DNA of 64,000 nt, from contig JABMLG010000001.1 of assembly GCA_013204985.1 (NCBI GenBank), positions 430,574 through 494,573 on the forward strand. Reading direction: 5' to 3'. Origin of the DNA: Microbacteriaceae bacterium VKM Ac-2855. GTDB taxonomy: Bacteria > Actinomycetota > Actinomycetes > Actinomycetales > Microbacteriaceae. Shown piece by piece: positions 1 through 64,000 of the stretch (the first letter of the stretch is position 1; each line of letters begins with the position of its first letter). The position numbers were made by a program, and so were the translations under genes. The notes beneath the pieces were generated by a model. It saw only the letters and a program-made list of their open reading frames with translations, searched no databases and had not been told where the DNA came from.

Positions 1-2
1 TC

Positions 3-320
3 TGCGGCGGCCTGCCTGGCGCCGAGATGCCGCTGCTGACTTCGGCCGTGCCGATGTCGACCGCGGAACAGGCGATGCTCACCTCGTGGCAGGACCCGCC
101 CGCGTGGGATCCGGTCTCGGGTCATGAATCCGAGCCGCCCGGCCGCGGCCGCTTCCTCATCAAGGTCGGCGGCCGACCCGGCATCCCCGTCCGCGTCGAA
201 CTCACTGCTGCCGAGAAGGAGGTCAACGACACCAACAAGCTCTGGCACACCACCTCCCGCGCCGGCCGCGCCGCAGAACCCCTGCCCACCGACCCCGTGA
301 ACGTGGAGATCCTGCCGTGA
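3..320 (+). CDS. C-terminal end of a probable conjugative-transfer ATPase (VirB4/TraC-like), partial
   Basis: The reading frame is open from the window edge and ends at a TGA at 318-320, giving about 105 residues of a longer protein. The visible tail is proline- and arginine-rich and contains a 'LIKVGGRPGIPVRV' stretch followed by 'NDTNKLWHT', which I associate with the C-terminus of the large ATP-binding protein that precedes TraG in actinobacterial conjugative elements. No Walker motif lies in the visible part, so the assignment rests on that recollection and on context. The stop overlaps the TraG GTG start by four bases (GTGA), which indicates translational coupling. The ATPase would power assembly of a type IV secretion channel at the inner membrane. 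Confidence 0.6.
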   Translation, partial: CGGLPGAEMPLLTSAVPMSTAEQAMLTSWQDPPAWDPVSGHESEPPGRGRFLIKVGGRPGIPVRVELTAAEKEVNDTNKLWHTTSRAGRAAEPLPTDPVNVEILP

Positions 321-2119
321 GCGCCACAGCGAACAACCGGCGCCGCGAACCCGGCAAAGCCAACAACGACGGCCTCATGCTCGGCGGCACTCTCGCCGCG
401 ATCGCCGCAATCGGCATCGTCTGGATCGCCGTCGCCGTCGGCTCCAAGCTCGACGGCGTCAACGAGGGCCTGCCCTCGGATCCTTTCGAGATCCTCTCCG
501 GCCTCGCCCGCGGCACCGTCACCTGGTCAGCCGCCGCGACGGGGATCGCGCTGGGTGCGGTCGGCGCCCTCGCGGTCGTCGCGTTGTGGGTGGTGTGGTT
601 GCGCTCGCTCGGGCGGAAAAGCCGCTCGAGCGTGGACCACGCCGCCCGCTACATGGCCACCCAACGCGACCTCACACCCATGCTCCACAAGCAGGCACTA
701 CAGAAGTCCGCCCGCCTCGGCGTCACCGGCAACCCCGGCGTCCCCGTCGGGCGGCTGCACCTGGGAAAGCAGATGCTCTACGCCTCCTTCGAGGACATGA
801 TGCTCCTCATCGCCGGACCCCGCGTCGGCAAATCCACCTCCCTCGTCATCCCCGCGATCATGGCCGCACCCGGAGCTGTCGTCACCACCTCCAACAAACG
901 CGACGTCCTCGACGCCACCCGCGACGTCCGCGCCGAGAAAGGCCGCGTCTGGGTGTTCGACCCGCAACGCGTCGCGTTCGAAGACGCGACCTGGTGGTGG
1001 AACCCCCTCACCTACGTCACCGACGACACCAAAGCCGCGAAACTCGCGACCCACTTCGCCTCCGGCACCCGCGCCCTCAACGCGAAGACTGATGCCTACT
1101 TCGACGGCAAAGGGCAGGAATTGCTGTCGGACCTGCTGCTCGCCGCCGCCGTCGGACAACGTCCGATCAGCGAAGTGCTGCTCTGGCTGACCTCCGTCGA
1201 AGATGAAACCCCCGTCGAGCTTCTCTTCGACAACGGCTACCCCAGCAACGCCCGCGCCGTCCGCGGCATCATGAACACCGCCGAAAAAGCCCGCGACGGC
1301 ATCTACTCCACCGCCCAAGGCATGGCCATCTGCCTCAAAAGCGCCGCCACCGCCGACTGGGTCAACGCACGCCCGAGCGACACCCGACCGCAGTTCGTGC
1401 CGGAGACGTTCGTTACGTCCACCGAGACGCTGTATTCGCTCTCAAAAGAAGGCGCCGGAACCGCCGGGCCACTCGTGACCGCGCTGACCGCGGCGACGAT
1501 CGAGGCTGCCGAGGAGCACGCGGCGCGCTCGCGCGGCGGCCGGCTCGCGACGCCGCTGCTGGGCGTGCTCGATGAGGCCGCTAACGTGTGCCGGTGGAAA
1601 GACCTCCCGGACCTGTACTCGCACTACGGCTCCCGCGGCATCCCGATCATGGCCGTGTTCCAATCCTGGTCCCAAGGCGTCGGCGTCTTCGGCAAAGAAG
1701 GAATGCTGAAGCTCTGGTCCGCAGCGAACGTGAAGCTCTACGCCGGGGGAGTAGCCGAAGACGAATTCCTACGCACCCTCTCCGACCTCATCGGAACCTA
1801 TGACAAGGAAACCACCTCCTCCAGCTGGAACAAGGGCGTCCGCTCCACCACCTCCGCACTACGTCGCGAGAAGATCCTCGAAGTCGCCGACCTCACCAGC
1901 ATGAGCCGCGGACGCGCGATCATGCTCTCCTCCGGCGCCAGAGCCGCGCTCGTCGACACCGTCCCCTGGTATGAAGGCCCGAAAGAACAGGTCACCGCAA
2001 TCAACGCCTCCATCACGGCCCATGACGCGACCAGCGAACCGGCATCGGTAGACACGCGCACCCGCGAAGGAGCCTCCGGCGATGAGATCGATCGGGAGGC
2101 GGCGGCGCGAGCCGAGTGA
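317..2119 (+). CDS. TraG/VirD4-family type IV coupling ATPase
   Basis: A 600-residue membrane-anchored ATPase that would dock relaxase-bound DNA to the conjugation channel. Two hydrophobic segments lie near residues 22-42 and 73-95. A Walker A motif GPRVGKS is at 167-173 and a Walker B-like LLGVLDEAAN has its Asp-Glu at 419-420. The soluble domain after it ('PDLYSHYGSRGIPIMAVFQS') matches the TraM-recognition/TraG C-terminal region. The GTG start has a GGAG ribosome-binding site eight bases upstream and overlaps the preceding stop, and the next gene overlaps its stop by four bases, so this is one operon. It marks the end of an integrative conjugative element or integrated plasmid. Length and motifs are intact, so it is probably functional. 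Confidence 0.93.
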   Translation: MSATANNRRREPGKANNDGLMLGGTLAAIAAIGIVWIAVAVGSKLDGVNEGLPSDPFEILSGLARGTVTWSAAATGIALGAVGALAVVALWVVWLRSLGRKSRSSVDHAARYMATQRDLTPMLHKQALQKSARLGVTGNPGVPVGRLHLGKQMLYASFEDMMLLIAGPRVGKSTSLVIPAIMAAPGAVVTTSNKRDVLDATRDVRAEKGRVWVFDPQRVAFEDATWWWNPLTYVTDDTKAAKLATHFASGTRALNAKTDAYFDGKGQELLSDLLLAAAVGQRPISEVLLWLTSVEDETPVELLFDNGYPSNARAVRGIMNTAEKARDGIYSTAQGMAICLKSAATADWVNARPSDTRPQFVPETFVTSTETLYSLSKEGAGTAGPLVTALTAATIEAAEEHAARSRGGRLATPLLGVLDEAANVCRWKDLPDLYSHYGSRGIPIMAVFQSWSQGVGVFGKEGMLKLWSAANVKLYAGGVAEDEFLRTLSDLIGTYDKETTSSSWNKGVRSTTSALRREKILEVADLTSMSRGRAIMLSSGARAALVDTVPWYEGPKEQVTAINASITAHDATSEPASVDTRTREGASGDEIDREAAARAE

Positions 2120-2634
2120 TGGGCGACGACGATCTTTTCGACGTGGACGAGAGAGCATCCGCCGCTCTCGTCCAGGCACCACCGCCGGGATCGACTGAGG
2201 CGGAGCCTGGTTCCGGCCACCTCGACGAGGAGCGGACAACCTTCTACGGCTCGACCGATGAATGGGTCCGAAAGTTCTTACTCCCCATCTACCGCCGCCG
2301 CGTCACAGCAAAAGGACAGAGCGGCGGGTCGCGTTGGGCCGCCGAATGGTGGAACAGCGTCGAGGCAATGCTTCGCCTCGAATCACAATGGCGCATGTGG
2401 GAGGAAGCACGAAAGAATCCGGGTGAACTCAGCGCGTGGATGATCAACCACCTCGATGTGCACATGGGCGTGCTGCTGGCGATCGACGGACCATTCGCAA
2501 CGTCTTCAGACGAGAACCGGCCCGGCGAATCTCTGCCCTACCAACCACCACCGAACGGGATGTTCGCTTCCGACCTCCAGGCTGAGAGGCGAGTCGGTGA
2601 CACGAGCAAGGGCGACGAGGCGAAACCGACATGA
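2116..2634 (+). CDS. DUF4913 family protein of a conjugative element
   Basis: A 172-residue protein starting at GTG 2116 (or ATG 2119), with a four-base overlap with traG. The core 'YGSTDEWVRKFLLPIYRRR' followed by 'WAAEWWNSVEAMLRLESQW' and 'INHLDVHMGVLLAIDGPF' is the DUF4913 pattern, a domain of unknown function that typically follows TraG-like genes in actinobacterial plasmids and ICEs. The C-terminal 40 residues are polar and low in complexity. No catalytic residues are recognisable. It is the last gene of the transfer operon in this window; immediately beyond its stop the sequence turns into a truncated sugar oxidoreductase gene on the other strand. Confidence 0.85.
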   Translation: MMGDDDLFDVDERASAALVQAPPPGSTEAEPGSGHLDEERTTFYGSTDEWVRKFLLPIYRRRVTAKGQSGGSRWAAEWWNSVEAMLRLESQWRMWEEARKNPGELSAWMINHLDVHMGVLLAIDGPFATSSDENRPGESLPYQPPPNGMFASDLQAERRVGDTSKGDEAKPT

Positions 2635-2684
2635 GCTAAAGCTGGGCGCAAACTGCGGGCGATCGTCGACGTGAACCGAACGGG

Positions 2685-3158
2685 TATGTCGAAGTCGTGG
2701 ATCAGAGTCTCGTAGAAGATGGTCCACGGCTTTACCCGCTCCGGGTTCGCGAGGCCGGGGTCGCGGGTCAGAGAGCGTAGCAGCTGCACGGATCCGATGC
2801 CGCCCGTGGTGACGACGCGGTGCGCGGCGGCGAAGTCGGTGCCGAAGCGACGGCTGAAGCCCACCTGCCGCGGCACCCCGGCCGCGGCGGCGGCGGCGAC
2901 GACGAGGTTCGTGTGCGTGAACGCGGGGGAAGAGATCACCACGCCGTCGATCGAGTCATCCGGGAACAGCTCGGCCGCGTCCGTGTAGGTGATCGCCACG
3001 CCCAGAGGAGCGGCGACGCGCGCGGCCGCGCCGGGCGCCGGATCCGCGACGGCGGCGAGCTCCACGCCGTGGATGCGGCGGGCAATGGTCTCGGCGCGGA
3101 AGGCACCTATCCAACCGGAACCGATCAGACCGAGGCGGATGGGGGCGAGGGCGGGCAT
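2685..3158 (-). pseudogene. Gfo/Idh/MocA oxidoreductase, truncated and internally deleted
   Basis: The start at 3158 has an AGGAG ribosome-binding site, and the N-terminus 'IRLGLIGSGWIGAFRAE' is a complete Rossmann dinucleotide fold of the myo-inositol dehydrogenase type. After 'DGVVISSPAFTHTNLV' the protein runs through an alanine tract straight into 'GVPRQVGFSRRFGTDFAAAH'. The family normally has about 25-30 residues there, including the catalytic Glu-Lys-Pro loop, and these are missing. Homology ends after 'IFYETLIHDFDIP' near 2685, about 150 residues short of a normal C-terminus, just past the end of the conjugative module. An open frame continues to 2538 but is unrelated sequence. Loss of the catalytic lysine and of the substrate domain makes this a pseudogene. 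Confidence 0.88.
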
Positions 3159-3196
3159 GGTTTCTCCTGAGGACGACGGTGTCGACAGATCCGGAA

Positions 3197-3210
3197 CTAG
3201 ATCGGTCTAG
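3197..3210. promoter_or_regulatory. Candidate operator CTAGA-N4-TCTAG
   Basis: A perfect inverted repeat CTAGATCGGTCTAG lies about 40 bases upstream of the Gfo/Idh start and between it and the divergent aminotransferase relic. CTAG is rare in high-GC DNA, so two copies in a palindrome suggest a repressor site left from the original regulation of these genes. No cognate regulator is adjacent. Confidence 0.5.
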
Positions 3211-3316
3211 CTCCGTTCTGTGGTCCGGCTGTGCCCATGTCAATACAAGATCGACGCGGCGGCGGTGCTGCGAGGATTGTGTCGGCGGCAGCGGTCGCGA
3301 TGGTTAGCCTGGAGCG

Positions 3317-3853
3317 ATGACCGATCGGCGCATCCTGGAGCAGTCCTCCAAGCTGAGGAACGTCCTCTACGAGATCCGGGCCGTGCCCTCGTGGAGGCGT
3401 CGCAGCTGGAGGCGGACGGTCATCGAATCCTGAAGCTGAACATCGGCAACCACGCAGCGTTCGATTTCGAGGCACCGAAGCAGATCATGCGCGACATGAT
3501 CGCGGCGATGCCGCAGGCTCACGGCTACAGGGACAGCCAGGCATCCTCACGGCGCGTCGCGCCGTCTCGTACCGGTACGAGGAGGTGCCCGGTTTCCCGG
3601 AGGTGGATCCGGCGTGGGTGTTGCCGGGCAACGGGGTCTCGGAGCAGATCACGATGATGTTGCACGTTCTGCTCGACGACGGTGACGAGATGCTGATCCC
3701 CTCGCCCGACTATCCGTTGTGGACGGCGACGACGAGCCTCGCCCGCGGGGTCGCGCTGCACTACCGCTGCGACGAGGAGAACGGCTGGCAGCCGGACCTC
3801 GATGACATCCGCGCGAAGATCACGCCGCGCACGAAGGCCATCGTTGTCGTACG
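3317..3853 (+). pseudogene. Alanine-type aminotransferase (AlaA/AspC fold I), frameshifted and 3'-truncated
   Basis: The relic starts at ATG 3317 with 'MTDRRILEQSSKLRNVLYEIR', then jumps to another frame at about 3385 ('LVEASQLEADGHRILKLNIGN') and to a third at about 3535 ('ILTARRAVSYRYEEVPGFP', then 'VLPGNGVSEQITMMLHVLL'). These pieces are collinear with the first ~180 residues of class I PLP-dependent aminotransferases of the AlaA group. Homology stops at 'RTKAIVVV' near 3853. The PLP-binding lysine region and the C-terminal half are absent. Two frameshifts plus truncation exclude function. Confidence 0.88.
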
Positions 3854-4029
3854 GACCATTTGCGACGTCAACAGACGAGAATCGCGTCGGGAACCGCTAG
3901 CCCACAAGCCGCTCCCGGCGGGGATGCTTTCCGCTGACCATCAGCCGAACTACGGGTGCGGAAAAAGTTCCCCTACCGAGTGACCGATCGGATTCGTTTT
4001 CATCATGTTTCGCGGCGCTACCGCCGCTA

Positions 4030-4547
4030 TGCCTAGTCGACTGCGATCTTCCTGCCGATGGCGGCTTCGACGGCTCCGTTTCGGACGACGGCGATAGCGC
4101 AGCCGTCGTCCACACGCAGCTCCTACCAGTGCAGATCATCGAGCCGAACCAGCAGAGCCGCGGCTCCCGCGGTGGTGTCTATAGTCACGTCGAACGACCA
4201 CCACCCTGCGGGTCGATTTTGCCGTCGTTGGAGCGTTGGTCCTCAGCGAGCAGAATGGAGCCGCGGCGAACTGTGCGATCGGCTTCGACGATCGCGAGTT
4301 GACGGGTTAGCCCGACGAGGAAGCGGTCGCCGGGCCGAGGGAAGGCGCAGCCCACCTACTCGCCGAGTTGGATCCGTTCGACGGCGCCGACTGCGCCGTC
4401 CTAAAAGCTGGCCGCAAGTACGGTGCCGGCCTCGATTTCGACGCAGGTGAGACGGGCCGTGGTCGGGTCCCAGATAGGACACTCGCTGAAGGTGCAGGGC
4501 TAAGTGCCGGCGATTGGATGTGCGTGGATGAGAGAGTCGTCGGTCAT
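4030..4547 (-). pseudogene. SMP-30/gluconolactonase-family lactonase relic with several stops
   Basis: Reading the minus strand from ATG 4547 (three bases after the SDR stop) gives a frame broken by TAG codons, but the text is recognisable: 'SECPIWDPTTARLTCVEIEAG', 'PRPGDRFLVGLTRQLAIVE' and, after a frameshift in a run of GGT near 4205, 'VTIDTTAGAAALVRLDDLH' and a degraded 'VDDGCAIAVVRNGAVE'. The order of ECPIWDP, the 'NDGKIDPQG' metal-site loop and the propeller strands matches SMP-30/regucalcin sugar lactonases, which hydrolyse aldonolactones to aldonic acids. At least four in-frame stops, a frameshift and loss of the C-terminal third make it non-functional. Its place directly after the SDR shows it was the last gene of the catabolic operon. 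Confidence 0.85.
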
Positions 4548-4550
4548 CGA

Positions 4551-5228
4551 TCAGTAGGTGGCGCGACCGCCGCTGATGTCATATACGGCGCCGGTAGAGA
4601 AGCTGAGCTTGTCGGAGGCGAGCCAGGCGACGAGTTCGGCGACTTCGTCGGGGCGTCCGACGCGCTTCATCGGGATCAGGCTGGTTATGTGGGCGAGGAC
4701 GTCCGGCGCGGTGGTGTCATTCATCGGCGTCGCGATCACAGCAGGAGCGACGGTGTTGGCGAGGACACCGCTGGTGGCGAGTTCCTTCCCGATGGATTTC
4801 GTCAGCGCGATGACGGCCGCTTTCGATGCGGAGTAGGCAGAGAGGTTGGGGTTACCGTCTTTGCCAGCCATGCTGGCGAAGTTCACGATGCGGCCCCAGC
4901 CGTGTTCGCGCATGCCGGGGATGAAGGCGCGGCACATGTTGAACGTGCCGTTGACGTTGACGGCGAACACCGCCGCCCATTCGCGGTCAGTGACCTCCCA
5001 GAGGGGCTTATTCGGGCCAACGATGCCGGCGCAGTTGATCAGGATGTCGACGTCACCGATGGCGGCTGCTGCCTTGGTGACGGCGTCCGCGTCGGTGATG
5101 TCGAGCACGACGTCCGCGTCGGGGGAGATGTCGACGGTGACGACCTCGATGCCGTCGGCCGCGAGTCGGGTCGCGCTCGCGGCGCCGAGGCCACTGATGC
5201 CTCCGGTGACGACTGCTCTTCTGGTCAT
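4551..5228 (-). CDS. Short-chain dehydrogenase/reductase (sugar or 3-oxoacyl type)
   Basis: A 225-residue classical SDR. The start is the ATG at 5228, which has AAGGAG eight bases upstream; an open extension to 5300 lacks homology. Motifs in order: TGGISGLG cofactor loop near the N-terminus, 'LINCAGIVG' (NxAG), the active-site serine in 'VNFASMAGK' and the YSASK tyrosine-lysine pair, followed by the 'VAPAVIATPM' loop. In this context (IlvD-type dehydratase, diketoacid hydrolase) it could oxidise a sugar to a lactone or a 2-keto-3-deoxy sugar acid at C4. The sequence alone does not settle the substrate. It is probably co-transcribed with the upstream dehydrogenase and dehydratase genes. Confidence 0.88.
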   Translation of the reverse strand: MTRRAVVTGGISGLGAASATRLAADGIEVVTVDISPDADVVLDITDADAVTKAAAAIGDVDILINCAGIVGPNKPLWEVTDREWAAVFAVNVNGTFNMCRAFIPGMREHGWGRIVNFASMAGKDGNPNLSAYSASKAAVIALTKSIGKELATSGVLANTVAPAVIATPMNDTTAPDVLAHITSLIPMKRVGRPDEVAELVAWLASDKLSFSTGAVYDISGGRATY

Positions 5229-5251
5229 GGTTCTGCTCCTTCGTGGGGCGA

Positions 5252-5267
5252 TCGAGCCGATGCTCGA
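5252..5267. promoter_or_regulatory. Small inverted repeat upstream of the SDR gene
   Basis: TCGAGC-CGAT-GCTCGA forms a six-base perfect inverted repeat 24 bases upstream of the SDR start, inside the 126-base gap after the dehydrogenase gene. It may be an operator or a processing hairpin; nothing else supports it. Confidence 0.3.
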
Positions 5268-5354
5268 ATCGGGAGTGCTGGATGGCAGTGGCCGACCCAT
5301 CAGCCGTTGCGTGCCGCGCTTGGGTTGATGATGGGCCGGCGGTTCGGGGCCGCG

Positions 5355-8207
5355 TCAGATCACGGGACGGGTGGCACGCTCGAGCACCTCGAGCAGATGC
5401 TCGTACTCGTGTCCGGTGGCCTTGGTGAGGCCGAGCTCGCAGGTGCGGTTCGTCGATGCGTACGCGTCGAACTCGCGGGTGGCGACGGCGGCGGCCTCCC
5501 GTTTGGTGGCGGAGGCGGTGAGTTCGGGGTGAAGCATGCCTCGGTCGCCGGCGTAGCCGCAGCAGCCCCAACCCTCGGGAACGACGGTCTCTTCGGCGAC
5601 GGCGGCGCCGATGCGGTTGAGTGCATCGTTGGTCCCGAGGTGGGTGGAGGAGCAGGTCGGGTGCAGGGCGAGCGAGCCGATGCGCTGCGTGACCGTGAGC
5701 CGGTTCAGGATGAATTCGTCGGTGAAGGCGACGGCGTCGACGATGCGCAGGCCCGGGTAGCGCTCATCGGAGCTGCCGACGAGTTTTTCGACTCCTTCGG
5801 TGCAGGAGGCGGCGTCGACCACGACCGGCAACTCGCCGTGGCGGCTTGCTTCCCAGAGGGCTGGGAGCACGCGGTCGCGCATGCTCTCGTAGCCGCTGGT
5901 GAGGCCCTTCGATTTCCAGGGCGTGCCGCAGCACATGCTGCCGATGTCGTCGGGGATCATGATCTGGATCTCGGCGCGGTCGCAGAGGGCGAGGAACGCG
6001 GAGGTGACGCCGGGGGAGTGCTCGGTGGGGCCGAACATGGTGCCGATGCAGGCGGCGAAGTAGACCGCCTGCGCGTTCGGGTTCGGCCGGGGTACGCGCC
6101 TACTGCCGCCACCGGGCAGGTCGTCGGTCCAGCGGGGGACGGTGTCCGCGCCGATGACGGTGCGGGCGAGGTTGCTGGCTCCGGTGATGAGCGGTGCCGG
6201 GAGCTTCTTGACGGTGCTGAGGACAACACCGCCGGTGCGGCTGACGAGGTCCCAGTTCTTCGCGGCGAGGTTCCAGCCGGCATTGGCGATGCCGCCCTGT
6301 TTCTCCTTCCGCAACCGGCGGACGAGGTCTCCGGTGTCGATGAGGACCGGGCACGCCGTTTGGCACATGCCGTCCACCGCGCACGTGTCGATGCCGTCGT
6401 ACTGGTACTCGCGATCCAGCTGCTCGAGGAGGTCGGAGTCGCCGGCGAGTTCGGCGGCGGCCATCTCGCGGCGCAGCACGATCCGTAGGCGCGGCGTGAG
6501 GGTGAGGTCCTTGGAGGGGCAGACGGGTTCGCAGTAGCCGCATTCGACGCAGCGGTCGACCTCCTTCTCTACGGTGGGGGTGACCTTGAGGTCGGAGATG
6601 TGCGAGGCGGGGTCCTCGTTGAGCAGGATGCCGGGGTTGAGCAGGCCGCGCGGGTCGGCGAGGCGCTTCACCTCGAGCATGACCTCGTACAGTTCGTCGC
6701 CGTACTGGCGCCGCACGAAGGGGGCCATGATCCGGCCGGTGCCGTGTTCCGCTTTGAGGGTGCCGTCGTTGCCGAGGACGACGTCGACCATGTCGTCGGT
6801 GAACGCGATGTACCGCTCCAGCTGCGTGGCGTCGCCGAAGTGCTCGTTGAGCAGGAAGTGGATGTTGCCGTCCTTCGCGTGGCCGAAGATCACGCTGTCC
6901 TCGTAGCCGTACTGGTCGAAGAGGTCGACGAGTTGCTCGCACGTATCCAACAAGCGCGGGACCGGCACGGCGATGTCCTCCAGCAGCGCGGTGGTGCCGG
7001 AGGGCCGGTTCCCGGCGACGGTCGCGTACAGGCCTTTGCGGATGTGCCAGAGCGCAGCCCGCGTTTTCGAGTCCGGACTGAGCTCGGGGGCGGAGGCGAG
7101 CGGCAGTTCGCGCAGCAGTGTCGCACTACCGGCGATGGCGTCGGCGAGTTCGGCGGCCGAGGTCGCTTGGTGCTCGACGAGCAGCGCGGCGTGCCGGTCC
7201 ACGTTCAGCTCGAGCAGCGAGGGCACGGCTTCGGGGTCGCGCTGGGCGACGCGCAGCGAGGTGGCATCGAGCAGTTCGACTGTGGCGAATCCCGACGACA
7301 CGAGCGCGGGCAGCGCCGCGGTGGCGTGGCTGAGGTCGTTGAAGTAGAGCATCCCGGTCGCGACGTGGCCGAGGACGGAGACGGTGCGGAAGGTGGCGGA
7401 GGCGACGAACGCGAGGGTGCCTTCGCTGCCGATGACGAGGTGCACGAGGATGTCGATAGCGCTGTCGTGGTCGACGAAGGAGTTCAGGCCGTACCCCATC
7501 GTGTTCTTGATCGAATAGAGCTTCTCGATCATGCGCAGCGAGGCGGGGTTGGATCGGACCCGATCGCGTAGCCGGAGCAGGCCTACGTGGAGTTCCGGCT
7601 CGAGGGCGTGCAGCCGGGCGTCGGCGTCGGGCGTGCTGCTGTCGATGACGGTGCCGCTGGGCAGCACGAGGACGGCGGACTGGAGGGTGCGGTAGGTGTT
7701 GAACTCGGTCCCACACGCCATGCCGCTGGAGTTGTTCGCCACGACTCCGCCGATCGTGCAGGCCGCCTCCGACGCCGGGTCGGGACCGAGCTTGCGCTTG
7801 TACCGGGAGAGTTTCGCGTTCACGGCGCGCACGGTCGCGCCCGGCTGCACGCGCACTCGCTCGCCGCGGTCGAGGACGTCGATCTCACGGAAGTTGCGTC
7901 GGGTGTCCACGAGGACTCCCGAGGTGGAGGCTTGGCCGCTGAGGCTGGTGCCGCCGGAGCGGAAGGTGAGGTGCACGCCCTGCTCCGCGCTGGCGCGCAG
8001 CAGCTTCGCGATGTCGTCGGTGCCATGAGGTGTGACGACGGCTTGCGGTGTGAGGAGGTAGTGCGAGGCGTCGTGCGCCTGGCCGAGCCGGTCGGAGGCG
8101 CGCGCGTGCAGTTCGCCGGGAACCGCCTGCTCCAGCGCGGCCAGCAGGCCGGGGTCCACCGGCGGCAGGCGCGGGGGCATTTTCAGGGTCAGCTCAGTGC
8201 GACTCAC
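5355..8207 (-). CDS. FAD-linked and Fe-S 2-hydroxyacid (D-lactate-type) dehydrogenase
   Basis: A 950-residue fusion of an FAD-linked oxidase (GlcD/Dld type) with an electron-transfer module. Residues about 40-270 form the PCMH FAD domain ('LTFRSGGTSLSGQA' and 'IGGVVANNSSGMACG'); 290-540 are the C-terminal FAD-oxidase domain. Two Fe-S binding motifs follow, CVECGYCEPVCP near 552 and CAVDGMCQTACP near 606, then two CCG motifs (CCGTPW near 756, CCGYAGD near 882). This is the architecture of single-chain D-lactate or 2-hydroxyglutarate dehydrogenases that pass electrons to the respiratory chain. The gene overlaps the end of the dehydratase by 14 bases. A hydroxyacid oxidase makes sense downstream of a diketoacid hydrolase that would release pyruvate and a hydroxyacid. 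Confidence 0.92.
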   Translation of the reverse strand: MSRTELTLKMPPRLPPVDPGLLAALEQAVPGELHARASDRLGQAHDASHYLLTPQAVVTPHGTDDIAKLLRASAEQGVHLTFRSGGTSLSGQASTSGVLVDTRRNFREIDVLDRGERVRVQPGATVRAVNAKLSRYKRKLGPDPASEAACTIGGVVANNSSGMACGTEFNTYRTLQSAVLVLPSGTVIDSSTPDADARLHALEPELHVGLLRLRDRVRSNPASLRMIEKLYSIKNTMGYGLNSFVDHDSAIDILVHLVIGSEGTLAFVASATFRTVSVLGHVATGMLYFNDLSHATAALPALVSSGFATVELLDATSLRVAQRDPEAVPSLLELNVDRHAALLVEHQATSAAELADAIAGSATLLRELPLASAPELSPDSKTRAALWHIRKGLYATVAGNRPSGTTALLEDIAVPVPRLLDTCEQLVDLFDQYGYEDSVIFGHAKDGNIHFLLNEHFGDATQLERYIAFTDDMVDVVLGNDGTLKAEHGTGRIMAPFVRRQYGDELYEVMLEVKRLADPRGLLNPGILLNEDPASHISDLKVTPTVEKEVDRCVECGYCEPVCPSKDLTLTPRLRIVLRREMAAAELAGDSDLLEQLDREYQYDGIDTCAVDGMCQTACPVLIDTGDLVRRLRKEKQGGIANAGWNLAAKNWDLVSRTGGVVLSTVKKLPAPLITGASNLARTVIGADTVPRWTDDLPGGGSRRVPRPNPNAQAVYFAACIGTMFGPTEHSPGVTSAFLALCDRAEIQIMIPDDIGSMCCGTPWKSKGLTSGYESMRDRVLPALWEASRHGELPVVVDAASCTEGVEKLVGSSDERYPGLRIVDAVAFTDEFILNRLTVTQRIGSLALHPTCSSTHLGTNDALNRIGAAVAEETVVPEGWGCCGYAGDRGMLHPELTASATKREAAAVATREFDAYASTNRTCELGLTKATGHEYEHLLEVLERATRPVI

Positions 8208-9939
8208 GGGACACCTTCGATCCGCTCGATCCCTGCAGGAAGTCCAGATCCGCTCCGCTGTCGGCCTGCATGACGTGATCCACGTACAGCCGTTCCCAGC
8301 CGCGTTTCGGGGACGCGAAGCCGGCCAGGGTCGCCGCGTTCGGCACCCGATGATCGAGTTCCCCCTGCGGGACGTCGAGCGTCAGCGTGCGGTTCGGGAC
8401 GTCGAGGATGATGTAGTCGCCGGTCTCGACGATGCCGAGCGGCCCGCCGGCCGCAGCTTCCGGGGCGACGTGCAGTACGACGGTGCCGTAGGCGGTGCCG
8501 GACATCCGGCCGTCGCAGATGCGCACCATGTCGCGCACGCCCTGCTCCAGCAGCTTCTTCGGCAGGGGCATGTTCGACACCTCGGGCATACCGGGGTAGC
8601 CCTTCGGTCCGCAGCCGCGCAGCACGAGGATCGAGTCGGCGTCGACATCGAGGTCGGGATCGTCGATGCGGGCGTGGAAGTCTTCGATGGTGTCGAAGAC
8701 CATCGCCCGGCCGCGGTGGGTGAGCAGTTCCGGGGAGGCGGCGGCGGGCTTGATGATCGCGCCGTTGGGGGCGAGATTGCCGCGCAGCACGGCGATCCCC
8801 GCGTCCGGGATGAGTGGCTCATCGCGCAGAGTGATGACGTCCTTGTCCCAGATCTGCGCCTCGTCGAGGTAGGAGACCAGCGGCTCGCCGGTCACGGTGA
8901 GGGCGGTCGGATCCAGCAGATCCTTCACTTCGCGCAACACGGAGAGGAGCCCACCGGCGCGGTGGAAATCGTCCATCAGGTACTTCCCGGCGGGCTGCAG
9001 GTTCACCAGCAGCGGCACGCCGGCGCCGATGCGGTCGAAGTCGTCGAGCGTGAGGTCGATGCCGAGGCGGCCGGCGATCGCGAGCAGGTGCACGACGGCG
9101 TTGGTGGAGCCGCCGATCGCGGCGAGGGCGACGATCGCGTTGTGGAAGGACCCCTTCGTCAGGAACGTGCTCGGTCGGCGGTCGGCGTTGATCAGGTCGA
9201 CGATCAGGCGACCGGTGTCGTGCGAGGCTTCGAGGAGTCGGCTGTCGGGGGCGGGGGTACCGGCAAGGCCCGGGATGATCGTGCCCAGCGCTTCGGCGAC
9301 GAGGGCCATGGTCGAGGCGGTGCCCATCGTGTTGCAGTGTCCGCGGCTGCGGATCATCGAGGACTCGGACTTCAGAAATTCTTTGTTCGAGAGTGTTCCG
9401 CCGCGCACTTCCTCGCTGAGCCGCCACACGTCGGTCCCGCAGCCCAGCGGCACGCCCTGGAACGTGCCGGTAATCATGGGCCCGCCGGGGACGACGATCG
9501 CGGGCAGGTCGACCGATGCGGCGGCCATCAGCAGCGACGGGATGGTTTTGTCGCAGCCGCCGAGCAGAACGACGCCATCGATAGGGTTGGCGCGCAGCAT
9601 CTCCTCGGTCGACATCGCCGCCATGTTCCGCCACAGCATCGCGGTCGGGCGTACCTGCGTCTCACCCAAGGACACGACCGGGAGATTCAGCGGGACGCCG
9701 CCGGCCTCGTAGATGCCCTGCTTCACGCTCTCGGCGACCTCGTCGAGGTGCGAGTTGCACGGCGTGAGGTCGGAGGCGGTGTTGGCGATCGCGATGTGCG
9801 GGCGGCCGTCGAAGGCGTTCTCGGAAAGACCGCGGCGCATCCAGGCTCGGTGGATGTAGGCGTTGCGGTCGCTGCCGGCGTACCACTCCTGGCTGCGGTT
9901 CTCGCGTTCCGGGTGCGGGGTGAGATTCTTGGCGCTCAT
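8194..9939 (-). CDS. IlvD/Edd-family dehydratase, sugar-acid (aldonate) type
   Basis: A 581-residue Fe-S dehydratase. I chose ATG 9939 because a GGAG lies eight bases upstream; an in-frame ATG at 9981 lacks a ribosome-binding site. Probable cluster ligands are C61 (TPCNSH), C129 (LLGGCDKTIP) and C202 in 'GHCNTMGTAST'. That third motif is typical of pentonate/hexonate dehydratases rather than of the branched-chain amino-acid enzyme. It would convert an aldonate to a 2-keto-3-deoxy acid. The genes around it (SDR, diketoacid hydrolase, IclR regulator) and the absence of ilv biosynthetic genes also favour sugar catabolism. It is the first gene of the leftward operon that continues into the hydroxyacid dehydrogenase and the SDR. 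Confidence 0.92.
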   Translation of the reverse strand: MSAKNLTPHPERENRSQEWYAGSDRNAYIHRAWMRRGLSENAFDGRPHIAIANTASDLTPCNSHLDEVAESVKQGIYEAGGVPLNLPVVSLGETQVRPTAMLWRNMAAMSTEEMLRANPIDGVVLLGGCDKTIPSLLMAAASVDLPAIVVPGGPMITGTFQGVPLGCGTDVWRLSEEVRGGTLSNKEFLKSESSMIRSRGHCNTMGTASTMALVAEALGTIIPGLAGTPAPDSRLLEASHDTGRLIVDLINADRRPSTFLTKGSFHNAIVALAAIGGSTNAVVHLLAIAGRLGIDLTLDDFDRIGAGVPLLVNLQPAGKYLMDDFHRAGGLLSVLREVKDLLDPTALTVTGEPLVSYLDEAQIWDKDVITLRDEPLIPDAGIAVLRGNLAPNGAIIKPAAASPELLTHRGRAMVFDTIEDFHARIDDPDLDVDADSILVLRGCGPKGYPGMPEVSNMPLPKKLLEQGVRDMVRICDGRMSGTAYGTVVLHVAPEAAAGGPLGIVETGDYIILDVPNRTLTLDVPQGELDHRVPNAATLAGFASPKRGWERLYVDHVMQADSGADLDFLQGSSGSKVSRESH

Positions 9940-9976
9940 CGGCGTCGCTCCGACTGGCTCATCATCGAGGGGCCTT

Positions 9977-9989
9977 TCCATTTGATGGA
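9977..9989. promoter_or_regulatory. Candidate IclR operator TCCAT-N3-ATGGA
   Basis: The short divergent region between the dehydratase and the IclR gene holds TCCATTTGATGGA, a perfect five-base inverted repeat, and a further ATGGAT 15 bases on. IclR proteins usually bind such palindromes next to their own gene, so this is the likely site controlling both transcripts. Confidence 0.5.
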
Positions 9990-10818
9990 TTCACTGTCTA
10001 ACATATGGATCGTGGTGAACGCTAGTACGCAATACCTCGCACGCGACGCGGCAGCGGAAGAAAAGCTGGTCGGCTCCGATCGGGTCCTCGCCGTGCTCGT
10101 CGAGCTCGCGAAGTACCCGTACGGAATCAGCCTCGACGAAATGGCCCGCGCGATCGGCAGCCCGAAGGCAACGGTGCATCGGGCTCTCGCCTCCTTGCGA
10201 CGGGCTGGTTTGGCTGGTCAGGATGCCCCCGGCCATTACGTGCTGGGCGACGAGTTCCTGCGGATGGCGTTCGCCAACCACGAGGCCCGACCCGACCACA
10301 TCCGCGTTCAGCCGATCCTCGAACAGTTGACGGCCCGGTTCGGTGAGACCGCGCACTATGCGGTGCTCGACGGCGTTTCCGTGGTCTACCGGGCGAAGAT
10401 GGATCCGCTCGTCGGAGCCATGCGGCTGACGTCGACCGTCGGCGGCCGCAATCCCGCCCACGCCACCGGGGTCGGCAAGATGCTGCTCGCACTTCACCTA
10501 CCGGATCGGTCCGCTGTGGCGGACTGGGTCGGAAATCGCGAACTCGAGCGCCCGACGGCACGGACCGCGGCAACCGTCGACGAGCTGCACCGCGAGCTGG
10601 AGCTGATCCGCGAGCGCGGTTACAGCCTGGACGATCGCGAGAACGAGCCCGACATCAACTGCCTCGCCGTCCCTCTCTACCTTTCTTCACCGAACATCCC
10701 CACTGGGGCGATCAGCATCAGCGCGATCGCACACCGCACACCCGTGCAGGAGCTCATCGACGATCTCCCGGCCATCCGGGCGATCGTCGACGGTCGATTC
10801 GAACCCGACGCCGCCTGA
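9985..10818 (+). CDS. IclR-family transcriptional regulator
   Basis: A regulator of about 270 residues with an N-terminal winged helix ('VLAVLVELAKYPYGISLD', 'PKATVHRALASLRRAGL') and a C-terminal effector domain ('GETAHYAVLDGVSVVYRAK', 'HATGVGKMLLA', then 'RGYSLDDRENEPDINCLAVP'). The start is uncertain: ATG 9985 lies inside a palindrome, while GTG 10012 or 10015 would give a more usual short leader before the HTH. The frame stays open far upstream, but that is antisense to the dehydratase. IclR proteins commonly respond to sugar acids or keto acids. Its position, divergent from the dehydratase operon and upstream of the FAH hydrolase, suggests it controls both. Confidence 0.92.
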   Translation: MDSLSNIWIVVNASTQYLARDAAAEEKLVGSDRVLAVLVELAKYPYGISLDEMARAIGSPKATVHRALASLRRAGLAGQDAPGHYVLGDEFLRMAFANHEARPDHIRVQPILEQLTARFGETAHYAVLDGVSVVYRAKMDPLVGAMRLTSTVGGRNPAHATGVGKMLLALHLPDRSAVADWVGNRELERPTARTAATVDELHRELELIRERGYSLDDRENEPDINCLAVPLYLSSPNIPTGAISISAIAHRTPVQELIDDLPAIRAIVDGRFEPDAA

Positions 10819-10858
10819 GCCCGCTCAGCCCGTCACCCTCACCAACCTGGAGACAACC

Positions 10859-11719
10859 ATGTACTTGATGCGCCTCGGATCTGTCGGAGCAGAGAAGCCC
10901 GTCGCCCGGATCGACGACACCCACTACGTCGACCTGTCCGACGTCGTCGACGACTTCGACGAAGCATTCTTCGGCAGCGGCGGCATCGCACGCATCGCCC
11001 CGATCGTCGCCGAGCGCGCCGCAGCCGGCGCGACGCTCATCTTCGGCGACGAGCGCATCGGTGCCCCGTTCGCCCGCCCGCACCAAATCCTCTGCATTGG
11101 CTTGAACTACAGCGACCACGCCGCCGAGACCGGCCAGGCCGTGCCGGCCGAGCCGATCCTGTTCACCAAGTCCCCCAACACCCTCATCGGGCCCAACGAC
11201 GACGTGCGCATCCCGCGCGGCTCGACCAAGCCCGACTGGGAAGTCGAACTCGGCATCGTCATCGGCAAGCGCACCAGCTACCTCGACTCCGTCGAGGACG
11301 CCGCGGACGCGATCGCCGGCTACGTCCTCGTCAACGACGTCTCCGAGCGAGCTTTCCAGCTCGAGCGCGGCGGCCAATGGTCCAAGGGCAAATCCAGCGA
11401 AACCTTCAACCCCGCCGGCCCGTGGCTCGCCACCCCCGACGAGATCGCCGACGTCAGCAACCTCGGCATGTGGCTGGACATCAACGGCACCCGCCGCCAG
11501 AACGGCTCCACCTCGACGATGATCTTCGACCCGTTCTTCATCGTGCACTACCTCTCCCAATTCCTCGTCCTCGAGCCCGGCGACCTGATCAACACCGGCA
11601 CCCCACCCGGAGTCGGTATGGGCTTCAGCCCCCAGATCTGGCTGCAGCCCGGCGACGTGATGGAACTGGGCATCGACGGCCTCGGCGCCCAGCGCCAGAA
11701 CGTCCTCGCACCCCGATGA
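10859..11719 (+). CDS. Fumarylacetoacetate hydrolase family protein, diketo-deoxy sugar-acid hydrolase type
   Basis: A 286-residue protein with the FAH fold: an N-terminal cap, then 'ILCIGLNYSDHAAETGQ', 'FTKSPNTLIGPNDDVRIPR' with the first acidic metal ligands in 'DWEVELGIVIGK', 'GYVLVNDVSERAFQ' and the C-terminal 'INTGTPPGVGMG'. The segment 'ERGGQWSKGKSSETFNPAGP' is typical of the subgroup that includes 2,4-diketo-3-deoxy-L-fuconate hydrolase, which cleaves to pyruvate and lactate. A GGAG site precedes the ATG. The stop overlaps the next ATG (ATGA). With the dehydratase, SDR and hydroxyacid dehydrogenase it completes a plausible non-phosphorylating route for a 6-deoxyhexose acid. The exact sugar is inference. 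Confidence 0.88.
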   Translation: MYLMRLGSVGAEKPVARIDDTHYVDLSDVVDDFDEAFFGSGGIARIAPIVAERAAAGATLIFGDERIGAPFARPHQILCIGLNYSDHAAETGQAVPAEPILFTKSPNTLIGPNDDVRIPRGSTKPDWEVELGIVIGKRTSYLDSVEDAADAIAGYVLVNDVSERAFQLERGGQWSKGKSSETFNPAGPWLATPDEIADVSNLGMWLDINGTRRQNGSTSTMIFDPFFIVHYLSQFLVLEPGDLINTGTPPGVGMGFSPQIWLQPGDVMELGIDGLGAQRQNVLAPR

Positions 11720-12729
11720 GAGCCTTCGTCCTCACCGGACCCCGAGAATTCGAGGTCCAGGACGTCGCACCGCCCATCGCCGCCCCCGGCCAGGTCGTCG
11801 TCGACGTCGAACGCGTCGGCGTCTGCGGCACCGACGTCGAGTTCTATACCGGCGAGATGCAGTACCTGCACGAAGGCTTCGCCGAATACCCGATGCGTCT
11901 CGGCCACGAATGGGCCGGCATCGTCTTCGCGGTCGGTGAGCACGTGGATCCCGCGTGGATCGGTCGGCGCGTCACAGGCGACACCATGCTCGGCTGCGGG
12001 GTGTGCCGTCGCTGCCTCGCTGGACACCAGCACGTCTGCGAGTTCCGCTTCGAAATCGGGGTCCGCGGCGGCTTCCCCGGCGCGCTCGCCGAACAACTAG
12101 CCGTACCCGTCACCGCGCTGCACGCATTACCCGATGACATCGACCCCGCGCTCGGCGCCCTCGTCGAGCCCGGCGGAAACGCACTTCGTACCGTGTGGGG
12201 CGCCGCACTGCAGCCAGGCGAGCGTGCACTCGTGCTCGGCCCGGGAACGATCGGCCTGCTCGTCGCGCTCTTCGCGAAGGCGCAGGGGGCGGAAGTGCAC
12301 CTGATGGGCCGCTCCCAACGTTCCCTCGGCTACGCGCGCACCCTCGGCTTCGACGGCGTCTGGTCGGCGGACGAGCTGCCCGAGCTACCGTTCGACGCCG
12401 TCATCGACGCATCGAACGCGCCGTCGCTGCCGGCGAAAGCGCTCGAACTCGTCGAACCGGCTGGCCGGGTCGTTTACGTCGGCCTCGCCGGCAGCCCCAG
12501 CCTCATCGATACGCGGACGCTCGCCTTGAAAGACGTCACCGCCGTGGGCGTACTCAGCGCCTCTCCCGGTCTGGCCGGGACGATCGAGCTGTACGCATCC
12601 GGCGCCGTCGATCCGCGACCACTCATCGCAGCCACGGTCGGGTTGGACGGAGCGGGAGCAGTCCTCGCGGGCGAACGACCGGCCGGTGCCGGAGCCGGGC
12701 CGAAGATGCACATCGATCCGCGGCTCTGA
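11716..12729 (+). CDS. Zinc-dependent medium-chain alcohol/polyol dehydrogenase
   Basis: A 337-residue MDR enzyme of the threonine/sorbitol dehydrogenase group. Catalytic zinc ligands are C37 in GVCGTD and H64-E65 in LGHEWAG; the structural zinc lobe is C94, C97, C100 and C108. A GroES-like N-terminal domain is followed by a Rossmann domain with 'VLGPGTIGLLVALFAKAQGA'. The start overlaps the FAH stop by four bases, so it belongs to the same operon. It probably oxidises a sugar or sugar acid in the same pathway. The length is near the family norm and no active-site residue is missing. Confidence 0.9.
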   Translation: MRAFVLTGPREFEVQDVAPPIAAPGQVVVDVERVGVCGTDVEFYTGEMQYLHEGFAEYPMRLGHEWAGIVFAVGEHVDPAWIGRRVTGDTMLGCGVCRRCLAGHQHVCEFRFEIGVRGGFPGALAEQLAVPVTALHALPDDIDPALGALVEPGGNALRTVWGAALQPGERALVLGPGTIGLLVALFAKAQGAEVHLMGRSQRSLGYARTLGFDGVWSADELPELPFDAVIDASNAPSLPAKALELVEPAGRVVYVGLAGSPSLIDTRTLALKDVTAVGVLSASPGLAGTIELYASGAVDPRPLIAATVGLDGAGAVLAGERPAGAGAGPKMHIDPRL

Positions 12730-12762
12730 ACCGCACACTCGCGTGCTAACGGAGAGAGATAG

Positions 12763-12948
12763 TTCAAGAGCAACCGAATTGTCCGCTACGCCCTCGAACG
12801 AGGTCACTCTCCGATGGCCGTAGCCACCTACACCTACGAGTCCCTGCCACCCGAGGAGCAGCGTGCGCTCCCGGATGCTCAGCACCTGATCTACGCCATC
12901 ACTGCTGATGATGGCGACGACCAGGCCCGCCGGCCGCAGAGTGGGTAG
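12763..12948 (+). pseudogene. Fragment resembling the C-terminus of a YhcG/DUF1016 PD-(D/E)XK nuclease
   Basis: About 60 open codons read 'KSNRIVRYALERGHSPMAVA' followed by 'TYTYESLPPEEQRALPDAQHL'. The pattern K-x-N-x-x-VxYAL...PxxVAxY...SLPxExxxxLP is what I recall for the C-terminal end of DUF1016 (YhcG) nucleases. Nothing upstream encodes the rest of such a protein, so it is a stranded fragment. An ATG at 12814 could give a 45-residue peptide, but there is no convincing ribosome-binding site. Confidence 0.45.
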
Positions 12949-12999
12949 ACAACGTCAGAACAAGCATCGCTCGCGGCGAGCCGACTGACTCCGCAAGTT

Positions 13000-13493
13000 C
13001 GCCTCCGGTTCACGATCGAGCTCGTGGAAGCAATGGCCGATGCCATCGGCGCCCATCGCATCGGCCTGCGCCTCGCGCCCGGTGGCACGGCTTGGGGCAT
13101 CGTCGAGGACGACCTCCAGGCCCTCTACCAGGCGTTGATGACGGAGCTGAGTCCCCTCGGGATCGGATACGTCCATGTCCTCGACACCACCGACGTCGAC
13201 ACGATCGGTCTCCTGCGGAAGTCCTGGTCCGGAACCTTCATGGTGAACCCCGGCGGGCAGTGGTCGAAGCCCGGCCAGTCCGACCAGACCGATCAGCAGG
13301 CGGGACAGGCGTGGCTGGACCGCGGTGCCGACCTGGTCAGCTTCGGCCGCGCGTACCTCGCGAATCCCGATCTGGTCGAGCGGTTCCGGCAGGGCCTCGA
13401 GCTCCGCCCCGCGCCCACTCAAGACCTGTGGTACGGCGGAGACGAGAAGGGTCTGATCACCTACCCCACCCACGCATACGACGCGGCTTCCTA
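13000..13493 (+). pseudogene. Old Yellow Enzyme (NADH:flavin oxidoreductase) C-terminal fragment
   Basis: The frame from about 13000 reads 'VRLRFTIELVEAMADAIGAH' and 'RIGLRLAPGG', then '..YVHVLDTT' and 'GADLVSFGRAYLANPDLVER', ending with 'GLITYPTHAYDAAS'. These are the last strands and helices of the OYE/NemA TIM barrel, including the FMN-phosphate loop 'FGRAYLANPDL'. The first ~200 residues, with the substrate His-Asn pair and most of the FMN site, are absent; upstream sequence is unrelated. A 156-residue ORF from ATG 13024 exists but cannot be an active enzyme. Confidence 0.85.
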
Positions 13494-13500
13494 ACCCTCC

Positions 13501-13539
13501 GCGGGGTGCCCTCGCCGCCTCCGCGCGAGGGAACCCCGC
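13501..13539. terminator. Strong hairpin after the OYE fragment
   Basis: GCGGGGTGCCCTCGC at 13501-13515 pairs with GCGAGGGAACCCCGC at 13525-13539 with one mismatch in 15 and a nine-base loop. It sits between the OYE stop and the next gene. There is no T-run, which is common for actinobacterial terminators. Confidence 0.75.
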
Positions 13540-13569
13540 ACCCCCTCACCCACGAAAGGCCTGATCGCC

Positions 13570-14583
13570 ATGTCCACGCCCTCAGCAGAAGTTGTCATCA
13601 TCGGCGCAGGATCGGTCGGCATCGTTGCCGGATACGACCTCACTCGCGCCGGTGCGCACGTCACCTACCTGGTCCGCCCGCACCGCACCGAGCAGCTGTC
13701 CCACCCGCAAGCGCTCTACTCCTACGACGACAACACCCTCGACCACTTCTCCGCGTACGACGTCATCGCTGACCCGGCCGCACTGGCGAGCACTCCCGCT
13801 GACCTCGTCATCGTGACCCTCGATGGGGCTGCGCTCCGCTCCGACGCCAGCCAGCAGCTCGTCCGCGCGGTCGGCGCCGCGTACCGCGACAGCGAGACCC
13901 CCATCGTCCTCGCCACAGGAGGCATCGGCATCCGCGATTGGTTCGTTGCAGAATCCGAGCTGACCCTCGAACAGGTCGCCATGGGCAGTGCCACCACACT
14001 GATCCACGACATCTCCGCAGCAGCGCTGCCCGTCGACCCCGCGGTCGATGCGGAACTACTGAACTCCGCCGACTACGCCTACCGACGCCTCTCCTCGGTC
14101 GGATTCAGCGTCGATGACAACGCCCCGAAGGTCGCAGAGGCGATCGTGAGCGCCTTCGAGAGCGGGGCGCTCCCGGCCGTCACTGTCCCGGCCGACCAGA
14201 CCAAGCTGGGCGTCGCCGGCCTGGCTCCCCTCCTTGCATGGGGGCTCCTCGGCTGGAAGCCCCTCGACGAGATCGACGCGAACGACTCGACCTGGGAGCT
14301 CGGCGTCGACAGCATGCGTGAGGTCCAGAGCCTTTCCGTTTTCGGTGCCGCTGGGCGAGCCGCGGCGAAGCAGACCGAGCCGGCCGCGGTCCTGGAATCG
14401 TTCCGTCAGACGACGCAGGCCGTCCGGCCACTCGATTACGCGGCCTTCAACGCCTACCACCACGGCGACAAGGTGAACCAGCAGAATCTCGACATCCTCA
14501 CCCACGCCGCGAACCTCGCCAAGGCCGACGGTCTGACAACGCCGGCACTGGATGACCTGATCATGCGCCTGACGGAGAAGTGA
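13570..14583 (+). CDS. Ketopantoate reductase (PanE/ApbA)-like 2-keto acid reductase
   Basis: A 337-residue protein with an N-terminal NAD(P) Rossmann domain ('VVIIGAGSVGIVAGYDLTRAG') and a helical C-terminal domain. The N-terminal half fits the ApbA/PanE fold, including 'DLVIVTLDGAAL'. The C-terminal half diverges from housekeeping PanE, so it is more likely a paralogue that reduces another 2-keto acid. A GAAAGG sequence precedes the ATG. The following SDR begins eight bases after its stop, so the two are co-transcribed. Substrate unknown. Confidence 0.78.
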   Translation: MSTPSAEVVIIGAGSVGIVAGYDLTRAGAHVTYLVRPHRTEQLSHPQALYSYDDNTLDHFSAYDVIADPAALASTPADLVIVTLDGAALRSDASQQLVRAVGAAYRDSETPIVLATGGIGIRDWFVAESELTLEQVAMGSATTLIHDISAAALPVDPAVDAELLNSADYAYRRLSSVGFSVDDNAPKVAEAIVSAFESGALPAVTVPADQTKLGVAGLAPLLAWGLLGWKPLDEIDANDSTWELGVDSMREVQSLSVFGAAGRAAAKQTEPAAVLESFRQTTQAVRPLDYAAFNAYHHGDKVNQQNLDILTHAANLAKADGLTTPALDDLIMRLTEK

Positions 14584-14590
14584 GTTCCTC

Positions 14591-15349
14591 ATGAAGACCG
14601 ACAACACGGCCGCCGTCGTTACCGGGGGTGCCTCCGGGCTTGGAGCTGCTACCGCCGCTGCGCTGGCAGGGCAGGGCATGCGCGTCTATGCGCTCGGTCT
14701 CCAAAGCTCCATCGACCATGCCCCCACAGTGGCGGGGGTCGACTACATCGCTGCTGACGTCACGAACGAGGAAGAGGTCCGGGCGGCGGTCTCGTTCGCT
14801 AACAGCGAGGTGCCGTTGCGTGTCGTGGTCAACTGCGCCGGCCTCGGCACACTGGCCAGGATCGTCGGCCCCACGGGCGCTCCCGATCTGGGTCAGTTTG
14901 CTGCGACTGTCCGGGTGAACTTGATCGGCACGTTCACAGTGCTCGCCCTCGCCGCCGAGGTGATGGCTCTCAATGACGCCGATGCCGAGGGGTACCGCGG
15001 TGTCATCGTGAACACGGCATCGATCGCGGCCTTCGACGGACAAATCGGACAGGCCGCCTACTCGGCCTCGAAGGGCGGCATCGTCGGAATGACTCTGCCG
15101 GCTGCCCGCGACCTGGCAGAGCACCGCATCCGAGTGTGCGCAATCGCTCCGGGCCTCGTAGACACCCCGATGCTCGGGGCCATCGAGGACGATTCCCGGG
15201 CGGCTCTTGCGGCAGAGGTTCCATTTCCACAGCGCCTGGCCGCTCCCGCGGAGTTCGCCCAGCTGGTCACGATGGTCATCGACCACAACTACCTCAACGG
15301 CGAAACGATCCGGATGGATGGGGCTCTGAGGATGCCGCCGAGCTTCTGA
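14591..15349 (+). CDS. Short-chain dehydrogenase/reductase (3-hydroxyacyl-CoA dehydrogenase type II-like)
   Basis: A 252-residue SDR with TGGASGLG, '[16 protein letters not shown]', the catalytic serine in '[16 protein letters not shown]' and YSASK. '[20 protein letters not shown]' and '[10 protein letters not shown]' resemble the HSD10/type II 3-hydroxyacyl-CoA dehydrogenase branch. That branch also contains enzymes for other secondary alcohols. It follows the ApbA-like gene closely and precedes a ROK regulator, so a sugar-derived substrate is as likely as an acyl-CoA. Confidence 0.88.
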
Positions 15350-15404
15350 CCGTGAAACCCTGCGGGCGCCGAGGAACGTAGCCGTTCGGTGTCATCATCT
15401 TCAG

Positions 15405-16514
15405 ATGAGTAGTGAACGGCCGACGGCACTGCGGCGGTTCCGCACTGCCCACGAGAATTCGATCGCTCAGGCGTTGCGACTGCGCGGTCCCCTGACTCGG
15501 CAGGCGCTGCAGGAGGAGACCGGCCTCTCGCGAACGACCGTTCACGCGATCGTCGGCGATCTCATCGAGGCGGAAACGCTTGTCGAGAGGCCCGCGACCG
15601 GTCCTCGGGGGCGTGGGCGTCCGTCGTCGGAGCTCACATTGAATCCTCAAGCGGCGGAGTTCGTCGGAGTCGAGGTGGGCCGCAGCCACGTCGGGGTGGT
15701 CGTAGCGAATGTCGCGCACGAGATCCTCGTCGGCACCGACCATCCGGTCGTCGTCGGCACAGGTATCGCCGCTCTGGCGGATACCGCGCTCGAGGCCGTC
15801 AAAGCTGCAGTCGCAGACCGAGCCCTAGCAGTGGGGAGAGTGGCGCGGATCGTCATCGGCACGCCGCTGTTCTTCGGTGCAGGGCTCGAGTCCGTCGAGG
15901 GCATCCAGGAGCGGATGAGCCGGCTCTTCGTCGAGGAGTTCGGCGTGCGCCCCGTCTTCGACAACAACGCTCGCTTGTTCGCCCTTGCCGAGATGCAGTT
16001 CGGGGCAGCCACCGACGTCGACGACCTGCTGTACCTGCACCTCGACGAAGGGGTCGGCGGGGGAATCGTCCTCGATCGGAGGATCCATCGTGGCGGCCAC
16101 GATCGAGCGGGTGAGCTCGGCCATGTCAGCGTCGACCCGGCCGGCCTGGCGTGCTGGTGCGGCGGCGTGGGCTGTCTCGAGCGATACGTCGCGATCCCCG
16201 AGCTCGCTGCACACGCGCAGGTGTCGCCGGCCGACCTCCTCACCTCCGCAGACGCAGTGAAGCGCGTCTCTGATCGCCTCGACCTCATCGCTCAGGTAGC
16301 GGCAGGGATGGTCAGCGCGCTCGACGTGCGCGTCATCGTCGTGGGGGGCGCGCTCGCCGCAGCCCCGGGAGTGGTGGAGATGCTGCGGCGCAGAGTGACC
16401 CAGATCGTCCCGTCGCACATCCAAGGCGAAGTCGACGTTCGAGTGGCTGTCCTCGGCAGGCTCGGTGCTGCCCGGGGCGGGGTGGTTCTCGCGCTGGGCG
16501 AGTCCTCGCCGTAA
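15405..16514 (+). CDS. ROK-family transcriptional regulator (NagC/XylR type)
   Basis: A 369-residue repressor. Residues about 20-65 form a winged helix ('GPLTRQALQEETGLSRTTVH'), followed by a ROK sugar-kinase-like domain with 'GVGGGIVLDRRIHRGGHDRA' and the zinc site H-x-C-x-C-G-x-x-G-C ('ELGHVS...CWCGGVGCLE'). The lack of a clear Shine-Dalgarno before ATG 15405 suggests a leaderless mRNA. It lies directly upstream of the TTGACA promoter of the GH3-sulfatase genes, so it probably represses them in response to a released sugar. Confidence 0.92.
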   Translation: MSSERPTALRRFRTAHENSIAQALRLRGPLTRQALQEETGLSRTTVHAIVGDLIEAETLVERPATGPRGRGRPSSELTLNPQAAEFVGVEVGRSHVGVVVANVAHEILVGTDHPVVVGTGIAALADTALEAVKAAVADRALAVGRVARIVIGTPLFFGAGLESVEGIQERMSRLFVEEFGVRPVFDNNARLFALAEMQFGAATDVDDLLYLHLDEGVGGGIVLDRRIHRGGHDRAGELGHVSVDPAGLACWCGGVGCLERYVAIPELAAHAQVSPADLLTSADAVKRVSDRLDLIAQVAAGMVSALDVRVIVVGGALAAAPGVVEMLRRRVTQIVPSHIQGEVDVRVAVLGRLGAARGGVVLALGESSP

Positions 16515-16530
16515 CGGAGCCCGCAATAGA

Positions 16531-16573
16531 TTTAAACCGATTGTTGACATTAATAGAGTCGGACACGTAGCCT
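16531..16573 (+). promoter_or_regulatory. Promoter for the GH3-sulfatase operon
   Basis: AT-rich for this genome: TTTAAACCGATTG is followed by a consensus -35 TTGACA at 16544-16549 and a weaker -10 TAGCCT at 16568-16573 (18-base spacer). It lies immediately after the ROK gene and upstream of the GPH remnant. The TTTAAAC segment could be part of the ROK operator. Confidence 0.55.
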
Positions 16574-16581
16574 CCCGATGA

Positions 16582-16830
16582 GTCTGTGAGGACGCGACCG
16601 TAGCGGGACAGTCGACACAGACCGACGAAATCGTGCAGGGCATTTACGCGCTCATCACCCTCGGTCCCGCAGTTCTCTTCGGACTCTTCACGCTCGTCAT
16701 CGGCCTGCTCTATCCGCTGACGCGTCGGCGGGTCGAGGAGAACAGGGAAGTCCTGCTGCGACGCCGGGCCGTCGTCGACGCCGATGTCCTCGCGGACCCC
16801 GAGAACCTTAACCGAGAGGACCACCGATGA
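16582..16830 (+). pseudogene. C-terminal remnant of a GPH-family sugar symporter
   Basis: About 82 codons are open after an in-frame TGA at 16579. They read 'QSTQTDEIVQGIYALITLGP' and 'AVLFGLFTLVIGLLYPLTRR', collinear with the C-terminus of the intact GPH symporter at 27066-28481 ('QSAETIDGIYTIATLVPG', 'YPLGRRAV'). Only the last transmembrane helix and the cytoplasmic tail remain of a ~460-residue transporter. A GTG at 16633 could start a 65-residue peptide, and its stop overlaps the GH3 start (ATGA). The relic may therefore still couple translation into the GH3 gene. Confidence 0.82.
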
Positions 16831-19409
16831 CTGATGCCTTCACGTCATTCCTGAACAGTGTCGAGAAGCGATCGGCACGTCCCCCTGCCCCGCCGGCGGG
16901 TGCGGTGTGGGGCGACCTCCACCGCTCCGCAGAAGAACGAGCCGATGCTCTGGTCGCGGAATTGACGCTCGAGGAGAAGACCGGGCTACTGCACGGTCGA
17001 GGTTTGAAAGTGTCGCCCGAGATGAACGTCTGGCAGGCGTGGGTGCAGGGGGTCGACCGAGTCGGGATCCCCGACGTCACGCAGGGAGACAGCCCCGACC
17101 TCCCCCTCATGGGACCGAACGACGCGACCCAGATCCCGTCCGAGCTGGCGCTCGGTGCCAGCTTCGACCCGGACAACGCCCGACGGGCGGCCGGCGTGCT
17201 CGGCCAGCAGGTGCACCGCGTCGGATACGGGGTGTGGCATGCCCCGACCATGGATGTGACCCGCGACCCCCGGCACGGCCGCTCCCACGAGAACTTCGGG
17301 GAGGACCCGCATCTGGTCTCGATGATCGGGCAGGGCTACACAGAGGGCCTCCAGAACACGAGGGTCGTCGCCGATGTCAAGCACTTCGGCATGAATGCTG
17401 TCGAGACCGACCGTCACTCCGCCGACTACCTGATCGACCACGACCGGCTGATCGGCCACTACCTCGCACCGTTCCGATCGCTGCTGGCCAACGCCGACAT
17501 CCACATGGTGATGACCGCCTACGCGAAGATCAACGGACATCACGTCAACGACACCGGCACCTACTTCGATCTGCTCCGGAACGACTGGGGCTTCGAGGGC
17601 GTGGTACGCAACGACGCGATGGCGGTGCACACCCTGTCCTCACTCGGGTTCGGGCTCGACCAGGAGTTCCGGGAGGAGGAGGTGTTCGGGAGAACCCTCC
17701 GCGACGCCGTCGCCAGCGGTGAGGTCCCCCTGGAGGTCGTCGACCGCGCCGTCCACCGCATTCTCGTGATGATGATCCGGACCGGCCTGTTTGACGAGGT
17801 CCCCGTCCCCGAAGAGTGGACAGGACCCACGCCGGAGGAGTTGCACGACGCGCAGACGGCGGCCGCGCAAAGCCTCGTGCTGCTGAAGAACGCGGATGAT
17901 CTGCTGCCGCTTCCGGCCAAGACAGCGGAGAGGGTCGCGGTGTTCGGCCCCACGGCGGTCGACACCGAGATCGCAGGAGGGCCGACCCGGCACGTCGATG
18001 GTCGCGACACCTTCCTGGAGGCCATAGCGACATCGCTCCCCGACGCGGACATCGACCATCACGCGATCATCGCCCCGATCGCTCTCACCGATCAGCTGCC
18101 GGGCTACGACGAGTTCCCCGCAGAGCTGCTCACCTTCGCAGAGGGAGCAGGGCCCACGATCGTGTTCTTCGATGCCGACGGATCTGTGATCGAGACCCGC
18201 CGCGGCGCTCGAGCCGCCTTCCACTCCACGAACTGGGCCGTCGGCGAGGTCGATCCTGCTCTGTCGATGCCGGAGGGCACCGCTCGGGCCACGCTCTCGG
18301 GGATCTGGGTCGCGGAGGCGGGCCTCTACGGCCTCGACGTGGCGACAGGAGGTTCGGCGACCGTGCGCATCAACCGAGAGACAGTCCTCACCCACGACGG
18401 CGGAGGACTGATCTTCTCTCGAACCGCCTGCGAGCTGCAGCTGCGTGCCGGTCGGTACGAGATCGACGTCGATTACACCGCGCCGGACGAATCCGCCCGT
18501 GCCTTCGTCGACGCCTCGGCGGCGCCGCTGAAGATCGGGCTCCGGCTTCCGGCTGAGATCCGACTGCCCAGATTCGAGGCCGCGGCCCGCGTAGCAGCGG
18601 ACGCCGATGTGGCGATGGTCGTCGTCCGCGACTTCGCCAGCGAGGGGTGGGACAGGATGAGCCTCCGCCTGCCCGGACGACAGGACGAGCTGATCGCGGC
18701 GGTCGCCGCAGCGAACCCCCGCACCATCGTGGTACTCCAGACCAGCAGCGCCGTGCTCACTCCCTGGCGAGACGACGTGGCCGCCATCCTGCAGGGCTGG
18801 TACGGCGGCAGCCGCGGGAACAGTGCCCTCGCCGACGCGATCGTCGGCGCAGTGGATCCCGGCGGCCGACTTCCGGTCACCTTCCCCGCTCACGACGAGG
18901 ACCTTCCCACCTTCCCGCCCAGCCGCTTCCCGGGCGTGGGCAAGGTCGTGCAGGTCGATGAACCCGAGACGGGCTACCGGTACTTCTCTGCGCGATCGGC
19001 ACCGGATCCGGCGTACCCCTTCGGCTTCGGCCTGTCCTACGCCTCACACGCTCTTGGAGCACTCACCGCTCCCGCGAGAGCCGCCGTCCCGGCGGACGCA
19101 GCGAAGAGCGCCCGCCGCCGAGAGCACATCCCGGTCACAGTCCACGTCGCCAACACGAGTGCGCGCGCGGGCCGGGTCGTTCCCCAGCTCTACGCCCTGG
19201 CTCCCGGTGCGGACGTCGCCACGCTCGTCGCCTTCACCTCCGTCGACCTCGCTGCCGGCCAGGAGCAGGAGATCGACCTGTCGGTCGCCTGGGCCGACCT
19301 CGCCCACTACAAGAACGGGCAGTGGAGCATCCCCCTCGGCCGGTACGAACTCCGCGTCGGAATCAGTGCACGAGACATCACCGCAACCACCTACATGGAG
19401 GTCATCTGA
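16827..19409 (+). CDS. Glycoside hydrolase family 3 enzyme with PA14-like insert
   Basis: An 860-residue GH3 protein: an (alpha/beta)8 barrel to about residue 320, an alpha/beta sandwich domain from about 345, a PA14-like beta insert near 425-560, and a fibronectin III-like C-terminus from about 770. The nucleophile aspartate is predicted at D263 in 'GFEGVVRNDAMAV', where most relatives have SDW. The acid/base candidate is E606 in 'FASEGWDRMSLRLPGRQ'. No signal peptide is visible, so it acts on imported oligosaccharides. PA14 inserts shape the entrance of the active site in GH3 enzymes. The gene is coupled to the upstream symporter remnant and followed two bases later by a sulfatase, implying a joint role in sulfated glycan breakdown. 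The sugar specificity is not predictable. Confidence 0.9.
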   Translation: MTDAFTSFLNSVEKRSARPPAPPAGAVWGDLHRSAEERADALVAELTLEEKTGLLHGRGLKVSPEMNVWQAWVQGVDRVGIPDVTQGDSPDLPLMGPNDATQIPSELALGASFDPDNARRAAGVLGQQVHRVGYGVWHAPTMDVTRDPRHGRSHENFGEDPHLVSMIGQGYTEGLQNTRVVADVKHFGMNAVETDRHSADYLIDHDRLIGHYLAPFRSLLANADIHMVMTAYAKINGHHVNDTGTYFDLLRNDWGFEGVVRNDAMAVHTLSSLGFGLDQEFREEEVFGRTLRDAVASGEVPLEVVDRAVHRILVMMIRTGLFDEVPVPEEWTGPTPEELHDAQTAAAQSLVLLKNADDLLPLPAKTAERVAVFGPTAVDTEIAGGPTRHVDGRDTFLEAIATSLPDADIDHHAIIAPIALTDQLPGYDEFPAELLTFAEGAGPTIVFFDADGSVIETRRGARAAFHSTNWAVGEVDPALSMPEGTARATLSGIWVAEAGLYGLDVATGGSATVRINRETVLTHDGGGLIFSRTACELQLRAGRYEIDVDYTAPDESARAFVDASAAPLKIGLRLPAEIRLPRFEAAARVAADADVAMVVVRDFASEGWDRMSLRLPGRQDELIAAVAAANPRTIVVLQTSSAVLTPWRDDVAAILQGWYGGSRGNSALADAIVGAVDPGGRLPVTFPAHDEDLPTFPPSRFPGVGKVVQVDEPETGYRYFSARSAPDPAYPFGFGLSYASHALGALTAPARAAVPADAAKSARRREHIPVTVHVANTSARAGRVVPQLYALAPGADVATLVAFTSVDLAAGQEQEIDLSVAWADLAHYKNGQWSIPLGRYELRVGISARDITATTYMEVI

Positions 19410-19410
19410 C

Positions 19411-20865
19411 ATGTCAGATCCCAAACGACCCAACATCGTCATGGTGCTCACCGACGATCACGCCTCACGGACGATCGGCGCCTACGGGTCGACCATCAAC
19501 GCGACCCCCCGAATCGACGAGATCGCCGACAACGGCTGGCGCTTCGACCGGTGCCTCGTGGCCAACGCGCTCTGCTCGCCCAGTCGAGCGTCGATCCTGA
19601 CCGGAACGCACAGCCACATCAACGGCGTCTCCACCCTGGTCACGCCCATCGACGCGAGCCAGCCGACCTTCGTCTCCCAGCTGCGAGCGGCGGGTTATCG
19701 CACCGCGATGGTCGGCAAGTGGCACATGGGACACGACGCGGGCCACGTCCCGGAGGGCTTCGACTACTGGGACATCTTCGTCGGCAGCGACGGACAGGGC
19801 GAGTACTGGAACCCGCTGCTGCTGTCGGAGAGCGGCGAGCGTACCGAAGAGGGATACGCCACCGACATCGTCACCGACCTCGCGCTCCGCTGGCTGGAGA
19901 CGCTGGACTCGGACGAGCCATGGTGCGTGCTCATCTACCACAAGGCTCCCCACCGACCATGGCAGCCGAAGCCCGAGCACGCCGAACTCTACCGAGACAC
20001 CGTCCCGGTACCGGAAACGTTCAATGACGACTACGACTCGCGCTCCAGCTCGGTGCGCCGTGCTCTCATGCGCATCGCCGACAGCCTCAACGTCGAAGAC
20101 CTGAAGCTCCCCGTCCCCGAGGGACTGAGTTACGACGAGATGGCCGTCTGGAAGTACCAGAGGCTCATGGAGGACTACCTCGCCGTCGTCCACAGCGTCG
20201 ACGAGAACGTCGGCCGAGTGATCGACTGGCTGCGGGACCGTGAGCAGTTCGACGACACCCTCTTCATGTACGCGTCTGATCAAGGGTTCTTCCTCGGCGA
20301 GCACGGATGGTTCGACAAGCGACTGATGTACGAGGACTCGCTCATCATGCCGATGCTGCTCAGCTACCCTGCCGCGATCCCCGGCGGCCGGATCCACTCC
20401 GGCCTCGTCTCGAACGTCGATTTCGCCCAGTCGATCCTGGAAGCAGCCGGAGTGGCCCCGCACCCCAGAATGCAGGGTCGCAGCTTCTGGGGCGATCTCA
20501 CCGGACACGGAGCGACTGCCCCCGCGGAGGGCCTCTACTACCGGTACTGGGAGCACGACGACTCTTTCCACCATGCTCCCGCGCACTACGGGTACCGCAC
20601 GGATCGCTACAAGATCATCTACTACTACAACGACGGCATGGGGATCCCCGGAACTGGACCCTTCGTCTATCCGCCGGAATGGGAGCTGTACGACCTCATC
20701 GAGGATCCCGATGAACTGACGAACGTCTACGGCGACCCCGCGTACGCTGCCGTGCGAGAGCAGCTCGAAGCCGCCATGTGGACCGAACAGGCACGCCTGA
20801 AGGACCAGCCTCACCCGAGCCAGCCCACCCCGGCGCTTCTCCGCGCGCACGACGATCAGTCATGA
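19411..20865 (+). CDS. Type I sulfatase (formylglycine-dependent), sulfatase 1
   Basis: A 484-residue S1-family sulfatase. The N-terminal 'PNIVMVLTDDHASRTIGAYG' carries the two metal-binding aspartates. The formylglycine site is C55 in LCSPSRASILTG. 'TAMVGKWHMGHD', 'YHKAPHRPW' and 'MYASDQGFFLGEHGWFDKR' provide the remaining metal and sulfate ligands, and the tail 'GYRTDRYKIIYYY' is usual for the family. No signal peptide, so it is probably cytoplasmic. It requires conversion of C55 to formylglycine, for which the FGE gene is nearby on the opposite strand. It is closely similar to sulfatase 2 (25447-26949) throughout. Substrate: an unidentified sulfated sugar. Confidence 0.95.
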   Translation: MSDPKRPNIVMVLTDDHASRTIGAYGSTINATPRIDEIADNGWRFDRCLVANALCSPSRASILTGTHSHINGVSTLVTPIDASQPTFVSQLRAAGYRTAMVGKWHMGHDAGHVPEGFDYWDIFVGSDGQGEYWNPLLLSESGERTEEGYATDIVTDLALRWLETLDSDEPWCVLIYHKAPHRPWQPKPEHAELYRDTVPVPETFNDDYDSRSSSVRRALMRIADSLNVEDLKLPVPEGLSYDEMAVWKYQRLMEDYLAVVHSVDENVGRVIDWLRDREQFDDTLFMYASDQGFFLGEHGWFDKRLMYEDSLIMPMLLSYPAAIPGGRIHSGLVSNVDFAQSILEAAGVAPHPRMQGRSFWGDLTGHGATAPAEGLYYRYWEHDDSFHHAPAHYGYRTDRYKIIYYYNDGMGIPGTGPFVYPPEWELYDLIEDPDELTNVYGDPAYAAVREQLEAAMWTEQARLKDQPHPSQPTPALLRAHDDQS

Positions 20866-21154
20866 CTGGTCGCGGAGCTCAACCGGGACCTGACGGAGTT
20901 GCGGCACCTCGAACGCCCTGAAGCTCGGGTCGCGTCCGCTCGTCCGCATGGCGAGTGCGCGAGGCACCGTTCGGTCGGCTTCACAGAAGAGCGTCGGTCG
21001 CGGTCGACCGACGGCGCCGGGTGCTCCGCGTTCTCCGCGGCCGCGGTCCGTGCACAACGAAGGCTGGAAGGCGGGGCCGGTCGAGGGATCGCGCTCTCGA
21101 CGGGCACCGCCTTGCTCGTGCACGGCCGTGGGCCGACCGCCGGGCCGGCCGTTC
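20866..21154. other. Intergenic stretch without a recognisable gene
   Basis: Between the convergent sulfatase 1 and DUF202 genes. A perfect 12-base palindrome CAGTCATGACTG spans the sulfatase stop at 20857-20868. The remainder has short open frames on both strands but no ribosome-binding sites or protein-like text that I recognise. Confidence 0.5.
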
Positions 21155-21508
21155 TCAGAGCGCGGTGACGACGACGAGTAGTGCCGCCGCTCCCGCCAGG
21201 AGTGCGGCCGCGGCGACCAGTGCGGGGAGCCGCCCGTCGGGGAGGGGAACGCGGTCGGTGCTGCTGGTGGTGAGCACCCGGTGGTGAGTCCGGTAGCGAC
21301 GGTGCGACTGGACGAGGATCAGGAGCGCGAGGAGCAGCCCTCCGCCGGCGGGCAGGAGGGCCCAGGGTCCGAGGATCGCGGGCAGGATGCGGATGCCGAC
21401 GAGGGCTCCGACGGTGAGCGCGAGCGCGGTGCGGCGCCAGGCGAGCGCGGTCCGCTCGGGCTGCAGCCCGGCGTCGAAGGGGCGCGAGGAGCGGTCGGCT
21501 TCGCTCAT
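21155..21508 (-). CDS. DUF202 small membrane protein (second of a pair)
   Basis: A 117-residue protein with three hydrophobic segments (about residues 28-46, 50-66 and 94-114). The signature 'LQPERTALAWRRTALAL' near the N-terminus is the DUF202 motif. The start overlaps the stop of the paired DUF202 gene (ATGA), and the pair ends the operon that begins with sulfatase 3. DUF202 proteins are inner-membrane proteins of unknown biochemical role. A link to sulfatase maturation or sulfate/copper handling is only suggested by position. Confidence 0.85.
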   Translation of the reverse strand: MSEADRSSRPFDAGLQPERTALAWRRTALALTVGALVGIRILPAILGPWALLPAGGGLLLALLILVQSHRRYRTHHRVLTTSSTDRVPLPDGRLPALVAAAALLAGAAALLVVVTAL

Positions 21509-21861
21509 GCGAGGACGATCGCGAGGAGCACCAGGATCCCGGTGACGACGACGATCAGGCCCAGGGGCAGGGCGAGGGCGGCCGAGGGCAGGGGTGTGTT
21601 CAGTCGCAGGGCGCGCTCGGTGCGCGTCCAGCCGATCCAGGCCTGTAGAGGGGTGAGGATCCCGGCGGTGATCAGCAGGATCGATGCCGCGAGCCGGAAG
21701 CCGGGGTGCAGCCCCAGCCCGAGCGCCTCGAGGGCGACGCCTCCGGCGAGCAGGGCCAGCGCGGTGCGGATCCAGGCGAGGAACGTGCGCTCGTTGGCGA
21801 GGCTGAAGCGGGCGTCGGGCTCGGCGCCGTGCCGGTAGACGTTCGCCGGGAACCGCTTCAC
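21505..21861 (-). CDS. DUF202/YidH-type membrane protein (first of a pair)
   Basis: A 118-residue protein read from GTG 21861, which overlaps the FGE stop by four bases. 'RFSLANERTFLAWIRTALAL' is the DUF202/YidH signature, with three predicted helices following. The frame is open further upstream, but that part is the opposite phase of the FGE gene. Tandem DUF202 genes are common in actinobacteria, and here both are translationally coupled to FGE. Function unknown. Confidence 0.85.
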   Translation of the reverse strand: MKRFPANVYRHGAEPDARFSLANERTFLAWIRTALALLAGGVALEALGLGLHPGFRLAASILLITAGILTPLQAWIGWTRTERALRLNTPLPSAALALPLGLIVVVTGILVLLAIVLA

Positions 21862-22832
21862 GACAGCTCGCCGTCGCGCAGGCCGACGGTGCGGAAGCCG
21901 GCGTTGCCCATCGAGGAGTCGGGCGTGTTCGAGGAGCGGGCGGAGTTGCGGTAGCGGTTGCAGTAGGAGAGGTGGCAGAGGTATGAGCCGCCGCGGAGCA
22001 CGCGCGCCTGCCCGGCCGACGGCCCGCGCGGATCGGCGACGGGCTCCGGCGTGTAGGCGCGGGGGTCGTACCAGTCGGCGCACCACTCCCACACGTTCCC
22101 GACGCTCTGGTGGAGCCCGTACCCGTTGGGCTCGAACGCAGTGGCCGGCGCGGTGGTGAGCCAGCCGTCCTCGGCCGTGTTCTGCGTGGGGAAGCGGCCC
22201 TGCCAGATGTTCGCGCGCCAGCCGCCGGCGTCGACCTCGTCGTCGCCCCACGGGTACTTCGCGCCGTCGATCCCGCCGCGGGCCGCGTACTCCCACTCCG
22301 CCTCGGTCGGCAGCCGGCGCCCGGCCCACGCGCAGTACGCCTGGGCGTCGTTCCAGCTCACGTGCACGACCGGATGATCGAGGACCTCCTCGATGCCGGA
22401 GTCGGGTCCGCCCGGATGCGCCCAGTCGGCCCCGCGCACTCCGTACCACCAGGGCGTGCCGGCCGCGGGGCCCATCACAGCGTGCCGCGGGGCCTGCACG
22501 GCCAGATGGAACACCGCGGAGTACCCGAACGTCTCGGCCTCCGTGCGGTATCCGGTCGCGGTCGTGAAGAGCTGGAAGTCCGCGTTGGTCACCGTCGTCG
22601 CGTCGATCGTGAACGCTTCGAGCGAGACCCGGTGCCGGGGGGTCTCGCCGTCGCCGCGGTTCTCGTCTCCGGACGAGTCGCCTCGGAGGTAGTCGCCTCG
22701 GGGGATCCGCGCCTGGGGTACCCGGTGCTCACCGCTGGTGGTGAAGCCGAGCATCTGTGGACGGGATCCGATGCTCAGAGGTGTCCCGCGGGAGGGCGGG
22801 CCGCAGGTGCAGGAGGGGCCGCACTCACTCAT
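21858..22832 (-). CDS. Formylglycine-generating enzyme (sulfatase-modifying factor)
   Basis: A 324-residue FGE/SUMF1-family oxidase that converts the cysteine of C-x-P-S/A-R sulfatase motifs to formylglycine, using copper and O2. The family core is present: 'VTNADFQLFTTATGY', 'HPVVHVSWNDAQAYCAW', 'RRLPTEAEWEYAARGG', 'VGNVWEWCADWYD' and 'RVLRGGSYLCHLSYCNRYR'. The copper-binding pair is C286 and C291 with the C-x4-C spacing of the aerobic enzyme. The Cys-rich N-terminus (four Cys in the first ten residues region) is an extra. The gene overlaps the end of GH3 by eight bases and the DUF202 gene by four. Its presence with four sulfatases makes the locus self-sufficient for sulfatase maturation. 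Confidence 0.95.
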   Translation of the reverse strand: MSECGPSCTCGPPSRGTPLSIGSRPQMLGFTTSGEHRVPQARIPRGDYLRGDSSGDENRGDGETPRHRVSLEAFTIDATTVTNADFQLFTTATGYRTEAETFGYSAVFHLAVQAPRHAVMGPAAGTPWWYGVRGADWAHPGGPDSGIEEVLDHPVVHVSWNDAQAYCAWAGRRLPTEAEWEYAARGGIDGAKYPWGDDEVDAGGWRANIWQGRFPTQNTAEDGWLTTAPATAFEPNGYGLHQSVGNVWEWCADWYDPRAYTPEPVADPRGPSAGQARVLRGGSYLCHLSYCNRYRNSARSSNTPDSSMGNAGFRTVGLRDGELS

Positions 22833-25302
22833 GCGTCGAGCCTAGGGCGACCACCGCCGTGAGAGGCAGCTCCGTGACGGAGGATCCCGCGTGGAGGGTG
22901 AAGTCGCCAGGTTCGTACCGCCAGGCTCCGTCGCGCCAGTCGGCGAAGGCTCGTGCGGGGACGTCGATCGTGACGGCGGTGGAGGCTCCCGCGTCGAGGA
23001 CCACGGTCGCGAAGCCGACGAGCCAGCGGACCGGCCGATCGATCCGGGACTCGGGTCGGGACGCGTAGAGCTGGACCACGTGCTTGCCGCGGCGGGCGCC
23101 GGTGTTCGCGACGCGGACCGTCACGGAGAAGTCGTCGTGCGGGTTCGCTGATCCGGGGGCGGTGAGCTCGCTGAGCTCCCAGGTTGTGTAGCCGAGACCG
23201 TGGCCGAACTCGTAGGCGGGCTCGGCTCCCGCGCGGAGCCAGGCGCGGTAGCCGATGTGGATGCCCTCGCTGTAGGCGACCTTCCCGTCGATCGGAGTGA
23301 CATCGAGGACCGGGACGTCGGCCGTCCAGGCGGGCCACGTGGTGGGCAGGCGTCCACCGGGTTCGGCGGCGCCGGTGAGCACGTCGCCGAGGGCGTGGCC
23401 GTACTCCTGCCCGCCGAACCAGGTGAGCAGCAGCGCGGCGACGTCCTCGCGCCAGGGCATGGCGACGGGGGAGCCGGAGTTGACGACGACGACGGTGCGG
23501 GGGTTGGCGGCGACCACGCGACGGACCAGCTCGTCCTGGCGGCCCGGGAGATCGAGCGACTCGCGGTCGTAGCCCTCGGACTCCACTTTGCTGTTGGTCC
23601 CGACGACGACGATCGCGAGGTCGGCCGCAGCGGCGGACTCGACGGCGGCGGCGAGCAGGGCCTCGGGGGCGCTGTCGTCGGGCTCGAGGCCGAAGGTGAA
23701 GCTGAGCGCCCCGCCGAGCGGTCCCGTCTCGATCGTGTGCTCCACGACGATCTCGATCGGCTGTCCCTCGGTCACGTCGATGGGGACCGACTGCGAGGGT
23801 GGCGCGAGGAATGCCGCGCCGAGGTCATCGCCGACGGCGTCGATCCGGCCGTCCAGCACGACCTGTCCGTCGACGGTGATGGTGCTGTGACCGGCGGAGG
23901 CGACACCGAGCAGAACCTGACCGGTGACTTCGGGTGTGTACCGGGTCGAGAACCGCGCGGTGTCGCTCCGGCCGATGGGCGCGTCGCCGCCGAACCAGAC
24001 GAGCGCGGTGGCCCGCCGATCCTCGGCGAAGAGCTCGCGTCCGTCGGCGAGGAAGGTCACCCGCACGCCGGGTTCGCCGGTGACGGGGTTGCTGATGCGC
24101 TCCAGGGGCAGCTCTGCGACCCCCTCCTGAACGACCGCCCCCACGGAGTAGCCGACCTCGGCATCCGGGAACGCCTGCTCGATGCCCTCGAGTGGAGTGA
24201 CCACCTTCTCCGGGAGAACGGTCGCGCTGCCGCCGCCCTGCGTGCGGGCGAAGCGGGCGTTGTGCCCGATGACGGCGATGCTGCGGACGCTCGCCTTGTC
24301 CAGGGGGAGGAGCGCGGACTCGTTGCGCACCAGGACGGTGCCGGCCGCGGCGGCCTCGCGCACGAACGCGACACCGTCCTCGACGACCGTGGGCCCGGCG
24401 CTCACCGGCTCGAACCCCTCGAGGGCGCCGACACGGGCAGCGAGCTGCAGGAGACGGAGGACCTTGCGGTCCACGGCTGCCTCGGCGACGCGGCCTTCGC
24501 GTACGGCGTCGACGAGCGCGTCGCCCCAGGGGCCGGCCGGGCCCGGCATGACCAGGTCCTGGGAGGCGTTCGCGCTCTCCACGCTCCGCACGGCGGTCCA
24601 GTCGCTGATGACGACTCCGTCGAAGCCCCACTCGCTGTTCAGCGGCGTCTCGAGCAGCTCGTGCTCGGTGACGGTCGTGCCGTTGACGGAGTTGTACGAC
24701 GACATCACGAGCCACGCGTGCGCCTCGACGATGGACTTCTCGAACGCCAGCAGGTAGAGCTCGCGGAGCGCGCGATCGCTCACCTCGGTGCTGGCGGTGA
24801 AGCGGTCGGTCTCGTAGTCGTTGGCGACGTAATGCTTGGGAGTCGCGCCCACGCCGTTGTCCTGCACGCCGTGGACGTAAGCCGCGGCGAGGTCCGCGGT
24901 GAGGACGGGGTCTTCGCTGAACGCCTCGAAGTGCCGGCCACCCAACGGTGAGCGGTGGAGGTTGATGGTGGGGCCGAGCACGACGTCGACGCCCTTGCGC
25001 CGCGCCTCGACGGCGGCCACTGCGCCGTAGCGGCGCGCGAGATCAGTGTCCCAGGAGGCGGACAGCGCGGAGGCACTGGGCAGGTTGAGGGAGGGGGAGC
25101 GCTCGTCCCACACCTCACCGCGCACGCCGCTGGGGCCGTCGCTGACGAGAATCCGCCGGAGGCCGATCTTCTCGATCGGATGGGTGGTCCAGAAGTCGCG
25201 TCCGGTGAGCAGCTGCACCTTCTCCTCGAGCGCGAGCTGCTCGAGGAGGCCGCGAAGGCGGTGGTCGTGGGAGGAAAAAGAGGGAGAGGAGGAGGGGGTC
25301 AT
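22825..25302 (-). CDS. Glycoside hydrolase family 3 beta-glycosidase with PA14 domain
   Basis: An 825-residue cytoplasmic-type GH3 enzyme. The barrel carries 'ILVSDGPSGVRGE', the substrate-binding KHYVAND and the nucleophile D234 in 'GFDGVVISDWTAV'. The PA14-like insert occupies about residues 395-540. The second domain contains 'VVVGTNSKVESEGYDRESL' with E574/E576 as acid/base candidates, then a fibronectin III-like domain ('VTVRVANTGARRGKHVVQLY'). All hallmark residues are standard, unlike the other GH3 in this window. It lies in the operon sulfatase 3 - GPH - sulfatase 2 - GH3 - FGE - DUF202 - DUF202. Confidence 0.95.
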   Translation of the reverse strand: MTPSSSPSFSSHDHRLRGLLEQLALEEKVQLLTGRDFWTTHPIEKIGLRRILVSDGPSGVRGEVWDERSPSLNLPSASALSASWDTDLARRYGAVAAVEARRKGVDVVLGPTINLHRSPLGGRHFEAFSEDPVLTADLAAAYVHGVQDNGVGATPKHYVANDYETDRFTASTEVSDRALRELYLLAFEKSIVEAHAWLVMSSYNSVNGTTVTEHELLETPLNSEWGFDGVVISDWTAVRSVESANASQDLVMPGPAGPWGDALVDAVREGRVAEAAVDRKVLRLLQLAARVGALEGFEPVSAGPTVVEDGVAFVREAAAAGTVLVRNESALLPLDKASVRSIAVIGHNARFARTQGGGSATVLPEKVVTPLEGIEQAFPDAEVGYSVGAVVQEGVAELPLERISNPVTGEPGVRVTFLADGRELFAEDRRATALVWFGGDAPIGRSDTARFSTRYTPEVTGQVLLGVASAGHSTITVDGQVVLDGRIDAVGDDLGAAFLAPPSQSVPIDVTEGQPIEIVVEHTIETGPLGGALSFTFGLEPDDSAPEALLAAAVESAAAADLAIVVVGTNSKVESEGYDRESLDLPGRQDELVRRVVAANPRTVVVVNSGSPVAMPWREDVAALLLTWFGGQEYGHALGDVLTGAAEPGGRLPTTWPAWTADVPVLDVTPIDGKVAYSEGIHIGYRAWLRAGAEPAYEFGHGLGYTTWELSELTAPGSANPHDDFSVTVRVANTGARRGKHVVQLYASRPESRIDRPVRWLVGFATVVLDAGASTAVTIDVPARAFADWRDGAWRYEPGDFTLHAGSSVTELPLTAVVALGSTHE

Positions 25303-25326
25303 CGTCGGCCTTTCGCGAGCGTGCTG

Positions 25327-25404
25327 CCCTCGGGCTCGGCCGGTCGCGTGGGCGGGGCCGAGCCCGAGGGAGGTGGGAGTCTGCGCTCGCCCCTCCCCGA
25401 GGGG
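25327..25404. terminator. Two intercistronic hairpins between sulfatase 2 and GH3
   Basis: CCCTCGGGCTCGGCC at 25327-25341 pairs perfectly with GGCCGAGCCCGAGGG at 25356-25370 (15-base stem, 14-base loop). A second small hairpin, CCCCTC-CCC-GAGGGG, is at 25390-25404. Both are within the 144-base gap inside the leftward operon, so they may attenuate or process the mRNA between sulfatase and glycosidase. Confidence 0.75.
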
Positions 25405-25446
25405 AGAGACGACCGCGGACGAGGAAGAGGATTTCGGGTGCGGTGC

Positions 25447-26949
25447 CTACTGCGCCGAGCGGATCGAGGCGACGTACTCCTGCAGGCGCCCGAAGAGCTC
25501 GTGGTCGTATGGTCCCCACTCGGGGCGCGGCGTCTCCGGGCCCGCGTAGGGCTCGTCGTCGTAGTGCCGCTGGTACTCCGCAAGTTTCACCTCGAGGCCG
25601 GCCTTGATCTCGGCGTAGGCCTCGTCGTCCGCGACGTTGCGCATCTCCTCGGGGTCGGCGGTGAGGTCGTAGAGCTCCCACTCGGGCTCGAAGACCGCGT
25701 CCGAGGCGCCCGGGACGCCGAGGCCCGCGCCGTAGTAGTAAATGAGCTTGTAGGCGTCCGTGCGGATGCCGTAGTGGGCGGGAGCGGCGTGGATCGGGTC
25801 GTTGTGCTCCCAGTAGCGGTAGTACATGGCGTCGGGCCAGTCCGCGACCTGCTCGCCGCGCAGCAGCGGCAGGAAGCTCCGGCCCTGGGACGTGGGCAGG
25901 GCCTCGTCCGCGGTGATGCCGCAGACATCGAGGAACGTGGCGGCGAAGTCGACGTTGGTGATGATCGCCTCCGACCGCGTGCCCGGCTCGATTGCGGCCG
26001 GCCACTTCATCAGCATCGGCATCTGCAGGGACTGGTCGTACATCAGCCGCTTGTCGAACCAGCCGTGGTCGCCGAGGAAGAAGCCCTGATCGGAGGTGTA
26101 GACGATGAGGGTGTCCTCCGCGAGGCCCTTCTCCTCCAGGTGGTCCAGGAGCCGTCCCACGTTGTCGTCGATCGACTGGATGCACTGCAGGTAGTCGCGC
26201 ATGTAGATCTGGTACTTCCAGCGCATCCGCGCCTCGCGGTTCTCCGGCCCGCGCAGCTCCTCCGGCATCTCCACCTTGAGGTCGTCGCCACCCATGTCGT
26301 CGGCGATCGTCATGTGCACTCCGCGGACCGCCTTGCTGCGCGAGGCGTTGTCGTCGAAGAAGCTGTCGGGCTCGGGGATCGACCCGTCGGCGTAGAGGTG
26401 CGCGTGCTTCTCGTCCGGCACCCAGGGGCGGTGCGGGGCCTTGTGGTGCACCATCATGCAGAACGACTCGCCCTCGGCGAGACCGTCGAGCCAGTCGATC
26501 GAGAGGTCGGTGACGATGTCGGTCGCGTAGCCCTCGACGACCGAGGTGCCGTCCTCGTCGATCATCTCGGGATCGACGTAGTCGCCCTGCCCGGGGAACA
26601 CCTTCCAGGTGTCGAAGCCGCGCGGCGTGGACACCCCGTGCTCGCCGAGGTGCCACTTCCCGAACATCGCAGTGCGGTAGCCGGCGTCGTGCAGGACGTC
26701 GACGAAGGTCGGCACGCGGTAGTCCATCTCGGTCCAGATCGACGAGACGCCGTTGAGGTGGCTGTAGGTGCCGGTGAGGATGGACGCCCTCGACGGGCTG
26801 CAGATCGAGTTCGTGCAGTACACCGCGTCCATGCGCATGCCGTCGCGGGCGATCCGGTCGAGGTTCGGTGTGGTGTTCACGCGACTGCCGTACGCCGAGA
26901 TCGCGTGGGCGGCGTGGTCGTCGGACATGATGAAGACGATGTTCGTCAT
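25447..26949 (-). CDS. Type I sulfatase (formylglycine-dependent), sulfatase 2
   Basis: A 500-residue S1 sulfatase starting at ATG 26949 with AAGG upstream; the frame is open further, but that region is antisense to the symporter. 'NIVFIMSDDHAAHAISAYG' provides the metal aspartates and C50 in ICSPSRASILTG is the formylglycine site. 'TAMFGKWHLGEHG', 'HHKAPHRPWVPD' and 'YTSDQGFFLGDHGWFDKR' complete the active site. No signal peptide. The whole length is collinear with sulfatase 1, which suggests the two arose by duplication or act on related sulfate positions. Confidence 0.95.
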   Translation of the reverse strand: MTNIVFIMSDDHAAHAISAYGSRVNTTPNLDRIARDGMRMDAVYCTNSICSPSRASILTGTYSHLNGVSSIWTEMDYRVPTFVDVLHDAGYRTAMFGKWHLGEHGVSTPRGFDTWKVFPGQGDYVDPEMIDEDGTSVVEGYATDIVTDLSIDWLDGLAEGESFCMMVHHKAPHRPWVPDEKHAHLYADGSIPEPDSFFDDNASRSKAVRGVHMTIADDMGGDDLKVEMPEELRGPENREARMRWKYQIYMRDYLQCIQSIDDNVGRLLDHLEEKGLAEDTLIVYTSDQGFFLGDHGWFDKRLMYDQSLQMPMLMKWPAAIEPGTRSEAIITNVDFAATFLDVCGITADEALPTSQGRSFLPLLRGEQVADWPDAMYYRYWEHNDPIHAAPAHYGIRTDAYKLIYYYGAGLGVPGASDAVFEPEWELYDLTADPEEMRNVADDEAYAEIKAGLEVKLAEYQRHYDDEPYAGPETPRPEWGPYDHELFGRLQEYVASIRSAQ

Positions 26950-27065
26950 TCTGCGCCTTTCGTGTCGTGCAGCCGGACCGGCGATCGGCCGCCGGCATCG
27001 AGTGCGGAGGTGAGGGTTGAGTCGAGGTGCGCGGCCTGCGCCGGCGTCGTGGGGCTGTCCATCGG

Positions 27066-28481
27066 TCAGGACACCGCGACGACGCGACGACTCTCGAGCT
27101 CGTCGCTGTTGCTCTGGACAGCGCGGCGTCCGAGCGGGTACCAGAACAGCAGGATCAGGGCTACGACCGCGTAGAGCACGCCCGGCACCAAGGTGGCGAT
27201 CGTATAGATGCCGTCGATGGTCTCGGCGGACTGGGTGGCGGCTCCCGCCTCGTATCCGATGAACGCGAGAGCGTAACCGCCGAGGCCGCCGGCGAGTCCG
27301 AGTCCGACCTTGCGGGCCCAGGTGTTGACGGCGTAGACGGTGCCGTCGTCCCGCTGGCCGGTCCGCACCTCCTGGAAGTCGATGACGTCGCTGATGATCG
27401 CCCAGACCAGCAGGTTGAACGTGCCGATGCCGAAGCCGGCGATCACGCTGATGCCGATGAACACCCAGGGCGAGGTCACTCCGAGGAGGAAGAGCACGAA
27501 GTAGAGCGCCGAGCTGCTGAGCAGCAGAACGACGAGCAGCTCCTTCTTCCCCCAGCGTCGGCCGATGCGGGTGACGAAGGGAGCCGCGATGAGGGCCGGA
27601 AGCACGTTCGCCAGCGCGGCGACGCCCGAGAGCGCTCCGTTGTTGAAGTAGTTCAGCCAGAGATAGGCGCCGACGGAGCCGGTGAGCAGCGACGACAGGA
27701 TCAGGACCAGGTTCGCGGACATGAGCGAGATCAGGGCCCGGTTGCCCGCGAGGGAGGCGAGCAGCGTGCCGAAACCGGGCTTGTCGACGGTCGGGAGCGA
27801 GCGGATCCGCTCCCGGACCAGCGAGTAGCAGAGGACGTAGAACACCAGGGCGAGCGCGGAGAAGACGATCCCGATGGTGAAGAACGCCGAGGGGAGGACC
27901 TGCGAGACGCCGTCGACGGTCGCGTAGAGGAAGAGCGGAGGCACGAGCGCCACGAAGATCCCCGCGAGGTTCGCCCCGACGCCGCGGAACACCGACAGGG
28001 AGGCGCGCTGAGTGGGCACCTGGGTCATGACCGAGGCCAGCGAGCCGTAGGAGATGTTGACCATCGTGTAGAACACCGTGCCCCAGAGCACGTAGGTGAC
28101 GACGGCCCAGACCATCTTCGCTCCGTAGTCCCACTCGGCGACGAAGGGCGCATAGAGCAGCGCGCTCACGACGACGAGGGGGAGTGCGGCCCGGAGGATC
28201 CAGGGCCGGAAGCGCCCGTGCCGCGAGGGCGTATGCCGGTCGAGGAACTGGCCCCAGCCGACGTCGGTGAACGCGTCGACCAGGCGCATCACCAGGAAGA
28301 GGGTGCCGACGTGGGCGGGGTTCAGGCCGAGCACGTTCGTGTAGAAGATCAGCAGGTAGCTGGAGGCCAGGGTGAACAGGAAGTCGTTGCCGAGATCACC
28401 GAAGAGGTAGCCGACCTTGTCCTTCCAGGAGAAGGGCCTGACGGAGTCGATCGTCTGCGTCGAACTGGTGTGGGTGGTCAT
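27066..28481 (-). CDS. GPH-family (MelB-type) sugar:cation symporter
   Basis: A 471-residue MFS protein with twelve predicted helices. 'WKDKVGYLFGDLGNDFLFT' is the typical GPH N-terminus, 'MRLVDAFTDVGWGQFLDRH' carries the conserved aspartates of the cation/sugar site, and 'FNLLVWAIISDVIDFQEVR' with 'RDDGTVYAVNTWARK' is the second-half signature. These carriers import glycosides, pentosides and hexuronides with H+ or Na+. It lies between two sulfatase genes in one leftward operon, which suggests it imports the (sulfated) oligosaccharide or the desulfated product. Confidence 0.92.
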   Translation of the reverse strand: MTTHTSSTQTIDSVRPFSWKDKVGYLFGDLGNDFLFTLASSYLLIFYTNVLGLNPAHVGTLFLVMRLVDAFTDVGWGQFLDRHTPSRHGRFRPWILRAALPLVVVSALLYAPFVAEWDYGAKMVWAVVTYVLWGTVFYTMVNISYGSLASVMTQVPTQRASLSVFRGVGANLAGIFVALVPPLFLYATVDGVSQVLPSAFFTIGIVFSALALVFYVLCYSLVRERIRSLPTVDKPGFGTLLASLAGNRALISLMSANLVLILSSLLTGSVGAYLWLNYFNNGALSGVAALANVLPALIAAPFVTRIGRRWGKKELLVVLLLSSSALYFVLFLLGVTSPWVFIGISVIAGFGIGTFNLLVWAIISDVIDFQEVRTGQRDDGTVYAVNTWARKVGLGLAGGLGGYALAFIGYEAGAATQSAETIDGIYTIATLVPGVLYAVVALILLFWYPLGRRAVQSNSDELESRRVVAVS

Positions 28482-28551
28482 CGTTTCCTCGTCTGGGTGC
28501 GGTCGGTCTCTCGGCAGGAGCGGGGCGCCGGGTCCCGGGTCGCAGTCGGTG

Positions 28552-29916
28552 TCACGACTGCGACGTGCTGGTGAGGAGCTCGCGGTAGCGCTCCAGCTGC
28601 GGGTCCTCGACGTGCGCCATCCACCGCTCGAGCTCCCGCCGCCGTTCGGCGAGAACGTCCTCGTGTGAGGCGGAGCCGGCCAGGTCGTTCAGTGCGAACG
28701 GGTCCAGGACGAGGTCGTACAACTCTTCAGGTGCGCGGGAGCGGTAGAACGAGACGCGGGAAGCGACGGCGGGGTCGGACTCCGCGGCCTCCACCATGGC
28801 GGCCCAGCTCAGGCCCATCATGTTCTCGGCGCGGTAGTCCTCGACGCCGTCCGCCCAGCCGTTCCAGATGTAGCCGAAACGGCCGTCCTGCAGACAGCGC
28901 ATCTCGTAGCGGCGCTTTCCGGCCGTCTCGTGAAAGACAGTGACGACGCTGCTCCGAGGTGCGGCATCGTCCGCTCCGCGGAGCAGCGGAAGCAGGTCCT
29001 CGCCGTCCGTGTCGCCGGGTTCGACCCCGGCTACGGCGCAGAAGGTCGGGAAGAGGTCGAGCAGGGAGACGAACCCGTCCGAGTCGCGTCTGCCGGCGGC
29101 GACGACGCCCGGCCAGCGGACGATGAGCGGGGTGTGCGTGGACTGCAGGTAGCAGTTGGCCTTCGAGAACGGGAACGCCATGCCGTTGTCACTGAGGAAG
29201 ACGACGAGAGTCGTCTCGGCCTGTGCGGAACGCTCGAGCTCCGCCAGGACCGCGGAGACGACGTCGTCGCACCGCCGCGCCGAGCTGAGGTACTGCGCGT
29301 ACTCGCGTCGGACCTCGGGGAGCTCGGGCAGATAGCCGGGAACGGGACCGGCGTCCTCCGCGGAGAAGAGACGACTGGGGGCGGGGATCCCCTGCTGCTG
29401 CTGATCGTCGAAGAAGCGGCCCACATCGTCCGCGCCGTGGAAGGGCCGGTGCGGGTCGTGCGCGTTCACCATCAGGAAGAACGGGTCGTTCCCGGCGTCG
29501 GCGAGGAATGCGGCGGTCTCTTCGGCGTAGCGCCGCGGGTCGCGCCCCATCCCGAGCTCCTCCATGTCGACCGCCGTGTCCCAGCCGAAGCGAGCGACGG
29601 GCTGCAGATGCGTGACCTTGCCGAGGATGCCGGTGCGGTAGCCAGCGGCGGCGACGAGGGTGGTGAGCAGGGGGACGCCGTCGTCGATCGGCTCGAAGCC
29701 CTCGGCCCCGTTCCGGTGCGGCCAGCGCCCCGTCATGAGCGCCGATCGGCTCGGCTGGCAGACCGCGATCGCCACGTGCGCGCGATCGAAGACCATCCCC
29801 TCGGAGGCGAGCCGGTCCAGCGTCGGGGTCGCGCCCTCGGGACCACCGAACGCGCCGGGCGTGGTGCCCTCCATGTCGTCCGCCGTGATCAGCAGGATGC
29901 TGGCCGGTCTGCTCAT
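28552..29916 (-). CDS. Type I sulfatase with CQPSR active site, sulfatase 3
   Basis: A 454-residue sulfatase, first gene of the leftward operon. 'SILLITADDMEGTTPGAFGG' has the metal aspartates, and C53 in 'AVCQPSRSALMTGRWPHRNG' is the formylglycine site; the second position is Gln rather than the usual Ser, still within C-x-P-S-R. 'VNAHDPHRPFHGADD' and 'VVFLSDNGMAFPFSKAN' complete the centre, and the text resembles the heparan N-sulfatase/N-sulfoglucosamine sulfohydrolase branch more than sulfatases 1 and 2. No signal peptide. It probably removes a different sulfate (N- or O-linked) from the same glycan. Confidence 0.93.
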   Translation of the reverse strand: MSRPASILLITADDMEGTTPGAFGGPEGATPTLDRLASEGMVFDRAHVAIAVCQPSRSALMTGRWPHRNGAEGFEPIDDGVPLLTTLVAAAGYRTGILGKVTHLQPVARFGWDTAVDMEELGMGRDPRRYAEETAAFLADAGNDPFFLMVNAHDPHRPFHGADDVGRFFDDQQQQGIPAPSRLFSAEDAGPVPGYLPELPEVRREYAQYLSSARRCDDVVSAVLAELERSAQAETTLVVFLSDNGMAFPFSKANCYLQSTHTPLIVRWPGVVAAGRRDSDGFVSLLDLFPTFCAVAGVEPGDTDGEDLLPLLRGADDAAPRSSVVTVFHETAGKRRYEMRCLQDGRFGYIWNGWADGVEDYRAENMMGLSWAAMVEAAESDPAVASRVSFYRSRAPEELYDLVLDPFALNDLAGSASHEDVLAERRRELERWMAHVEDPQLERYRELLTSTSQS

Positions 29917-29996
29917 GATTCCTCTCCTCGTCGAGATGAAGTAGGTGCGGCAGCGAATACTTCTCTCCGGAGCCGCAGCGGCAAGGGTCTGCTCTG

Positions 29997-30010
29997 ACTA
30001 GATGATTAGT
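29997..30010. promoter_or_regulatory. Candidate PadR operator ACTA-N6-TAGT
   Basis: ACTAGATGATTAGT is an inverted repeat in the divergent region between sulfatase 3 and the PadR gene. A related TAGAT-N8-ATCTA occurs at about 30704-30721 near the end of the PadR gene, ahead of the transporter operon. The shared CTAGATGA half-site suggests one regulator binds both. Confidence 0.45.
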
Positions 30011-30061
30011 ATCACAGTTCGAGTCGTTCAACGCGGAACGATCGCAAGGAGGTCGACCACC

Positions 30062-30763
30062 ATGAAGCTGAATCTGCTCGAGTCTGTCCTGCTCGGACTC
30101 CTCGCTCGGCGGCCCAGCGCCGGCTACGACGTGCGCAAGTTCCTCGAGCGCGAGGGCCGGGTCTTCGGCTACACCCCGCAGAGCTCGCAGATCTACCGCC
30201 AGCTCAGCGCGCTGGTCGCCCGTGGCCTGCTCGGCTTCGAGATCGATTCGCGACGCCTCGGTCCGGACGCCAAGGTGTACTTCCTCACGGGCGCCGGCTG
30301 GGCGGCGCTGCTGAACTGGGTCGGAGCGCCCTTCGTTCCGAGTCAGCGACCGTTGGATGCGCACTTCCAGCTGCACTTCACCTTCGCCGGCGCCATCTCG
30401 CCGGTGCTCGCCCTGCAGGTCGTCGAGACCGAGCTCGCCTTCCGGCTCGACCAGGAGTCGAACTCCCGGCCGGTCGGCTTCGCCGCCGCGCGCGACCTGC
30501 CGGCGCCGTTCGACCCCGACTGGGCCGAGGAGGTCCATTTCCTCGGCGACGCGCGCGGCAATCAGCTGGCGCTCGTGCACATCTCCTGGCTCCGCACGAC
30601 GCGCGCCCGACTCGAGCGGTACATCGAGCGGCACGACTCGCGCTGGCCGGATCCGCGCTGGGTCCGTCTCGCAAAGGGGGCGTCCGAGTTGGCGCTCCCT
30701 CAGCTAGATGACTTGTTATCTAACCGCGACACAGAAGATGTCATAGATTCCTTGTTCAGCTAG
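30062..30763 (+). CDS. PadR-family transcriptional regulator 1
   Basis: A 233-residue PadR/Vir protein starting at ATG 30062 behind a strong AGGAGG. The winged-helix domain is 'LLESVLLGLLARRPSAGYDV', 'YTPQSSQIYRQLSALVARGL' and 'DAKVYFLTGAGW'; a coiled helical C-terminal domain follows (about residues 95-190) for dimerisation. It is divergent from the sulfatase 3 operon and directly precedes the ABC transporter operon, so it is the obvious local regulator. It is a close paralogue of the PadR at 38322-38930, sharing 'QSSQIYRQLS' and 'GPDAKVY'. Confidence 0.92.
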   Translation: MKLNLLESVLLGLLARRPSAGYDVRKFLEREGRVFGYTPQSSQIYRQLSALVARGLLGFEIDSRRLGPDAKVYFLTGAGWAALLNWVGAPFVPSQRPLDAHFQLHFTFAGAISPVLALQVVETELAFRLDQESNSRPVGFAAARDLPAPFDPDWAEEVHFLGDARGNQLALVHISWLRTTRARLERYIERHDSRWPDPRWVRLAKGASELALPQLDDLLSNRDTEDVIDSLFS

Positions 30764-30764
30764 G

Positions 30765-30776
30765 TGCATATATGTA
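30765..30776. promoter_or_regulatory. AT-rich palindrome upstream of the ABC transporter operon
   Basis: TGCATATATGTA is palindromic apart from one base pair and lies directly after the PadR stop, 70 bases before the solute-binding protein start. It is the only AT-rich block nearby, and could hold the -10 region and a PadR (ATGT/ACAT-type) site. Confidence 0.45.
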
Positions 30777-30845
30777 CTGTTACCCGCATCGGCGGATCTG
30801 AGAACGGATCAGCCGTCCTGCTCACACGACGAAGGAGTCCCTGTG

Positions 30846-32393
30846 ATGAAACTGACGCGCGCTGCGCTCGGGGCGATCGCTCTCACCACGGCATCGGTGC
30901 TCGCACTGGCCGGATGCGCCGATTCGGGCTCGTCCACCGGATCCGCTCCGGAGGAATGGCCGACACTCACGATCGCCGCCGTGGCCGAGCCCACGTCGTT
31001 CGATCCCTCTCAAGCCGCTGAGGCCAACTTCGCTCAGTACTTCCAGCCGGTGTTCGACACACTGATCCGCCGTGCCCCTGACGGCACGCTGGAGCCGATG
31101 CTCGCCACCGAGTGGAGCCTTTCCGACGACGGCCTGACCGCGACTCTCACCCTCCGCGACGACGTGACCTTCTCCGACGGCACTGCCTTCGACGCGACCG
31201 TGGCCAAGGCGAACCTCGAGCGCTTCCGCGACAACGGCGGACCCTTCTCCGGCAACCTGGCGACGATGACCACGGTCGAAGCGCCCGACGCGACGACGAT
31301 CGTGATCACGCTGGGAACCCCGGACCCCGACATCTTCCAGTACCTGGGCAACAGCGCCGGGTACATGGCGAGCCCGGCCCAGTTCGACAGCCCGACGAAG
31401 GACACCGAGCCCATCGGCTCGGGCCCGTACGAACTCGACCGCTCCCAGACGGTCACCGGCTCGGTGTACACGTACACCAAGCGCGACGACTACTGGGACA
31501 CCGAGGCGACCTGGGACTTCTTCGACACGCTCGAGATCAAGCCGATCGTCGACCCGACTGCCCGCGTCAACGCTCTGAAGTCCGGAGAGGCGGACGCCGG
31601 GATCGTCGAGCCCAAGGCCATCCCGGAGGCCGAGGGCTCGGGGTTGAACGTGACCACGTTCCAGGTGAACTGGTACGGCCTCTCGCTCTTCGACCGGGAC
31701 GGTGCGATGGTCCCCGCCCTGGGTGACGTCCGGGTACGGCAGGCGATCAATCACGCGATCGACTCGGACGCGATCCTGCAGGCGGTCGAGCTCGGTTACG
31801 GCGAGCTCACAGACCAGACCTTCAACACGGAGTCCGAGGCGTACATCGAGGCCGACGACGACGCGTACCCCTACGACGTCGAGAAGGCGAAGGAGCTGAT
31901 GGCCGAGGCCGGCTACTCCGACGGCTTCGAAGTGACCGTGCCGAGCACCTCCTCGATGGACCCCGCCATGGTCGCCGCCGTCACCCAGGACCTCGCGGAG
32001 ATCGGAATCCGAACCGACTGGACCGAAGTCGCCGACGCGGACTTCATCCCGCAGCTGCGCACGGGCTCATTCGCGATGAGCTGGATGTCGTTCGCTCAGC
32101 CGCCGACCGCATGGGGCACCATCAGCCGCTTCGTTCTCCCGACCGCGCCCTGGAACGTCTTCAAGACTTCGGACGAGACCATCGACGCAGCTGTCCAGAC
32201 CGCTCTCGCCAACCCGACGGACGAGGCCGCCTACGCGGACGCCGTCCAGACCATCAACCAGACCATGGTGGACGAGGCCTGGAACGCACCGTTCTACCGA
32301 GTGCAGCAGGCCGTTGTCTCCGTGAAGGGAATCACCGCCGAGGGGCAGGCCGGCCAGGCGGCGCCGTCGATCTACAACTACTCGATCGGCTGA
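30846..32393 (+). CDS. ABC transporter solute-binding lipoprotein (family 5, oligopeptide/oligosaccharide)
   Basis: A 515-residue lipoprotein with a signal peptide ending in a lipobox LAGC, the lipidated cysteine being about residue 24. AAGGAG precedes GTG 30843/ATG 30846. 'LTIAAVAEPTSFDPSQAAEA' and 'LATEWSLSDDGLTATLTLRD' are the classic SBP_bac_5 start, and 'QAINHAIDSDAILQAVELGY' with 'AGYSDGFEVTVPSTSS' occupy the second lobe. The family binds peptides, but many members next to glycosidases bind oligosaccharides. With two sulfatases, GH3 enzymes and a PadR nearby, a (sulfated) oligosaccharide is the likely ligand. Confidence 0.93.
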   Translation: MKLTRAALGAIALTTASVLALAGCADSGSSTGSAPEEWPTLTIAAVAEPTSFDPSQAAEANFAQYFQPVFDTLIRRAPDGTLEPMLATEWSLSDDGLTATLTLRDDVTFSDGTAFDATVAKANLERFRDNGGPFSGNLATMTTVEAPDATTIVITLGTPDPDIFQYLGNSAGYMASPAQFDSPTKDTEPIGSGPYELDRSQTVTGSVYTYTKRDDYWDTEATWDFFDTLEIKPIVDPTARVNALKSGEADAGIVEPKAIPEAEGSGLNVTTFQVNWYGLSLFDRDGAMVPALGDVRVRQAINHAIDSDAILQAVELGYGELTDQTFNTESEAYIEADDDAYPYDVEKAKELMAEAGYSDGFEVTVPSTSSMDPAMVAAVTQDLAEIGIRTDWTEVADADFIPQLRTGSFAMSWMSFAQPPTAWGTISRFVLPTAPWNVFKTSDETIDAAVQTALANPTDEAAYADAVQTINQTMVDEAWNAPFYRVQQAVVSVKGITAEGQAGQAAPSIYNYSIG

Positions 32394-32404
32394 GCCGACC
32401 CACC

Positions 32405-32435
32405 GACCGGGAGCCGCATCGAGCGGCTCCCGGTC
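32405..32435. terminator. Perfect 13-base hairpin between binding protein and permease
   Basis: GACCGGGAGCCGC (32405-32417) pairs with GCGGCTCCCGGTC (32423-32435) around the loop ATCGA, just after the binding-protein stop and before the permease ribosome-binding site. This is the usual place for an attenuating or mRNA-stabilising hairpin that keeps the binding protein in excess over the membrane parts. Confidence 0.88.
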
Positions 32436-32458
32436 CCATTTGAAAGGACGACCACTCG

Positions 32459-33400
32459 ATGTTGAGTTTCGTTGCCCGCCGTCTCCTGGGCGGTATCGCG
32501 CTCCTGTTCGTCGCCTCCTCGCTCACCTTCCTCCTCATGAACGCCAACAGCAGCGGCATCGCGCTCAAGCTGCTCGGAGATCAGGCCACCGCCGAGCAGC
32601 TCACGGCGAAAGAGGCACAGCTCGGCCTCGACCAGCCCCTGCTCGTGCGCTACGGCGACTGGCTCGTCAACGCCCTCGGCGGTGACCTCGGAGTCTCCTG
32701 GTTCTCCAACGAGGAGGTCTGGCACACCGTCTTCGCCCGTCTCCCCGTCACGCTCTCGCTCGTCGTCGGCACCATCACCGTCGCAGCGATCATCGCGACC
32801 GTCCTCGGTGTCCTCGCCGCGACGCGACGGGGCTGGGTGGACCGCGTCCTGCAGGTGGTCTCGGTGATCGGCGCCGCCGTGCCGAACTTCTGGCTCGGGC
32901 TCGTACTCGTCATCGTCTTCGCCCTGACCCTCGGGATCTTCCCCGCCACCGGCTACGTCGACCCCGCGGACTCCGTGAACGGATGGCTCCTGTCGATCAC
33001 CCTGCCGATCGTGGCCCTCGCCTTCGGCGCCATCGCCGCCGTGACGCAGCAGGTGCGCAGCGCCTTCATCGAGGTGGAGTCGAAGGACTACGTCCGGACC
33101 CTCCGCAGCCGCGGCCTCAGCGAGCGCACCGTGCTGCTCGGCCACGTCCTGCGCGGTGCAGCGACGCCGGGACTGACGATCCTCGCGCTCAACTTCGTCG
33201 CACTGCTCGGCGGCGCAGTCGTCGTCGAGCGGGTGTTCTCCCTCCCCGGTCTCGGCGGCACCATCGCCGACGCGACCACCAGCGGAGACATCCCCCTGAT
33301 CATGGGCGTCGTGACGGTCTCCGTCGCACTCGTCGTGATCGTGAACCTCCTCATCGACATCCTCACCGGATGGATCAACCCGAAGGCGCGCGTCTCATGA
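32459..33400 (+). CDS. ABC transporter permease, DppB/OppB type
   Basis: A 313-residue inner-membrane permease with six predicted helices. 'VARRLLGGIALLFVASSLTF' is the standard N-terminal helix, 'QLGLDQPLLVRYGDWLVNAL' follows, and the EAA loop lies in 'IEVESKDYVRTLRSRGLSER'. AAAGGA precedes the ATG. Its stop overlaps the start of the fused permease-ATPase gene (ATGA). It forms the channel with the DppC-like half of the next gene. Confidence 0.93.
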   Translation: MLSFVARRLLGGIALLFVASSLTFLLMNANSSGIALKLLGDQATAEQLTAKEAQLGLDQPLLVRYGDWLVNALGGDLGVSWFSNEEVWHTVFARLPVTLSLVVGTITVAAIIATVLGVLAATRRGWVDRVLQVVSVIGAAVPNFWLGLVLVIVFALTLGIFPATGYVDPADSVNGWLLSITLPIVALAFGAIAAVTQQVRSAFIEVESKDYVRTLRSRGLSERTVLLGHVLRGAATPGLTILALNFVALLGGAVVVERVFSLPGLGGTIADATTSGDIPLIMGVVTVSVALVVIVNLLIDILTGWINPKARVS

Positions 33401-35256
33401 CCACCGACACCCTCTCCGCCGACGCCCTCGAGGCGGCCGAGGCGGGCAACGGCCGGGGACTCTTCCGGCGCATCCTGAAGAACCCCCTCGGCGTGATCGC
33501 GCTGGTCATCCTCGGCGTGATCGTGCTCGCCTCCGTCCTCGCTCCTCTTCTCTCGCCCTACGACCCGAACCTGGCCGAGCTCGCCAACGCGTTCCAGCCC
33601 CCCAGCTCCGAGCACCTCCTCGGCACCGACAGCGCGGGGCGCGACGTGCTCTCCCGGCTCCTGGTCGGCGGCCGGCTCACGCTGCTCGGAGCGCTGCTCG
33701 CCCTCGTCGTCGCCGTCGTCATCGGCCTGGTCTCCGGACTCATCGCCGGCTACTACGGCGGCTTCTTCGACACGCTCAGCGACCTCTCCACGAGCCTCGT
33801 CATGGCGATGCCGAACATCATGATCCTGCTCGCCGTGCGCGTGGTCGTCGGCCCGTCGCTCTGGATCACCATGGCGATCTTCGGCGCCCTCATCTCTCCT
33901 GGCATCTACAGGCTCGTCCGCAGCGGCGTCCGCCAGGTCCGCGGAGAGCTCTACGTAGACGCCGCGCGGGTGTCCGGCCTCTCGGATCTGCGCATCATCG
34001 GACGCCACATCCTGTTCGTCGTCCGAGCGCCGATCATCATCCAGGCCGCCCTGATCGCCGGCATCGGCATCGCCATCCAGTCCGGACTCGAGTTCCTCGG
34101 CCTCGGTGACGCCACCGTCGCCACCTGGGGCGTGATGCTCAGCGAGGGCTTCCGCAACATTTACATCGGCCCGCTGCTGGTGATCTGGCCCGGAATCGCC
34201 ATCGCCCTCACGATCGGCTCCCTCGTCCTCTTCGGCAACGCCCTGCGCGACGCGCTCGAGGACAAGCCGACCGCTCCGAAGCTCAAGCGGACGAAGAGCG
34301 CGGGCGGCCCGCCGGCCACCGTCACCACCGGCGTCCCCGTCCCGCTGCCGACCGGACCCGTCCCCGTCACGGGCGGCATCGCCATGGCGCCCGACGCGGC
34401 GCTCAGCGTGCGCGGCCTCACCGTCGGGTACCCGACCGGCGGCGACTCGGTCAAGGAGGTCATCCGCGACGTGTCCTTCGACGTGCTCAAGGGCGAGATC
34501 CTCGGCCTGGTCGGAGAATCCGGATCCGGGAAGACGCAGACGGCGTGGTCGATCCTCGGGCTCCTGCCCCGGGGTGCCGTGGTCCGCGGCGGCTCGATCC
34601 TCATCGACGGCAAGGACGTGCTCCGCGCCGGCAGCCGCTACCACCGCTCCCTCCTCGGCAAGCGCATCGCCTACGTGCCGCAGGAGCCGATGTCGAACCT
34701 CGACCCGCTCTACACAATCGGACACCAGCTCGTCGCTCCGATGCGCAAGCACCTCGGCATCTCCAAGCAGGAGGCGCAGGAGCGGGCGATGGCTCTCCTG
34801 GAGCGCGTCGGGATCAAGGACCCGGCCCGCACCATGAAGGCGTACCCCTACGAGGTGTCCGGCGGCATGGCGCAGCGCGTCCTCATCGCCGGGGCCGTCT
34901 CCTGCGACCCGGCGCTGATCGTCGCCGACGAGCCGACGACGGCTCTGGACGTCACCGTCCAGGCCGAGATCCTCGACCTGCTCCGCGACCTCCAGGCCGA
35001 GCGCGGCCTCTCGATGGTGCTGGTCACGCACAACTTCGGCGTCGTCGCCGACCTCTGCGACCGCGTGGTGGTCATGCGCGGCGGCGAGGTCGTCGAGGAC
35101 GGCCCGGCCGAGAAAGTGTTCTACACGCCGATGCATCCCTACACGAAGGCGCTGCTCGGAGCCACGCTCGACGGCACCGAGGCCCGCTCCGACCGCGATG
35201 CCCATCCTGTTCCCGCGGCACCGACCGCCCCCGAGAAGGGAGCCCCTCGTGGCTGA
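33397..35256 (+). CDS. Fused ABC permease (DppC type) and ATPase (DppD type)
   Basis: A 619-residue natural fusion. Residues 1-300 are a DppC-like permease ('NPLGVIALVILGVIVLASVL', 'HLLGTDSAGRDVLSRLL', EAA loop 'YVDAARVSGLSDLRIIGRH'). A Thr/Val/Pro linker follows at about 310-330. The rest is a complete ATPase: Walker A GESGSGKT, signature 'VSGGMAQRV', Walker B 'LIVADEPTTALD', H-loop 'VLVTHNFG', and the oligopeptide-family C-terminal 'MHPYTKALLGA' extension. There is no stop or start between the halves, so permease and ATPase are made as one chain. The start overlaps the preceding stop and the next ATPase overlaps its end by eight bases. Confidence 0.92.
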   Translation: MTTDTLSADALEAAEAGNGRGLFRRILKNPLGVIALVILGVIVLASVLAPLLSPYDPNLAELANAFQPPSSEHLLGTDSAGRDVLSRLLVGGRLTLLGALLALVVAVVIGLVSGLIAGYYGGFFDTLSDLSTSLVMAMPNIMILLAVRVVVGPSLWITMAIFGALISPGIYRLVRSGVRQVRGELYVDAARVSGLSDLRIIGRHILFVVRAPIIIQAALIAGIGIAIQSGLEFLGLGDATVATWGVMLSEGFRNIYIGPLLVIWPGIAIALTIGSLVLFGNALRDALEDKPTAPKLKRTKSAGGPPATVTTGVPVPLPTGPVPVTGGIAMAPDAALSVRGLTVGYPTGGDSVKEVIRDVSFDVLKGEILGLVGESGSGKTQTAWSILGLLPRGAVVRGGSILIDGKDVLRAGSRYHRSLLGKRIAYVPQEPMSNLDPLYTIGHQLVAPMRKHLGISKQEAQERAMALLERVGIKDPARTMKAYPYEVSGGMAQRVLIAGAVSCDPALIVADEPTTALDVTVQAEILDLLRDLQAERGLSMVLVTHNFGVVADLCDRVVVMRGGEVVEDGPAEKVFYTPMHPYTKALLGATLDGTEARSDRDAHPVPAAPTAPEKGAPRG

Positions 35257-36088
35257 CACCATCCTCGACGTCCGCGATCTCGTCGTCGAGTTCCCCGGCC
35301 GTCGCCGTAAGCCGCCGTTCCGCGCCCTCAAGGGCGTCTCCCTCGACATCGCAGCGGGCGAGACCGTCGGGCTGGTCGGCGAGTCCGGATCCGGCAAGAC
35401 GACGATCGGACGCGCCATCCTCGGGCTCACACCGGTGACCAGCGGCACGATCACCTTCGAGGGCCGCTCAATCATTGGGCTCCCACGGGCGGCGAGGCGA
35501 GCCGTCTCGAAGGACATCCAGGCGGTGTTCCAGGATCCGTACACCTCGCTGAACCCTGCGATGTCCATCGAGGACATCCTCGCCGAGCCCCTCACAGTGC
35601 AAGGAGTGTCGAGCGTCGATGCCCGCCGCCGAGTGCGCGAGCTACTGGATTCCGTCGGCCTGCCGACGGATGCCGCGCACCGTCGACCGAGCGAGTTCTC
35701 GGGTGGCCAGCGCCAGCGTGTGGCGATCGCTCGAGCACTGGCTCTCGAGCCCAAGCTCATCGTCTGCGACGAGCCCGTCTCTGCTCTCGACCTCTCGACC
35801 CAGGCGCGCGTCCTCGATCTCTTCATCGAGATCCAGGAGCGCACCGGTGTCGCCTACCTGTTCGTCTCGCACGATCTGATGGTGGTGCGGCATATCAGCC
35901 ACCGTGTCGCCGTGATGTACCACGGCGAGATCGTCGAGTTCGGGGAGGGAGCGGAAGTCACGCAGAACCCGCAGCACCCCTACACGCAGCGGCTGCTGGG
36001 CGCCTCGCCCGTCTCGGATCCGCGCGAGCAGAAGCGCCGACGCGAACAGCGGTGGGCGGAGATGGCCGCCGAGAAGGTCGCCGGCTGA
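35249..36088 (+). CDS. ABC transporter ATPase, DppF/OppF type
   Basis: A 279-residue ATPase starting at GTG 35249 with AAGGGAG upstream; the frame is open to 35198, but without homology. Walker A GESGSGKT, Q-loop 'AVFQDPYTSLNPAMS', signature 'FSGGQRQRV', Walker B 'LIVCDEPVSALD' and H-loop 'LFVSHDL' are all intact, and 'QHPYTQRLLGASPV' is the family tail. It pairs with the ATPase half of the fused protein to power the importer. A sulfatase begins one base after its stop. Confidence 0.94.
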   Translation: MADTILDVRDLVVEFPGRRRKPPFRALKGVSLDIAAGETVGLVGESGSGKTTIGRAILGLTPVTSGTITFEGRSIIGLPRAARRAVSKDIQAVFQDPYTSLNPAMSIEDILAEPLTVQGVSSVDARRRVRELLDSVGLPTDAAHRRPSEFSGGQRQRVAIARALALEPKLIVCDEPVSALDLSTQARVLDLFIEIQERTGVAYLFVSHDLMVVRHISHRVAVMYHGEIVEFGEGAEVTQNPQHPYTQRLLGASPVSDPREQKRRREQRWAEMAAEKVAG

Positions 36089-36089
36089 G

Positions 36090-37724
36090 ATGGCTCCCCG
36101 TCCTCGCCCGAACATCGTCTGGATCTCGACGCACGACATCAATCCGCACCTCGGGTGCTACCGCGGAGTCTGGCCCGGCGCGGAGGTCGCCGTCACACCC
36201 CACCTCGACGCACTCGCCGCCGAGGGGGTGCGCTTCGACCAGGCGTTCGCGACCGCGCCCGTCTGCGCACCTTCCCGGTCGTCGATCATGACCGGCTGCT
36301 TCCCCACGGCGATCGGCACGCACCACATGCGCTCCAAAGCGGTGCCACCGCCGGAGGTGCGGCTGCTCAGCGAGTACTTCCGGAAGGAGGGCTACTACAC
36401 GACCAACGCCGCCTTCACCGACTTCCAGGTGGAAGTCCCCGGCACCGCGTACGACGACTGCGGACCGGATGCCCACTGGCGAGGGCGCCCCACCGAGGAC
36501 ACGCCGTTCTTCGCGGCGTTCCACGGCCTGGCGACTCACGAGTCCCAGCTCTACCTCGATGACGACGCCTTCGCCACGGCCACCGCCGGACTCGCACCGG
36601 AGCACCGCCACGATCCGGCGGCCGTGCCCGTTCCTCCGTACCACCCCGACAGCGACGTCTACCGCTCCACGTGGGCGCGCTACCACGACCTCATCACCCT
36701 GATGGACGGATGGGCGGGTCGGATCCTCGCGCAGCTCGACGCCGACGACCTGACGCGCGACACGATCGTGGTGTTCTGGAGCGACCACGGAGCAGGGTTC
36801 CCCCGGGCCAAGCGATGGGCCGGCGAGGCCGGCCTCCGGGTGCCGGTCGTCGTGCGCTGGCCTGGGCGCATCACCGCGGACAGCGTCCGAACCGACGTCG
36901 TCCACCTCGCCGATCTCGCCCCGTCGATGCTTCGCATGGCAGGCATCGACGTCCCGGCGCACATGCAGGCATCGCCTCTCTTCGATGAGGCGGGCGGCTT
37001 CCTCGAGCAGGGCGGGTACGCCTTCGGGGGACGGGACAGGATGGACGAGCAGCACGACTCCACACGGACCGTGCGGGACGAGCGGTACCGGTACATCCGG
37101 CACCGGCACCCGGACCGGTCGGGCTTCCAGCTGCAGCACTTCAGTGAGAAGTTCGCGACATGGCGCGAACTGCGTCGCTTGGTGAACGACGAAGCCCGGT
37201 CGCTGGCGGCCGGCGAGGAACCGCACGCACTCACGCCGCTCCAGCGCCGCGTCACCGCTCCGAGCAAGCCCGCCGAGGAGCTGTACGACATCGCCTCCGA
37301 TCCCCACGAGACGCTCGACCTCGCCGCCAGTTCCGAGCACGCCGGCATCCTCGCGCGTCTCTCGCTGGAGCTCGACGCCTGGATCGACAGGGTCGGGGAC
37401 CTCGGCCTGCTTCCCGAGGAGGAGCTCCTGTCGCTCTGGCGTCCGGAGGGGCAGCAGCAGGTCACGGCGGATCCGGACGTCGTCGCCGGCCCCGACGGGC
37501 TCCTGCACGTCTCCTGCGAGACGGCCGGGGCGATGACAGCGTGGAGTTCGGACGCTCCTGTTCCGATGCCCGACCGCAGTCTCCAGGAGCGGATCAGCGG
37601 CGACCCCCTCGCGGACGGTCGCCTGTGGACGATCATCAGCGGCCCGCTCGAACCGTCCGAGGCTCCGCGATGGGTCAGGGCGTGGCGGCTGGGCTACGCG
37701 GCCAGCGCCGACATCCGGATCTGA
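36090..37724 (+). CDS. Type I sulfatase, heparan N-sulfatase-like, sulfatase 4
   Basis: A 544-residue sulfatase co-transcribed with the transporter. 'PNIVWISTHDINPHLGCYRG' gives the metal site, with His-Asp in place of the usual Asp-Asp. C59 in 'PVCAPSRSSIMTGCFPTAIG' is the formylglycine position. 'TIVVFWSDHGAGFPRAKRW' supplies the C-terminal metal ligands. The Thr-His-Asp N-terminus and the 'GTHHMRS' segment are typical of the N-sulfoglucosamine sulfohydrolase-like branch. About 90 extra C-terminal residues after the catalytic core look like a small beta domain. No signal peptide. It probably acts on oligosaccharides brought in by the adjacent importer. Confidence 0.93.
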   Translation: MAPRPRPNIVWISTHDINPHLGCYRGVWPGAEVAVTPHLDALAAEGVRFDQAFATAPVCAPSRSSIMTGCFPTAIGTHHMRSKAVPPPEVRLLSEYFRKEGYYTTNAAFTDFQVEVPGTAYDDCGPDAHWRGRPTEDTPFFAAFHGLATHESQLYLDDDAFATATAGLAPEHRHDPAAVPVPPYHPDSDVYRSTWARYHDLITLMDGWAGRILAQLDADDLTRDTIVVFWSDHGAGFPRAKRWAGEAGLRVPVVVRWPGRITADSVRTDVVHLADLAPSMLRMAGIDVPAHMQASPLFDEAGGFLEQGGYAFGGRDRMDEQHDSTRTVRDERYRYIRHRHPDRSGFQLQHFSEKFATWRELRRLVNDEARSLAAGEEPHALTPLQRRVTAPSKPAEELYDIASDPHETLDLAASSEHAGILARLSLELDAWIDRVGDLGLLPEEELLSLWRPEGQQQVTADPDVVAGPDGLLHVSCETAGAMTAWSSDAPVPMPDRSLQERISGDPLADGRLWTIISGPLEPSEAPRWVRAWRLGYAASADIRI

Positions 37725-37726
37725 TC

Positions 37727-38347
37727 GTGACCGGTCCCCGCGGCCCCTACCGCAAGAGCGCCGCGCAGCGACGTCGCATCCTGGACTCCGCCGAGACGAC
37801 CCTCCGGATGAGGGGAGTGGACGCGATCTCGTTGCAGGCCCTGGCCGCCGAGGCGGGCCTCTCGAGCGCAGGAGTGCTGCACCACTTCGGATCCAAGGAC
37901 GCCCTTGTCGCGCGCGCGGTCGCCGGCGTAGTCCGCCAGTTGCGGGAAGCGGGGCTCATCGCCGGTCACCTGGTGCGGAACCCGCAGCAATGGGTGATTC
38001 TGCTGGCCCGCGTCCGCGCCGTAGCGCCGGGACTGGGCCGGACCTCTTCGCTGCTCCTCCTCGGGACATCGGCGGCCAGCTTCGGCGACGGCTCCCCGTC
38101 TCGCGCCCACCTCCTCTATCAACGGCTGCGCACCCGCTTCCTCGCGGAACTCGCAGCGGAAACCGACAAGCAGACTGCTGCTCGTGTCATCGCACTGATC
38201 GACGGGAGCTGCCTTATCACCGGGAGGTCCGAGGAACTCACGGCGACGAGAGTCCTCCAAGAGGGAGTCCAATGGGCGATTAGATCGAGGGACAGAGGCG
38301 GTGCTTTTACGAAACCAGCGATCAGGGCTCACCCGGGAACCGGTTGA
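37727..38347 (+). CDS. TetR-family transcriptional regulator
   Basis: A 206-residue regulator beginning at GTG 37727, two bases after the sulfatase 4 stop. The N-terminal HTH is 'RRRILDSAETTLRMRGVDAI' and 'LQALAAEAGLSSAGVLHHFG', and the rest is an all-helical ligand domain. Being the last gene of the transporter-sulfatase operon, it may autoregulate it. Its 3' end overlaps the convergent PadR gene by 26 bases, so the last ~9 codons also code on the other strand. Confidence 0.85.
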   Translation: MTGPRGPYRKSAAQRRRILDSAETTLRMRGVDAISLQALAAEAGLSSAGVLHHFGSKDALVARAVAGVVRQLREAGLIAGHLVRNPQQWVILLARVRAVAPGLGRTSSLLLLGTSAASFGDGSPSRAHLLYQRLRTRFLAELAAETDKQTAARVIALIDGSCLITGRSEELTATRVLQEGVQWAIRSRDRGGAFTKPAIRAHPGTG

Positions 38348-38930
38348 ACTCGGAGTCATGGCGCGAGACCAACTTCAGTAGGCGGCTCTTGGTCGTGGTC
38401 AACCACGCGATGTGCGACATCGCGAGCTGATATCCGCGAGCCTCGCTCAAACCGGTGAGAGTTTCAATCCACTCGGCGTGGAATCCCGATTCCGGATGCA
38501 CCACGAACTCCTCGGGTGCGCGCAGGACGTCCCGGTCGCGCTCCTGCTCGAGGCGGTAGTCGAGCTCCTCGGACACAAGCCGCAGGGCGACAGACGGCGA
38601 GGAAATCCCCGCGAGCAAGAAACGCAGCTGGAAGTTGGCGTCTAGAGGACGAGGCGTCGGGACGTACTCCTCATCAATCCAGGCTTGGTAGCCGCGCCAG
38701 CCATCCTCAGTCAGGGCGTAGACCTTGGCGTCCGGGCCGGCTCTGTTCGAGTCGACGTTGAAGACGAGCAGGCCCCGCTCGACGAGCGAGGAGAGCTGCC
38801 GGTAGATCTGCGAGGACTTCGGCGAGTAGCCGAAGATCCGCCCGTTGCGCTCGAGGTACTTCGAGAGGTCATAACCGGTGCGCGGGTGCATCGCGATGAG
38901 GCCGATGAGCACCGAGTCGAGCAGATTCAC
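38322..38930 (-). CDS. PadR-family transcriptional regulator 2
   Basis: A 202-residue paralogue of PadR 1, with the same winged helix ('IFGYSPKSSQIYRQLSSLVE', 'GPDAKVYALTEDGWRGY') and helical tail. The start is GTG 38930. Compared with PadR 1 it lacks the first two residues, and I see no good ribosome-binding site, so it may be leaderless. Its C-terminal end overlaps the TetR gene. No transporter or sulfatase lies downstream; the only glycan gene on its other side is the truncated GH3 at 39722-40762, so its original target operon may be partly lost. Confidence 0.88.
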   Translation of the reverse strand: MNLLDSVLIGLIAMHPRTGYDLSKYLERNGRIFGYSPKSSQIYRQLSSLVERGLLVFNVDSNRAGPDAKVYALTEDGWRGYQAWIDEEYVPTPRPLDANFQLRFLLAGISSPSVALRLVSEELDYRLEQERDRDVLRAPEEFVVHPESGFHAEWIETLTGLSEARGYQLAMSHIAWLTTTKSRLLKLVSRHDSEFNRFPGEP

Positions 38931-39180
38931 CGTCGCGACGATACCGGGTACCGCTGGTCTCGAAGCACATCAGCTTCTGCGTTGCAGCAGTGATGCTGTC
39001 TGCGGCGCCCAGACGACGTTGCCGGGGCAGACGAGTCGAGGAAGACGGACGCGGCGCACCACCGAGCAGACCAGAGCCCGTCGCGAGAGCGAGATCGATG
39101 CCTTGCGGAAGGAGATCAGGCCCGTCCCTGCAAAACCTATCTGCGCCAACCAGCGGGGCGTGCTCACAGGATATCTAGCC
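38931..39180. other. Intergenic stretch upstream of PadR 2
   Basis: No gene recognised. It must contain the PadR 2 promoter. Scattered open frames on both strands have no ribosome-binding sites or familiar protein text. Confidence 0.4.
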
Positions 39181-39372
39181 GTGGACGCTTCAATACAGGT
39201 CGCCGTCATCGGGGCGATCGTCTCGTTCGTTGTCGCGATCATCCCGAGCCTCAGTAGCTTTGTTCTCCAGTGCGCGAAACTGAAGCAAGACCTTCGTGCG
39301 GAGTTGATGGCGGAGCTAGAGCTTCGCCAACTCCTATACGCTCAAAATGACATCTACGATCACTTCTCATGA
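39181..39372 (+). CDS. Small hypothetical protein with one transmembrane segment
   Basis: A 63-codon frame from GTG 39181. Residues 5-30 ('QVAVIGAIVSFVVAIIPSLS') form one strong hydrophobic helix, followed by a charged amphipathic tail ('KLKQDLRAELMAELELRQLL') that could be a coiled coil. The codon use is less GC-rich than its neighbours. The helix-plus-charged-tail layout looks like a real small membrane protein, but there is no clear ribosome-binding site and I do not recognise the family. Confidence 0.4.
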   Translation: MDASIQVAVIGAIVSFVVAIIPSLSSFVLQCAKLKQDLRAELMAELELRQLLYAQNDIYDHFS

Positions 39373-39721
39373 TTAATCGCCGTGTCGGGGTTCGTTTCAG
39401 ATGAGCTGCGCCAGCTTCTCGCAAGTTCCGGAGCAGTCCGATTTCAGAAGAACTCTTCTGCCCCTGAGTATTGGGGTTCGATGAGCGCTGTCCCGACCTA
39501 ACGGACCTCGATGGCGACCTCCGCAGAGACGAACGTGACTGACTTGGCGCGACCCGCTCCACCGGTCGCGCTCTGGGCGGCCGAACGCGAGGGCGCCTGC
39601 ACGCATTTGTCTGCAAGAAGATCCGAACGCTCGGCGGAGTTCGGAATAGGGATGCGTCGCGCGAGAGCCCGCGGTGGCGAGGCGTCGCGCAGACTGGTAC
39701 CTGGCCTGCGATCCGCAGAGG
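39373..39721. other. Gene-less stretch before the broken GH3 gene
   Basis: Roughly 350 bases with lower GC than the surroundings. I see no gene, repeat or hairpin that I can support. It lies downstream of the GH3 remnant and probably contains debris. Confidence 0.4.
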
Positions 39722-40762
39722 TCACTGCAGACGCCAGCTGAGGTGTAGCGGAGTATCTAGGAGAGACGCGCCCACATGCAGCGAAAACTCGCCGGGCTCG
39801 GTTCGCCAGCCGTTCTCGGTCCAGTGCGCGAGCCGACGCTCCGGGATCGGAACGGTGGCGCGAACGCACTCGCCAGGGGCCGCCCTGACCACAGCGAAGC
39901 CCACTAGCCAGCGCTCGGGTCGCTCGATCGCACTCGCGTCCCGCTCAGCGTAGACCTGCACGACCTGCTTCCCCGCCCGATTCCCCGTGTTGCGGAGGTC
40001 CACCTCGATCACGTCCCCATGACGGTCTGCGGCCTCCCACTGCCACGTCGTGAAGCCCAACCCGTGCCCGAAAGGGTGGAGCGGTTCGATCCCTTTCCGA
40101 AGCCACGCCCGGTAGCCGACGTGGATGCCCTCGTCGTAGCGCAAGACCCCCTCGGCCGGCGTGACCTCGGTCACGGGCGCCTGCTCGAGGGAGCGCGGCC
40201 AGGTCGACGGCAGGCGCCCGCCGGGTTCGGCGTCGCCGGTGAGGATCGCCGCCACCGCGGCTCCGAATTCCTGCCCTCCGAAGAAGCCCTGGAGTACTGC
40301 CGCGACCCGGGGTGCCCAGGGCAGCAGGACCGGGGCTCCCGCGTTGAGAACGACGATCGTGCGCGGGTTGACCGCGGCGACCGCTTCTACGAGATCGTCC
40401 TGACGACCGGGCAGGCGCAGATCCGTCCTGTCGTGGCCCTCGGACTCGACCTGGGAGTTGGTGCCGACCACGACGACAGCGACCTCCGCTCTGCGAGCGG
40501 CGTCGACAGCGCGCGCGATGAGCTCGTCTGGATCCGAGGTATCGGGTGCGATCCCGAGGGTGAGGCTCAGTGCGGCCCGGGAGATCGCGAACGCGTCGAT
40601 GACGAACTCTGCTCGGAGCGCCACTGAACGGCCCGCGATCAGATGCACGGAGGTCGTCGCCGACGGGGGGTTCAAGAACGATGCGCCTAGCTGGGCACCC
40701 TCGGCGGCGAGCGCTTCGTTGAGAACGAGCCGGCCGTCGACGAAGAGACGACCCGAGCTCAT
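39722..40762 (-). pseudogene. GH3 glycosidase truncated to its C-terminal half
   Basis: The 346-codon frame aligns end to end with the second half of the intact GH3 at 22825-25302: 'RLFVDGRLVLNEALAAEGAQ' matches its PA14 region, 'VVVVGTNSQVESEGHDRTDL' its acid/base domain, and 'EVDLRNTGNRAGKQVVQVYA' its fibronectin-like end. The entire (alpha/beta)8 barrel with the nucleophile is missing. Homology stops at about 40760, exactly where the recombinase-bearing segment begins, so an insertion or deletion removed the front. An ATG at 40762 is present, but a protein lacking the nucleophile cannot hydrolyse glycosides. Confidence 0.9.
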
Positions 40763-40819
40763 TCAGTCCGAGATCCTGATTAGCTTCCCAGCATGTCGGC
40801 GACCTGCGTAGGACCGGAC

Positions 40820-40839
40820 AATATCCGATAATTGATATT
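40820..40839. repeat. AT-rich inverted repeat AATATC-N8-GATATT
   Basis: A six-base perfect inverted repeat, with imperfect GACA/TGTC extensions outward, in an AT-rich block between the GH3 truncation point and the integrase. It could be the left end of the inserted segment, a promoter operator, or part of the recombination site. Confidence 0.5.
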
Positions 40840-40861
40840 ATGTCAGTTTAACCCTGGCACG

Positions 40862-40878
40862 TTCGCATCTGATGCGAA
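40862..40878. repeat. 17-base palindrome TTCGCATC-T-GATGCGAA
   Basis: A perfect eight-base inverted repeat around one base, about 180 bases upstream of the integrase. Its TGCGAA core recurs three more times next to the integrase start, so it is probably a binding site for the recombinase or its small HTH partner. Confidence 0.65.
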
Positions 40879-41037
40879 TTGGCCGGTTCCCTCGACCTGC
40901 GCGTTAGGACGCGGCGGTCGGGCGTGGAGATGTTGCGCAGACGTGCCGAGTGGGTGGCGCGGCGTGCGCGTGTCGGGTGGTCAGAACGGCCGTTGACCAG
41001 GATTTCTCCGAAGTCGTTGACATCGGTTCGCGGTTAA

Positions 41038-41063
41038 TGCGAATCTTTCGCACATCATGCGAA
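41038..41063. repeat. Three alternating TGCGAA/TTCGCA elements at the integrase start
   Basis: TGCGAA (41038-41043), TTCGCA (41047-41052) and TGCGAA (41058-41063) lie in alternating orientation, the last overlapping the ATG at 41057. They share the core of the 40862 palindrome. Binding here would block expression, so an autoregulatory operator or recombination core site is likely. Confidence 0.6.
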
Positions 41064-42187
41064 GGGTCGAGGAGGTCGTTCCGGGCGCGGTTCCCGTTCA
41101 TCTTCAGGGCGCTGTCGCGGTCTTGAACGCTGAGGAGACGGTGTGGGAGGCGATGCTCGGCGGGTGGCGGGCGCAGCAGCTCGCTCGGAACCTGGCGCCA
41201 TCGACGGTTGATCGTCGGCGTGAGTTGGTGAGCCGGTTCCGGCGCTTCGTTGATGCCTACCCATGGTCGTGGACGGTTGGCGGGGTGGATGAGTTCTTTC
41301 TCGAGCTGCGCGCTGTCGGCGGCCTGTCTCAGTCGACGATCCTGGGCTATCAGGGCGCGCTGCGGATGTTCCTCGAGTACGTCTGCGATCCCCGTTACGG
41401 CTGGGTGGAGCAGTGCTGGCAACGCTTCGGCGATCACCCGGCTCAGGTGTTCCACGAATGGAACACCGCCCGTCACGCGCAGAACGGGATCGCGCAGCCG
41501 GGCAAACGTCCCTACACCCGGGATGAGCTGCAGGACCTGTTCGATTGCGCCGATGAGCGCGTGCTCCGAATACGGAAGCAGGGCAGCAAGGGCTGGGTCG
41601 CCGCGTTTCGGACGGCGACGATGATGAAGGCCGCCTACGCCTGGGGTCTGCGCCGTAACGAGGTCCGCTCGCTGGACCTCGTCGACTGCGCTTCGAATCC
41701 GGCCGCACGGCAGTTCGGCGATTTCGGGATCATCTACGTCCGTTTCGGGAAAGCGATGCGCGGGTCTCCGCCGAAGCGACGCAGCGTGTTGAGCCTGCCG
41801 GAGATGGATTGGTCGACGGAGATCATGCGGCAGTGGATTGAGGAGGTCCGTCCGCTGATTGCCCGCCCGAAGGCGAGCTGTCTTTGGCCGTCGGAGCGCG
41901 GTGGCATGATCACCGCTGACGCGGTCAGCCGAGCGTTCAATGAGGTCAAGCGCGAAGCCGGCCTGGATGATGAGCTCGACTTCCACTCGCTGCGACGCTC
42001 CTACGTCACGCACCTGCTCGAGGACGGTTACGACGCGTTCTTCATCCAGCAGCAAGTCGGCCACGAGCACGCGTCCACGACGTCGATCTACACCGGCGTC
42101 TCTCCCGACTACCGCGCCCGCGTCGTCGGCGACGCGATCGCTCGCATGGCTGCGGCTATTACCTCCACCACCACAGCGAAGGACTGA
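41057..42187 (+). CDS. Tyrosine recombinase/integrase (first gene of a trio)
   Basis: A 376-residue phage-integrase-type recombinase. Residues about 25-125 are the SAM-like core-binding domain ('GWRAQQLARNLAPSTVDRRR'). The catalytic set is complete: R199 in 'AWGLRRNEVRSLDL', H310 and R313 in 'FHSLRRSYVTHLL', H336 in 'QQVGHEHAST' and nucleophile Y345 in 'TSIYTG'. The TGCGAA palindromes surround its start codon. It is followed after one base by the HTH gene and then, with overlap, by the zinc-ribbon gene, so the three are one transcript. It probably moved this segment into the GH3 gene. Confidence 0.93.
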   Translation: MRRVEEVVPGAVPVHLQGAVAVLNAEETVWEAMLGGWRAQQLARNLAPSTVDRRRELVSRFRRFVDAYPWSWTVGGVDEFFLELRAVGGLSQSTILGYQGALRMFLEYVCDPRYGWVEQCWQRFGDHPAQVFHEWNTARHAQNGIAQPGKRPYTRDELQDLFDCADERVLRIRKQGSKGWVAAFRTATMMKAAYAWGLRRNEVRSLDLVDCASNPAARQFGDFGIIYVRFGKAMRGSPPKRRSVLSLPEMDWSTEIMRQWIEEVRPLIARPKASCLWPSERGGMITADAVSRAFNEVKREAGLDDELDFHSLRRSYVTHLLEDGYDAFFIQQQVGHEHASTTSIYTGVSPDYRARVVGDAIARMAAAITSTTTAKD

Positions 42188-42188
42188 G

Positions 42189-42521
42189 ATGCGACGACGA
42201 ATCGAATACGGCTGGCGACTGCGTGAACTGATGGCTGCCCGAGGGATGAACACGATCTCCGACCTGCTCCCCCACCTCGGGGACCGCGGCATCGAGCTCT
42301 CCGCGTCACAGATCTATCGCCTCGTCGGCTCCAAACCGGAACGGATGAACCTCACGCTGCTGGGCGCGCTGCTGGACACCCTCGACTGCAGCTTCGAGGA
42401 CCTCTGCCCCACCACCGTCGAGGCCGAAAGCTCACGAACTCCGAAGAAGGCCGTCGGAGACGGGACGGCCCCGGACGGCGTGGTGCGGCCGGCGCGAGCT
42501 CGGATCCGTCGGCCGGAATGA
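42189..42521 (+). CDS. Small XRE-like helix-turn-helix protein (second gene of the trio)
   Basis: A 110-residue protein. The first 80 residues form a Cro/CI-type HTH ('YGWRLRELMAARGMNTISDL', 'IELSASQIYRLVGSKPERMN', 'LLGALLDTLDCSFEDL'). The tail is basic and disordered. It sits between two recombinase-fold genes, starting one base after the integrase stop and overlapping the third gene by four bases. It could be a directionality factor or the repressor that reads the TGCGAA palindromes. Confidence 0.87.
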   Translation: MRRRIEYGWRLRELMAARGMNTISDLLPHLGDRGIELSASQIYRLVGSKPERMNLTLLGALLDTLDCSFEDLCPTTVEAESSRTPKKAVGDGTAPDGVVRPARARIRRPE

Positions 42522-43975
42522 CCGGCCCGCGAACCCCGGGCGGACGCTACTGCGTCCGCTGCGCAGCGACCGGGGTGAAATTCGCGACGACCTGGCCGGA
42601 AGGGAGCATCTGCCGACGCTGCTACCAGCAGGCCACCCGCCGACACGGCACCTGCCCGCTCTGCCTCACCCCACGACTGCTGCCCGGGCGCATCGGCGAC
42701 ACCGACGTCTGCACCGACTGCGCCGGCATCCCGAAAGACTTCCACTGCAGCCGATGCGGCCGCGAAGACGAACCCGCCCGAGTGGGGCTCTGCGCCCACT
42801 GCGCCCTGACCGATGACCTCACCGCGCTCCTGGACGACGGCACCGGACACATCGCTCCAGCCCTGCTCCCCATCCACACGGCACTCACCGGGCAGAGCCA
42901 TGCCCGCAGCGCAACGATCTGGCTGATCACTAACCCGGACGCCGCCGCGCTGCTGCGGGATCTCGCGCAAGGGGTCCGGCCGCTGGAGCACGCCACCTTC
43001 ACCAGCCACCCGCACCCGCGGAGGGTCGCGTTCCTGCATGAGCTGTTCATCGAGCACCAACTGTTGGACCCGATGAACCTCGACATTGAACGCTTCCAGA
43101 CCTGGCTCATCGCCAAGCTCTCCCCCGCAGCTGAATCGGACGCGAGAATCGTCACGCAATATGCCCGCTGGGTCCACCTCAACCGGATGCGCCACCTCGC
43201 CGAGACCGGCAGCCTGAGCAAGGGAACGATCCTCTCCGCGAAGCAGTCGACCACCGTTGCTCTCGACTTCCTCGCTTTCCTCGCCAGCCGCGCCACGACC
43301 CTGGACCGATGCGAGCAAGGCGACATCGACCAGTGGCTCGCGGACGGCCCCACCACCCGCAGCCTGGCCCGCGGATTCGTCCGCTGGGCGATCGAGCACC
43401 ACCACGCACCCCAGCTCGAGTTCCCCTACCGCGTCGCGAAAACGGAACCCGTCCTGAGCCAGAAGCAGCGCCTCGCACTCATCCGTCTGGTCGTCGATGA
43501 AGACACCGACCTGGCCGACTCCGATCGCGCCGCCGCAGTGCTCTTCCTCGTCTTCGGACAACCACTCACCCGAATCTCACGCATGACGCCCGACCAGATC
43601 AAAAGCCAAGACCAGACGATCATCCTGCGACTGACCGACGATGAGCTCCTCGTCCCACCACCCTTCGACGACATCCTGATCCGACACCTGGAACGGCTCC
43701 CCCACCAGACAACGGCGGCCCACCGCGGTGACGCGCGCTGGCTCTTCCCCGGCGCCCGACCCGGGCAACCCATCAACCAGAACACCCTCATGACGCGCAT
43801 CCGCGACGCGGGCATCGATCTCCGCGCCGCCCACAACGCGACCATGCGGGCCCTCGTCCTCGACATCCCCGCCGCGATCGTCGCCGACTCGCTCGGATAC
43901 AGCTACCAGATCGCCGACAAGCACCGCCGCAACTCTGGCGCCACCTTCATCGATTACGTCAACCGCCGCGGCTGA
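42518..43975 (+). CDS. Zinc-ribbon protein with a recombinase-like C-terminus lacking the tyrosine nucleophile (third gene of the trio)
   Basis: A 485-residue protein. The first ~110 residues hold six C-x-x-C knuckles (CVRC, CRRC, CPLC, CTDC, CSRC, CAHC), i.e. about three zinc ribbons. Residues 160-300 look like a core-binding helical domain ('NLDIERFQTWLIAKL'), and the C-terminal part resembles a tyrosine-recombinase catalytic domain ('FGQPLTRISRMTPDQI', 'AHNATMRALVLDIPAAIVAD'). The expected Gly-His is Gly-Tyr (Y461), and the nucleophile position holds Lys-His-Arg (468-470) instead of Tyr. It is therefore probably catalytically inactive and acts as a DNA-binding partner of the integrase. The family is not one I can name. 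Confidence 0.8.
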   Translation: MTGPRTPGGRYCVRCAATGVKFATTWPEGSICRRCYQQATRRHGTCPLCLTPRLLPGRIGDTDVCTDCAGIPKDFHCSRCGREDEPARVGLCAHCALTDDLTALLDDGTGHIAPALLPIHTALTGQSHARSATIWLITNPDAAALLRDLAQGVRPLEHATFTSHPHPRRVAFLHELFIEHQLLDPMNLDIERFQTWLIAKLSPAAESDARIVTQYARWVHLNRMRHLAETGSLSKGTILSAKQSTTVALDFLAFLASRATTLDRCEQGDIDQWLADGPTTRSLARGFVRWAIEHHHAPQLEFPYRVAKTEPVLSQKQRLALIRLVVDEDTDLADSDRAAAVLFLVFGQPLTRISRMTPDQIKSQDQTIILRLTDDELLVPPPFDDILIRHLERLPHQTTAAHRGDARWLFPGARPGQPINQNTLMTRIRDAGIDLRAAHNATMRALVLDIPAAIVADSLGYSYQIADKHRRNSGATFIDYVNRRG

Positions 43976-43986
43976 ACGCGATGAGA

Positions 43987-44046
43987 GCGTTCCCCGCCTA
44001 CCGGGGCGCGGCCGCCGAGCGTGTCGGCCATTTCAGCGGGGAACGC
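43987..44046. repeat. 11-base inverted repeat downstream of the recombinase trio
   Basis: GCGTTCCCCGC (43987-43997) and GCGGGGAACGC (44036-44046) are perfect inverted copies separated by 38 bases, starting 12 bases after the third recombinase gene's stop. It may be the operon terminator or part of the element's end. Confidence 0.65.
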
Positions 44047-44149
44047 AGATCGACGATATCAAGACGGGGCCACAAACTCGGTGAAGCACGAGTGTCGCCA
44101 ACCCTCCAACAACATCAGCTCGGTCCAGCTCAAGCCGACATCGGAAGCC

Positions 44150-44186
44150 GAATACGCCGGTCACGAATACGCAGGTCCGTCGCTAA
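44150..44186. repeat. 37-base direct repeat, copy 1
   Basis: Begins GAATACGCCGGTCAC and ends GCTAA. It matches copy 2 (44884-44920) at 31 of 37 positions in the same orientation. The two copies flank the unknown gene at 44202-44867. Confidence 0.75.
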
Positions 44187-44201
44187 GCCTTGGCGGCTTG
44201 A

Positions 44202-44867
44202 TCATCCAAGACCCCGCTCGCTCAAGTCGGCTCTCAGTCGCCGAGCTTCGATCCTCACGGTCTCCGGGAGCGAATCACGAGGCTTTTCGTCGCGGATCAG
44301 TTCGCCCAGAGCCTGTGAATACATGCCGTCGGAGAGCAGGAAAGACAACCGAGACCGAAGGTCAGGTGAGAGAGAATCAGTTCGATTTTGGGTGATTTCG
44401 ACAACGCGAGCGAAATGCTCGGCCAGGTCCCGATCATGGGCCAGCGCGTCGGCCAGAGCTGCAGGGGTCAGCCCTGCGATTGACGGTGTTGACGGGAGCG
44501 CCAGCCTCTTGCCGACTCGCGCGACTGCCGCGCGGACATCCGCCAGACCCAAACCGGCCGGATCCCCCGTCCGAAGCATGCTGCGGGCGGGTCGATGCAT
44601 CGTCACTCGCAGCACGCGCCCGCTCAACCGAACGGTCGTGTGCGTCTTTAAAGTCTCGTTCATGAAGAACCCCTCTACTTCGACGCCATCGACCGGTGAC
44701 TGCGAGAGCCACGCGTCGCCAGCGACGGACACCTGATCCCAAGCATCCATAACCGTCCGGAGATAAAGCACGGGCGTGTCCGACGACAACCAGTGGCCCC
44801 GGTACTGCACCTTCCTCAGCACAGACGCAGGAAAATCGACCCCCGGGACTCCCGTCACATCAGCCAC
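44202..44867 (-). CDS. Hypothetical protein flanked by direct repeats
   Basis: A 221-residue protein starting at GTG 44867. I do not recognise a family. The N-terminal ~110 residues have a beta-rich pattern ('LRKVQYRGHWLSSDTPVLYL', 'VEVEGFFMNETLKTHTTVRL'), and the C-terminal ~100 are helical and charged ('LTPAALADALAHDRDLAEHF', 'LRSRLSFLLSDGMYSQALGE'). No signal peptide or membrane segment. It is transcribed towards the recombinase trio and lies between two 37-base direct repeats, so it may be a passenger gene of a mobile cassette. The opposite strand is also open but reads as low-complexity Ser/Arg text, so the minus strand is the coding one. Confidence 0.65.
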   Translation of the reverse strand: MADVTGVPGVDFPASVLRKVQYRGHWLSSDTPVLYLRTVMDAWDQVSVAGDAWLSQSPVDGVEVEGFFMNETLKTHTTVRLSGRVLRVTMHRPARSMLRTGDPAGLGLADVRAAVARVGKRLALPSTPSIAGLTPAALADALAHDRDLAEHFARVVEITQNRTDSLSPDLRSRLSFLLSDGMYSQALGELIRDEKPRDSLPETVRIEARRLRADLSERGLG

Positions 44868-44883
44868 CCACCAATCTTGGCGC

Positions 44884-44920
44884 GAATACGCCGGTCACCA
44901 GCACGCCGGACCGTGGCTAA
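44884..44920. repeat. 37-base direct repeat, copy 2
   Basis: The second copy, with six mismatches to copy 1, lies 17 bases upstream of the unknown gene's GTG start, so it also overlaps that gene's probable promoter. Confidence 0.75.
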
Positions 44921-45099
44921 CGATAATCACCCTCGGAGGACGCTCGATGGTGCTCCCCCGACGTGCGCTGCATTGTGCCGGAGTGCCGTGGATGCGCCGG
45001 ATGCGCTCCACTGCGGCGACGACGGAGTTCTAGTTGAACCACCCACTGGGCGGACGTCTCCGTAGCTCCGCACGGGCCGGCGGGCGGCGGAATACGACG

Positions 45100-47205
45100 T
45101 CACGCAGAACCTGCTGGAAGGGTGGAGCTGCGGCGCGCGGCGCGGATGCCGTTGGCGATGATCACGACTTCGGCGAGTTCGTGCACGAGCACGACTCCCG
45201 CGAGTCCCAGTGCACCCGTCAATGCGAGCGGGAAGAGCACGATGATCACCGCGAGGGCGAGGGCGATGTTGGCGGTCATGATCCGCCGGCCTCGTCGGGC
45301 GTGCAACAGCGCGGCGGGGATGAGGCGCAGATCGGAACCGGTGAACGCGATGTCGGCCGACTCGATCGCCGCGGCCGACCCGGTCGCGCCCATGGCGATG
45401 CCGACGTCGGCGGAAGCCAGGGCCGGGGCATCGTTGATACCGTCACCTATCATCGCCACGACGCGGCGTTTCTGGAAGCCGCCGATCGCATCCGCCTTCT
45501 GCGCCGGACTCTGCTCGGCATGGACTCCGGAGATCCCCAGCTGAGAAGCGAGCGCGTGCGCGGTGCGCGAGTTGTCGCCGGTGAGCATCACCGAGCCGAT
45601 GTGGAGCCGCTTCAATTCAGCAATGGCCGCCGCGGCCTCCGGCTTGAACTCGTCCCGGATCCCGATGAGGCCGAGAGGGGTGCCGGCGCGTTCGAGAACC
45701 ACGACGGTCATCCCGGCATCCTCCAACTCGTCGCGGCGCTTCGCCAGCGGGCCGGCCGGTACCCAGCGAGGGCTGCCCGCGCGCACGCCGACATCGCCGG
45801 AACGCCCCGAGATCCCCTCCCCCGGATGCTCCGTCACATCCGAGACAAGCGCCGCATGCGGTGCCGCAGCAACGACGGCGGTCGCCAACGGATGCGTGCT
45901 GTGCGCCTCCAGGGCTGCCGCGAGGTTCAGGATCTCGTCGCGATCGGTCCCGTCGACGCCGACGACCTCGATGACGCTCGGCCGGTTGCGGGTGAGAGTG
46001 CCGGTCTTGTCGAACGCGACGAGCTGCACGCTCCCCAGCTGCTCGAACGCGTGCCCGGATGTGATGATCAAGCCGAAGCGACTCGCCGCTCCGATCGCGG
46101 AGATCACCGTCACCGGCACCGCGATCGCCAGCGCGCAGGGCGATGCGGCGACGAGCACCACCAGAGCACGCTCGGTCCAGGTGTCCGTATCTCCGACCAG
46201 CACACCGAACAGAGCGATCAGACCTGCGACGACGAGGACGAGCGGCACCAGCGGTTTCGCGATCCGGTCGGCCAGGCGCGCTCGATCACCCTTCTTCGCG
46301 TGCGCCTGCTCCACGAGGCGAACGATGGTGGTGAGGGAGTTGTCAATCCCGTTCGCGGTCGCCTCGATCTGAAGGGCACCACCTCCGTTGATCGATCCGG
46401 CGCTGACCGGGTCACCTGGGCCGACCTCGACCGGGATCGATTCGCCGGTGACCGCGGAGGTGTCCACGCTCGAACGACCCGACACGACGACGCCGTCCGT
46501 CGCAACCCGCTCCCCCGGCCGGACGACGAGGATGTCGAACTCCTGCAAATCCCTCGCCGCGACGATGACGTCGCCGCCGAGTCTGGACACGATCGCGGTC
46601 TCCGGGATCAGATGCAGCAGGGCCCGCAGACCCGAGCGAGCTCGATCCATCGCCCGATCTTCGAGCGCCTCCGCGATGGAGAAGAGGAACGCCAGCGCGG
46701 CCGCTTCGCCGACGTGGCCCAGCAGGACCGCCCCCAGAGCCGCGATGCTCATCAGCAGCCCGACTCCCAGCCTGCCGGCCAACAACCGGCGCACGGCGCC
46801 GGGAACGAACGTCGACGCGCCGGCGACCAGGCTCGCCGCCAGCACCACCGGCGCCGCAACCGGTGCACCGGTCCACTCCATGAGGTAACCGGCGAGGAGC
46901 AGGACACCCGAGGCGACGGGGATCAGAACGTTCAGGTCCCGCCACCACGACACGGACTCTTCATCGTCATGGCCGTGCTCATCGTCATGGCCGTGGCCGT
47001 CATCGTCATGGCCGTCATCATCGTGGGAGTGCGGGGCGGCCTCGTGCGAGCGAGCGGGTGCGGCAGCACGAGCCGGCGGGCCGGGGCGACTGCTCAGCGT
47101 CATCGCTACGGGCTCGGGTGCGCAGCACGCGTCGGCGCGATCGGGTCGCAGCAACAGAGGGCGGCGGATCGGGACCTCGTCTCCCCCGCAGCACTCGGCG
47201 CTCAT
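45100..47205 (-). CDS. Heavy-metal P1B-type ATPase with SPC motif
   Basis: A 701-residue metal-exporting ATPase; I chose ATG 47205, which overlaps the sensor gene's stop (ATGA). The N-terminus has several Cys pairs (ECCGGDE, ACCAPEP) and a His/Asp-rich segment near residues 60-82, probably a metal sponge. The transport site is 'LVAASPCALAIAVPV': SPC rather than CPC, as in P1B-4 (Co/Zn/Cd) pumps. The phosphorylation motif 'AFDKTGTLTRN', 'TGES' and 'MIGDGINDAPAL' are intact, and a conserved His-Glu ('VLVHELAEV') lies in the last helix. With the CmtR-like sensor it forms a cadmium/lead (or Co/Zn) resistance pair. Confidence 0.94.
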   Translation of the reverse strand: MSAECCGGDEVPIRRPLLLRPDRADACCAPEPVAMTLSSRPGPPARAAAPARSHEAAPHSHDDDGHDDDGHGHDDEHGHDDEESVSWWRDLNVLIPVASGVLLLAGYLMEWTGAPVAAPVVLAASLVAGASTFVPGAVRRLLAGRLGVGLLMSIAALGAVLLGHVGEAAALAFLFSIAEALEDRAMDRARSGLRALLHLIPETAIVSRLGGDVIVAARDLQEFDILVVRPGERVATDGVVVSGRSSVDTSAVTGESIPVEVGPGDPVSAGSINGGGALQIEATANGIDNSLTTIVRLVEQAHAKKGDRARLADRIAKPLVPLVLVVAGLIALFGVLVGDTDTWTERALVVLVAASPCALAIAVPVTVISAIGAASRFGLIITSGHAFEQLGSVQLVAFDKTGTLTRNRPSVIEVVGVDGTDRDEILNLAAALEAHSTHPLATAVVAAAPHAALVSDVTEHPGEGISGRSGDVGVRAGSPRWVPAGPLAKRRDELEDAGMTVVVLERAGTPLGLIGIRDEFKPEAAAAIAELKRLHIGSVMLTGDNSRTAHALASQLGISGVHAEQSPAQKADAIGGFQKRRVVAMIGDGINDAPALASADVGIAMGATGSAAAIESADIAFTGSDLRLIPAALLHARRGRRIMTANIALALAVIIVLFPLALTGALGLAGVVLVHELAEVVIIANGIRAARRSSTLPAGSA

Positions 47206-47555
47206 GCGTCCACTCCGCAGCACAGCGGCACGTCGCAGTTCTGGTCGACGCAGTCGACGCCGTCGTCAACGGCGAGAACCACATCGAGCACCGCCAGCAA
47301 CGCCCTCGTCAGGTGCGGATCCGCGATCTCGTACCGGGTGCTGCGCCCCTCCGGCACGGCGGCCACGATGCCGCAGCCGCGCAGGCACGTCAGGTGATTC
47401 GACACGTTCGAGCGGGTGAGGTCCAGCGACCGTGCCAGCTGACCGGGATATCCGGGCTCCTCCATCAGCGCCAGCAGGATCCGCGAGCGCGTGGGGTCGG
47501 CCATCGCCCGCCCCAGACGATTCATCACATCGAGACGCGAAGCAATAGTCAGCAT
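47202..47555 (-). CDS. cmtR: CmtR-like cadmium/lead-sensing ArsR-family repressor
   Basis: A 117-residue winged-helix repressor. Cysteines fall at C57 and C61 in 'SNHLTCLRGCG' and at C102 in 'GVDCVDQ', the same numbers as the metal ligands of mycobacterial CmtR, which senses Cd/Pb. The C-terminus has three more cysteines (QNCDVPLCCG). The gene is translationally coupled to the P1B ATPase, and a palindrome lies just upstream of its start. Metal binding would release DNA and induce the pump. Confidence 0.9.
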   Translation of the reverse strand: MLTIASRLDVMNRLGRAMADPTRSRILLALMEEPGYPGQLARSLDLTRSNVSNHLTCLRGCGIVAAVPEGRSTRYEIADPHLTRALLAVLDVVLAVDDGVDCVDQNCDVPLCCGVDA

Positions 47556-47567
47556 GCGATGACCTTA

Positions 47568-47579
47568 CAGCGTTCGCTG
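47568..47579. promoter_or_regulatory. Candidate CmtR operator CAGCG-TT-CGCTG
   Basis: A perfect inverted repeat 13 bases upstream of the cmtR start, with a further GTCAGC/GCTGAC pair at 47548-47553 and 47576-47581. The position is right for autorepression. Confidence 0.55.
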
Positions 47580-47616
47580 ACATGAGGCGGTGGCGCTGTC
47601 GTCGCGCGAGCTCGCG

Positions 47617-47967
47617 TCAGATCGAGACGAGCAGCGCGGCGACGTTATCCAGTGCACCGGGCACGAGCCGGAAGTACGCCCAGGTCCCTCTCTTGGATCG
47701 CGTCAAGAATCCGGCCTCGACCAGAATCTTCAGATGGTGCGACACCGTCGGCTGCGACAGACCCAGCGGCTCCGTCAGATCGCAGACGCACGCCTCCGAG
47801 CCGTCGTGCGAAGCAACCATGGACAACAGCCGCAATCGTGCGGGATCCGCGAGAGCTTTCAGGGTTCGGGCCATCGCCTCGGCATGGTCGGCTGCGATCG
47901 GCTCTCCCGACGCCGGATCACATGAGGCGGACACATCCGTGATCGGGAGGAGTTCGGCGACGGGCAT
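47617..47967 (-). CDS. arsR: ArsR-family arsenic-responsive repressor
   Basis: A 116-residue ArsR/SmtB protein. 'ACVCDLTEPLGLSQPTVSHH' includes the C60-x-C62 pair at the start of the recognition region used by many ArsR proteins to bind As(III). 'ALADPARLRLLSMVASHDG' is the dimer/HTH start. It is divergent from arsC across a 93-base region holding a TTGACA element and a palindrome, so it is the repressor of the rightward arsenic genes. It is distinct from the adjacent CmtR-like protein in sensor cysteines. Confidence 0.9.
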   Translation of the reverse strand: MPVAELLPITDVSASCDPASGEPIAADHAEAMARTLKALADPARLRLLSMVASHDGSEACVCDLTEPLGLSQPTVSHHLKILVEAGFLTRSKRGTWAYFRLVPGALDNVAALLVSI

Positions 47968-47988
47968 ACGAACAGCTTGCCACCAATA

Positions 47989-48040
47989 TTGACAACCGTC
48001 GATGTTCTACCCGACACTGACTGCATCGAAGTCCGTCGAT
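47989..48040 (+). promoter_or_regulatory. arsC promoter and candidate ArsR operator
   Basis: A consensus -35 TTGACA is at 47989-47994. Downstream, ATCGA-N6-TCGAT at 48025-48040 is a perfect five-base inverted repeat, 20 bases before the arsC start, within the arsR-arsC divergent region. Confidence 0.5.
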
Positions 48041-48060
48041 ATGCAAGGAAGGTCCTCACT

Positions 48061-48471
48061 ATGGCCGACAAGCCCGCCGTTCTCTTCGTCTGCGTTCACA
48101 ACGCGGGTCGATCGCAGATGGCCGCCGGTTACCTGAGCGCCCTCGCCGGTGACCGGGTCGATGTCCTCTCCGCGGGCTCGGAGCCGAAGGATCGGATCAA
48201 CCCGGTCGCGGTCGCCGCCATGGCCGAGGACGGGATCGACATCGCCGCGAACGTGCCCAAGATCCTGACCACGGACGCGGTCCGCGACTCCGACGTGGTG
48301 ATCACGATGGGTTGCGGCGACACCTGCCCGATCTTCCCCGGTAAGCGCTACGAGGACTGGGAGCTGGACGACCCTGCCGGTCAGGGTATCGAAGCCGTCC
48401 GGCCGATTCGTGATGAGATCAAGGCCCGCATCACCGCGCTGCTCTCAGAGCTTCTTCCCACGCGCGCCTGA
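48061..48471 (+). CDS. arsC: Arsenate reductase (low-molecular-weight phosphatase fold)
   Basis: A 136-residue enzyme starting at ATG 48061 with AAGGAAGG upstream; an open frame from 47977 is not needed. The P-loop is C11-x5-R17 ('CVHNAGRSQM'), with redox cysteines C85 and C89 in 'MGCGDTCPIFPGK' and the general acid in 'WELDDPAG'. It reduces arsenate to arsenite using thioredoxin or, in actinobacteria, mycothiol/mycoredoxin; the sequence does not decide which. It is the first gene of the rightward arsenic operon. Confidence 0.94.
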   Translation: MADKPAVLFVCVHNAGRSQMAAGYLSALAGDRVDVLSAGSEPKDRINPVAVAAMAEDGIDIAANVPKILTTDAVRDSDVVITMGCGDTCPIFPGKRYEDWELDDPAGQGIEAVRPIRDEIKARITALLSELLPTRA

Positions 48472-48485
48472 CCGGATCAATCACC

Positions 48486-49781
48486 GTGTCGCGCTCCCGG
48501 ACCGCTCCCCCACGACGCTCGGCGTCAGCGCTCATCGGATTGCCGATCGTGATCATCGGCGCCGGCCCGGTCGGCCTCGCCGCTGCCGCTCAGTTGCTCG
48601 AGCGGGGTCTCGACCCGGTGATCCTCGAAGCCGGAGAGAGCGCCGGCGCCTCCATCGCGGCCTGGGGCCATGTCCGGCTCTTCACTCCCTGGCCGCTTCT
48701 CGTCGATGACGCTGCCGCCCGCCTGCTCGAGAGAACCGGATGGACACTTCCCGAGTCGGTGCTCTCCCCCAGTGGACGCGACTTTCTCGATGCGTACCTC
48801 ATTCCGCTCGCAGCTCACCCTGAACTCGTCGGGCGAATCCGATACCGGCATCAGGTCACCGCCCTCAGCCGGCTCGGGATGGACCGCACTCGGTCCGCCG
48901 ATCGAGCGCAGACGCCCTTCGTGCTCCGCTCGGTGACGCCGGACGGCGTCGTCGAGATGCTCGCAGCTGCCATCATCGACGCCTCTGGCACCTGGTCGAA
49001 TCCGAACCCACTGCTCTCCTCCGGGCTGGCGCCCACCTCTGATGTGGCCGAACTGCTGGCTCCTGCCCTGCCCGACGTCGCTGGGCGGCACCGCGCCCGC
49101 TTCGCCGGCCGGCACACGCTCGTCGCGGGCGCCGGACATTCCGCCGCGAACACGCTGATCGCCCTCGCCGCGCTGGACGAGCCCGGAACGCGGATCAGCT
49201 GGGCGGTTCGTAACCGTGCAGCGACCCGCATCCTCACCGCAGAGAGCGATGGCCTGCCGGAGCGTGCGACTCTGGGCCGGCGTGTCGCGGAGCTCATCCG
49301 CTCCGGTCGCATCGAGGTGATCAATCAGTTCGAGATCGACGACATCTCCCCCGACGGTGATCGCGCACGGATCGTCGGGCGCCGAGCCGGCGAAGAAGTC
49401 AGCATCGACGTCGACCAGGTCGTTGTCGCAACAGGGTTCCGGCCCGACCTCTCCATGCTTCGCGAGATCCGCCTCGCGCTGGACGACATCGTCGAAGCTC
49501 CCCGCGCGCTCGCCCCACTCATCGATCCGAACCTGCATTCCTGCGGATCCGTCCCGGCACACGGCGTCGCTGAGCTCATGCAGCCCGAATCGAACTTCTT
49601 CATCGCCGGAATGAAGTCCTACGGCCGCGCCCCGACGTTCCTGCTGCCCACCGGGTATGCACAAGTCCGCTCCATCGCCGACGAACTCGCCGGCGACCAC
49701 CTGGCTGCCCGCGAGGTCCATCTCATGCTGCCCGAGACCGGGGTCTCTTCGACCGTCATCCCCGATCTCTCCTGCTGCTGA
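48486..49781 (+). CDS. FAD/NAD(P)-binding flavoprotein of arsenic operons
   Basis: A 431-residue flavoprotein starting at GTG 48486, 14 bases after arsC. An N-terminal 'IVIIGAGPVGLAAAAQLLER' binds FAD, 'TLVAGAGHSAANTLIALAAL' binds NAD(P)H, and 'VVVATGFRPDLSML' is the usual FMO/thioredoxin-reductase-like motif. The C-terminus ends in Cys-Cys. Proteins of this type are recurrent in actinobacterial ars operons, but their reaction is not established to my knowledge. The following acetyltransferase overlaps its stop by one base (TGATG). Confidence 0.85.
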   Translation: MSRSRTAPPRRSASALIGLPIVIIGAGPVGLAAAAQLLERGLDPVILEAGESAGASIAAWGHVRLFTPWPLLVDDAAARLLERTGWTLPESVLSPSGRDFLDAYLIPLAAHPELVGRIRYRHQVTALSRLGMDRTRSADRAQTPFVLRSVTPDGVVEMLAAAIIDASGTWSNPNPLLSSGLAPTSDVAELLAPALPDVAGRHRARFAGRHTLVAGAGHSAANTLIALAALDEPGTRISWAVRNRAATRILTAESDGLPERATLGRRVAELIRSGRIEVINQFEIDDISPDGDRARIVGRRAGEEVSIDVDQVVVATGFRPDLSMLREIRLALDDIVEAPRALAPLIDPNLHSCGSVPAHGVAELMQPESNFFIAGMKSYGRAPTFLLPTGYAQVRSIADELAGDHLAAREVHLMLPETGVSSTVIPDLSCC

Positions 49782-50287
49782 TGGGCGGGGCACGGATCCG
49801 GTCCCTCCAGCCGGCGGACTGGCCCACGGTCGAACAGATCCACCGTGACGGTATCGCCACCGGTCATGCGACCTTCGAGTCCGAACCGCCCGATTGGACG
49901 ACGTTCGACGCGGAGAGGATCCGCGACGTCCGCCTCGTCGCGACGATCGACGACGCGGTCGTCGGCTGGGTCGCCGCGTCACACGTCAGCAACCGCGCCG
50001 TCTATCGCGGAGTGCTCGAGCACTCCCTCTACATCGCACCGACCGCGCGAGGCCACGGCATTGGCGGCGCTCTCCTCACCGCTTTCATCGCGGCAGCCGA
50101 CGACGCCGGATTCTGGACCATACAGTCCAGCGTCTTCCCCGAGAACGTCGCCAGTCTTCGACTGCACGAGAAGGCGGGGTTCCGCGTCGTCGGTCGGCGC
50201 GAAGCGATCGCGCGCATGTCCTACGGTCCCTATGCCGGACGATGGCGCGACACGATCCTCATCGAGCGGCGCCATCAGCAGCGCTAG
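49781..50287 (+). CDS. ArsN-like GNAT N-acetyltransferase
   Basis: A 168-residue GNAT enzyme of the phosphinothricin acetyltransferase type: 'DGIATGHATFESEPPDW', the acetyl-CoA loop 'ARGHGIGGALLTAFIAAA', 'NVASLRLHEKAGFRVVG' and the C-terminal 'WRDTILIER'. In ars operons this group (ArsN1) acetylates arsinothricin or phosphinothricin. Here it is coupled to the flavoprotein gene and ends the operon. The function is inferred from family and context. Confidence 0.83.
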   Translation: MGGARIRSLQPADWPTVEQIHRDGIATGHATFESEPPDWTTFDAERIRDVRLVATIDDAVVGWVAASHVSNRAVYRGVLEHSLYIAPTARGHGIGGALLTAFIAAADDAGFWTIQSSVFPENVASLRLHEKAGFRVVGRREAIARMSYGPYAGRWRDTILIERRHQQR

Positions 50288-50796
50288 CCGAGTCATCGCC
50301 CCGCGAATGCTGCTCGGGCGATATCGAAAGCGCTCATTCCGATGCCGAGGCATTCCGGTATCGTCTCGACCGGCATCGATGGGATGCGTCTCTCAACCTC
50401 CCTCCAGAGGTGCGGGTCACGAACGCCTCGACGCTGCGTCGGTTATTGCGAGAAATTCGATTGCCGAAGGCCCACAGAGTCGGGACGCGCATCGCGGAAA
50501 GGATCATCACAACCGCCGGCCGCGGAGACGAGGCGAGAACTTCCACTCCTCCATATGAGAATCGGTGTCTTGACCAGGGTTAACATCGGCACCGGTTGCG
50601 TGACGTGGAGGCTTGGAAAAGCACCGACGATTGCAGATAGTGAGGCGAAATCGATAGAGCAAGAATGCCGAGGAATCGTCGCTGATTCGGGTCCCGTCAG
50701 GCTGACAGCGCATCGACGAATGGCATGCCAAAATTGGATAGCACCACCCGTCGGAAGCGGACCCCGATACGGCTTCCTTACCTCGACCGATAAGGA
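50288..50796. other. Gene-poor 0.5-kb stretch between arsenic and exopolysaccharide genes
   Basis: Lower GC than the flanks. The open frames present (about 100-150 codons on each strand) overlap each other and read as low-complexity text. One short protein-like stretch ('LPPEVRVTNASTLRRLLREI') near 50400-50460 may be a relic. The end of the region must contain the promoter and the AAGGA site of the Wzz gene. Nothing else supported. Confidence 0.45.
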
Positions 50797-50805
50797 ATGA
50801 CATCT

Positions 50806-52158
50806 GTGGGAATGCGTGAATACGGACGGCTTCTGCGCCGCGGCTGGCTCCTCATCTCCGTGTGCGTCGCTCTGGGACTCGCGATCGCCGCGGCGGTCAC
50901 CCTGACCTCGCAGTCGGAGTACCGGGCGCAGACCACCGTCTTCGTCTCGGTGTCAACCGCGGAGAATCAGTCGAGTGCCGAGGTCGGCGCTTCCTTCACG
51001 AGCGCTGAGGCGCGGGTGGCCTCCTACGTCGCACTCGTCGACTCCAGCTCCGTGCTCGAGCCCGTCATCAGCCAGCTGGGTCTGGACATGTCGGTCGACG
51101 ATCTCGCGGACGAGGTCACGGCGGAGGCCCTGCCGAACACGGTCATCATGAGCATTGACGTGGTCGACGAGCGAGCGGAGCGCGCCGCCGAGATCGCCGA
51201 TGCCGTAGCCACGAGCCTGAGCGAATACGTCGCCCAGATCGAGGCACCCTCCACCGGAGGTCCGAGCCGCGTCGATGTGACGGTGCTCGAGTCGGCGGCG
51301 GTACCGAACTCACCGCTGAGTCCCGATCTGATCGTGTACCTCGTGCTCGGCGGCGCAACCGGGCTCATCGTCGGCGTGGGGATCATCGTGCTGCGATCGC
51401 TCGGCGACGCACGCATCCGCTCGGCGAAGGACCTCGTGAGCGGCACGACGTTGCACGTACTCGAGTCGATCCCCTACGACGCGAAGGCGCGCAAGACGCC
51501 CCTCGTCGTCGAGGCCGATCCTCGCGGAGTGGCAGCCGAAGCGTTCCGGATGCTGCGCACGACGATCCTCTTCGGCTCGGATATCAAGGGCCGCACGCTC
51601 CTCGTCACGTCGGCGCGGGCCGGGGATGGGAAGAGCAGCGTGGTCGCCAACCTCGCGCAGTCGATCGCCAATGTGGGCCGAACGGTCGTGGTCGTCGACG
51701 CGGATCTCCGCAGCCCGATGCAGAGCGCGCTCTTCGGCCTCAGTGATGAGGGACCAAGCCTCGTCGAGCTTCTGCAGGTCGGCGCGACCGCAGCACCGGC
51801 TCGACTCCCCGTCACGGAGAACGGCGTCGCGGTGCTTCGCGCCGGCCAGAGCCCGGCGAGCCCCGGCGACCTGATCGGATCGGAGACTATGGAACGGGTC
51901 CTCGCCGACCTCGCCGCTCGCTACGATCACGTTCTCGTCGACTCGCCCGCGATCCTGTCAGCCACCGATGCCGTCCTTCTCGGCTCCATCGTCTCCGGCA
52001 CCGTCCTCGTCGCCGGCGTCGGCGTCTCCACCACGCCCGACATCGTCGCAGCGGCCGACCGCCTCCGCGACGTCGGTGGCACACTCGTCGGTGTCGTCGT
52101 TTCTCGGGCGGCTGTCAACGCGTCGAGCCCTGTGGCCGAGACGTCCATCGCGAACTGA
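50806..52158 (+). CDS. Wzz-type chain-length regulator fused to BY-kinase-like ATPase
   Basis: About 450 residues. GTG 50806 is preferred because AAGGA lies nine bases upstream; ATG 50797 would overlap that site. The N-terminal half is a Wzz domain with helices near residues 15-35 and 175-195 and an extracytoplasmic loop. The cytoplasmic half is a bacterial tyrosine-kinase-like ATPase: Walker A 'SARAGDGKSSVVANLAQ', Walker A' 'VVVVDADLRSPM', Walker B 'HVLVDSPAI'. The C-terminal tyrosine cluster of typical BY-kinases is absent (tail 'NASSPVAETSIAN'), so autophosphorylation there is unlikely. It would control polymer length and export of the exopolysaccharide made by the following genes. Confidence 0.9.
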   Translation: MGMREYGRLLRRGWLLISVCVALGLAIAAAVTLTSQSEYRAQTTVFVSVSTAENQSSAEVGASFTSAEARVASYVALVDSSSVLEPVISQLGLDMSVDDLADEVTAEALPNTVIMSIDVVDERAERAAEIADAVATSLSEYVAQIEAPSTGGPSRVDVTVLESAAVPNSPLSPDLIVYLVLGGATGLIVGVGIIVLRSLGDARIRSAKDLVSGTTLHVLESIPYDAKARKTPLVVEADPRGVAAEAFRMLRTTILFGSDIKGRTLLVTSARAGDGKSSVVANLAQSIANVGRTVVVVDADLRSPMQSALFGLSDEGPSLVELLQVGATAAPARLPVTENGVAVLRAGQSPASPGDLIGSETMERVLADLAARYDHVLVDSPAILSATDAVLLGSIVSGTVLVAGVGVSTTPDIVAAADRLRDVGGTLVGVVVSRAAVNASSPVAETSIAN

Positions 52159-52176
52159 GGCGGCTCGTATGCGGCA

Positions 52177-52205
52177 CGGATGCGGCACGGCTCGTGCCGC
52201 ATCCG
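52177..52205. terminator. Bidirectional terminator hairpin
   Basis: CGGATGCGGCAC (52177-52188) and GTGCCGCATCCG (52194-52205) form a perfect 12-base stem with loop GGCTC between the convergent Wzz and ligase genes. Its position and symmetry suit termination from both sides. Confidence 0.88.
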
Positions 52206-52227
52206 CCGCCCCCGGTGTGGTTACTCG

Positions 52228-53559
52228 TCAGTGCTTCCGGCGCACGGGTCGAATACCGGAACTCGGCCGGCCCGCCACGAGACCGATGCCGCACACGATC
52301 CAGAGCGTGTACGCCACGGGTCCTTCCTGCAGCGTCGGCAGAACCGTGAAGCTCACCAGGGCTCCGGCGATCGCTGCCGTCGGAAGCAGTCCATCGAGAG
52401 TGCCGGCACGGATCCCGTGCACGAAGAGGTAGGCGACCAGAGCCGCGAACAGAGCCATCACCAGCAGCCCGGATTCGATGGCCAGTACGAGGAAGAAGCT
52501 TTCGACCAGCACGCTATCCGTCGAGTACAGCTGCGCCCGTGGTCCGACCTTGCCCAGCCCGAGTCCGAACGGGTGGGAGATCAGGAAGGGCAGATTCTCG
52601 AAGAGGCTGTCACTGTGCCCGATCAGCGACGGATCCGCGACGTGCGAGATCACCTTGTCGATGTACAAGTACAGAGTCACGCCGGCCACCGCGGCGACGC
52701 CGGCGATCGTGAACATCGCCCATACCAGCATCGGCCGGCGGCGGAACAGAGCCCACGCGACCAGGGTCACGGCAAGGATCGCGAGTCCGATGTACCCGCT
52801 TCGTGACTGCGTGAGGGCGATCGCGACCAGCGGCATGGCGGTGAGAACGCACTTCAGCAGGATCGGCCAACCCGGTCGCGTCCAGAGCAGCGCGAGCGCG
52901 ATCGTGGTGGCGACGGCGTTCTCGTTCGGCGCGCTGTACGGGCTGAAGGCGCGGGGCTCGATGCTGCCCGCCACGAACAGCGAGGATGGGAAGAGCGCGT
53001 CGGGCGCCAGCGGGAACACGCCGAGCGTGAACAGCCAGTCCAGGCCTTGATTCCAGGTGACGATCGTCGTGGCGGACGCGAGCTGAAGCGCGACCACGAA
53101 GGCCGTGGTCACGATCGCGAGGTGTCGGCGCTCGATGATGGCGGGGACGACGACCAGCGCGAGGAGGGGCAGGAAATCGTTGCGCCACCCGTAGGCAGCC
53201 TGCTCGAGGTTCGGCGTCCACACCGCCGACACGGCCCCCAGCGCTGTGATCATCACGACCAGCACGACGACGGGAACAGGGACGCGCCTGATCCGACCGG
53301 TCACGACGACGAACGCGAACAGGCCCAGGATGATCGCGTCCTTGATACCGCCGAAAGCGGTCGCGAGCGCACCGGAGAGGAAGGCCGACGTCACTCCGTT
53401 GGCGGGCAGGATGAACGCCAGAACGAGGATGCCCAGCCACGGCACGCCCAGTTTCGCCAGCCGGTCGAGACCGAGTCGACTGATGGCGCGCCGTCCGGGG
53501 CTCCCCCCTGCTGCCGCTCCCTCGCGCAGATAGCTGTGCCGTTGCGGTGCAGTGGTCAC
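52228..53559 (-). CDS. O-antigen ligase/Wzy-type polymerase
   Basis: A 443-residue integral membrane protein with about eleven hydrophobic helices and one larger extracytoplasmic loop. 'LTQSRSGYIGLAILAVTLVA' is the conserved segment of the Wzy/WaaL family before the large loop, and 'ISHPFGLGLGKVG' lies in that loop. It would polymerise or attach exopolysaccharide repeat units. GTG start overlaps the flippase stop (GTGA), last gene of a four-gene leftward operon. Confidence 0.86.
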   Translation of the reverse strand: MTTAPQRHSYLREGAAAGGSPGRRAISRLGLDRLAKLGVPWLGILVLAFILPANGVTSAFLSGALATAFGGIKDAIILGLFAFVVVTGRIRRVPVPVVVLVVMITALGAVSAVWTPNLEQAAYGWRNDFLPLLALVVVPAIIERRHLAIVTTAFVVALQLASATTIVTWNQGLDWLFTLGVFPLAPDALFPSSLFVAGSIEPRAFSPYSAPNENAVATTIALALLWTRPGWPILLKCVLTAMPLVAIALTQSRSGYIGLAILAVTLVAWALFRRRPMLVWAMFTIAGVAAVAGVTLYLYIDKVISHVADPSLIGHSDSLFENLPFLISHPFGLGLGKVGPRAQLYSTDSVLVESFFLVLAIESGLLVMALFAALVAYLFVHGIRAGTLDGLLPTAAIAGALVSFTVLPTLQEGPVAYTLWIVCGIGLVAGRPSSGIRPVRRKH

Positions 53560-54833
53560 GCCGAGCCTCCTCGACTCGTCAGGCGCCGCACCACGAGGCC
53601 GACATCGGATGGCCGGGGGACCAGATGGCGGACGGACGGCCTGATGGCGAAGATCATCACGATCAGCGCCACCACGATTCCGCCGGCGTTCGCGATCGCC
53701 GCGGCGATCGCTCCACCGGACGGGCCGAACGTGAGGAGAACGCTCAAGCAGACGATCAACCCGACCACCTGAGCGGTCGTGAGGCGGAAGCCCTTATTGC
53801 CCGCGGAGAGCACTTCGACTCCGCTCACCGCGACGACGAGGAAGATCGAGCCGATGATGGCGATGTAGACCGCCGGCAGAGCCTCGGCGAATTCGGCTCC
53901 GAAGAGGAACGGGACTCCCCAGTACGACGCGATGCCCAGGAAGACGGCGGCGACGATACCCACGACGAAGGCCGAGCGGAGCGCGTCACCGACCGCCCGC
54001 ATCCGCCCCGCCTCGGACGCTTCGGAGACGTCAGCGAACACCGGGGCGGCGACCGCGTGGGCGAGGAACACCGGCAGTGTGCCGATCGTCACCGCGACGG
54101 AGTAGAGGCCGGCCTGATGTGCGCCGATGAGCGGAAGCATGATCACCTGATCGAGGCGTTGGTAAGCCGCGTCGGAGGCCTGCGCTCCGTAGAACGTCAG
54201 ACTCCCGCGGAACAACGGCCTCCAGGGCGTTGCCGTACTTCCGGAGGTGCGATTGATGCACCATCCGACCACCGCCGTCACCGCCGACCCGGCGAGATTC
54301 GACCAGATCACCCCGGCGACGCTGATGTGACCGAAGAGGAACAGGGCGAAGACGCCGCCGACGTAGACGATCGGTTGCGTCGCCTGCAGCAGCGCGACGG
54401 CGCCGAATCGTCGGTGCGCCCCCACGACTCCGATGTCCACCATCCAACTCACCATCAGCGGTGCGGAGGTGATGCCGACGAAGGCCGCGATTTTCGCGTC
54501 GTCGTCCAGCGTCACGAGCAGGGTGGACGTGACGAGCCATGCGATCAGTGCCGCCGGGATCACCGCGAGCACGGCGAGGCGTCGGGCGGTTCGCACGGCG
54601 CCCAGATCGCTCGACTCCAGCACGCGTCGGCGGGTCTCGAACGGCATGCCGAAGGCGAGCACGATCGGGATCAGGTACATCGCTGCCAGGCTCGCGGCCG
54701 TCTCGCCGCGCCCACTCGGTCCGAGGGACTGCGCGATCAACGGGGCGCTCACCAGCCCGAGGGCCGCCACGCTCAGCCGGCTCGCGAGCATCGCGATCGG
54801 GGAGTTCAGCAGCGAACGGATGCGTCCCATCAC
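53556..54833 (-). CDS. Wzx-type polysaccharide flippase
   Basis: A 425-residue MOP-superfamily transporter with about twelve helices. The N-terminal 'PIAMLASRLSVAALGLVSAP' and 'SLGPSGRGETAASLAAMYLI' are typical of oligosaccharide flippases; the rest is hydrophobic with short charged loops. It would move lipid-linked repeat units across the membrane for the adjacent Wzy-type polymerase. The genes on both sides overlap it by a few bases. Confidence 0.88.
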   Translation of the reverse strand: MMGRIRSLLNSPIAMLASRLSVAALGLVSAPLIAQSLGPSGRGETAASLAAMYLIPIVLAFGMPFETRRRVLESSDLGAVRTARRLAVLAVIPAALIAWLVTSTLLVTLDDDAKIAAFVGITSAPLMVSWMVDIGVVGAHRRFGAVALLQATQPIVYVGGVFALFLFGHISVAGVIWSNLAGSAVTAVVGWCINRTSGSTATPWRPLFRGSLTFYGAQASDAAYQRLDQVIMLPLIGAHQAGLYSVAVTIGTLPVFLAHAVAAPVFADVSEASEAGRMRAVGDALRSAFVVGIVAAVFLGIASYWGVPFLFGAEFAEALPAVYIAIIGSIFLVVAVSGVEVLSAGNKGFRLTTAQVVGLIVCLSVLLTFGPSGGAIAAAIANAGGIVVALIVMIFAIRPSVRHLVPRPSDVGLVVRRLTSRGGSA

Positions 54834-56113
54834 GCCCGCGCCGAGGACGAGGCCGTGTCGATCGCGGTGTGCAGCCGCGCCTCGAATGCCGCGAGATCGA
54901 ACGTGCCGGTCTCATCCCAGACGGTGACGTGCATCGTGTCGCGCATCGGGGCGACCTCGACCCAGACGCCGAGTGGGAAGTCGAGGTGGCCCGGGATGCC
55001 GCCGACGATCGATGCCGGTCCGATCTCCGGCATGAGCGACTCCGGCACAGCCGCCTCGAACGAAGGCAAGGAGAGATGGATCTCGAACGGGATACGAGGC
55101 GTCTCGCGCGGCGGCCGTCGACCGGCGAGCAGATGCCGGACCGTGTTCTTCAGGGTCACCAGGGCGCCGGCCAACAGCCAGGTGATCGGTAATCCGGACT
55201 TCGTCGCGGAAGAGATATGGCCGAGCAAGGAGGTCGCCGACCAATCGTCGCCGCGCAGGGTGCCCATGGGCACCGACGGCGAGAAGTTCCCCGCGACATC
55301 CGTGCCCTTCTCCGCCCACCGGCGCGCGTCGATCGGAACGACCACCCGGAAGTCGAGTCCTTCGGTCGCACAATCGCGGAGGGTGCGCAGAACCAGACTC
55401 GCGGCTTTCAGCGAGACAGGTGGTCGTGCCGGTCGCTTCCCGTCCGCCGCCTGCTCCGGGATCGCCGCGATCCGGCGCAGGGTCCCCTCGTCAAGGATCG
55501 TGCTGACGAGGCGGGTACGCCGAACGGATTCCGTCTTGCTCAGGGTCGAGCCGAGCTGGTAACCGGTGTCGGTCGAAGCGGTCAACGACCGGAATGTCGC
55601 TCTCGCCGTGCGGATTCCGGCGAGGCCGGTGAGCGAGAACTTCTGCATCGCGGTGCGCAGCGGCTTCACGGTCGCAGGTTTCGCGGCGATGTCGTCCCTG
55701 CCGGGTGACGCCAGCTTCTCGACCACGAGGCCGACGATGACCGTCGCCCCGGTTCCGTCGAAGAGGGCGTGCGGCATGGCGAACGCGAGCACCCCCTCGT
55801 CGAGCATGATCCGGATCGGGAGGTCGCCAGGAACGAACTGCACCTCGAGGATCCGCTTCGCCGCCCGTTCCAGACCGAGCCCGTCACTACCGTCGCCGGA
55901 AACAACGGTGACGGCGCGCTCGAGAGCAGCATCCGCTCCGACCGAGCGCCAGCGTCCGCCCCGCGTCCGGACTCTGAGCAGCGCTCCCCCGCGCGGCGAC
56001 GCGAGCACGTCGCGCACGGCCCGACGAACGTCGTCGGCGGTCACGCCGACGAGCGGTCCGACGAAGTAGCCGACGACGAGGCGGTCGTAACCGAGGTCAC
56101 GGAGGCTGTTCAT
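54830..56113 (-). CDS. Condensation-fold/WS-DGAT-like acyltransferase in the exopolysaccharide operon
   Basis: A 427-residue protein starting at ATG 56113, which overlaps the glycosyltransferase stop (ATGA). 'VLAFAMPHALFDGTGATVIV' contains H115-x3-D119-G120, the active-site signature of the condensation/PapA/WS-DGAT CoA-dependent acyltransferase superfamily (one His rather than two). The C-terminal half has 'FRVVVPIDARRWAEKGTDVA' and 'GNFSPSVPMGTLRG', similar in placement to the NFxG structural motif of that fold. It would add an acyl group to the polymer or its lipid carrier. No carrier-protein domain is nearby, so acyl-CoA is the likely donor. Confidence 0.75.
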   Translation of the reverse strand: MNSLRDLGYDRLVVGYFVGPLVGVTADDVRRAVRDVLASPRGGALLRVRTRGGRWRSVGADAALERAVTVVSGDGSDGLGLERAAKRILEVQFVPGDLPIRIMLDEGVLAFAMPHALFDGTGATVIVGLVVEKLASPGRDDIAAKPATVKPLRTAMQKFSLTGLAGIRTARATFRSLTASTDTGYQLGSTLSKTESVRRTRLVSTILDEGTLRRIAAIPEQAADGKRPARPPVSLKAASLVLRTLRDCATEGLDFRVVVPIDARRWAEKGTDVAGNFSPSVPMGTLRGDDWSATSLLGHISSATKSGLPITWLLAGALVTLKNTVRHLLAGRRPPRETPRIPFEIHLSLPSFEAAVPESLMPEIGPASIVGGIPGHLDFPLGVWVEVAPMRDTMHVTVWDETGTFDLAAFEARLHTAIDTASSSARA

Positions 56114-57240
56114 GCTCGCGACCTGCTCGTGCTCGCCGTCGTCTTCGATTCGATGAGACGAAGCAGCGCCTGCTCGTAGGCCGCGTTCACATCGTTCCAC
56201 GAGTAGTGAACGCGAGCGCGTTCCTGGCCCAGAGAGCCCAGCTGCTCTTGGGCCACCGGATCCTCGAGCACCGCGAGCATTCCTTGCGAGATGGACGCCA
56301 CATCCGGCTGGACGAAGCGGCCGGTGTCACGGAGGACCTCGCGGTTGAACACCGTGTCGCGCGCCACCACCGGCGCGCCGCAGGCCATCGCCTGCACGAG
56401 TGCCGGATTGGTTCCGCCGACGCTGTGCCCGTGGAAGTAGGCGCCGGCGTGCTGCCAGAGGGAGAGCAGTCGTTTGTCGTCGCTCACATGCCCGAACCAG
56501 TGCACCCGTGGGTTGGTCGCGGCGAGTGCGGCGACCGCGCTCTCGATCTCGCCGCCGTAGCCCGACGAACCGACGATCACGACGTCGGTCGTCTTGGAGA
56601 GGTGCTCGGCCGCTTGCACGAACTGAGGAACCGTGTTCTCGGGGACGAAGCGCGCCACCATGAGCGCGTAGCCGCGATGGCTCAGCCCGGGTTCGACGGG
56701 ATACTCCGGCGGGATGTCGCCGCCGTAGGAGATGACGTCGCCGTCTCGACCGAACTCTCGACCCCACCGATCCGAGATCGCTGCGGCATCGAAGACCAGC
56801 CGGTCTCCGAAGCGAGCAGTCCACTTCGCGCCGGTGTGGAAGATGTACTTGGCGAACCGACCCCACTTCGCGCGCTCCCACTCGATCCCGTCGACGTTGA
56901 CCAGGGTAGGGATCCCGCGCTGCTTCAAGATCGGGAGCCAGTACCCGTTCGCGCAATTCAATACGAGCGCGACGTCGGGCTTGCGTCGAGCGGCATCAAG
57001 ACTGGAGGTGAGCCCGTACGAGAGGGTGCTGATCGACTTGGTCTCGACACCCACCGTCACCCGCGTCTTCACGCGCGGGTCCCGATCCGGGTCCTCGACG
57101 GTCGTACCGGGGCGACCGTAGACCGTGACATCCCACCCGCGCTCGGCGAGGTAGGGCGCCAACTTGCGGACCGCAGTCTCGAACCCGCCGTAGTAGCTGG
57201 GGTACCCGCGGGTCCCGATGATCGCGACTGAATTCGCCAC
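56110..57240 (-). CDS. Glycosyltransferase family 4 with DUF1972 (rhamnosyltransferase-like)
   Basis: A 376-residue GT-B enzyme starting at GTG 57240 in front of 'ANSVAIIGTRGYPSYYGGFE'; the open frame to 57336 lacks homology. The N-terminal DUF1972 signature 'GTRGYPSYYGGFETAVRKL' and the donor-site 'YFHGHSVGGTNPALVQAMAC' (GGTNP-A) are clear. It is the first gene of the leftward operon with acyltransferase, flippase and polymerase. It transfers a sugar, often rhamnose-type, during repeat-unit assembly. Confidence 0.9.
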   Translation of the reverse strand: MANSVAIIGTRGYPSYYGGFETAVRKLAPYLAERGWDVTVYGRPGTTVEDPDRDPRVKTRVTVGVETKSISTLSYGLTSSLDAARRKPDVALVLNCANGYWLPILKQRGIPTLVNVDGIEWERAKWGRFAKYIFHTGAKWTARFGDRLVFDAAAISDRWGREFGRDGDVISYGGDIPPEYPVEPGLSHRGYALMVARFVPENTVPQFVQAAEHLSKTTDVVIVGSSGYGGEIESAVAALAATNPRVHWFGHVSDDKRLLSLWQHAGAYFHGHSVGGTNPALVQAMACGAPVVARDTVFNREVLRDTGRFVQPDVASISQGMLAVLEDPVAQEQLGSLGQERARVHYSWNDVNAAYEQALLRLIESKTTASTSRSRA

Positions 57241-57399
57241 TGCTAACCCCAACTTCCAGAAGCGCCCGCGCGCACCGTTATCGCGGAGCGCTCGACGACA
57301 GAACATGATCGACATACCGGCGATGCCTCGCTGCACGGCAATCCCGTCCGGCAGCGACCGGGTCCGGGGTCACTCACTGGCGGAAGTGGTATTCCCCCA

Positions 57400-58038
57400 C
57401 TATAACGCCCTTATCCGCGCTGATCGCCAACGCTGGAACACGGTGAATGCAGCCCCGAATAGGAAGAATATCGTGAGGATAAGAACAGTCATGAGGATTA
57501 TTTTCTGAACGCCCCCCGCGAGCGAGGGGTTGAGGAATTCGTACACGTAAGCCCCGGTCATGGCGCCCCTGATGAACGTGTAAAAGAACCACAGGACCGG
57601 GAATACGGCGATCCACCCGAGGATGCGGAGAGGCACCGGTCGACGGCCCGGAGACAGCAGCCACTCGATCAGAGCAGCCGCAGGGATGACCAGGTGCAGG
57701 ATGATCGTGTTGACGTTCAGCTGGTTCGGATCGCTGAAGACGGTCGTGCCGTAGATGCCCAGGAACAGCGTCGACATCGCGCTCAGGTACGTGACGACGA
57801 CCACCCGGAACGAGGTCATCCAGCGGGAATCCGCGGATTCCCGCCACGCTACGACGCTCGCCAGTGCGAAGCACACCACCGCGGTGATGTTGGTCAGGGC
57901 CGTGATGGAACTCAGGAAATCGGCGGTCGCTGCAGTCCCGACGCTCGTCTGGGCGACGATCACGGAGTTGCACACCACGATCGCTCCGAGAACGGCGATG
58001 GCGGAGCGGGTCAGGGCGATTATGGGGCGGGATGTCAT
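57400..58038 (-). CDS. Pr6Pr-family integral membrane protein
   Basis: A 212-residue protein from ATG 58038 with GGAAGG six bases upstream (an upstream frame to 58074 is open). Six hydrophobic helices with conserved-looking polar spots: 'SITALTNITAVVCFALASVV', 'LHLVIPAAALIEWLLSPG', 'PVLWFFYTFIRGAMTGAYVY'. The pattern (F/L-S..T..TN, H-L..P, Y..xRG) matches Pr6Pr/FAR-17a-like membrane proteins. The biochemical role is unknown to me. It is divergent from the glycosyltransferase at 58150. Confidence 0.75.
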   Translation of the reverse strand: MTSRPIIALTRSAIAVLGAIVVCNSVIVAQTSVGTAATADFLSSITALTNITAVVCFALASVVAWRESADSRWMTSFRVVVVTYLSAMSTLFLGIYGTTVFSDPNQLNVNTIILHLVIPAAALIEWLLSPGRRPVPLRILGWIAVFPVLWFFYTFIRGAMTGAYVYEFLNPSLAGGVQKIILMTVLILTIFFLFGAAFTVFQRWRSARIRAL

Positions 58039-58149
58039 TCGTGACCTTCCGAGATCGTCGCTGTCGCGGTTCATGTGGAATACATCGGACTCATCTGTTC
58101 GATACAGTCGGACTAATTATTCGTGAAGTCAGTCTCCGACGGGGGTCTA

Positions 58150-59247
58150 ATGCCTGAAGAGGTTGTGCGTCAAGGATTGATTCGGGTTCTCTTCGATGGT
58201 ACGTGGTGGTCTGAAGGGCCGATTTCGAATCGACAGGTTCAGCGAGAGATCATCCTCGCTTGGTCCCGGATATTTCCGGATGACGCGCTCATCGTGGCTA
58301 CCCCTCGCTCGGCGATGCAGGAGGCCCGACGTGAACTCGGGAGAAGCGCCAGGGTCATCGGTACGCGCTTGCGTCCGCATGGGGTGAGCGCCATTCTCGA
58401 GATGGGGCTGATGTCGCTCCGGCTGCGTCCCGACATCACCATCACGCATAACTTCACTCCGATCGTGGGCCGTTCGGCGGTGCTCGTCAACGACTTCCTG
58501 TTCCTTACGAATCCGGAGTGGTTCACCCTGAAGGAACGCGCCTACTTCGCCCTGATGCCCGCGACGATCCGCTGGGCGGACGTTGTGCTGACGAGCACCG
58601 CGAACGAAGCCGAGCGGATCGTACGCACGTCGGCCGCCTCGTCGGTCGTGCCGATCGGGCTCGGCCTCAATCGTGCACTCGAGAACGCCGCGGCCACCCG
58701 CCCGGTCGGACTCGGCGAGGTCGATGGCTTCCTTCTCACCGTCGGCCGGTTGAACGCGCGGAAGAACCTCGCCATGACGCTGCGTGCCGCCGCGCGCTCG
58801 GGCGTCCTCTCCCCGCGATTCCCGCTGCTGGTGGTCGGCGAAGCATCCGGTCGATCGGCCGAGCTGCCCGACGAGATTCGCGGCGCCCTCGACGATGGCT
58901 CCATCCGTCTCCTGGGCCGGATGAGTGACGACGAACTGCGTTGGCTCTACGAGAACGCCGATGTCTTCCTGTTCCTCACCCTCGATGAGGGCTTCGGCAT
59001 GCCGATCCTCGAAGCCCTGGCCTCTCGAACGCCCATGCTGGTCAGCGACATCCCCGTCTTCCGCGAGCTCCTGGGTGAGCGAGGGAGGCGCGTGGACCCG
59101 CGCGACTTCGACGCGATCGTCGCGGCCATCCGGGAGGTGGTCCGCGATCCGCAAGGGCCGATCGATCCGACACCGCTGCTCGACTACTACACCTGGGAGA
59201 ACGCGGCACGTCGGATGCGCGCGGCCGTGATGGAGGTGGTTCGATGA
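58150..59247 (+). CDS. Glycosyltransferase family 4 (GT-B)
   Basis: A 365-residue enzyme starting at ATG 58150 with GGGGG five bases upstream; an in-frame GTG at 58123 is less likely. 'FLLTVGRLNARKNLAMTLRA' and 'LFLTLDEGFGMPILEALASR' (E-x7-E motif) are the GT4 donor-binding signatures. It is transcribed away from the Pr6Pr gene, and its stop overlaps the start of a GT2 gene (ATGA). It probably adds one sugar of the repeat unit. Confidence 0.9.
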   Translation: MPEEVVRQGLIRVLFDGTWWSEGPISNRQVQREIILAWSRIFPDDALIVATPRSAMQEARRELGRSARVIGTRLRPHGVSAILEMGLMSLRLRPDITITHNFTPIVGRSAVLVNDFLFLTNPEWFTLKERAYFALMPATIRWADVVLTSTANEAERIVRTSAASSVVPIGLGLNRALENAAATRPVGLGEVDGFLLTVGRLNARKNLAMTLRAAARSGVLSPRFPLLVVGEASGRSAELPDEIRGALDDGSIRLLGRMSDDELRWLYENADVFLFLTLDEGFGMPILEALASRTPMLVSDIPVFRELLGERGRRVDPRDFDAIVAAIREVVRDPQGPIDPTPLLDYYTWENAARRMRAAVMEVVR

Positions 59248-60212
59248 CCGGCTCACCGGTCGTCAGCATCGTGATCGTGACGTACAACAGCGTCGGGGTC
59301 ATCCGCTCGTGCCTCGACGCGCTCGTCGGACTCGCCGGTCACGAGGTCATCCTCGTCGACAATCTCTCGCGCGACGACACCGTCGCCGTCGTCACAGCGG
59401 AGTATCCGTTCGTGCGTGTCATCGAGAACAGCCGGAACGACGGCTTCTCGCGAGCCGTCAACCTCGGCGCCGCCCAGGCGCGCGGGCGTCACCTCCTCCT
59501 GCTCAACCCCGACGCTCAGATCTCCGCCACCGTGATCGACACGCTCGCAGGCATGCTCGATGAGGATGCGTCGATCGGCGCCGTCGCTCCCCTGCTGGAG
59601 AACGAGGGTGAGGAGGTCGTCATCGTCGCCGCGGGCCACGCTCCCACGATCGGGCGGATGTTCCTGCACCAGTCGGGCCTCTCCCGGCTGGGACGACGGA
59701 TGCCGGCGCTCGAAGGTCACTACCTCTTCGCCGCCGATCTGCACGGCGAACCCCGCGACGTCGACTGGTCCAGCGGCGGCTGCTTGATGATTCCACTGAC
59801 GATCTGGCGCCGGCTGGAAGGGCTCTCGGACCGGTGGTTCATGTACGCGGAGGACGTCGAGATCTGTCTGCGCATCCGTGCCGCGGGGCTTCGCGTGGTG
59901 ATCGATCCGCGGCTGCGGGCGCTGCACGCGATGGGCGGTTCCTCGAGCGACGTGGACGGACGGGTCAACACCGCCTGGATCGTCAACCTGTTCGACCTCT
60001 ACGGGTGGCGCATGGCGCGCAGCGCCGCGCAGCAGCGGCTCTGGCGAGCCGTCGTCCTGAGCGGGATGTACGGGCGGATGGGATTCTTCACGGTGTCGTC
60101 TCTGCGACCCGGTCGTGCCGCCAGCGCCCGCGCGCAGATCCGCCGCTACCGCATCTACACCTCGGCATTGCGATCGGCGCCGATCACCCGCGAGCGCGCC
60201 GCCGTCAGTTGA
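59244..60212 (+). CDS. Glycosyltransferase family 2 (GT-A)
   Basis: A 322-residue inverting transferase. 'VVSIVIVTYNSVGVIRSCLD' and 'NDGFSRAVNLGAAQARGRHL' lead to the DxD-like 'LLLNPDAQIS', and 'WSSGGCLMIPLTIWRRLEGL' with 'FMYAEDVEICLRI' carries the catalytic acidic ED motif. This is the rhamnosyltransferase-like GT2 subgroup. Coupled to the GT4 gene. Its 3' end overlaps the convergent secreted hydrolase gene by eight bases. Confidence 0.92.
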   Translation: MTGSPVVSIVIVTYNSVGVIRSCLDALVGLAGHEVILVDNLSRDDTVAVVTAEYPFVRVIENSRNDGFSRAVNLGAAQARGRHLLLLNPDAQISATVIDTLAGMLDEDASIGAVAPLLENEGEEVVIVAAGHAPTIGRMFLHQSGLSRLGRRMPALEGHYLFAADLHGEPRDVDWSSGGCLMIPLTIWRRLEGLSDRWFMYAEDVEICLRIRAAGLRVVIDPRLRALHAMGGSSSDVDGRVNTAWIVNLFDLYGWRMARSAAQQRLWRAVVLSGMYGRMGFFTVSSLRPGRAASARAQIRRYRIYTSALRSAPITRERAAVS

Positions 60213-63200
60213 CGGTGAAGGGCGCGCTCGAGACGTTCGTCCGCCCGTCCGGCCCGGTCGTCGTGATACGCATCGTGTAGCTTCCGGCCGGAGCTGTCGA
60301 CCCGTTGGCGAGTTTCCCGTTCCAGCTGAGCGTCTGTCGGCCGGCGAAGTAGCGGACGGAGGACGCGAGCGTCTTCGCGACGGCACCGGTCGACGTGATG
60401 ACGGCGACCGTCGCCGTCGAGGAATCGCCGCTCATCCAGTCGACCGTGAAAGCGCTGCCGCGGGCCGCGCTGGTCGGGGTCACGCCGGAACCGGCGTTGA
60501 TGAACACCGGCCGAGTACCGAGAGCAACCGTGACGTGTGAAGACGCCACGGTCAGTGCTGTGCCCGGCACGACGGAGCCTGAACTGGCCGTCGTTCCGGA
60601 TACCTGCACCGAGGCGGACGCGGCGGTTGTCGTGTACAAGGCCTGCGTCGACCCCGTCGGGGTGGCGAAAACCGTGCCGTGCACGTTCACGCCGGAATCG
60701 GTCGTCACGTCGTCGATCGAGATGGCGCCGGAGGTGATGCCCGAGGTGCTCTTGTAGACGAAAGTGTCCGTGAGTTTGATCGGGTAGTCCCAGACGCCGT
60801 CGTTGTCACCACCGGTGTGGACGTAGTTGGGATTGAGTCCGTCGGAGTACAGCGTCATCTTGGTCCAACCCGCCGCGCCGGCATGACCGACCAGACCCTG
60901 GAAGGTCTCGCCCGTGGCATCGGTGAGCTTGAGGTAGATGGGACTGCTGCTGGCGTCACCGTTCACCCACATCGAGACGGCCGTCGGACTGCCCGGCAGA
61001 GCGGTAGCCGACTGGATCTGCGCACCCTGCGACGATCCCGAGAAGTCGTAGCTCAGTTTGAGCGCCCCGGCGCCCGAATTGGCCGAGGTCGTGGTCGTGA
61101 GCGTGGCGGTTCCCCCGCCGACCGGCGCGGCCACGTACCCGGTGGTCGACGCGAGGTCGTCGGCCTTCACCGAGGCCATCGAAGCCGTGGCTCCCGCCCG
61201 TCCCGCCGCCGTTCCTCGGGCGAGGATCTCGCCGACCTCCTTCAGAGCGCCGTAGGCCGGCTTCTGGCGTCCCCCCTTCTCGGTCACCGCGAAGGTGTCC
61301 AGCGGCTGGTCGAGGTCGGTTCCACCGACGAGGTTGTACCAGGCGATCGCCTTGATGCCGCGTGCGGCGGCGTCGAGATAGGAGCGGGACAGGTAGTCCG
61401 CCTGATCCGCTTCCGAGGTGGCCCCGACGCAGCTCGTGCAGGTGGCCCAACCGACCTCTGTGATCCACAGGCTCTTGCCCGGAGCCGAGCGAGCCAGGAA
61501 CGCCTGCGCGGCATCGATGTAGGTCGGGATCGCGCTGAGCTCCGGAGCACCCGATGTCGCGTACGTGTGGATGGCGAGCCCGTCGAACGACGACCCCGCC
61601 CCGGCCGCGATGACGCCCCGCATGAACGGGTCGCTGAACTGATCCAACCCACCCACGAGTACTGTCGCCGTTGGGTCCGCGGCCTTGATCGCCGTGTAGG
61701 TCGCCTTCAGCAGCGCGCCGTACTGCTCCGCAGTGGCTCCGCGCCAGTAGTAGTCGGTGTTCGGCTCGTTCCACACCTCCCAGATGTGCACGCGATCTTT
61801 GTAGCGGTTGACGACGGCCGTCGCGTAAGCCGCGTAGTCGGCGACATTCGTCGGCGGATAGTACTGCGCGATCTCACCTGAGGTTCCGGCCGGCGCGGAC
61901 GACGCCCAGGGCGCGGAATAGACGAGTTTGCCGATCATGTCGACGTTCCGGGCCTGGCTGATCGCCACGGCCTGATCGAACTTCGCCCAGTCGTAGTACC
62001 CCTTTCGAGGTTCGACGCGCTTCCACTCGAACTCCTCGCGCGCCCAACGCACCGATGTGTTCTCGAGCAGGGCGGCTTGACGGTCCGCCTCGGCGGCACT
62101 GTCCTGTTCCGTCAGGAAGCTGTTGATACCGCTGATCGACGTGGGCGTCGCCATCGTGGGCCGAGCCGTGACACCCGTCAGGTAGGGCTGCGCGGCAACG
62201 GCTGCGGATGCATCGAGCGTTCCGTCGGCCGTGGTGTCCCAGGTCAGTCGTCCGGAGACGCTGCCCGCCATCCCCACGCCGGAACCATCGGTTCCGTCCC
62301 AGCTCACTGAGACGGCGCCAGGCGAGGTCGCTGTCCCTGTGAAGGTCTTGGTGCGGCCGCCGTTGTCCTTCAGCTGCAGCGCGTAGTCGCCGGCCGCTCC
62401 GGCCGTGAAGTCCAGGGTGGTCGTCGCCGCGTTGGCCCGGGAGAACCGAGCAGCAGACGCGGTCGGCAGGGTCCAGTTCTTATCGACGACGCGCAGGTTG
62501 TCGAGAACGACGGTCCCGGTCGCCGGTGCCGACGCGCCGTTACGGACGACGTTGATGCGCACGAGCGAGATGGGGTAGTCGAGCACGCCGTCCTCGTTGC
62601 CGAGATGGGTCGTCGCCGCCGGCGTACGGAGGTCGATCGTCACCGTCGTCCAGCGCGTCAGCCCCATCGCGTCGACGCGGTAGAAGAACATCTCGCCGCT
62701 CGCGTCCCTCACCTTGAGGAACACCGTGTTGTAGCTGCCGTCTCCGAGCATGTCGATCTTCAGCGCGGAGGCCGGCGCCGTGGCCAGCGCGGCGGGAGTC
62801 GCGGTCGTCTCGATCTCGGCGTCGGTCTGCGCGACGTCGTAGGCGATCTTCAGGGCACCGGCGCCTTCCGTGCGGGTCGTGGTCGTGCTCGGAACGACCG
62901 TTCCTGCCGCCGACAGCCACGACGTCCCCGCTGCGTCGAACGAATCGGCGGTCGACGCGTCAGGATCGGTATCCGCGACGGTGAGCAGTAGCGGGATCCC
63001 GCTGCGCGTCGAATACGAGGCGACGACACCGTCGGAAACGGTGTCGTGAACGAAGACGGCACTCACGTCCCCGCTCATCTTCGCGCCGGCGTCGTCGGTG
63101 CCGTTCCACAGCAGCGACACGGTGCCCGCTGCGCTCGCTGCGCCCGTCAGGATCTTCGTACGACCGGAGGCATCACGGAGCTCGAGCCGATAGTCGCCCG

Positions 63201-64000
63201 CCGTCGCCGCGCCGAACGAGATGGTCGTCGTCGCCGCACCCGACGGCGTGAAGAACGACGTCGCCGACGTCGGCAGGGCCCAACCCGACGAGACGGTCCG
63301 CAGGTTGTCGAGGATCACGGAGCCGGTAGCCGGCTGGGTTCCGTTGCGCACGACGATGAAGCCCGAGAGCTTGACGGGCATGTCGAGCACGCCGTCACCG
63401 TCGCCGCCCTCGACCAGGGCCGCGGCCGCGGTGAGATCGATGTCGAGGGTCGTCCAGGTGGAGGAGCGCATGGCGTCGAGCCGGTAGGTGAACGACTCGT
63501 TCGACGCATCACGGATGCGGACGTACACCGTGTTGTAGGTGCTGTCGCCGCGCATGTCGATCCGCAGGCCCGTCGCCGGCTTGCTCACCACGGTCACCGG
63601 CGTGTTCTGCACCGTCTCGACGAGGCCCGCGCTGAGGTCGTAGTCGATCTTCTGCGCGTACGAGCCCTGCGTCTTCTGGGCACTGGTGCGCGAGATCGAG
63701 GCCGTCCCCATCGCGACGCTCCATGCCGAAGCCGAGCTTTCAAAACCTTCGGCGACACTCGTCGTGGTCGTCGGCGCCGCCGCGACGGTCAGGAGGATCG
63801 GCGTCGCCGAACGGGTCCGCGAGGCGGCGAAGCTGCCATCGGGAGATGAGTCCTGCAAGAACATGCTGCGGATCGGGCCGTCCATCTCGGCACCGTCATC
63901 GGCAAGGCCGTTCCAGTCGAGTTCGGCCTCGCCGGGGTCCGCGCGACTACCCGTGATCGTGCGTGAACGGCCCGCGTCGTCGCTCAACACGATCATCCAG
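60205..64000 (-). CDS. Very large modular glycoside hydrolase (clan GH-A), N-terminus outside the window
   Basis: At least 1264 codons, open to the window edge. Numbering from the methionine at 63998: residues about 640-925 are a TIM-barrel hydrolase with acid/base Glu in 'HIWEVWNEPNTDYYW' (near 742) and nucleophile Glu in 'SLWITEVGWATC' (near 846), as in GH39/GH5-like enzymes. Before it are tandem units of about 230 residues, each a jelly-roll carbohydrate-binding-like module ('KIDMRGDSTYNTVYVRIRD', 'KIDMLGDGSYNTVFLKVRD') plus a FlgD-like Ig module ('YRLELRDASGRTKILTG'). Another binding-like module (about 955-1110) and a C-terminal FlgD-like domain follow. The Ser/Thr/Ala-rich composition suggests secretion; the signal peptide would lie beyond the window. 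It probably trims or degrades the exopolysaccharide made by the neighbouring genes. Confidence 0.9.
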   Translation of the reverse strand, partial: WMIVLSDDAGRSRTITGSRADPGEAELDWNGLADDGAEMDGPIRSMFLQDSSPDGSFAASRTRSATPILLTVAAAPTTTTSVAEGFESSASAWSVAMGTASISRTSAQKTQGSYAQKIDYDLSAGLVETVQNTPVTVVSKPATGLRIDMRGDSTYNTVYVRIRDASNESFTYRLDAMRSSTWTTLDIDLTAAAALVEGGDGDGVLDMPVKLSGFIVVRNGTQPATGSVILDNLRTVSSGWALPTSATSFFTPSGAATTTISFGAATAGDYRLELRDASGRTKILTGAASAAGTVSLLWNGTDDAGAKMSGDVSAVFVHDTVSDGVVASYSTRSGIPLLLTVADTDPDASTADSFDAAGTSWLSAAGTVVPSTTTTRTEGAGALKIAYDVAQTDAEIETTATPAALATAPASALKIDMLGDGSYNTVFLKVRDASGEMFFYRVDAMGLTRWTTVTIDLRTPAATTHLGNEDGVLDYPISLVRINVVRNGASAPATGTVVLDNLRVVDKNWTLPTASAARFSRANAATTTLDFTAGAAGDYALQLKDNGGRTKTFTGTATSPGAVSVSWDGTDGSGVGMAGSVSGRLTWDTTADGTLDASAAVAAQPYLTGVTARPTMATPTSISGINSFLTEQDSAAEADRQAALLENTSVRWAREEFEWKRVEPRKGYYDWAKFDQAVAISQARNVDMIGKLVYSAPWASSAPAGTSGEIAQYYPPTNVADYAAYATAVVNRYKDRVHIWEVWNEPNTDYYWRGATAEQYGALLKATYTAIKAADPTATVLVGGLDQFSDPFMRGVIAAGAGSSFDGLAIHTYATSGAPELSAIPTYIDAAQAFLARSAPGKSLWITEVGWATCTSCVGATSEADQADYLSRSYLDAAARGIKAIAWYNLVGGTDLDQPLDTFAVTEKGGRQKPAYGALKEVGEILARGTAAGRAGATASMASVKADDLASTTGYVAAPVGGGTATLTTTTSANSGAGALKLSYDFSGSSQGAQIQSATALPGSPTAVSMWVNGDASSSPIYLKLTDATGETFQGLVGHAGAAGWTKMTLYSDGLNPNYVHTGGDNDGVWDYPIKLTDTFVYKSTSGITSGAISIDDVTTDSGVNVHGTVFATPTGSTQALYTTTAASASVQVSGTTASSGSVVPGTALTVASSHVTVALGTRPVFINAGSGVTPTSAARGSAFTVDWMSGDSSTATVAVITSTGAVAKTLASSVRYFAGRQTLSWNGKLANGSTAPAGSYTMRITTTGPDGRTNVSSAPFTVN

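What the first reader, a model, noticed from the sequence alone, without database searches (positions are those of the whole stretch)
41057..43975. Recombinase trio: active integrase, small HTH protein, and zinc-ribbon pseudo-recombinase
Three coupled genes encode a complete tyrosine recombinase, a Cro-like protein and a six-CxxC zinc-ribbon protein with a recombinase-like fold that has Gly-Tyr for Gly-His and Lys-His-Arg where Tyr should be. It differs from Tn554 (two active recombinases plus TnpC) and from RIT elements (three active recombinases). A dead, zinc-armed subunit could act as a target-site selector or synapsis scaffold for the active one.
Basis: partly seen in the sequence, partly recalled or inferred. 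Interest (0 to 1): 0.8.

Follow-up and report, generated by a model that had tools for sequence, protein, structure and literature searches.

The report
Transposon that lands beside dif
Three linked genes form a compact mobile DNA element, found in many actinobacteria, that often inserts right beside dif, the site where bacteria separate copied chromosomes; one of its proteins looks like a recombinase that has lost its catalytic residues and gained a zinc-binding arm.

Summary
The three genes are real and conserved. They are the core of a 3,336-bp mobile unit (window 40850-44185): an identical second copy lies about 151 kb away in the same genome, so both ends are exact. Gene 1 keeps six tyrosine-recombinase catalytic residues in 29 of 29 distinct sequences. 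Gene 3 has six CxxC pairs (30 of 31) and no Tyr at the nucleophile column (0 of 31); its C-terminal half aligns with Xer-type recombinases. The order int-HTH-Zn holds in 44 of 49 copies; 3 are cut by contig ends and 2 are decayed.

The element starts 4 bp after the XerD arm of a dif-like site. Of 38 testable int copies, 25 have such a site upstream, at or above the best of 1,520 shuffles; 13 do not. Two plasmids show one site occupied and empty, without target duplication. Stacked copies occur.

It moves most like Tn554 and SE elements but fails their gene-content tests. Dead recombinase-fold subunits (Tfp, GinC) and dif-adjacent insertion (IS1202 family) are each known; I found no description of this combination. 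The dead subunit's role is inferred.

The parts
40821..40848 (+). dif-like 28-mer (target, not part of the element); core pattern GATAATTGATATTATGTCA at 40827-40845
   Evidence: one of only two such sites in the genome at <=1 mismatch; PWM score 44.5; numbering of the 28-mer follows E. coli dif from recall
40850..40905 (+). Left end of the element; holds palindrome GTTCGCATCTGATGCGAAT at 40861-40879
   Evidence: Identity with the second copy begins at 40850; palindrome; 3' limit of the left end is approximate
41026..41064 (+). Two further TTCGC..GCGAA palindromes overlapping the int start: probable operator/promoter region
   Evidence: function inferred
41057..42187 (+). int: tyrosine recombinase, catalytic residues R199 K232 H310 R313 H336 Y345
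42189..42521 (+). Cro/C1-type HTH protein
42518..43975 (+). Zinc-ribbon (six CxxC) protein with a recombinase-like C-terminal half lacking catalytic residues
43987..44046 (+). Perfect 11-bp inverted repeat (43987-43997 / 44036-44046) just after gene 3, possible terminator
   Evidence: function inferred
44149..44185 (+). Right end: direct repeats CGAATACGC(C/A)GGTC at 44149-44162 and 44164-44177, element ends GTCGCTA at 44185
   Evidence: Identity with the second copy ends at 44185; repeats
44883..44919 (+). Second right-end-like sequence (84% identical to the element's right end), possibly left by an older unit

Best explanation
The trio is the transposition module of a compact transposon that inserts beside dif. 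Shown by sequence: a mobile unit with exact ends; insertion just outside the dif 28-mer, 4 bp after TTATGTCA; no target duplication in the one occupied/empty pair; in identical pairs the right-end 4-mer stays with the element while the left 4-mer can differ with the target; units stack beside one site. Inferred: Int uses the XerD-type arm of dif as one half of its core site and an inverted, similar sequence in the left end as the other, and exchanges strands in the few bases between, probably through a circular or joined-end intermediate with an asymmetric outcome as described for SE elements and Tn554. The HTH protein probably regulates the operon through the TTCGC..GCGAA palindromes. The zinc-armed dead recombinase probably takes a non-cleaving place in the synaptic complex and helps to hold or choose the dif-side DNA (this step alone perhaps 0.4). 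Since dif stays intact, insertion should cost the host little, and dif-like sites on plasmids offer a way between replicons.
For: Identical 3,336-bp copies with unrelated flanks, each at one of the genome's only two dif-like sites. Catalytic set intact in 29 of 29 distinct int sequences. 25 of 38 int copies have a dif-like site within 500 bp upstream, scoring at or above the maximum of 1,520 mononucleotide shuffles; 22 of the 25 in the same orientation at 221-336 bp from int. Occupied and empty versions of one site in FB24 and Sphe3 plasmids. A. echini P9 and AM23 carry the same trio proteins beside different dif-like sites. Tandem units without dif between them in pA and stacked A-B units in the own genome. 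Trio order in 44 of 49 copies.
Against: 13 of 38 int copies have no dif-like site; 2 are inner units of stacks, but 11 are not explained that way, including a clade with longer gene-3 products and Streptomyces copies, and Streptomyces gives 111 of 245 plasmid hits. Only one clean empty site was found. The 38 copies are not all independent. No excision product is shown: the 4,712-bp 'plasmid' pD may be an assembly artefact. Gene 3 against int by profile-profile was not significant. Nothing was tested at the bench.
Confidence: 0.75

Rival explanations
1. Host XerCD moves the unit at dif-like sites and the trio is a passenger, as in IMEX-type elements or dif modules.
For: Every clear target is a Xer site; dif-to-dif plasmid fusion is seen in P. 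ureafaciens AT versus strain AT5.
Against: The junction lies outside the dif core and outside the 28-mer; no second dif flanks the right end of the window or L021 copies; the element keeps its own intact recombinase in 29 of 29.
Confidence: 0.08
2. The element is a derived Tn554-type transposon whose large recombinase (TnpB) lost its active site and became gene 3.
For: No target duplication and an asymmetric junction, as the SE paper reports for Tn554; actinobacterial Tn554-like pairs exist.
Against: The FB24 plasmid 1 pair (listed as Famint36/41) matches only weakly: int profile E=2.6e-10 and 4e-7, gene-3 profile E=2e-4 on the long protein, no HTH gene; the long protein shows its own Y at the nucleophile motif and no six-CxxC head.
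Confidence: 0.12
3. Gene 3 is mainly a zinc-ribbon regulator or a directionality factor and has no part in site choice; int alone recognises dif.
For: Some records call gene 3 'Fis family transcriptional regulator'; the int profile's best PDB match is XerD, which could suffice to bind the XerD arm.
Against: Gene 3 aligns with both the core-binding and catalytic regions of a Xer-type recombinase, more than a regulator needs.
Confidence: 0.35

Closest known systems
SE elements (strand-biased circularizing integrative elements; IntA-Tfp-IntB-Srap)
   Same: A recombinase-fold protein without the catalytic motif (Tfp) beside an active recombinase; target specificity; target bases kept at attL and element-borne bases at attR (PMC10214605, abstract and passages)
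   Different: SE has two active recombinases and Srap and was found only in Gammaproteobacteria; the present trio has one active recombinase, a Cro-like protein and a zinc-ribbon head
Tn554 family and actinobacterial Tn554-like pairs
   Same: Several recombinase genes in a row, site-specific, no target duplication
   Different: Two active recombinases (plus TnpC in some); the FB24 plasmid 1 pair is only distantly similar
GInts and RIT elements
   Same: Multi-gene recombinase modules; GinC lacks the catalytic Tyr
   Different: GInt has four genes GinA-D; RIT has three recombinases reported with catalytic motifs (PMC3414803, PMC10214605, passages)
IS1202 family (ISAjo2 type)
   Same: Inserts at a fixed short distance from dif/pdif in one orientation
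   Different: DDE transposase with terminal inverted repeats and target duplication, 5 bp from the XerC site, mostly Acinetobacter and other Gram-negatives (PMC10132070, start of abstract and passages)
IMEX and Acinetobacter dif modules
   Same: Use dif-like sites on chromosomes and plasmids
   Different: Rely on host XerCD recombining within dif (recalled, and abstract starts in listings); here own recombinase and a junction outside dif

Membership tests
Tyrosine-recombinase transposon (broad kind) | Discrete unit moved by its own tyrosine recombinase with intact catalytic residues | tested here: met
   Exact unit in two identical copies; six catalytic residues in 29 of 29; that int does the moving is inferred
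Tn554 family | Two active tyrosine recombinases (TnpA, TnpB) plus TnpC | tested here: not met
   Gene 3 lacks the catalytic Tyr in 31 of 31; direct comparison with the FB24 plasmid 1 pair; TnpC not compared
Tn554 family | No target duplication, asymmetric junction | tested here: met
   FB24/Sphe3; identical pairs
SE elements | Operon intA-tfp-intB plus srap, two active recombinases | tested here: not met
   Only int, HTH and Zn genes between the exact ends of the window copy; sequence comparison with Tfp itself not done
SE elements | Strand-biased circularization, copy-out movement | not testable with these tools
   Needs PCR or sequencing of intermediates
GInts | Four genes GinA-GinD | tested here: not met
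   Three genes within exact ends
RIT elements | Three recombinase genes with catalytic motifs | tested here: not met
   One catalytic recombinase, one HTH protein, one dead recombinase-like protein
IS1202 family | DDE transposase and target duplication | tested here: not met
   Genes 1-3 show no DDE transposase family; no target duplication
IMEX-type elements | Integration by host XerCD within dif, dif on both flanks | tested here: not met
   Junction outside dif; dif-like site at the left only

The most novel reading that the evidence does not exclude
A new transposon class in which the dead, zinc-armed recombinase is the target selector: it docks on dif, or on Xer bound at dif, in the place of one Xer subunit and brings the active integrase to the edge of the chromosome-separation site, so the element lands at the replicon terminus or at a plasmid's own resolution site without breaking it.
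Probability: 0.3. Interest if true: 0.87.

Novelty: new variant of a known kind. Interest (0 to 1): 0.72.

Why it matters
A chromosome usually has one dif. A transposon family that uses its edge as a landing pad, stacks there and is found on chromosomes and plasmids would explain part of the gene turnover next to actinobacterial dif sites, and would flag 'recombinase XerD' and 'Fis family transcriptional regulator' labels in plasmid records as misleading. It also makes an open question directly testable in a small system (3.3 kb, three genes, exact ends, one known empty site): what a catalytically dead recombinase does in a multi-subunit recombinase transposon.

Tried and rejected
Membership in RIT and Tn554 was tested and rejected. 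Host XerCD as sole agent was put low on junction position. Defence reading: no PADLOC match for the three proteins. Phage origin: no gene-3 match in 50,697 phage records; in viral contigs 27 stretches matched a pattern and none was confirmed. pD as proof of excision was set aside because its record ends fall exactly on the element junction. AM23 as an empty site for L022 was not clean: about 20 kb of other DNA lies between dif and the matching right flank. Searches for an empty version of the window site failed: the left flank hit mainly the glycosidase part in relatives, the right flank hit only the own genome (1 of 60). Similar sequence right of dif in four same-genus genomes (L071, L072, L079, L081) looked like element ends; ORFs in the three I examined (not L081) point to ordinary synteny. 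No Rfam match in 38000-48000. The fuzzy right-end search also gives chance hits at 4-5 mismatches, so right ends for L024, L025, L031 and L089 are uncertain. Paper search was uninformative (too loose).
Full report
OBSERVATION. The three ORFs are present as described. Gene 1 is a tyrosine recombinase, gene 2 a Cro/C1-type HTH protein; gene 3 matches no family significantly. Among 31 distinct relatives (44 hits; those under 400 aa and duplicates dropped), the 12 cysteines are in 30, Tyr is in the nucleophile column in none, and His is in the Gly-His column in none. The column facing the second catalytic Arg is still basic (25 R, 4 K, 2 H), and column 352, next to the Arg-I position, is R or K in 29 of 31, so the loss is not total. 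Gene 1 keeps R199, K232, H310, R313, H336 and Y345 in 29 of 29 distinct sequences (39 hits; those under 330 aa and duplicates dropped).

FOLD OF GENE 3. The gene-3 profile hits small canonical recombinases in distant genomes at E about 1e-7 (L155, L156, L158; weaker in L157). In L158 the alignment runs through both core-binding and catalytic regions (profile 250-468), in L155 and L156 through the catalytic region, and the same ORFs match the int profile. Pfam Phage_integrase is hit in 4 of 20 members, best E=0.00095, below its cut-off. Against this, the direct profile-profile comparison with int was not significant, although its alignment is co-linear, and the profile found nothing convincing in the PDB. 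I take a recombinase-like C-terminal half as likely, not proven.

A MOBILE UNIT WITH EXACT ENDS. The genome holds a second copy identical over 3,336 bp: window 40850-44185 = L021 8765-12100, with different flanks. Downstream of that copy lies a diverged trio B (35-47% identity), followed by a remnant 85% identical to the left end of A over 85 bp.

THE TARGET IS DIF-LIKE. To the left of both copies is CCGATAATnnnnATTATGTCAnnnn with different centres and 4-mers. Arthrobacter echini P9 and AM23 carry the same trio proteins beside different dif-like sites. Frankia alni dif is proposed as CACGCCGATAATGCACATTATGTCAAGT (PMC3025954, passage read). The pattern GATAATN5TTATGTCA with at most one mismatch occurs in 57 of 60 related genomes: once in 38, two to nine times in 19, absent in 3; the reversed-pattern control hit 2 of 60. 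The window's genome has two such sites, both occupied. The L021 site has the canonical centre, and its left flank is syntenic with an unoccupied dif in G008, so I take it as the chromosomal dif; the window's site is a second, dif-like one.

A scoring matrix was made from 45 dif sites of relatives' loci (L039-L083). Some of those genomes carry a trio elsewhere; L069-L083 showed no trio near dif, L039-L068 were not checked for one. With it, 25 of 38 int copies that have at least 280 bp upstream score 12.3 or more within 500 bp upstream; 1,520 mononucleotide shuffles of the same stretches reach at most 12.3 (99th percentile 1.8), and one of the 25, L105, only equals that maximum. In 3,120 random windows of the same loci the 95th percentile is -1.9 and the 99th 32.6, since those windows can include the real sites. 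Of the 25, 22 have dif in the same orientation 221-336 bp from int and 3 have it reversed (L111, L112 minus strand, L151). Four further copies had too little upstream sequence. Copies are not all independent (W and L021 A, L022 and L023, L102 and L103 are pairs). Direct adjacency of left end and dif is exact for the pairs and for FB24; for the others it rests on similar left ends read by eye.

THE 13 EXCEPTIONS. Two are inner copies of stacks (L021 B, L102 second). L108 and L110 have a different palindrome, GGATAAT..ATTATCC. L093, L094, L095, L152 and L153 encode long gene-3 products or gene-3 regions and share no dif. L084 keeps only the XerD half-site, L147 scores 6.4, L107 and L150 have nothing. 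So dif targeting is the rule in much of the family, not in all of it; Streptomyces, represented here by L107, gives 111 of the 245 plasmid hits.

OCCUPIED AND EMPTY SITE. Arthrobacter FB24 plasmid 2 and P. phenanthrenivorans Sphe3 pASPHE302 share flanks (99.6% left; 91 and 94% right). Sphe3: TTATGTCAACTA|AAGTTG. FB24: TTATGTCAACTA|GTGCTC...GCCACTA|AAGTTG, element 3,579 bp. There is no target duplication apart from ACTA, which both target and right end carry. Sphe3 has a decayed inverted trio (about 3.6 kb; Zn and HTH genes annotated, only a short int remnant) on the XerC side of the same dif, where FB24 is empty. In W/L021 and L022/L023 the left 4-mer differs and the right one is the same; in YJN5-1/YJN5-2 both are the same. 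The SE paper describes such an asymmetry for SE and Tn554-related elements (PMC10214605, passages).

STACKING AND CARGO. P. ureafaciens pA has two identical units head to tail, period 4,714 bp, with no dif between. In L026 a B-like left end follows an A-type right end directly (by eye). Some right-end-like motifs lie well beyond the trio, with other genes between (L024 about 1.8 kb; 4 mismatches), so cargo is likely but its limits are uncertain. In P9 a 1.7-kb segment with one large ORF lies between dif and a right-end-like sequence with 5 mismatches, possibly a non-autonomous unit.

THE CIRCLE THAT MAY NOT BE ONE. Record pD (4,712 bp, circular, no annotated replication gene) equals one unit. 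Its ends fall exactly on the element junction and it is 2 bp shorter than the tandem period, as a collapsed repeat edge of an assembly graph would be. I do not count it as evidence for excision.

DISTRIBUTION. Gene-3 relatives: 245 of 72,556 plasmid records (169 with at least 80% coverage), 0 of 50,697 phage records, 9 of 60 related genomes including the own one, 28 of 396 genomes drawn from the phylum. Of 49 gene-3 copies examined, 44 have HTH and int upstream in order (in L109 an IS separates int), 3 are at contig ends, 2 are decayed. Listed plasmid records label gene 3 'recombinase XerD', 'Fis family transcriptional regulator', 'site-specific recombinase' or 'hypothetical protein'.

MECHANISM. 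Most likely int binds the XerD-type arm of dif and an inverted, similar sequence in the left end (TGRCATnTT in several members, judged by eye, not tested statistically) and exchanges strands in the bases between. The palindromes TTCGC..GCGAA in the left end and over the int start suggest that one protein binds both; the HTH protein is the natural candidate. Gene 3 is conserved with the rest yet should not cleave, so an architectural or target-holding part is the simplest reading. All of this paragraph is inference.

LITERATURE. Nine searches (105 uninformative) gave no description of this trio or of a tyrosine-recombinase transposon inserting beside dif. The library holds only open-licence PMC papers, so this is not proof of absence. 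Read: passages of PMC10132070; abstract and passages of PMC10214605; passages and section 10 of PMC3414803; passages of PMC3025954. Everything else was seen as a search listing. The nearest earlier grouping in these hosts is the actinobacterial Tn554-like class of PMC3414803; its FB24 plasmid 1 example was compared directly and is distinct.

VERDICT. A real, widely found transposon family with a defined target in much of its range, new as a combination as far as I could search, built from known kinds of parts. Interest 0.72.

Noticed in passing
L161, L165 (NZ_CP136442.1, Paenarthrobacter sp. AT5) and L162, L166 (NZ_CP094492.1, P. ureafaciens AT pC): A 50.5-kb plasmid carrying atzC in strain AT appears within a larger plasmid of strain AT5, with dif-like sites at both junctions: probable dif-to-dif plasmid fusion.
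   Followed up: partly
window 39722-40762 (- strand): Family 3 glycosidase gene whose match starts at position 58 of the C-terminal domain profile: it looks truncated about 60 bp from the dif-like site.
   Followed up: partly
window 45100-47555 (- strand): P-type ATPase (E1-E2) and an ArsR-family regulator lie close downstream of the element; the L031 relative has an ArsR-like gene after its trio (read by eye).
   Followed up: partly
L112 (NZ_CP127860.1, Kocuria rosea plasmid): Two divergent trios flank a single dif-like site, one on each side.
   Followed up: partly
L089 (G060:C42:24000-41000, reverse strand, about 2060-3777): A 1.7-kb segment with one large ORF between dif and a right-end-like sequence, possibly a non-autonomous unit.
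   Followed up: partly
G005, G010, G014 and other same-genus genomes: Several extra dif-like sites per genome (9 in G005, 6 in G010, 5 in G014), some on small contigs; nature unknown.
   Followed up: no
L108, L110: Trios in Rhodococcus and Mycolicibacterium plasmids next to a GGATAAT..ATTATCC palindrome instead of dif: maybe another resolution site.
   Followed up: no
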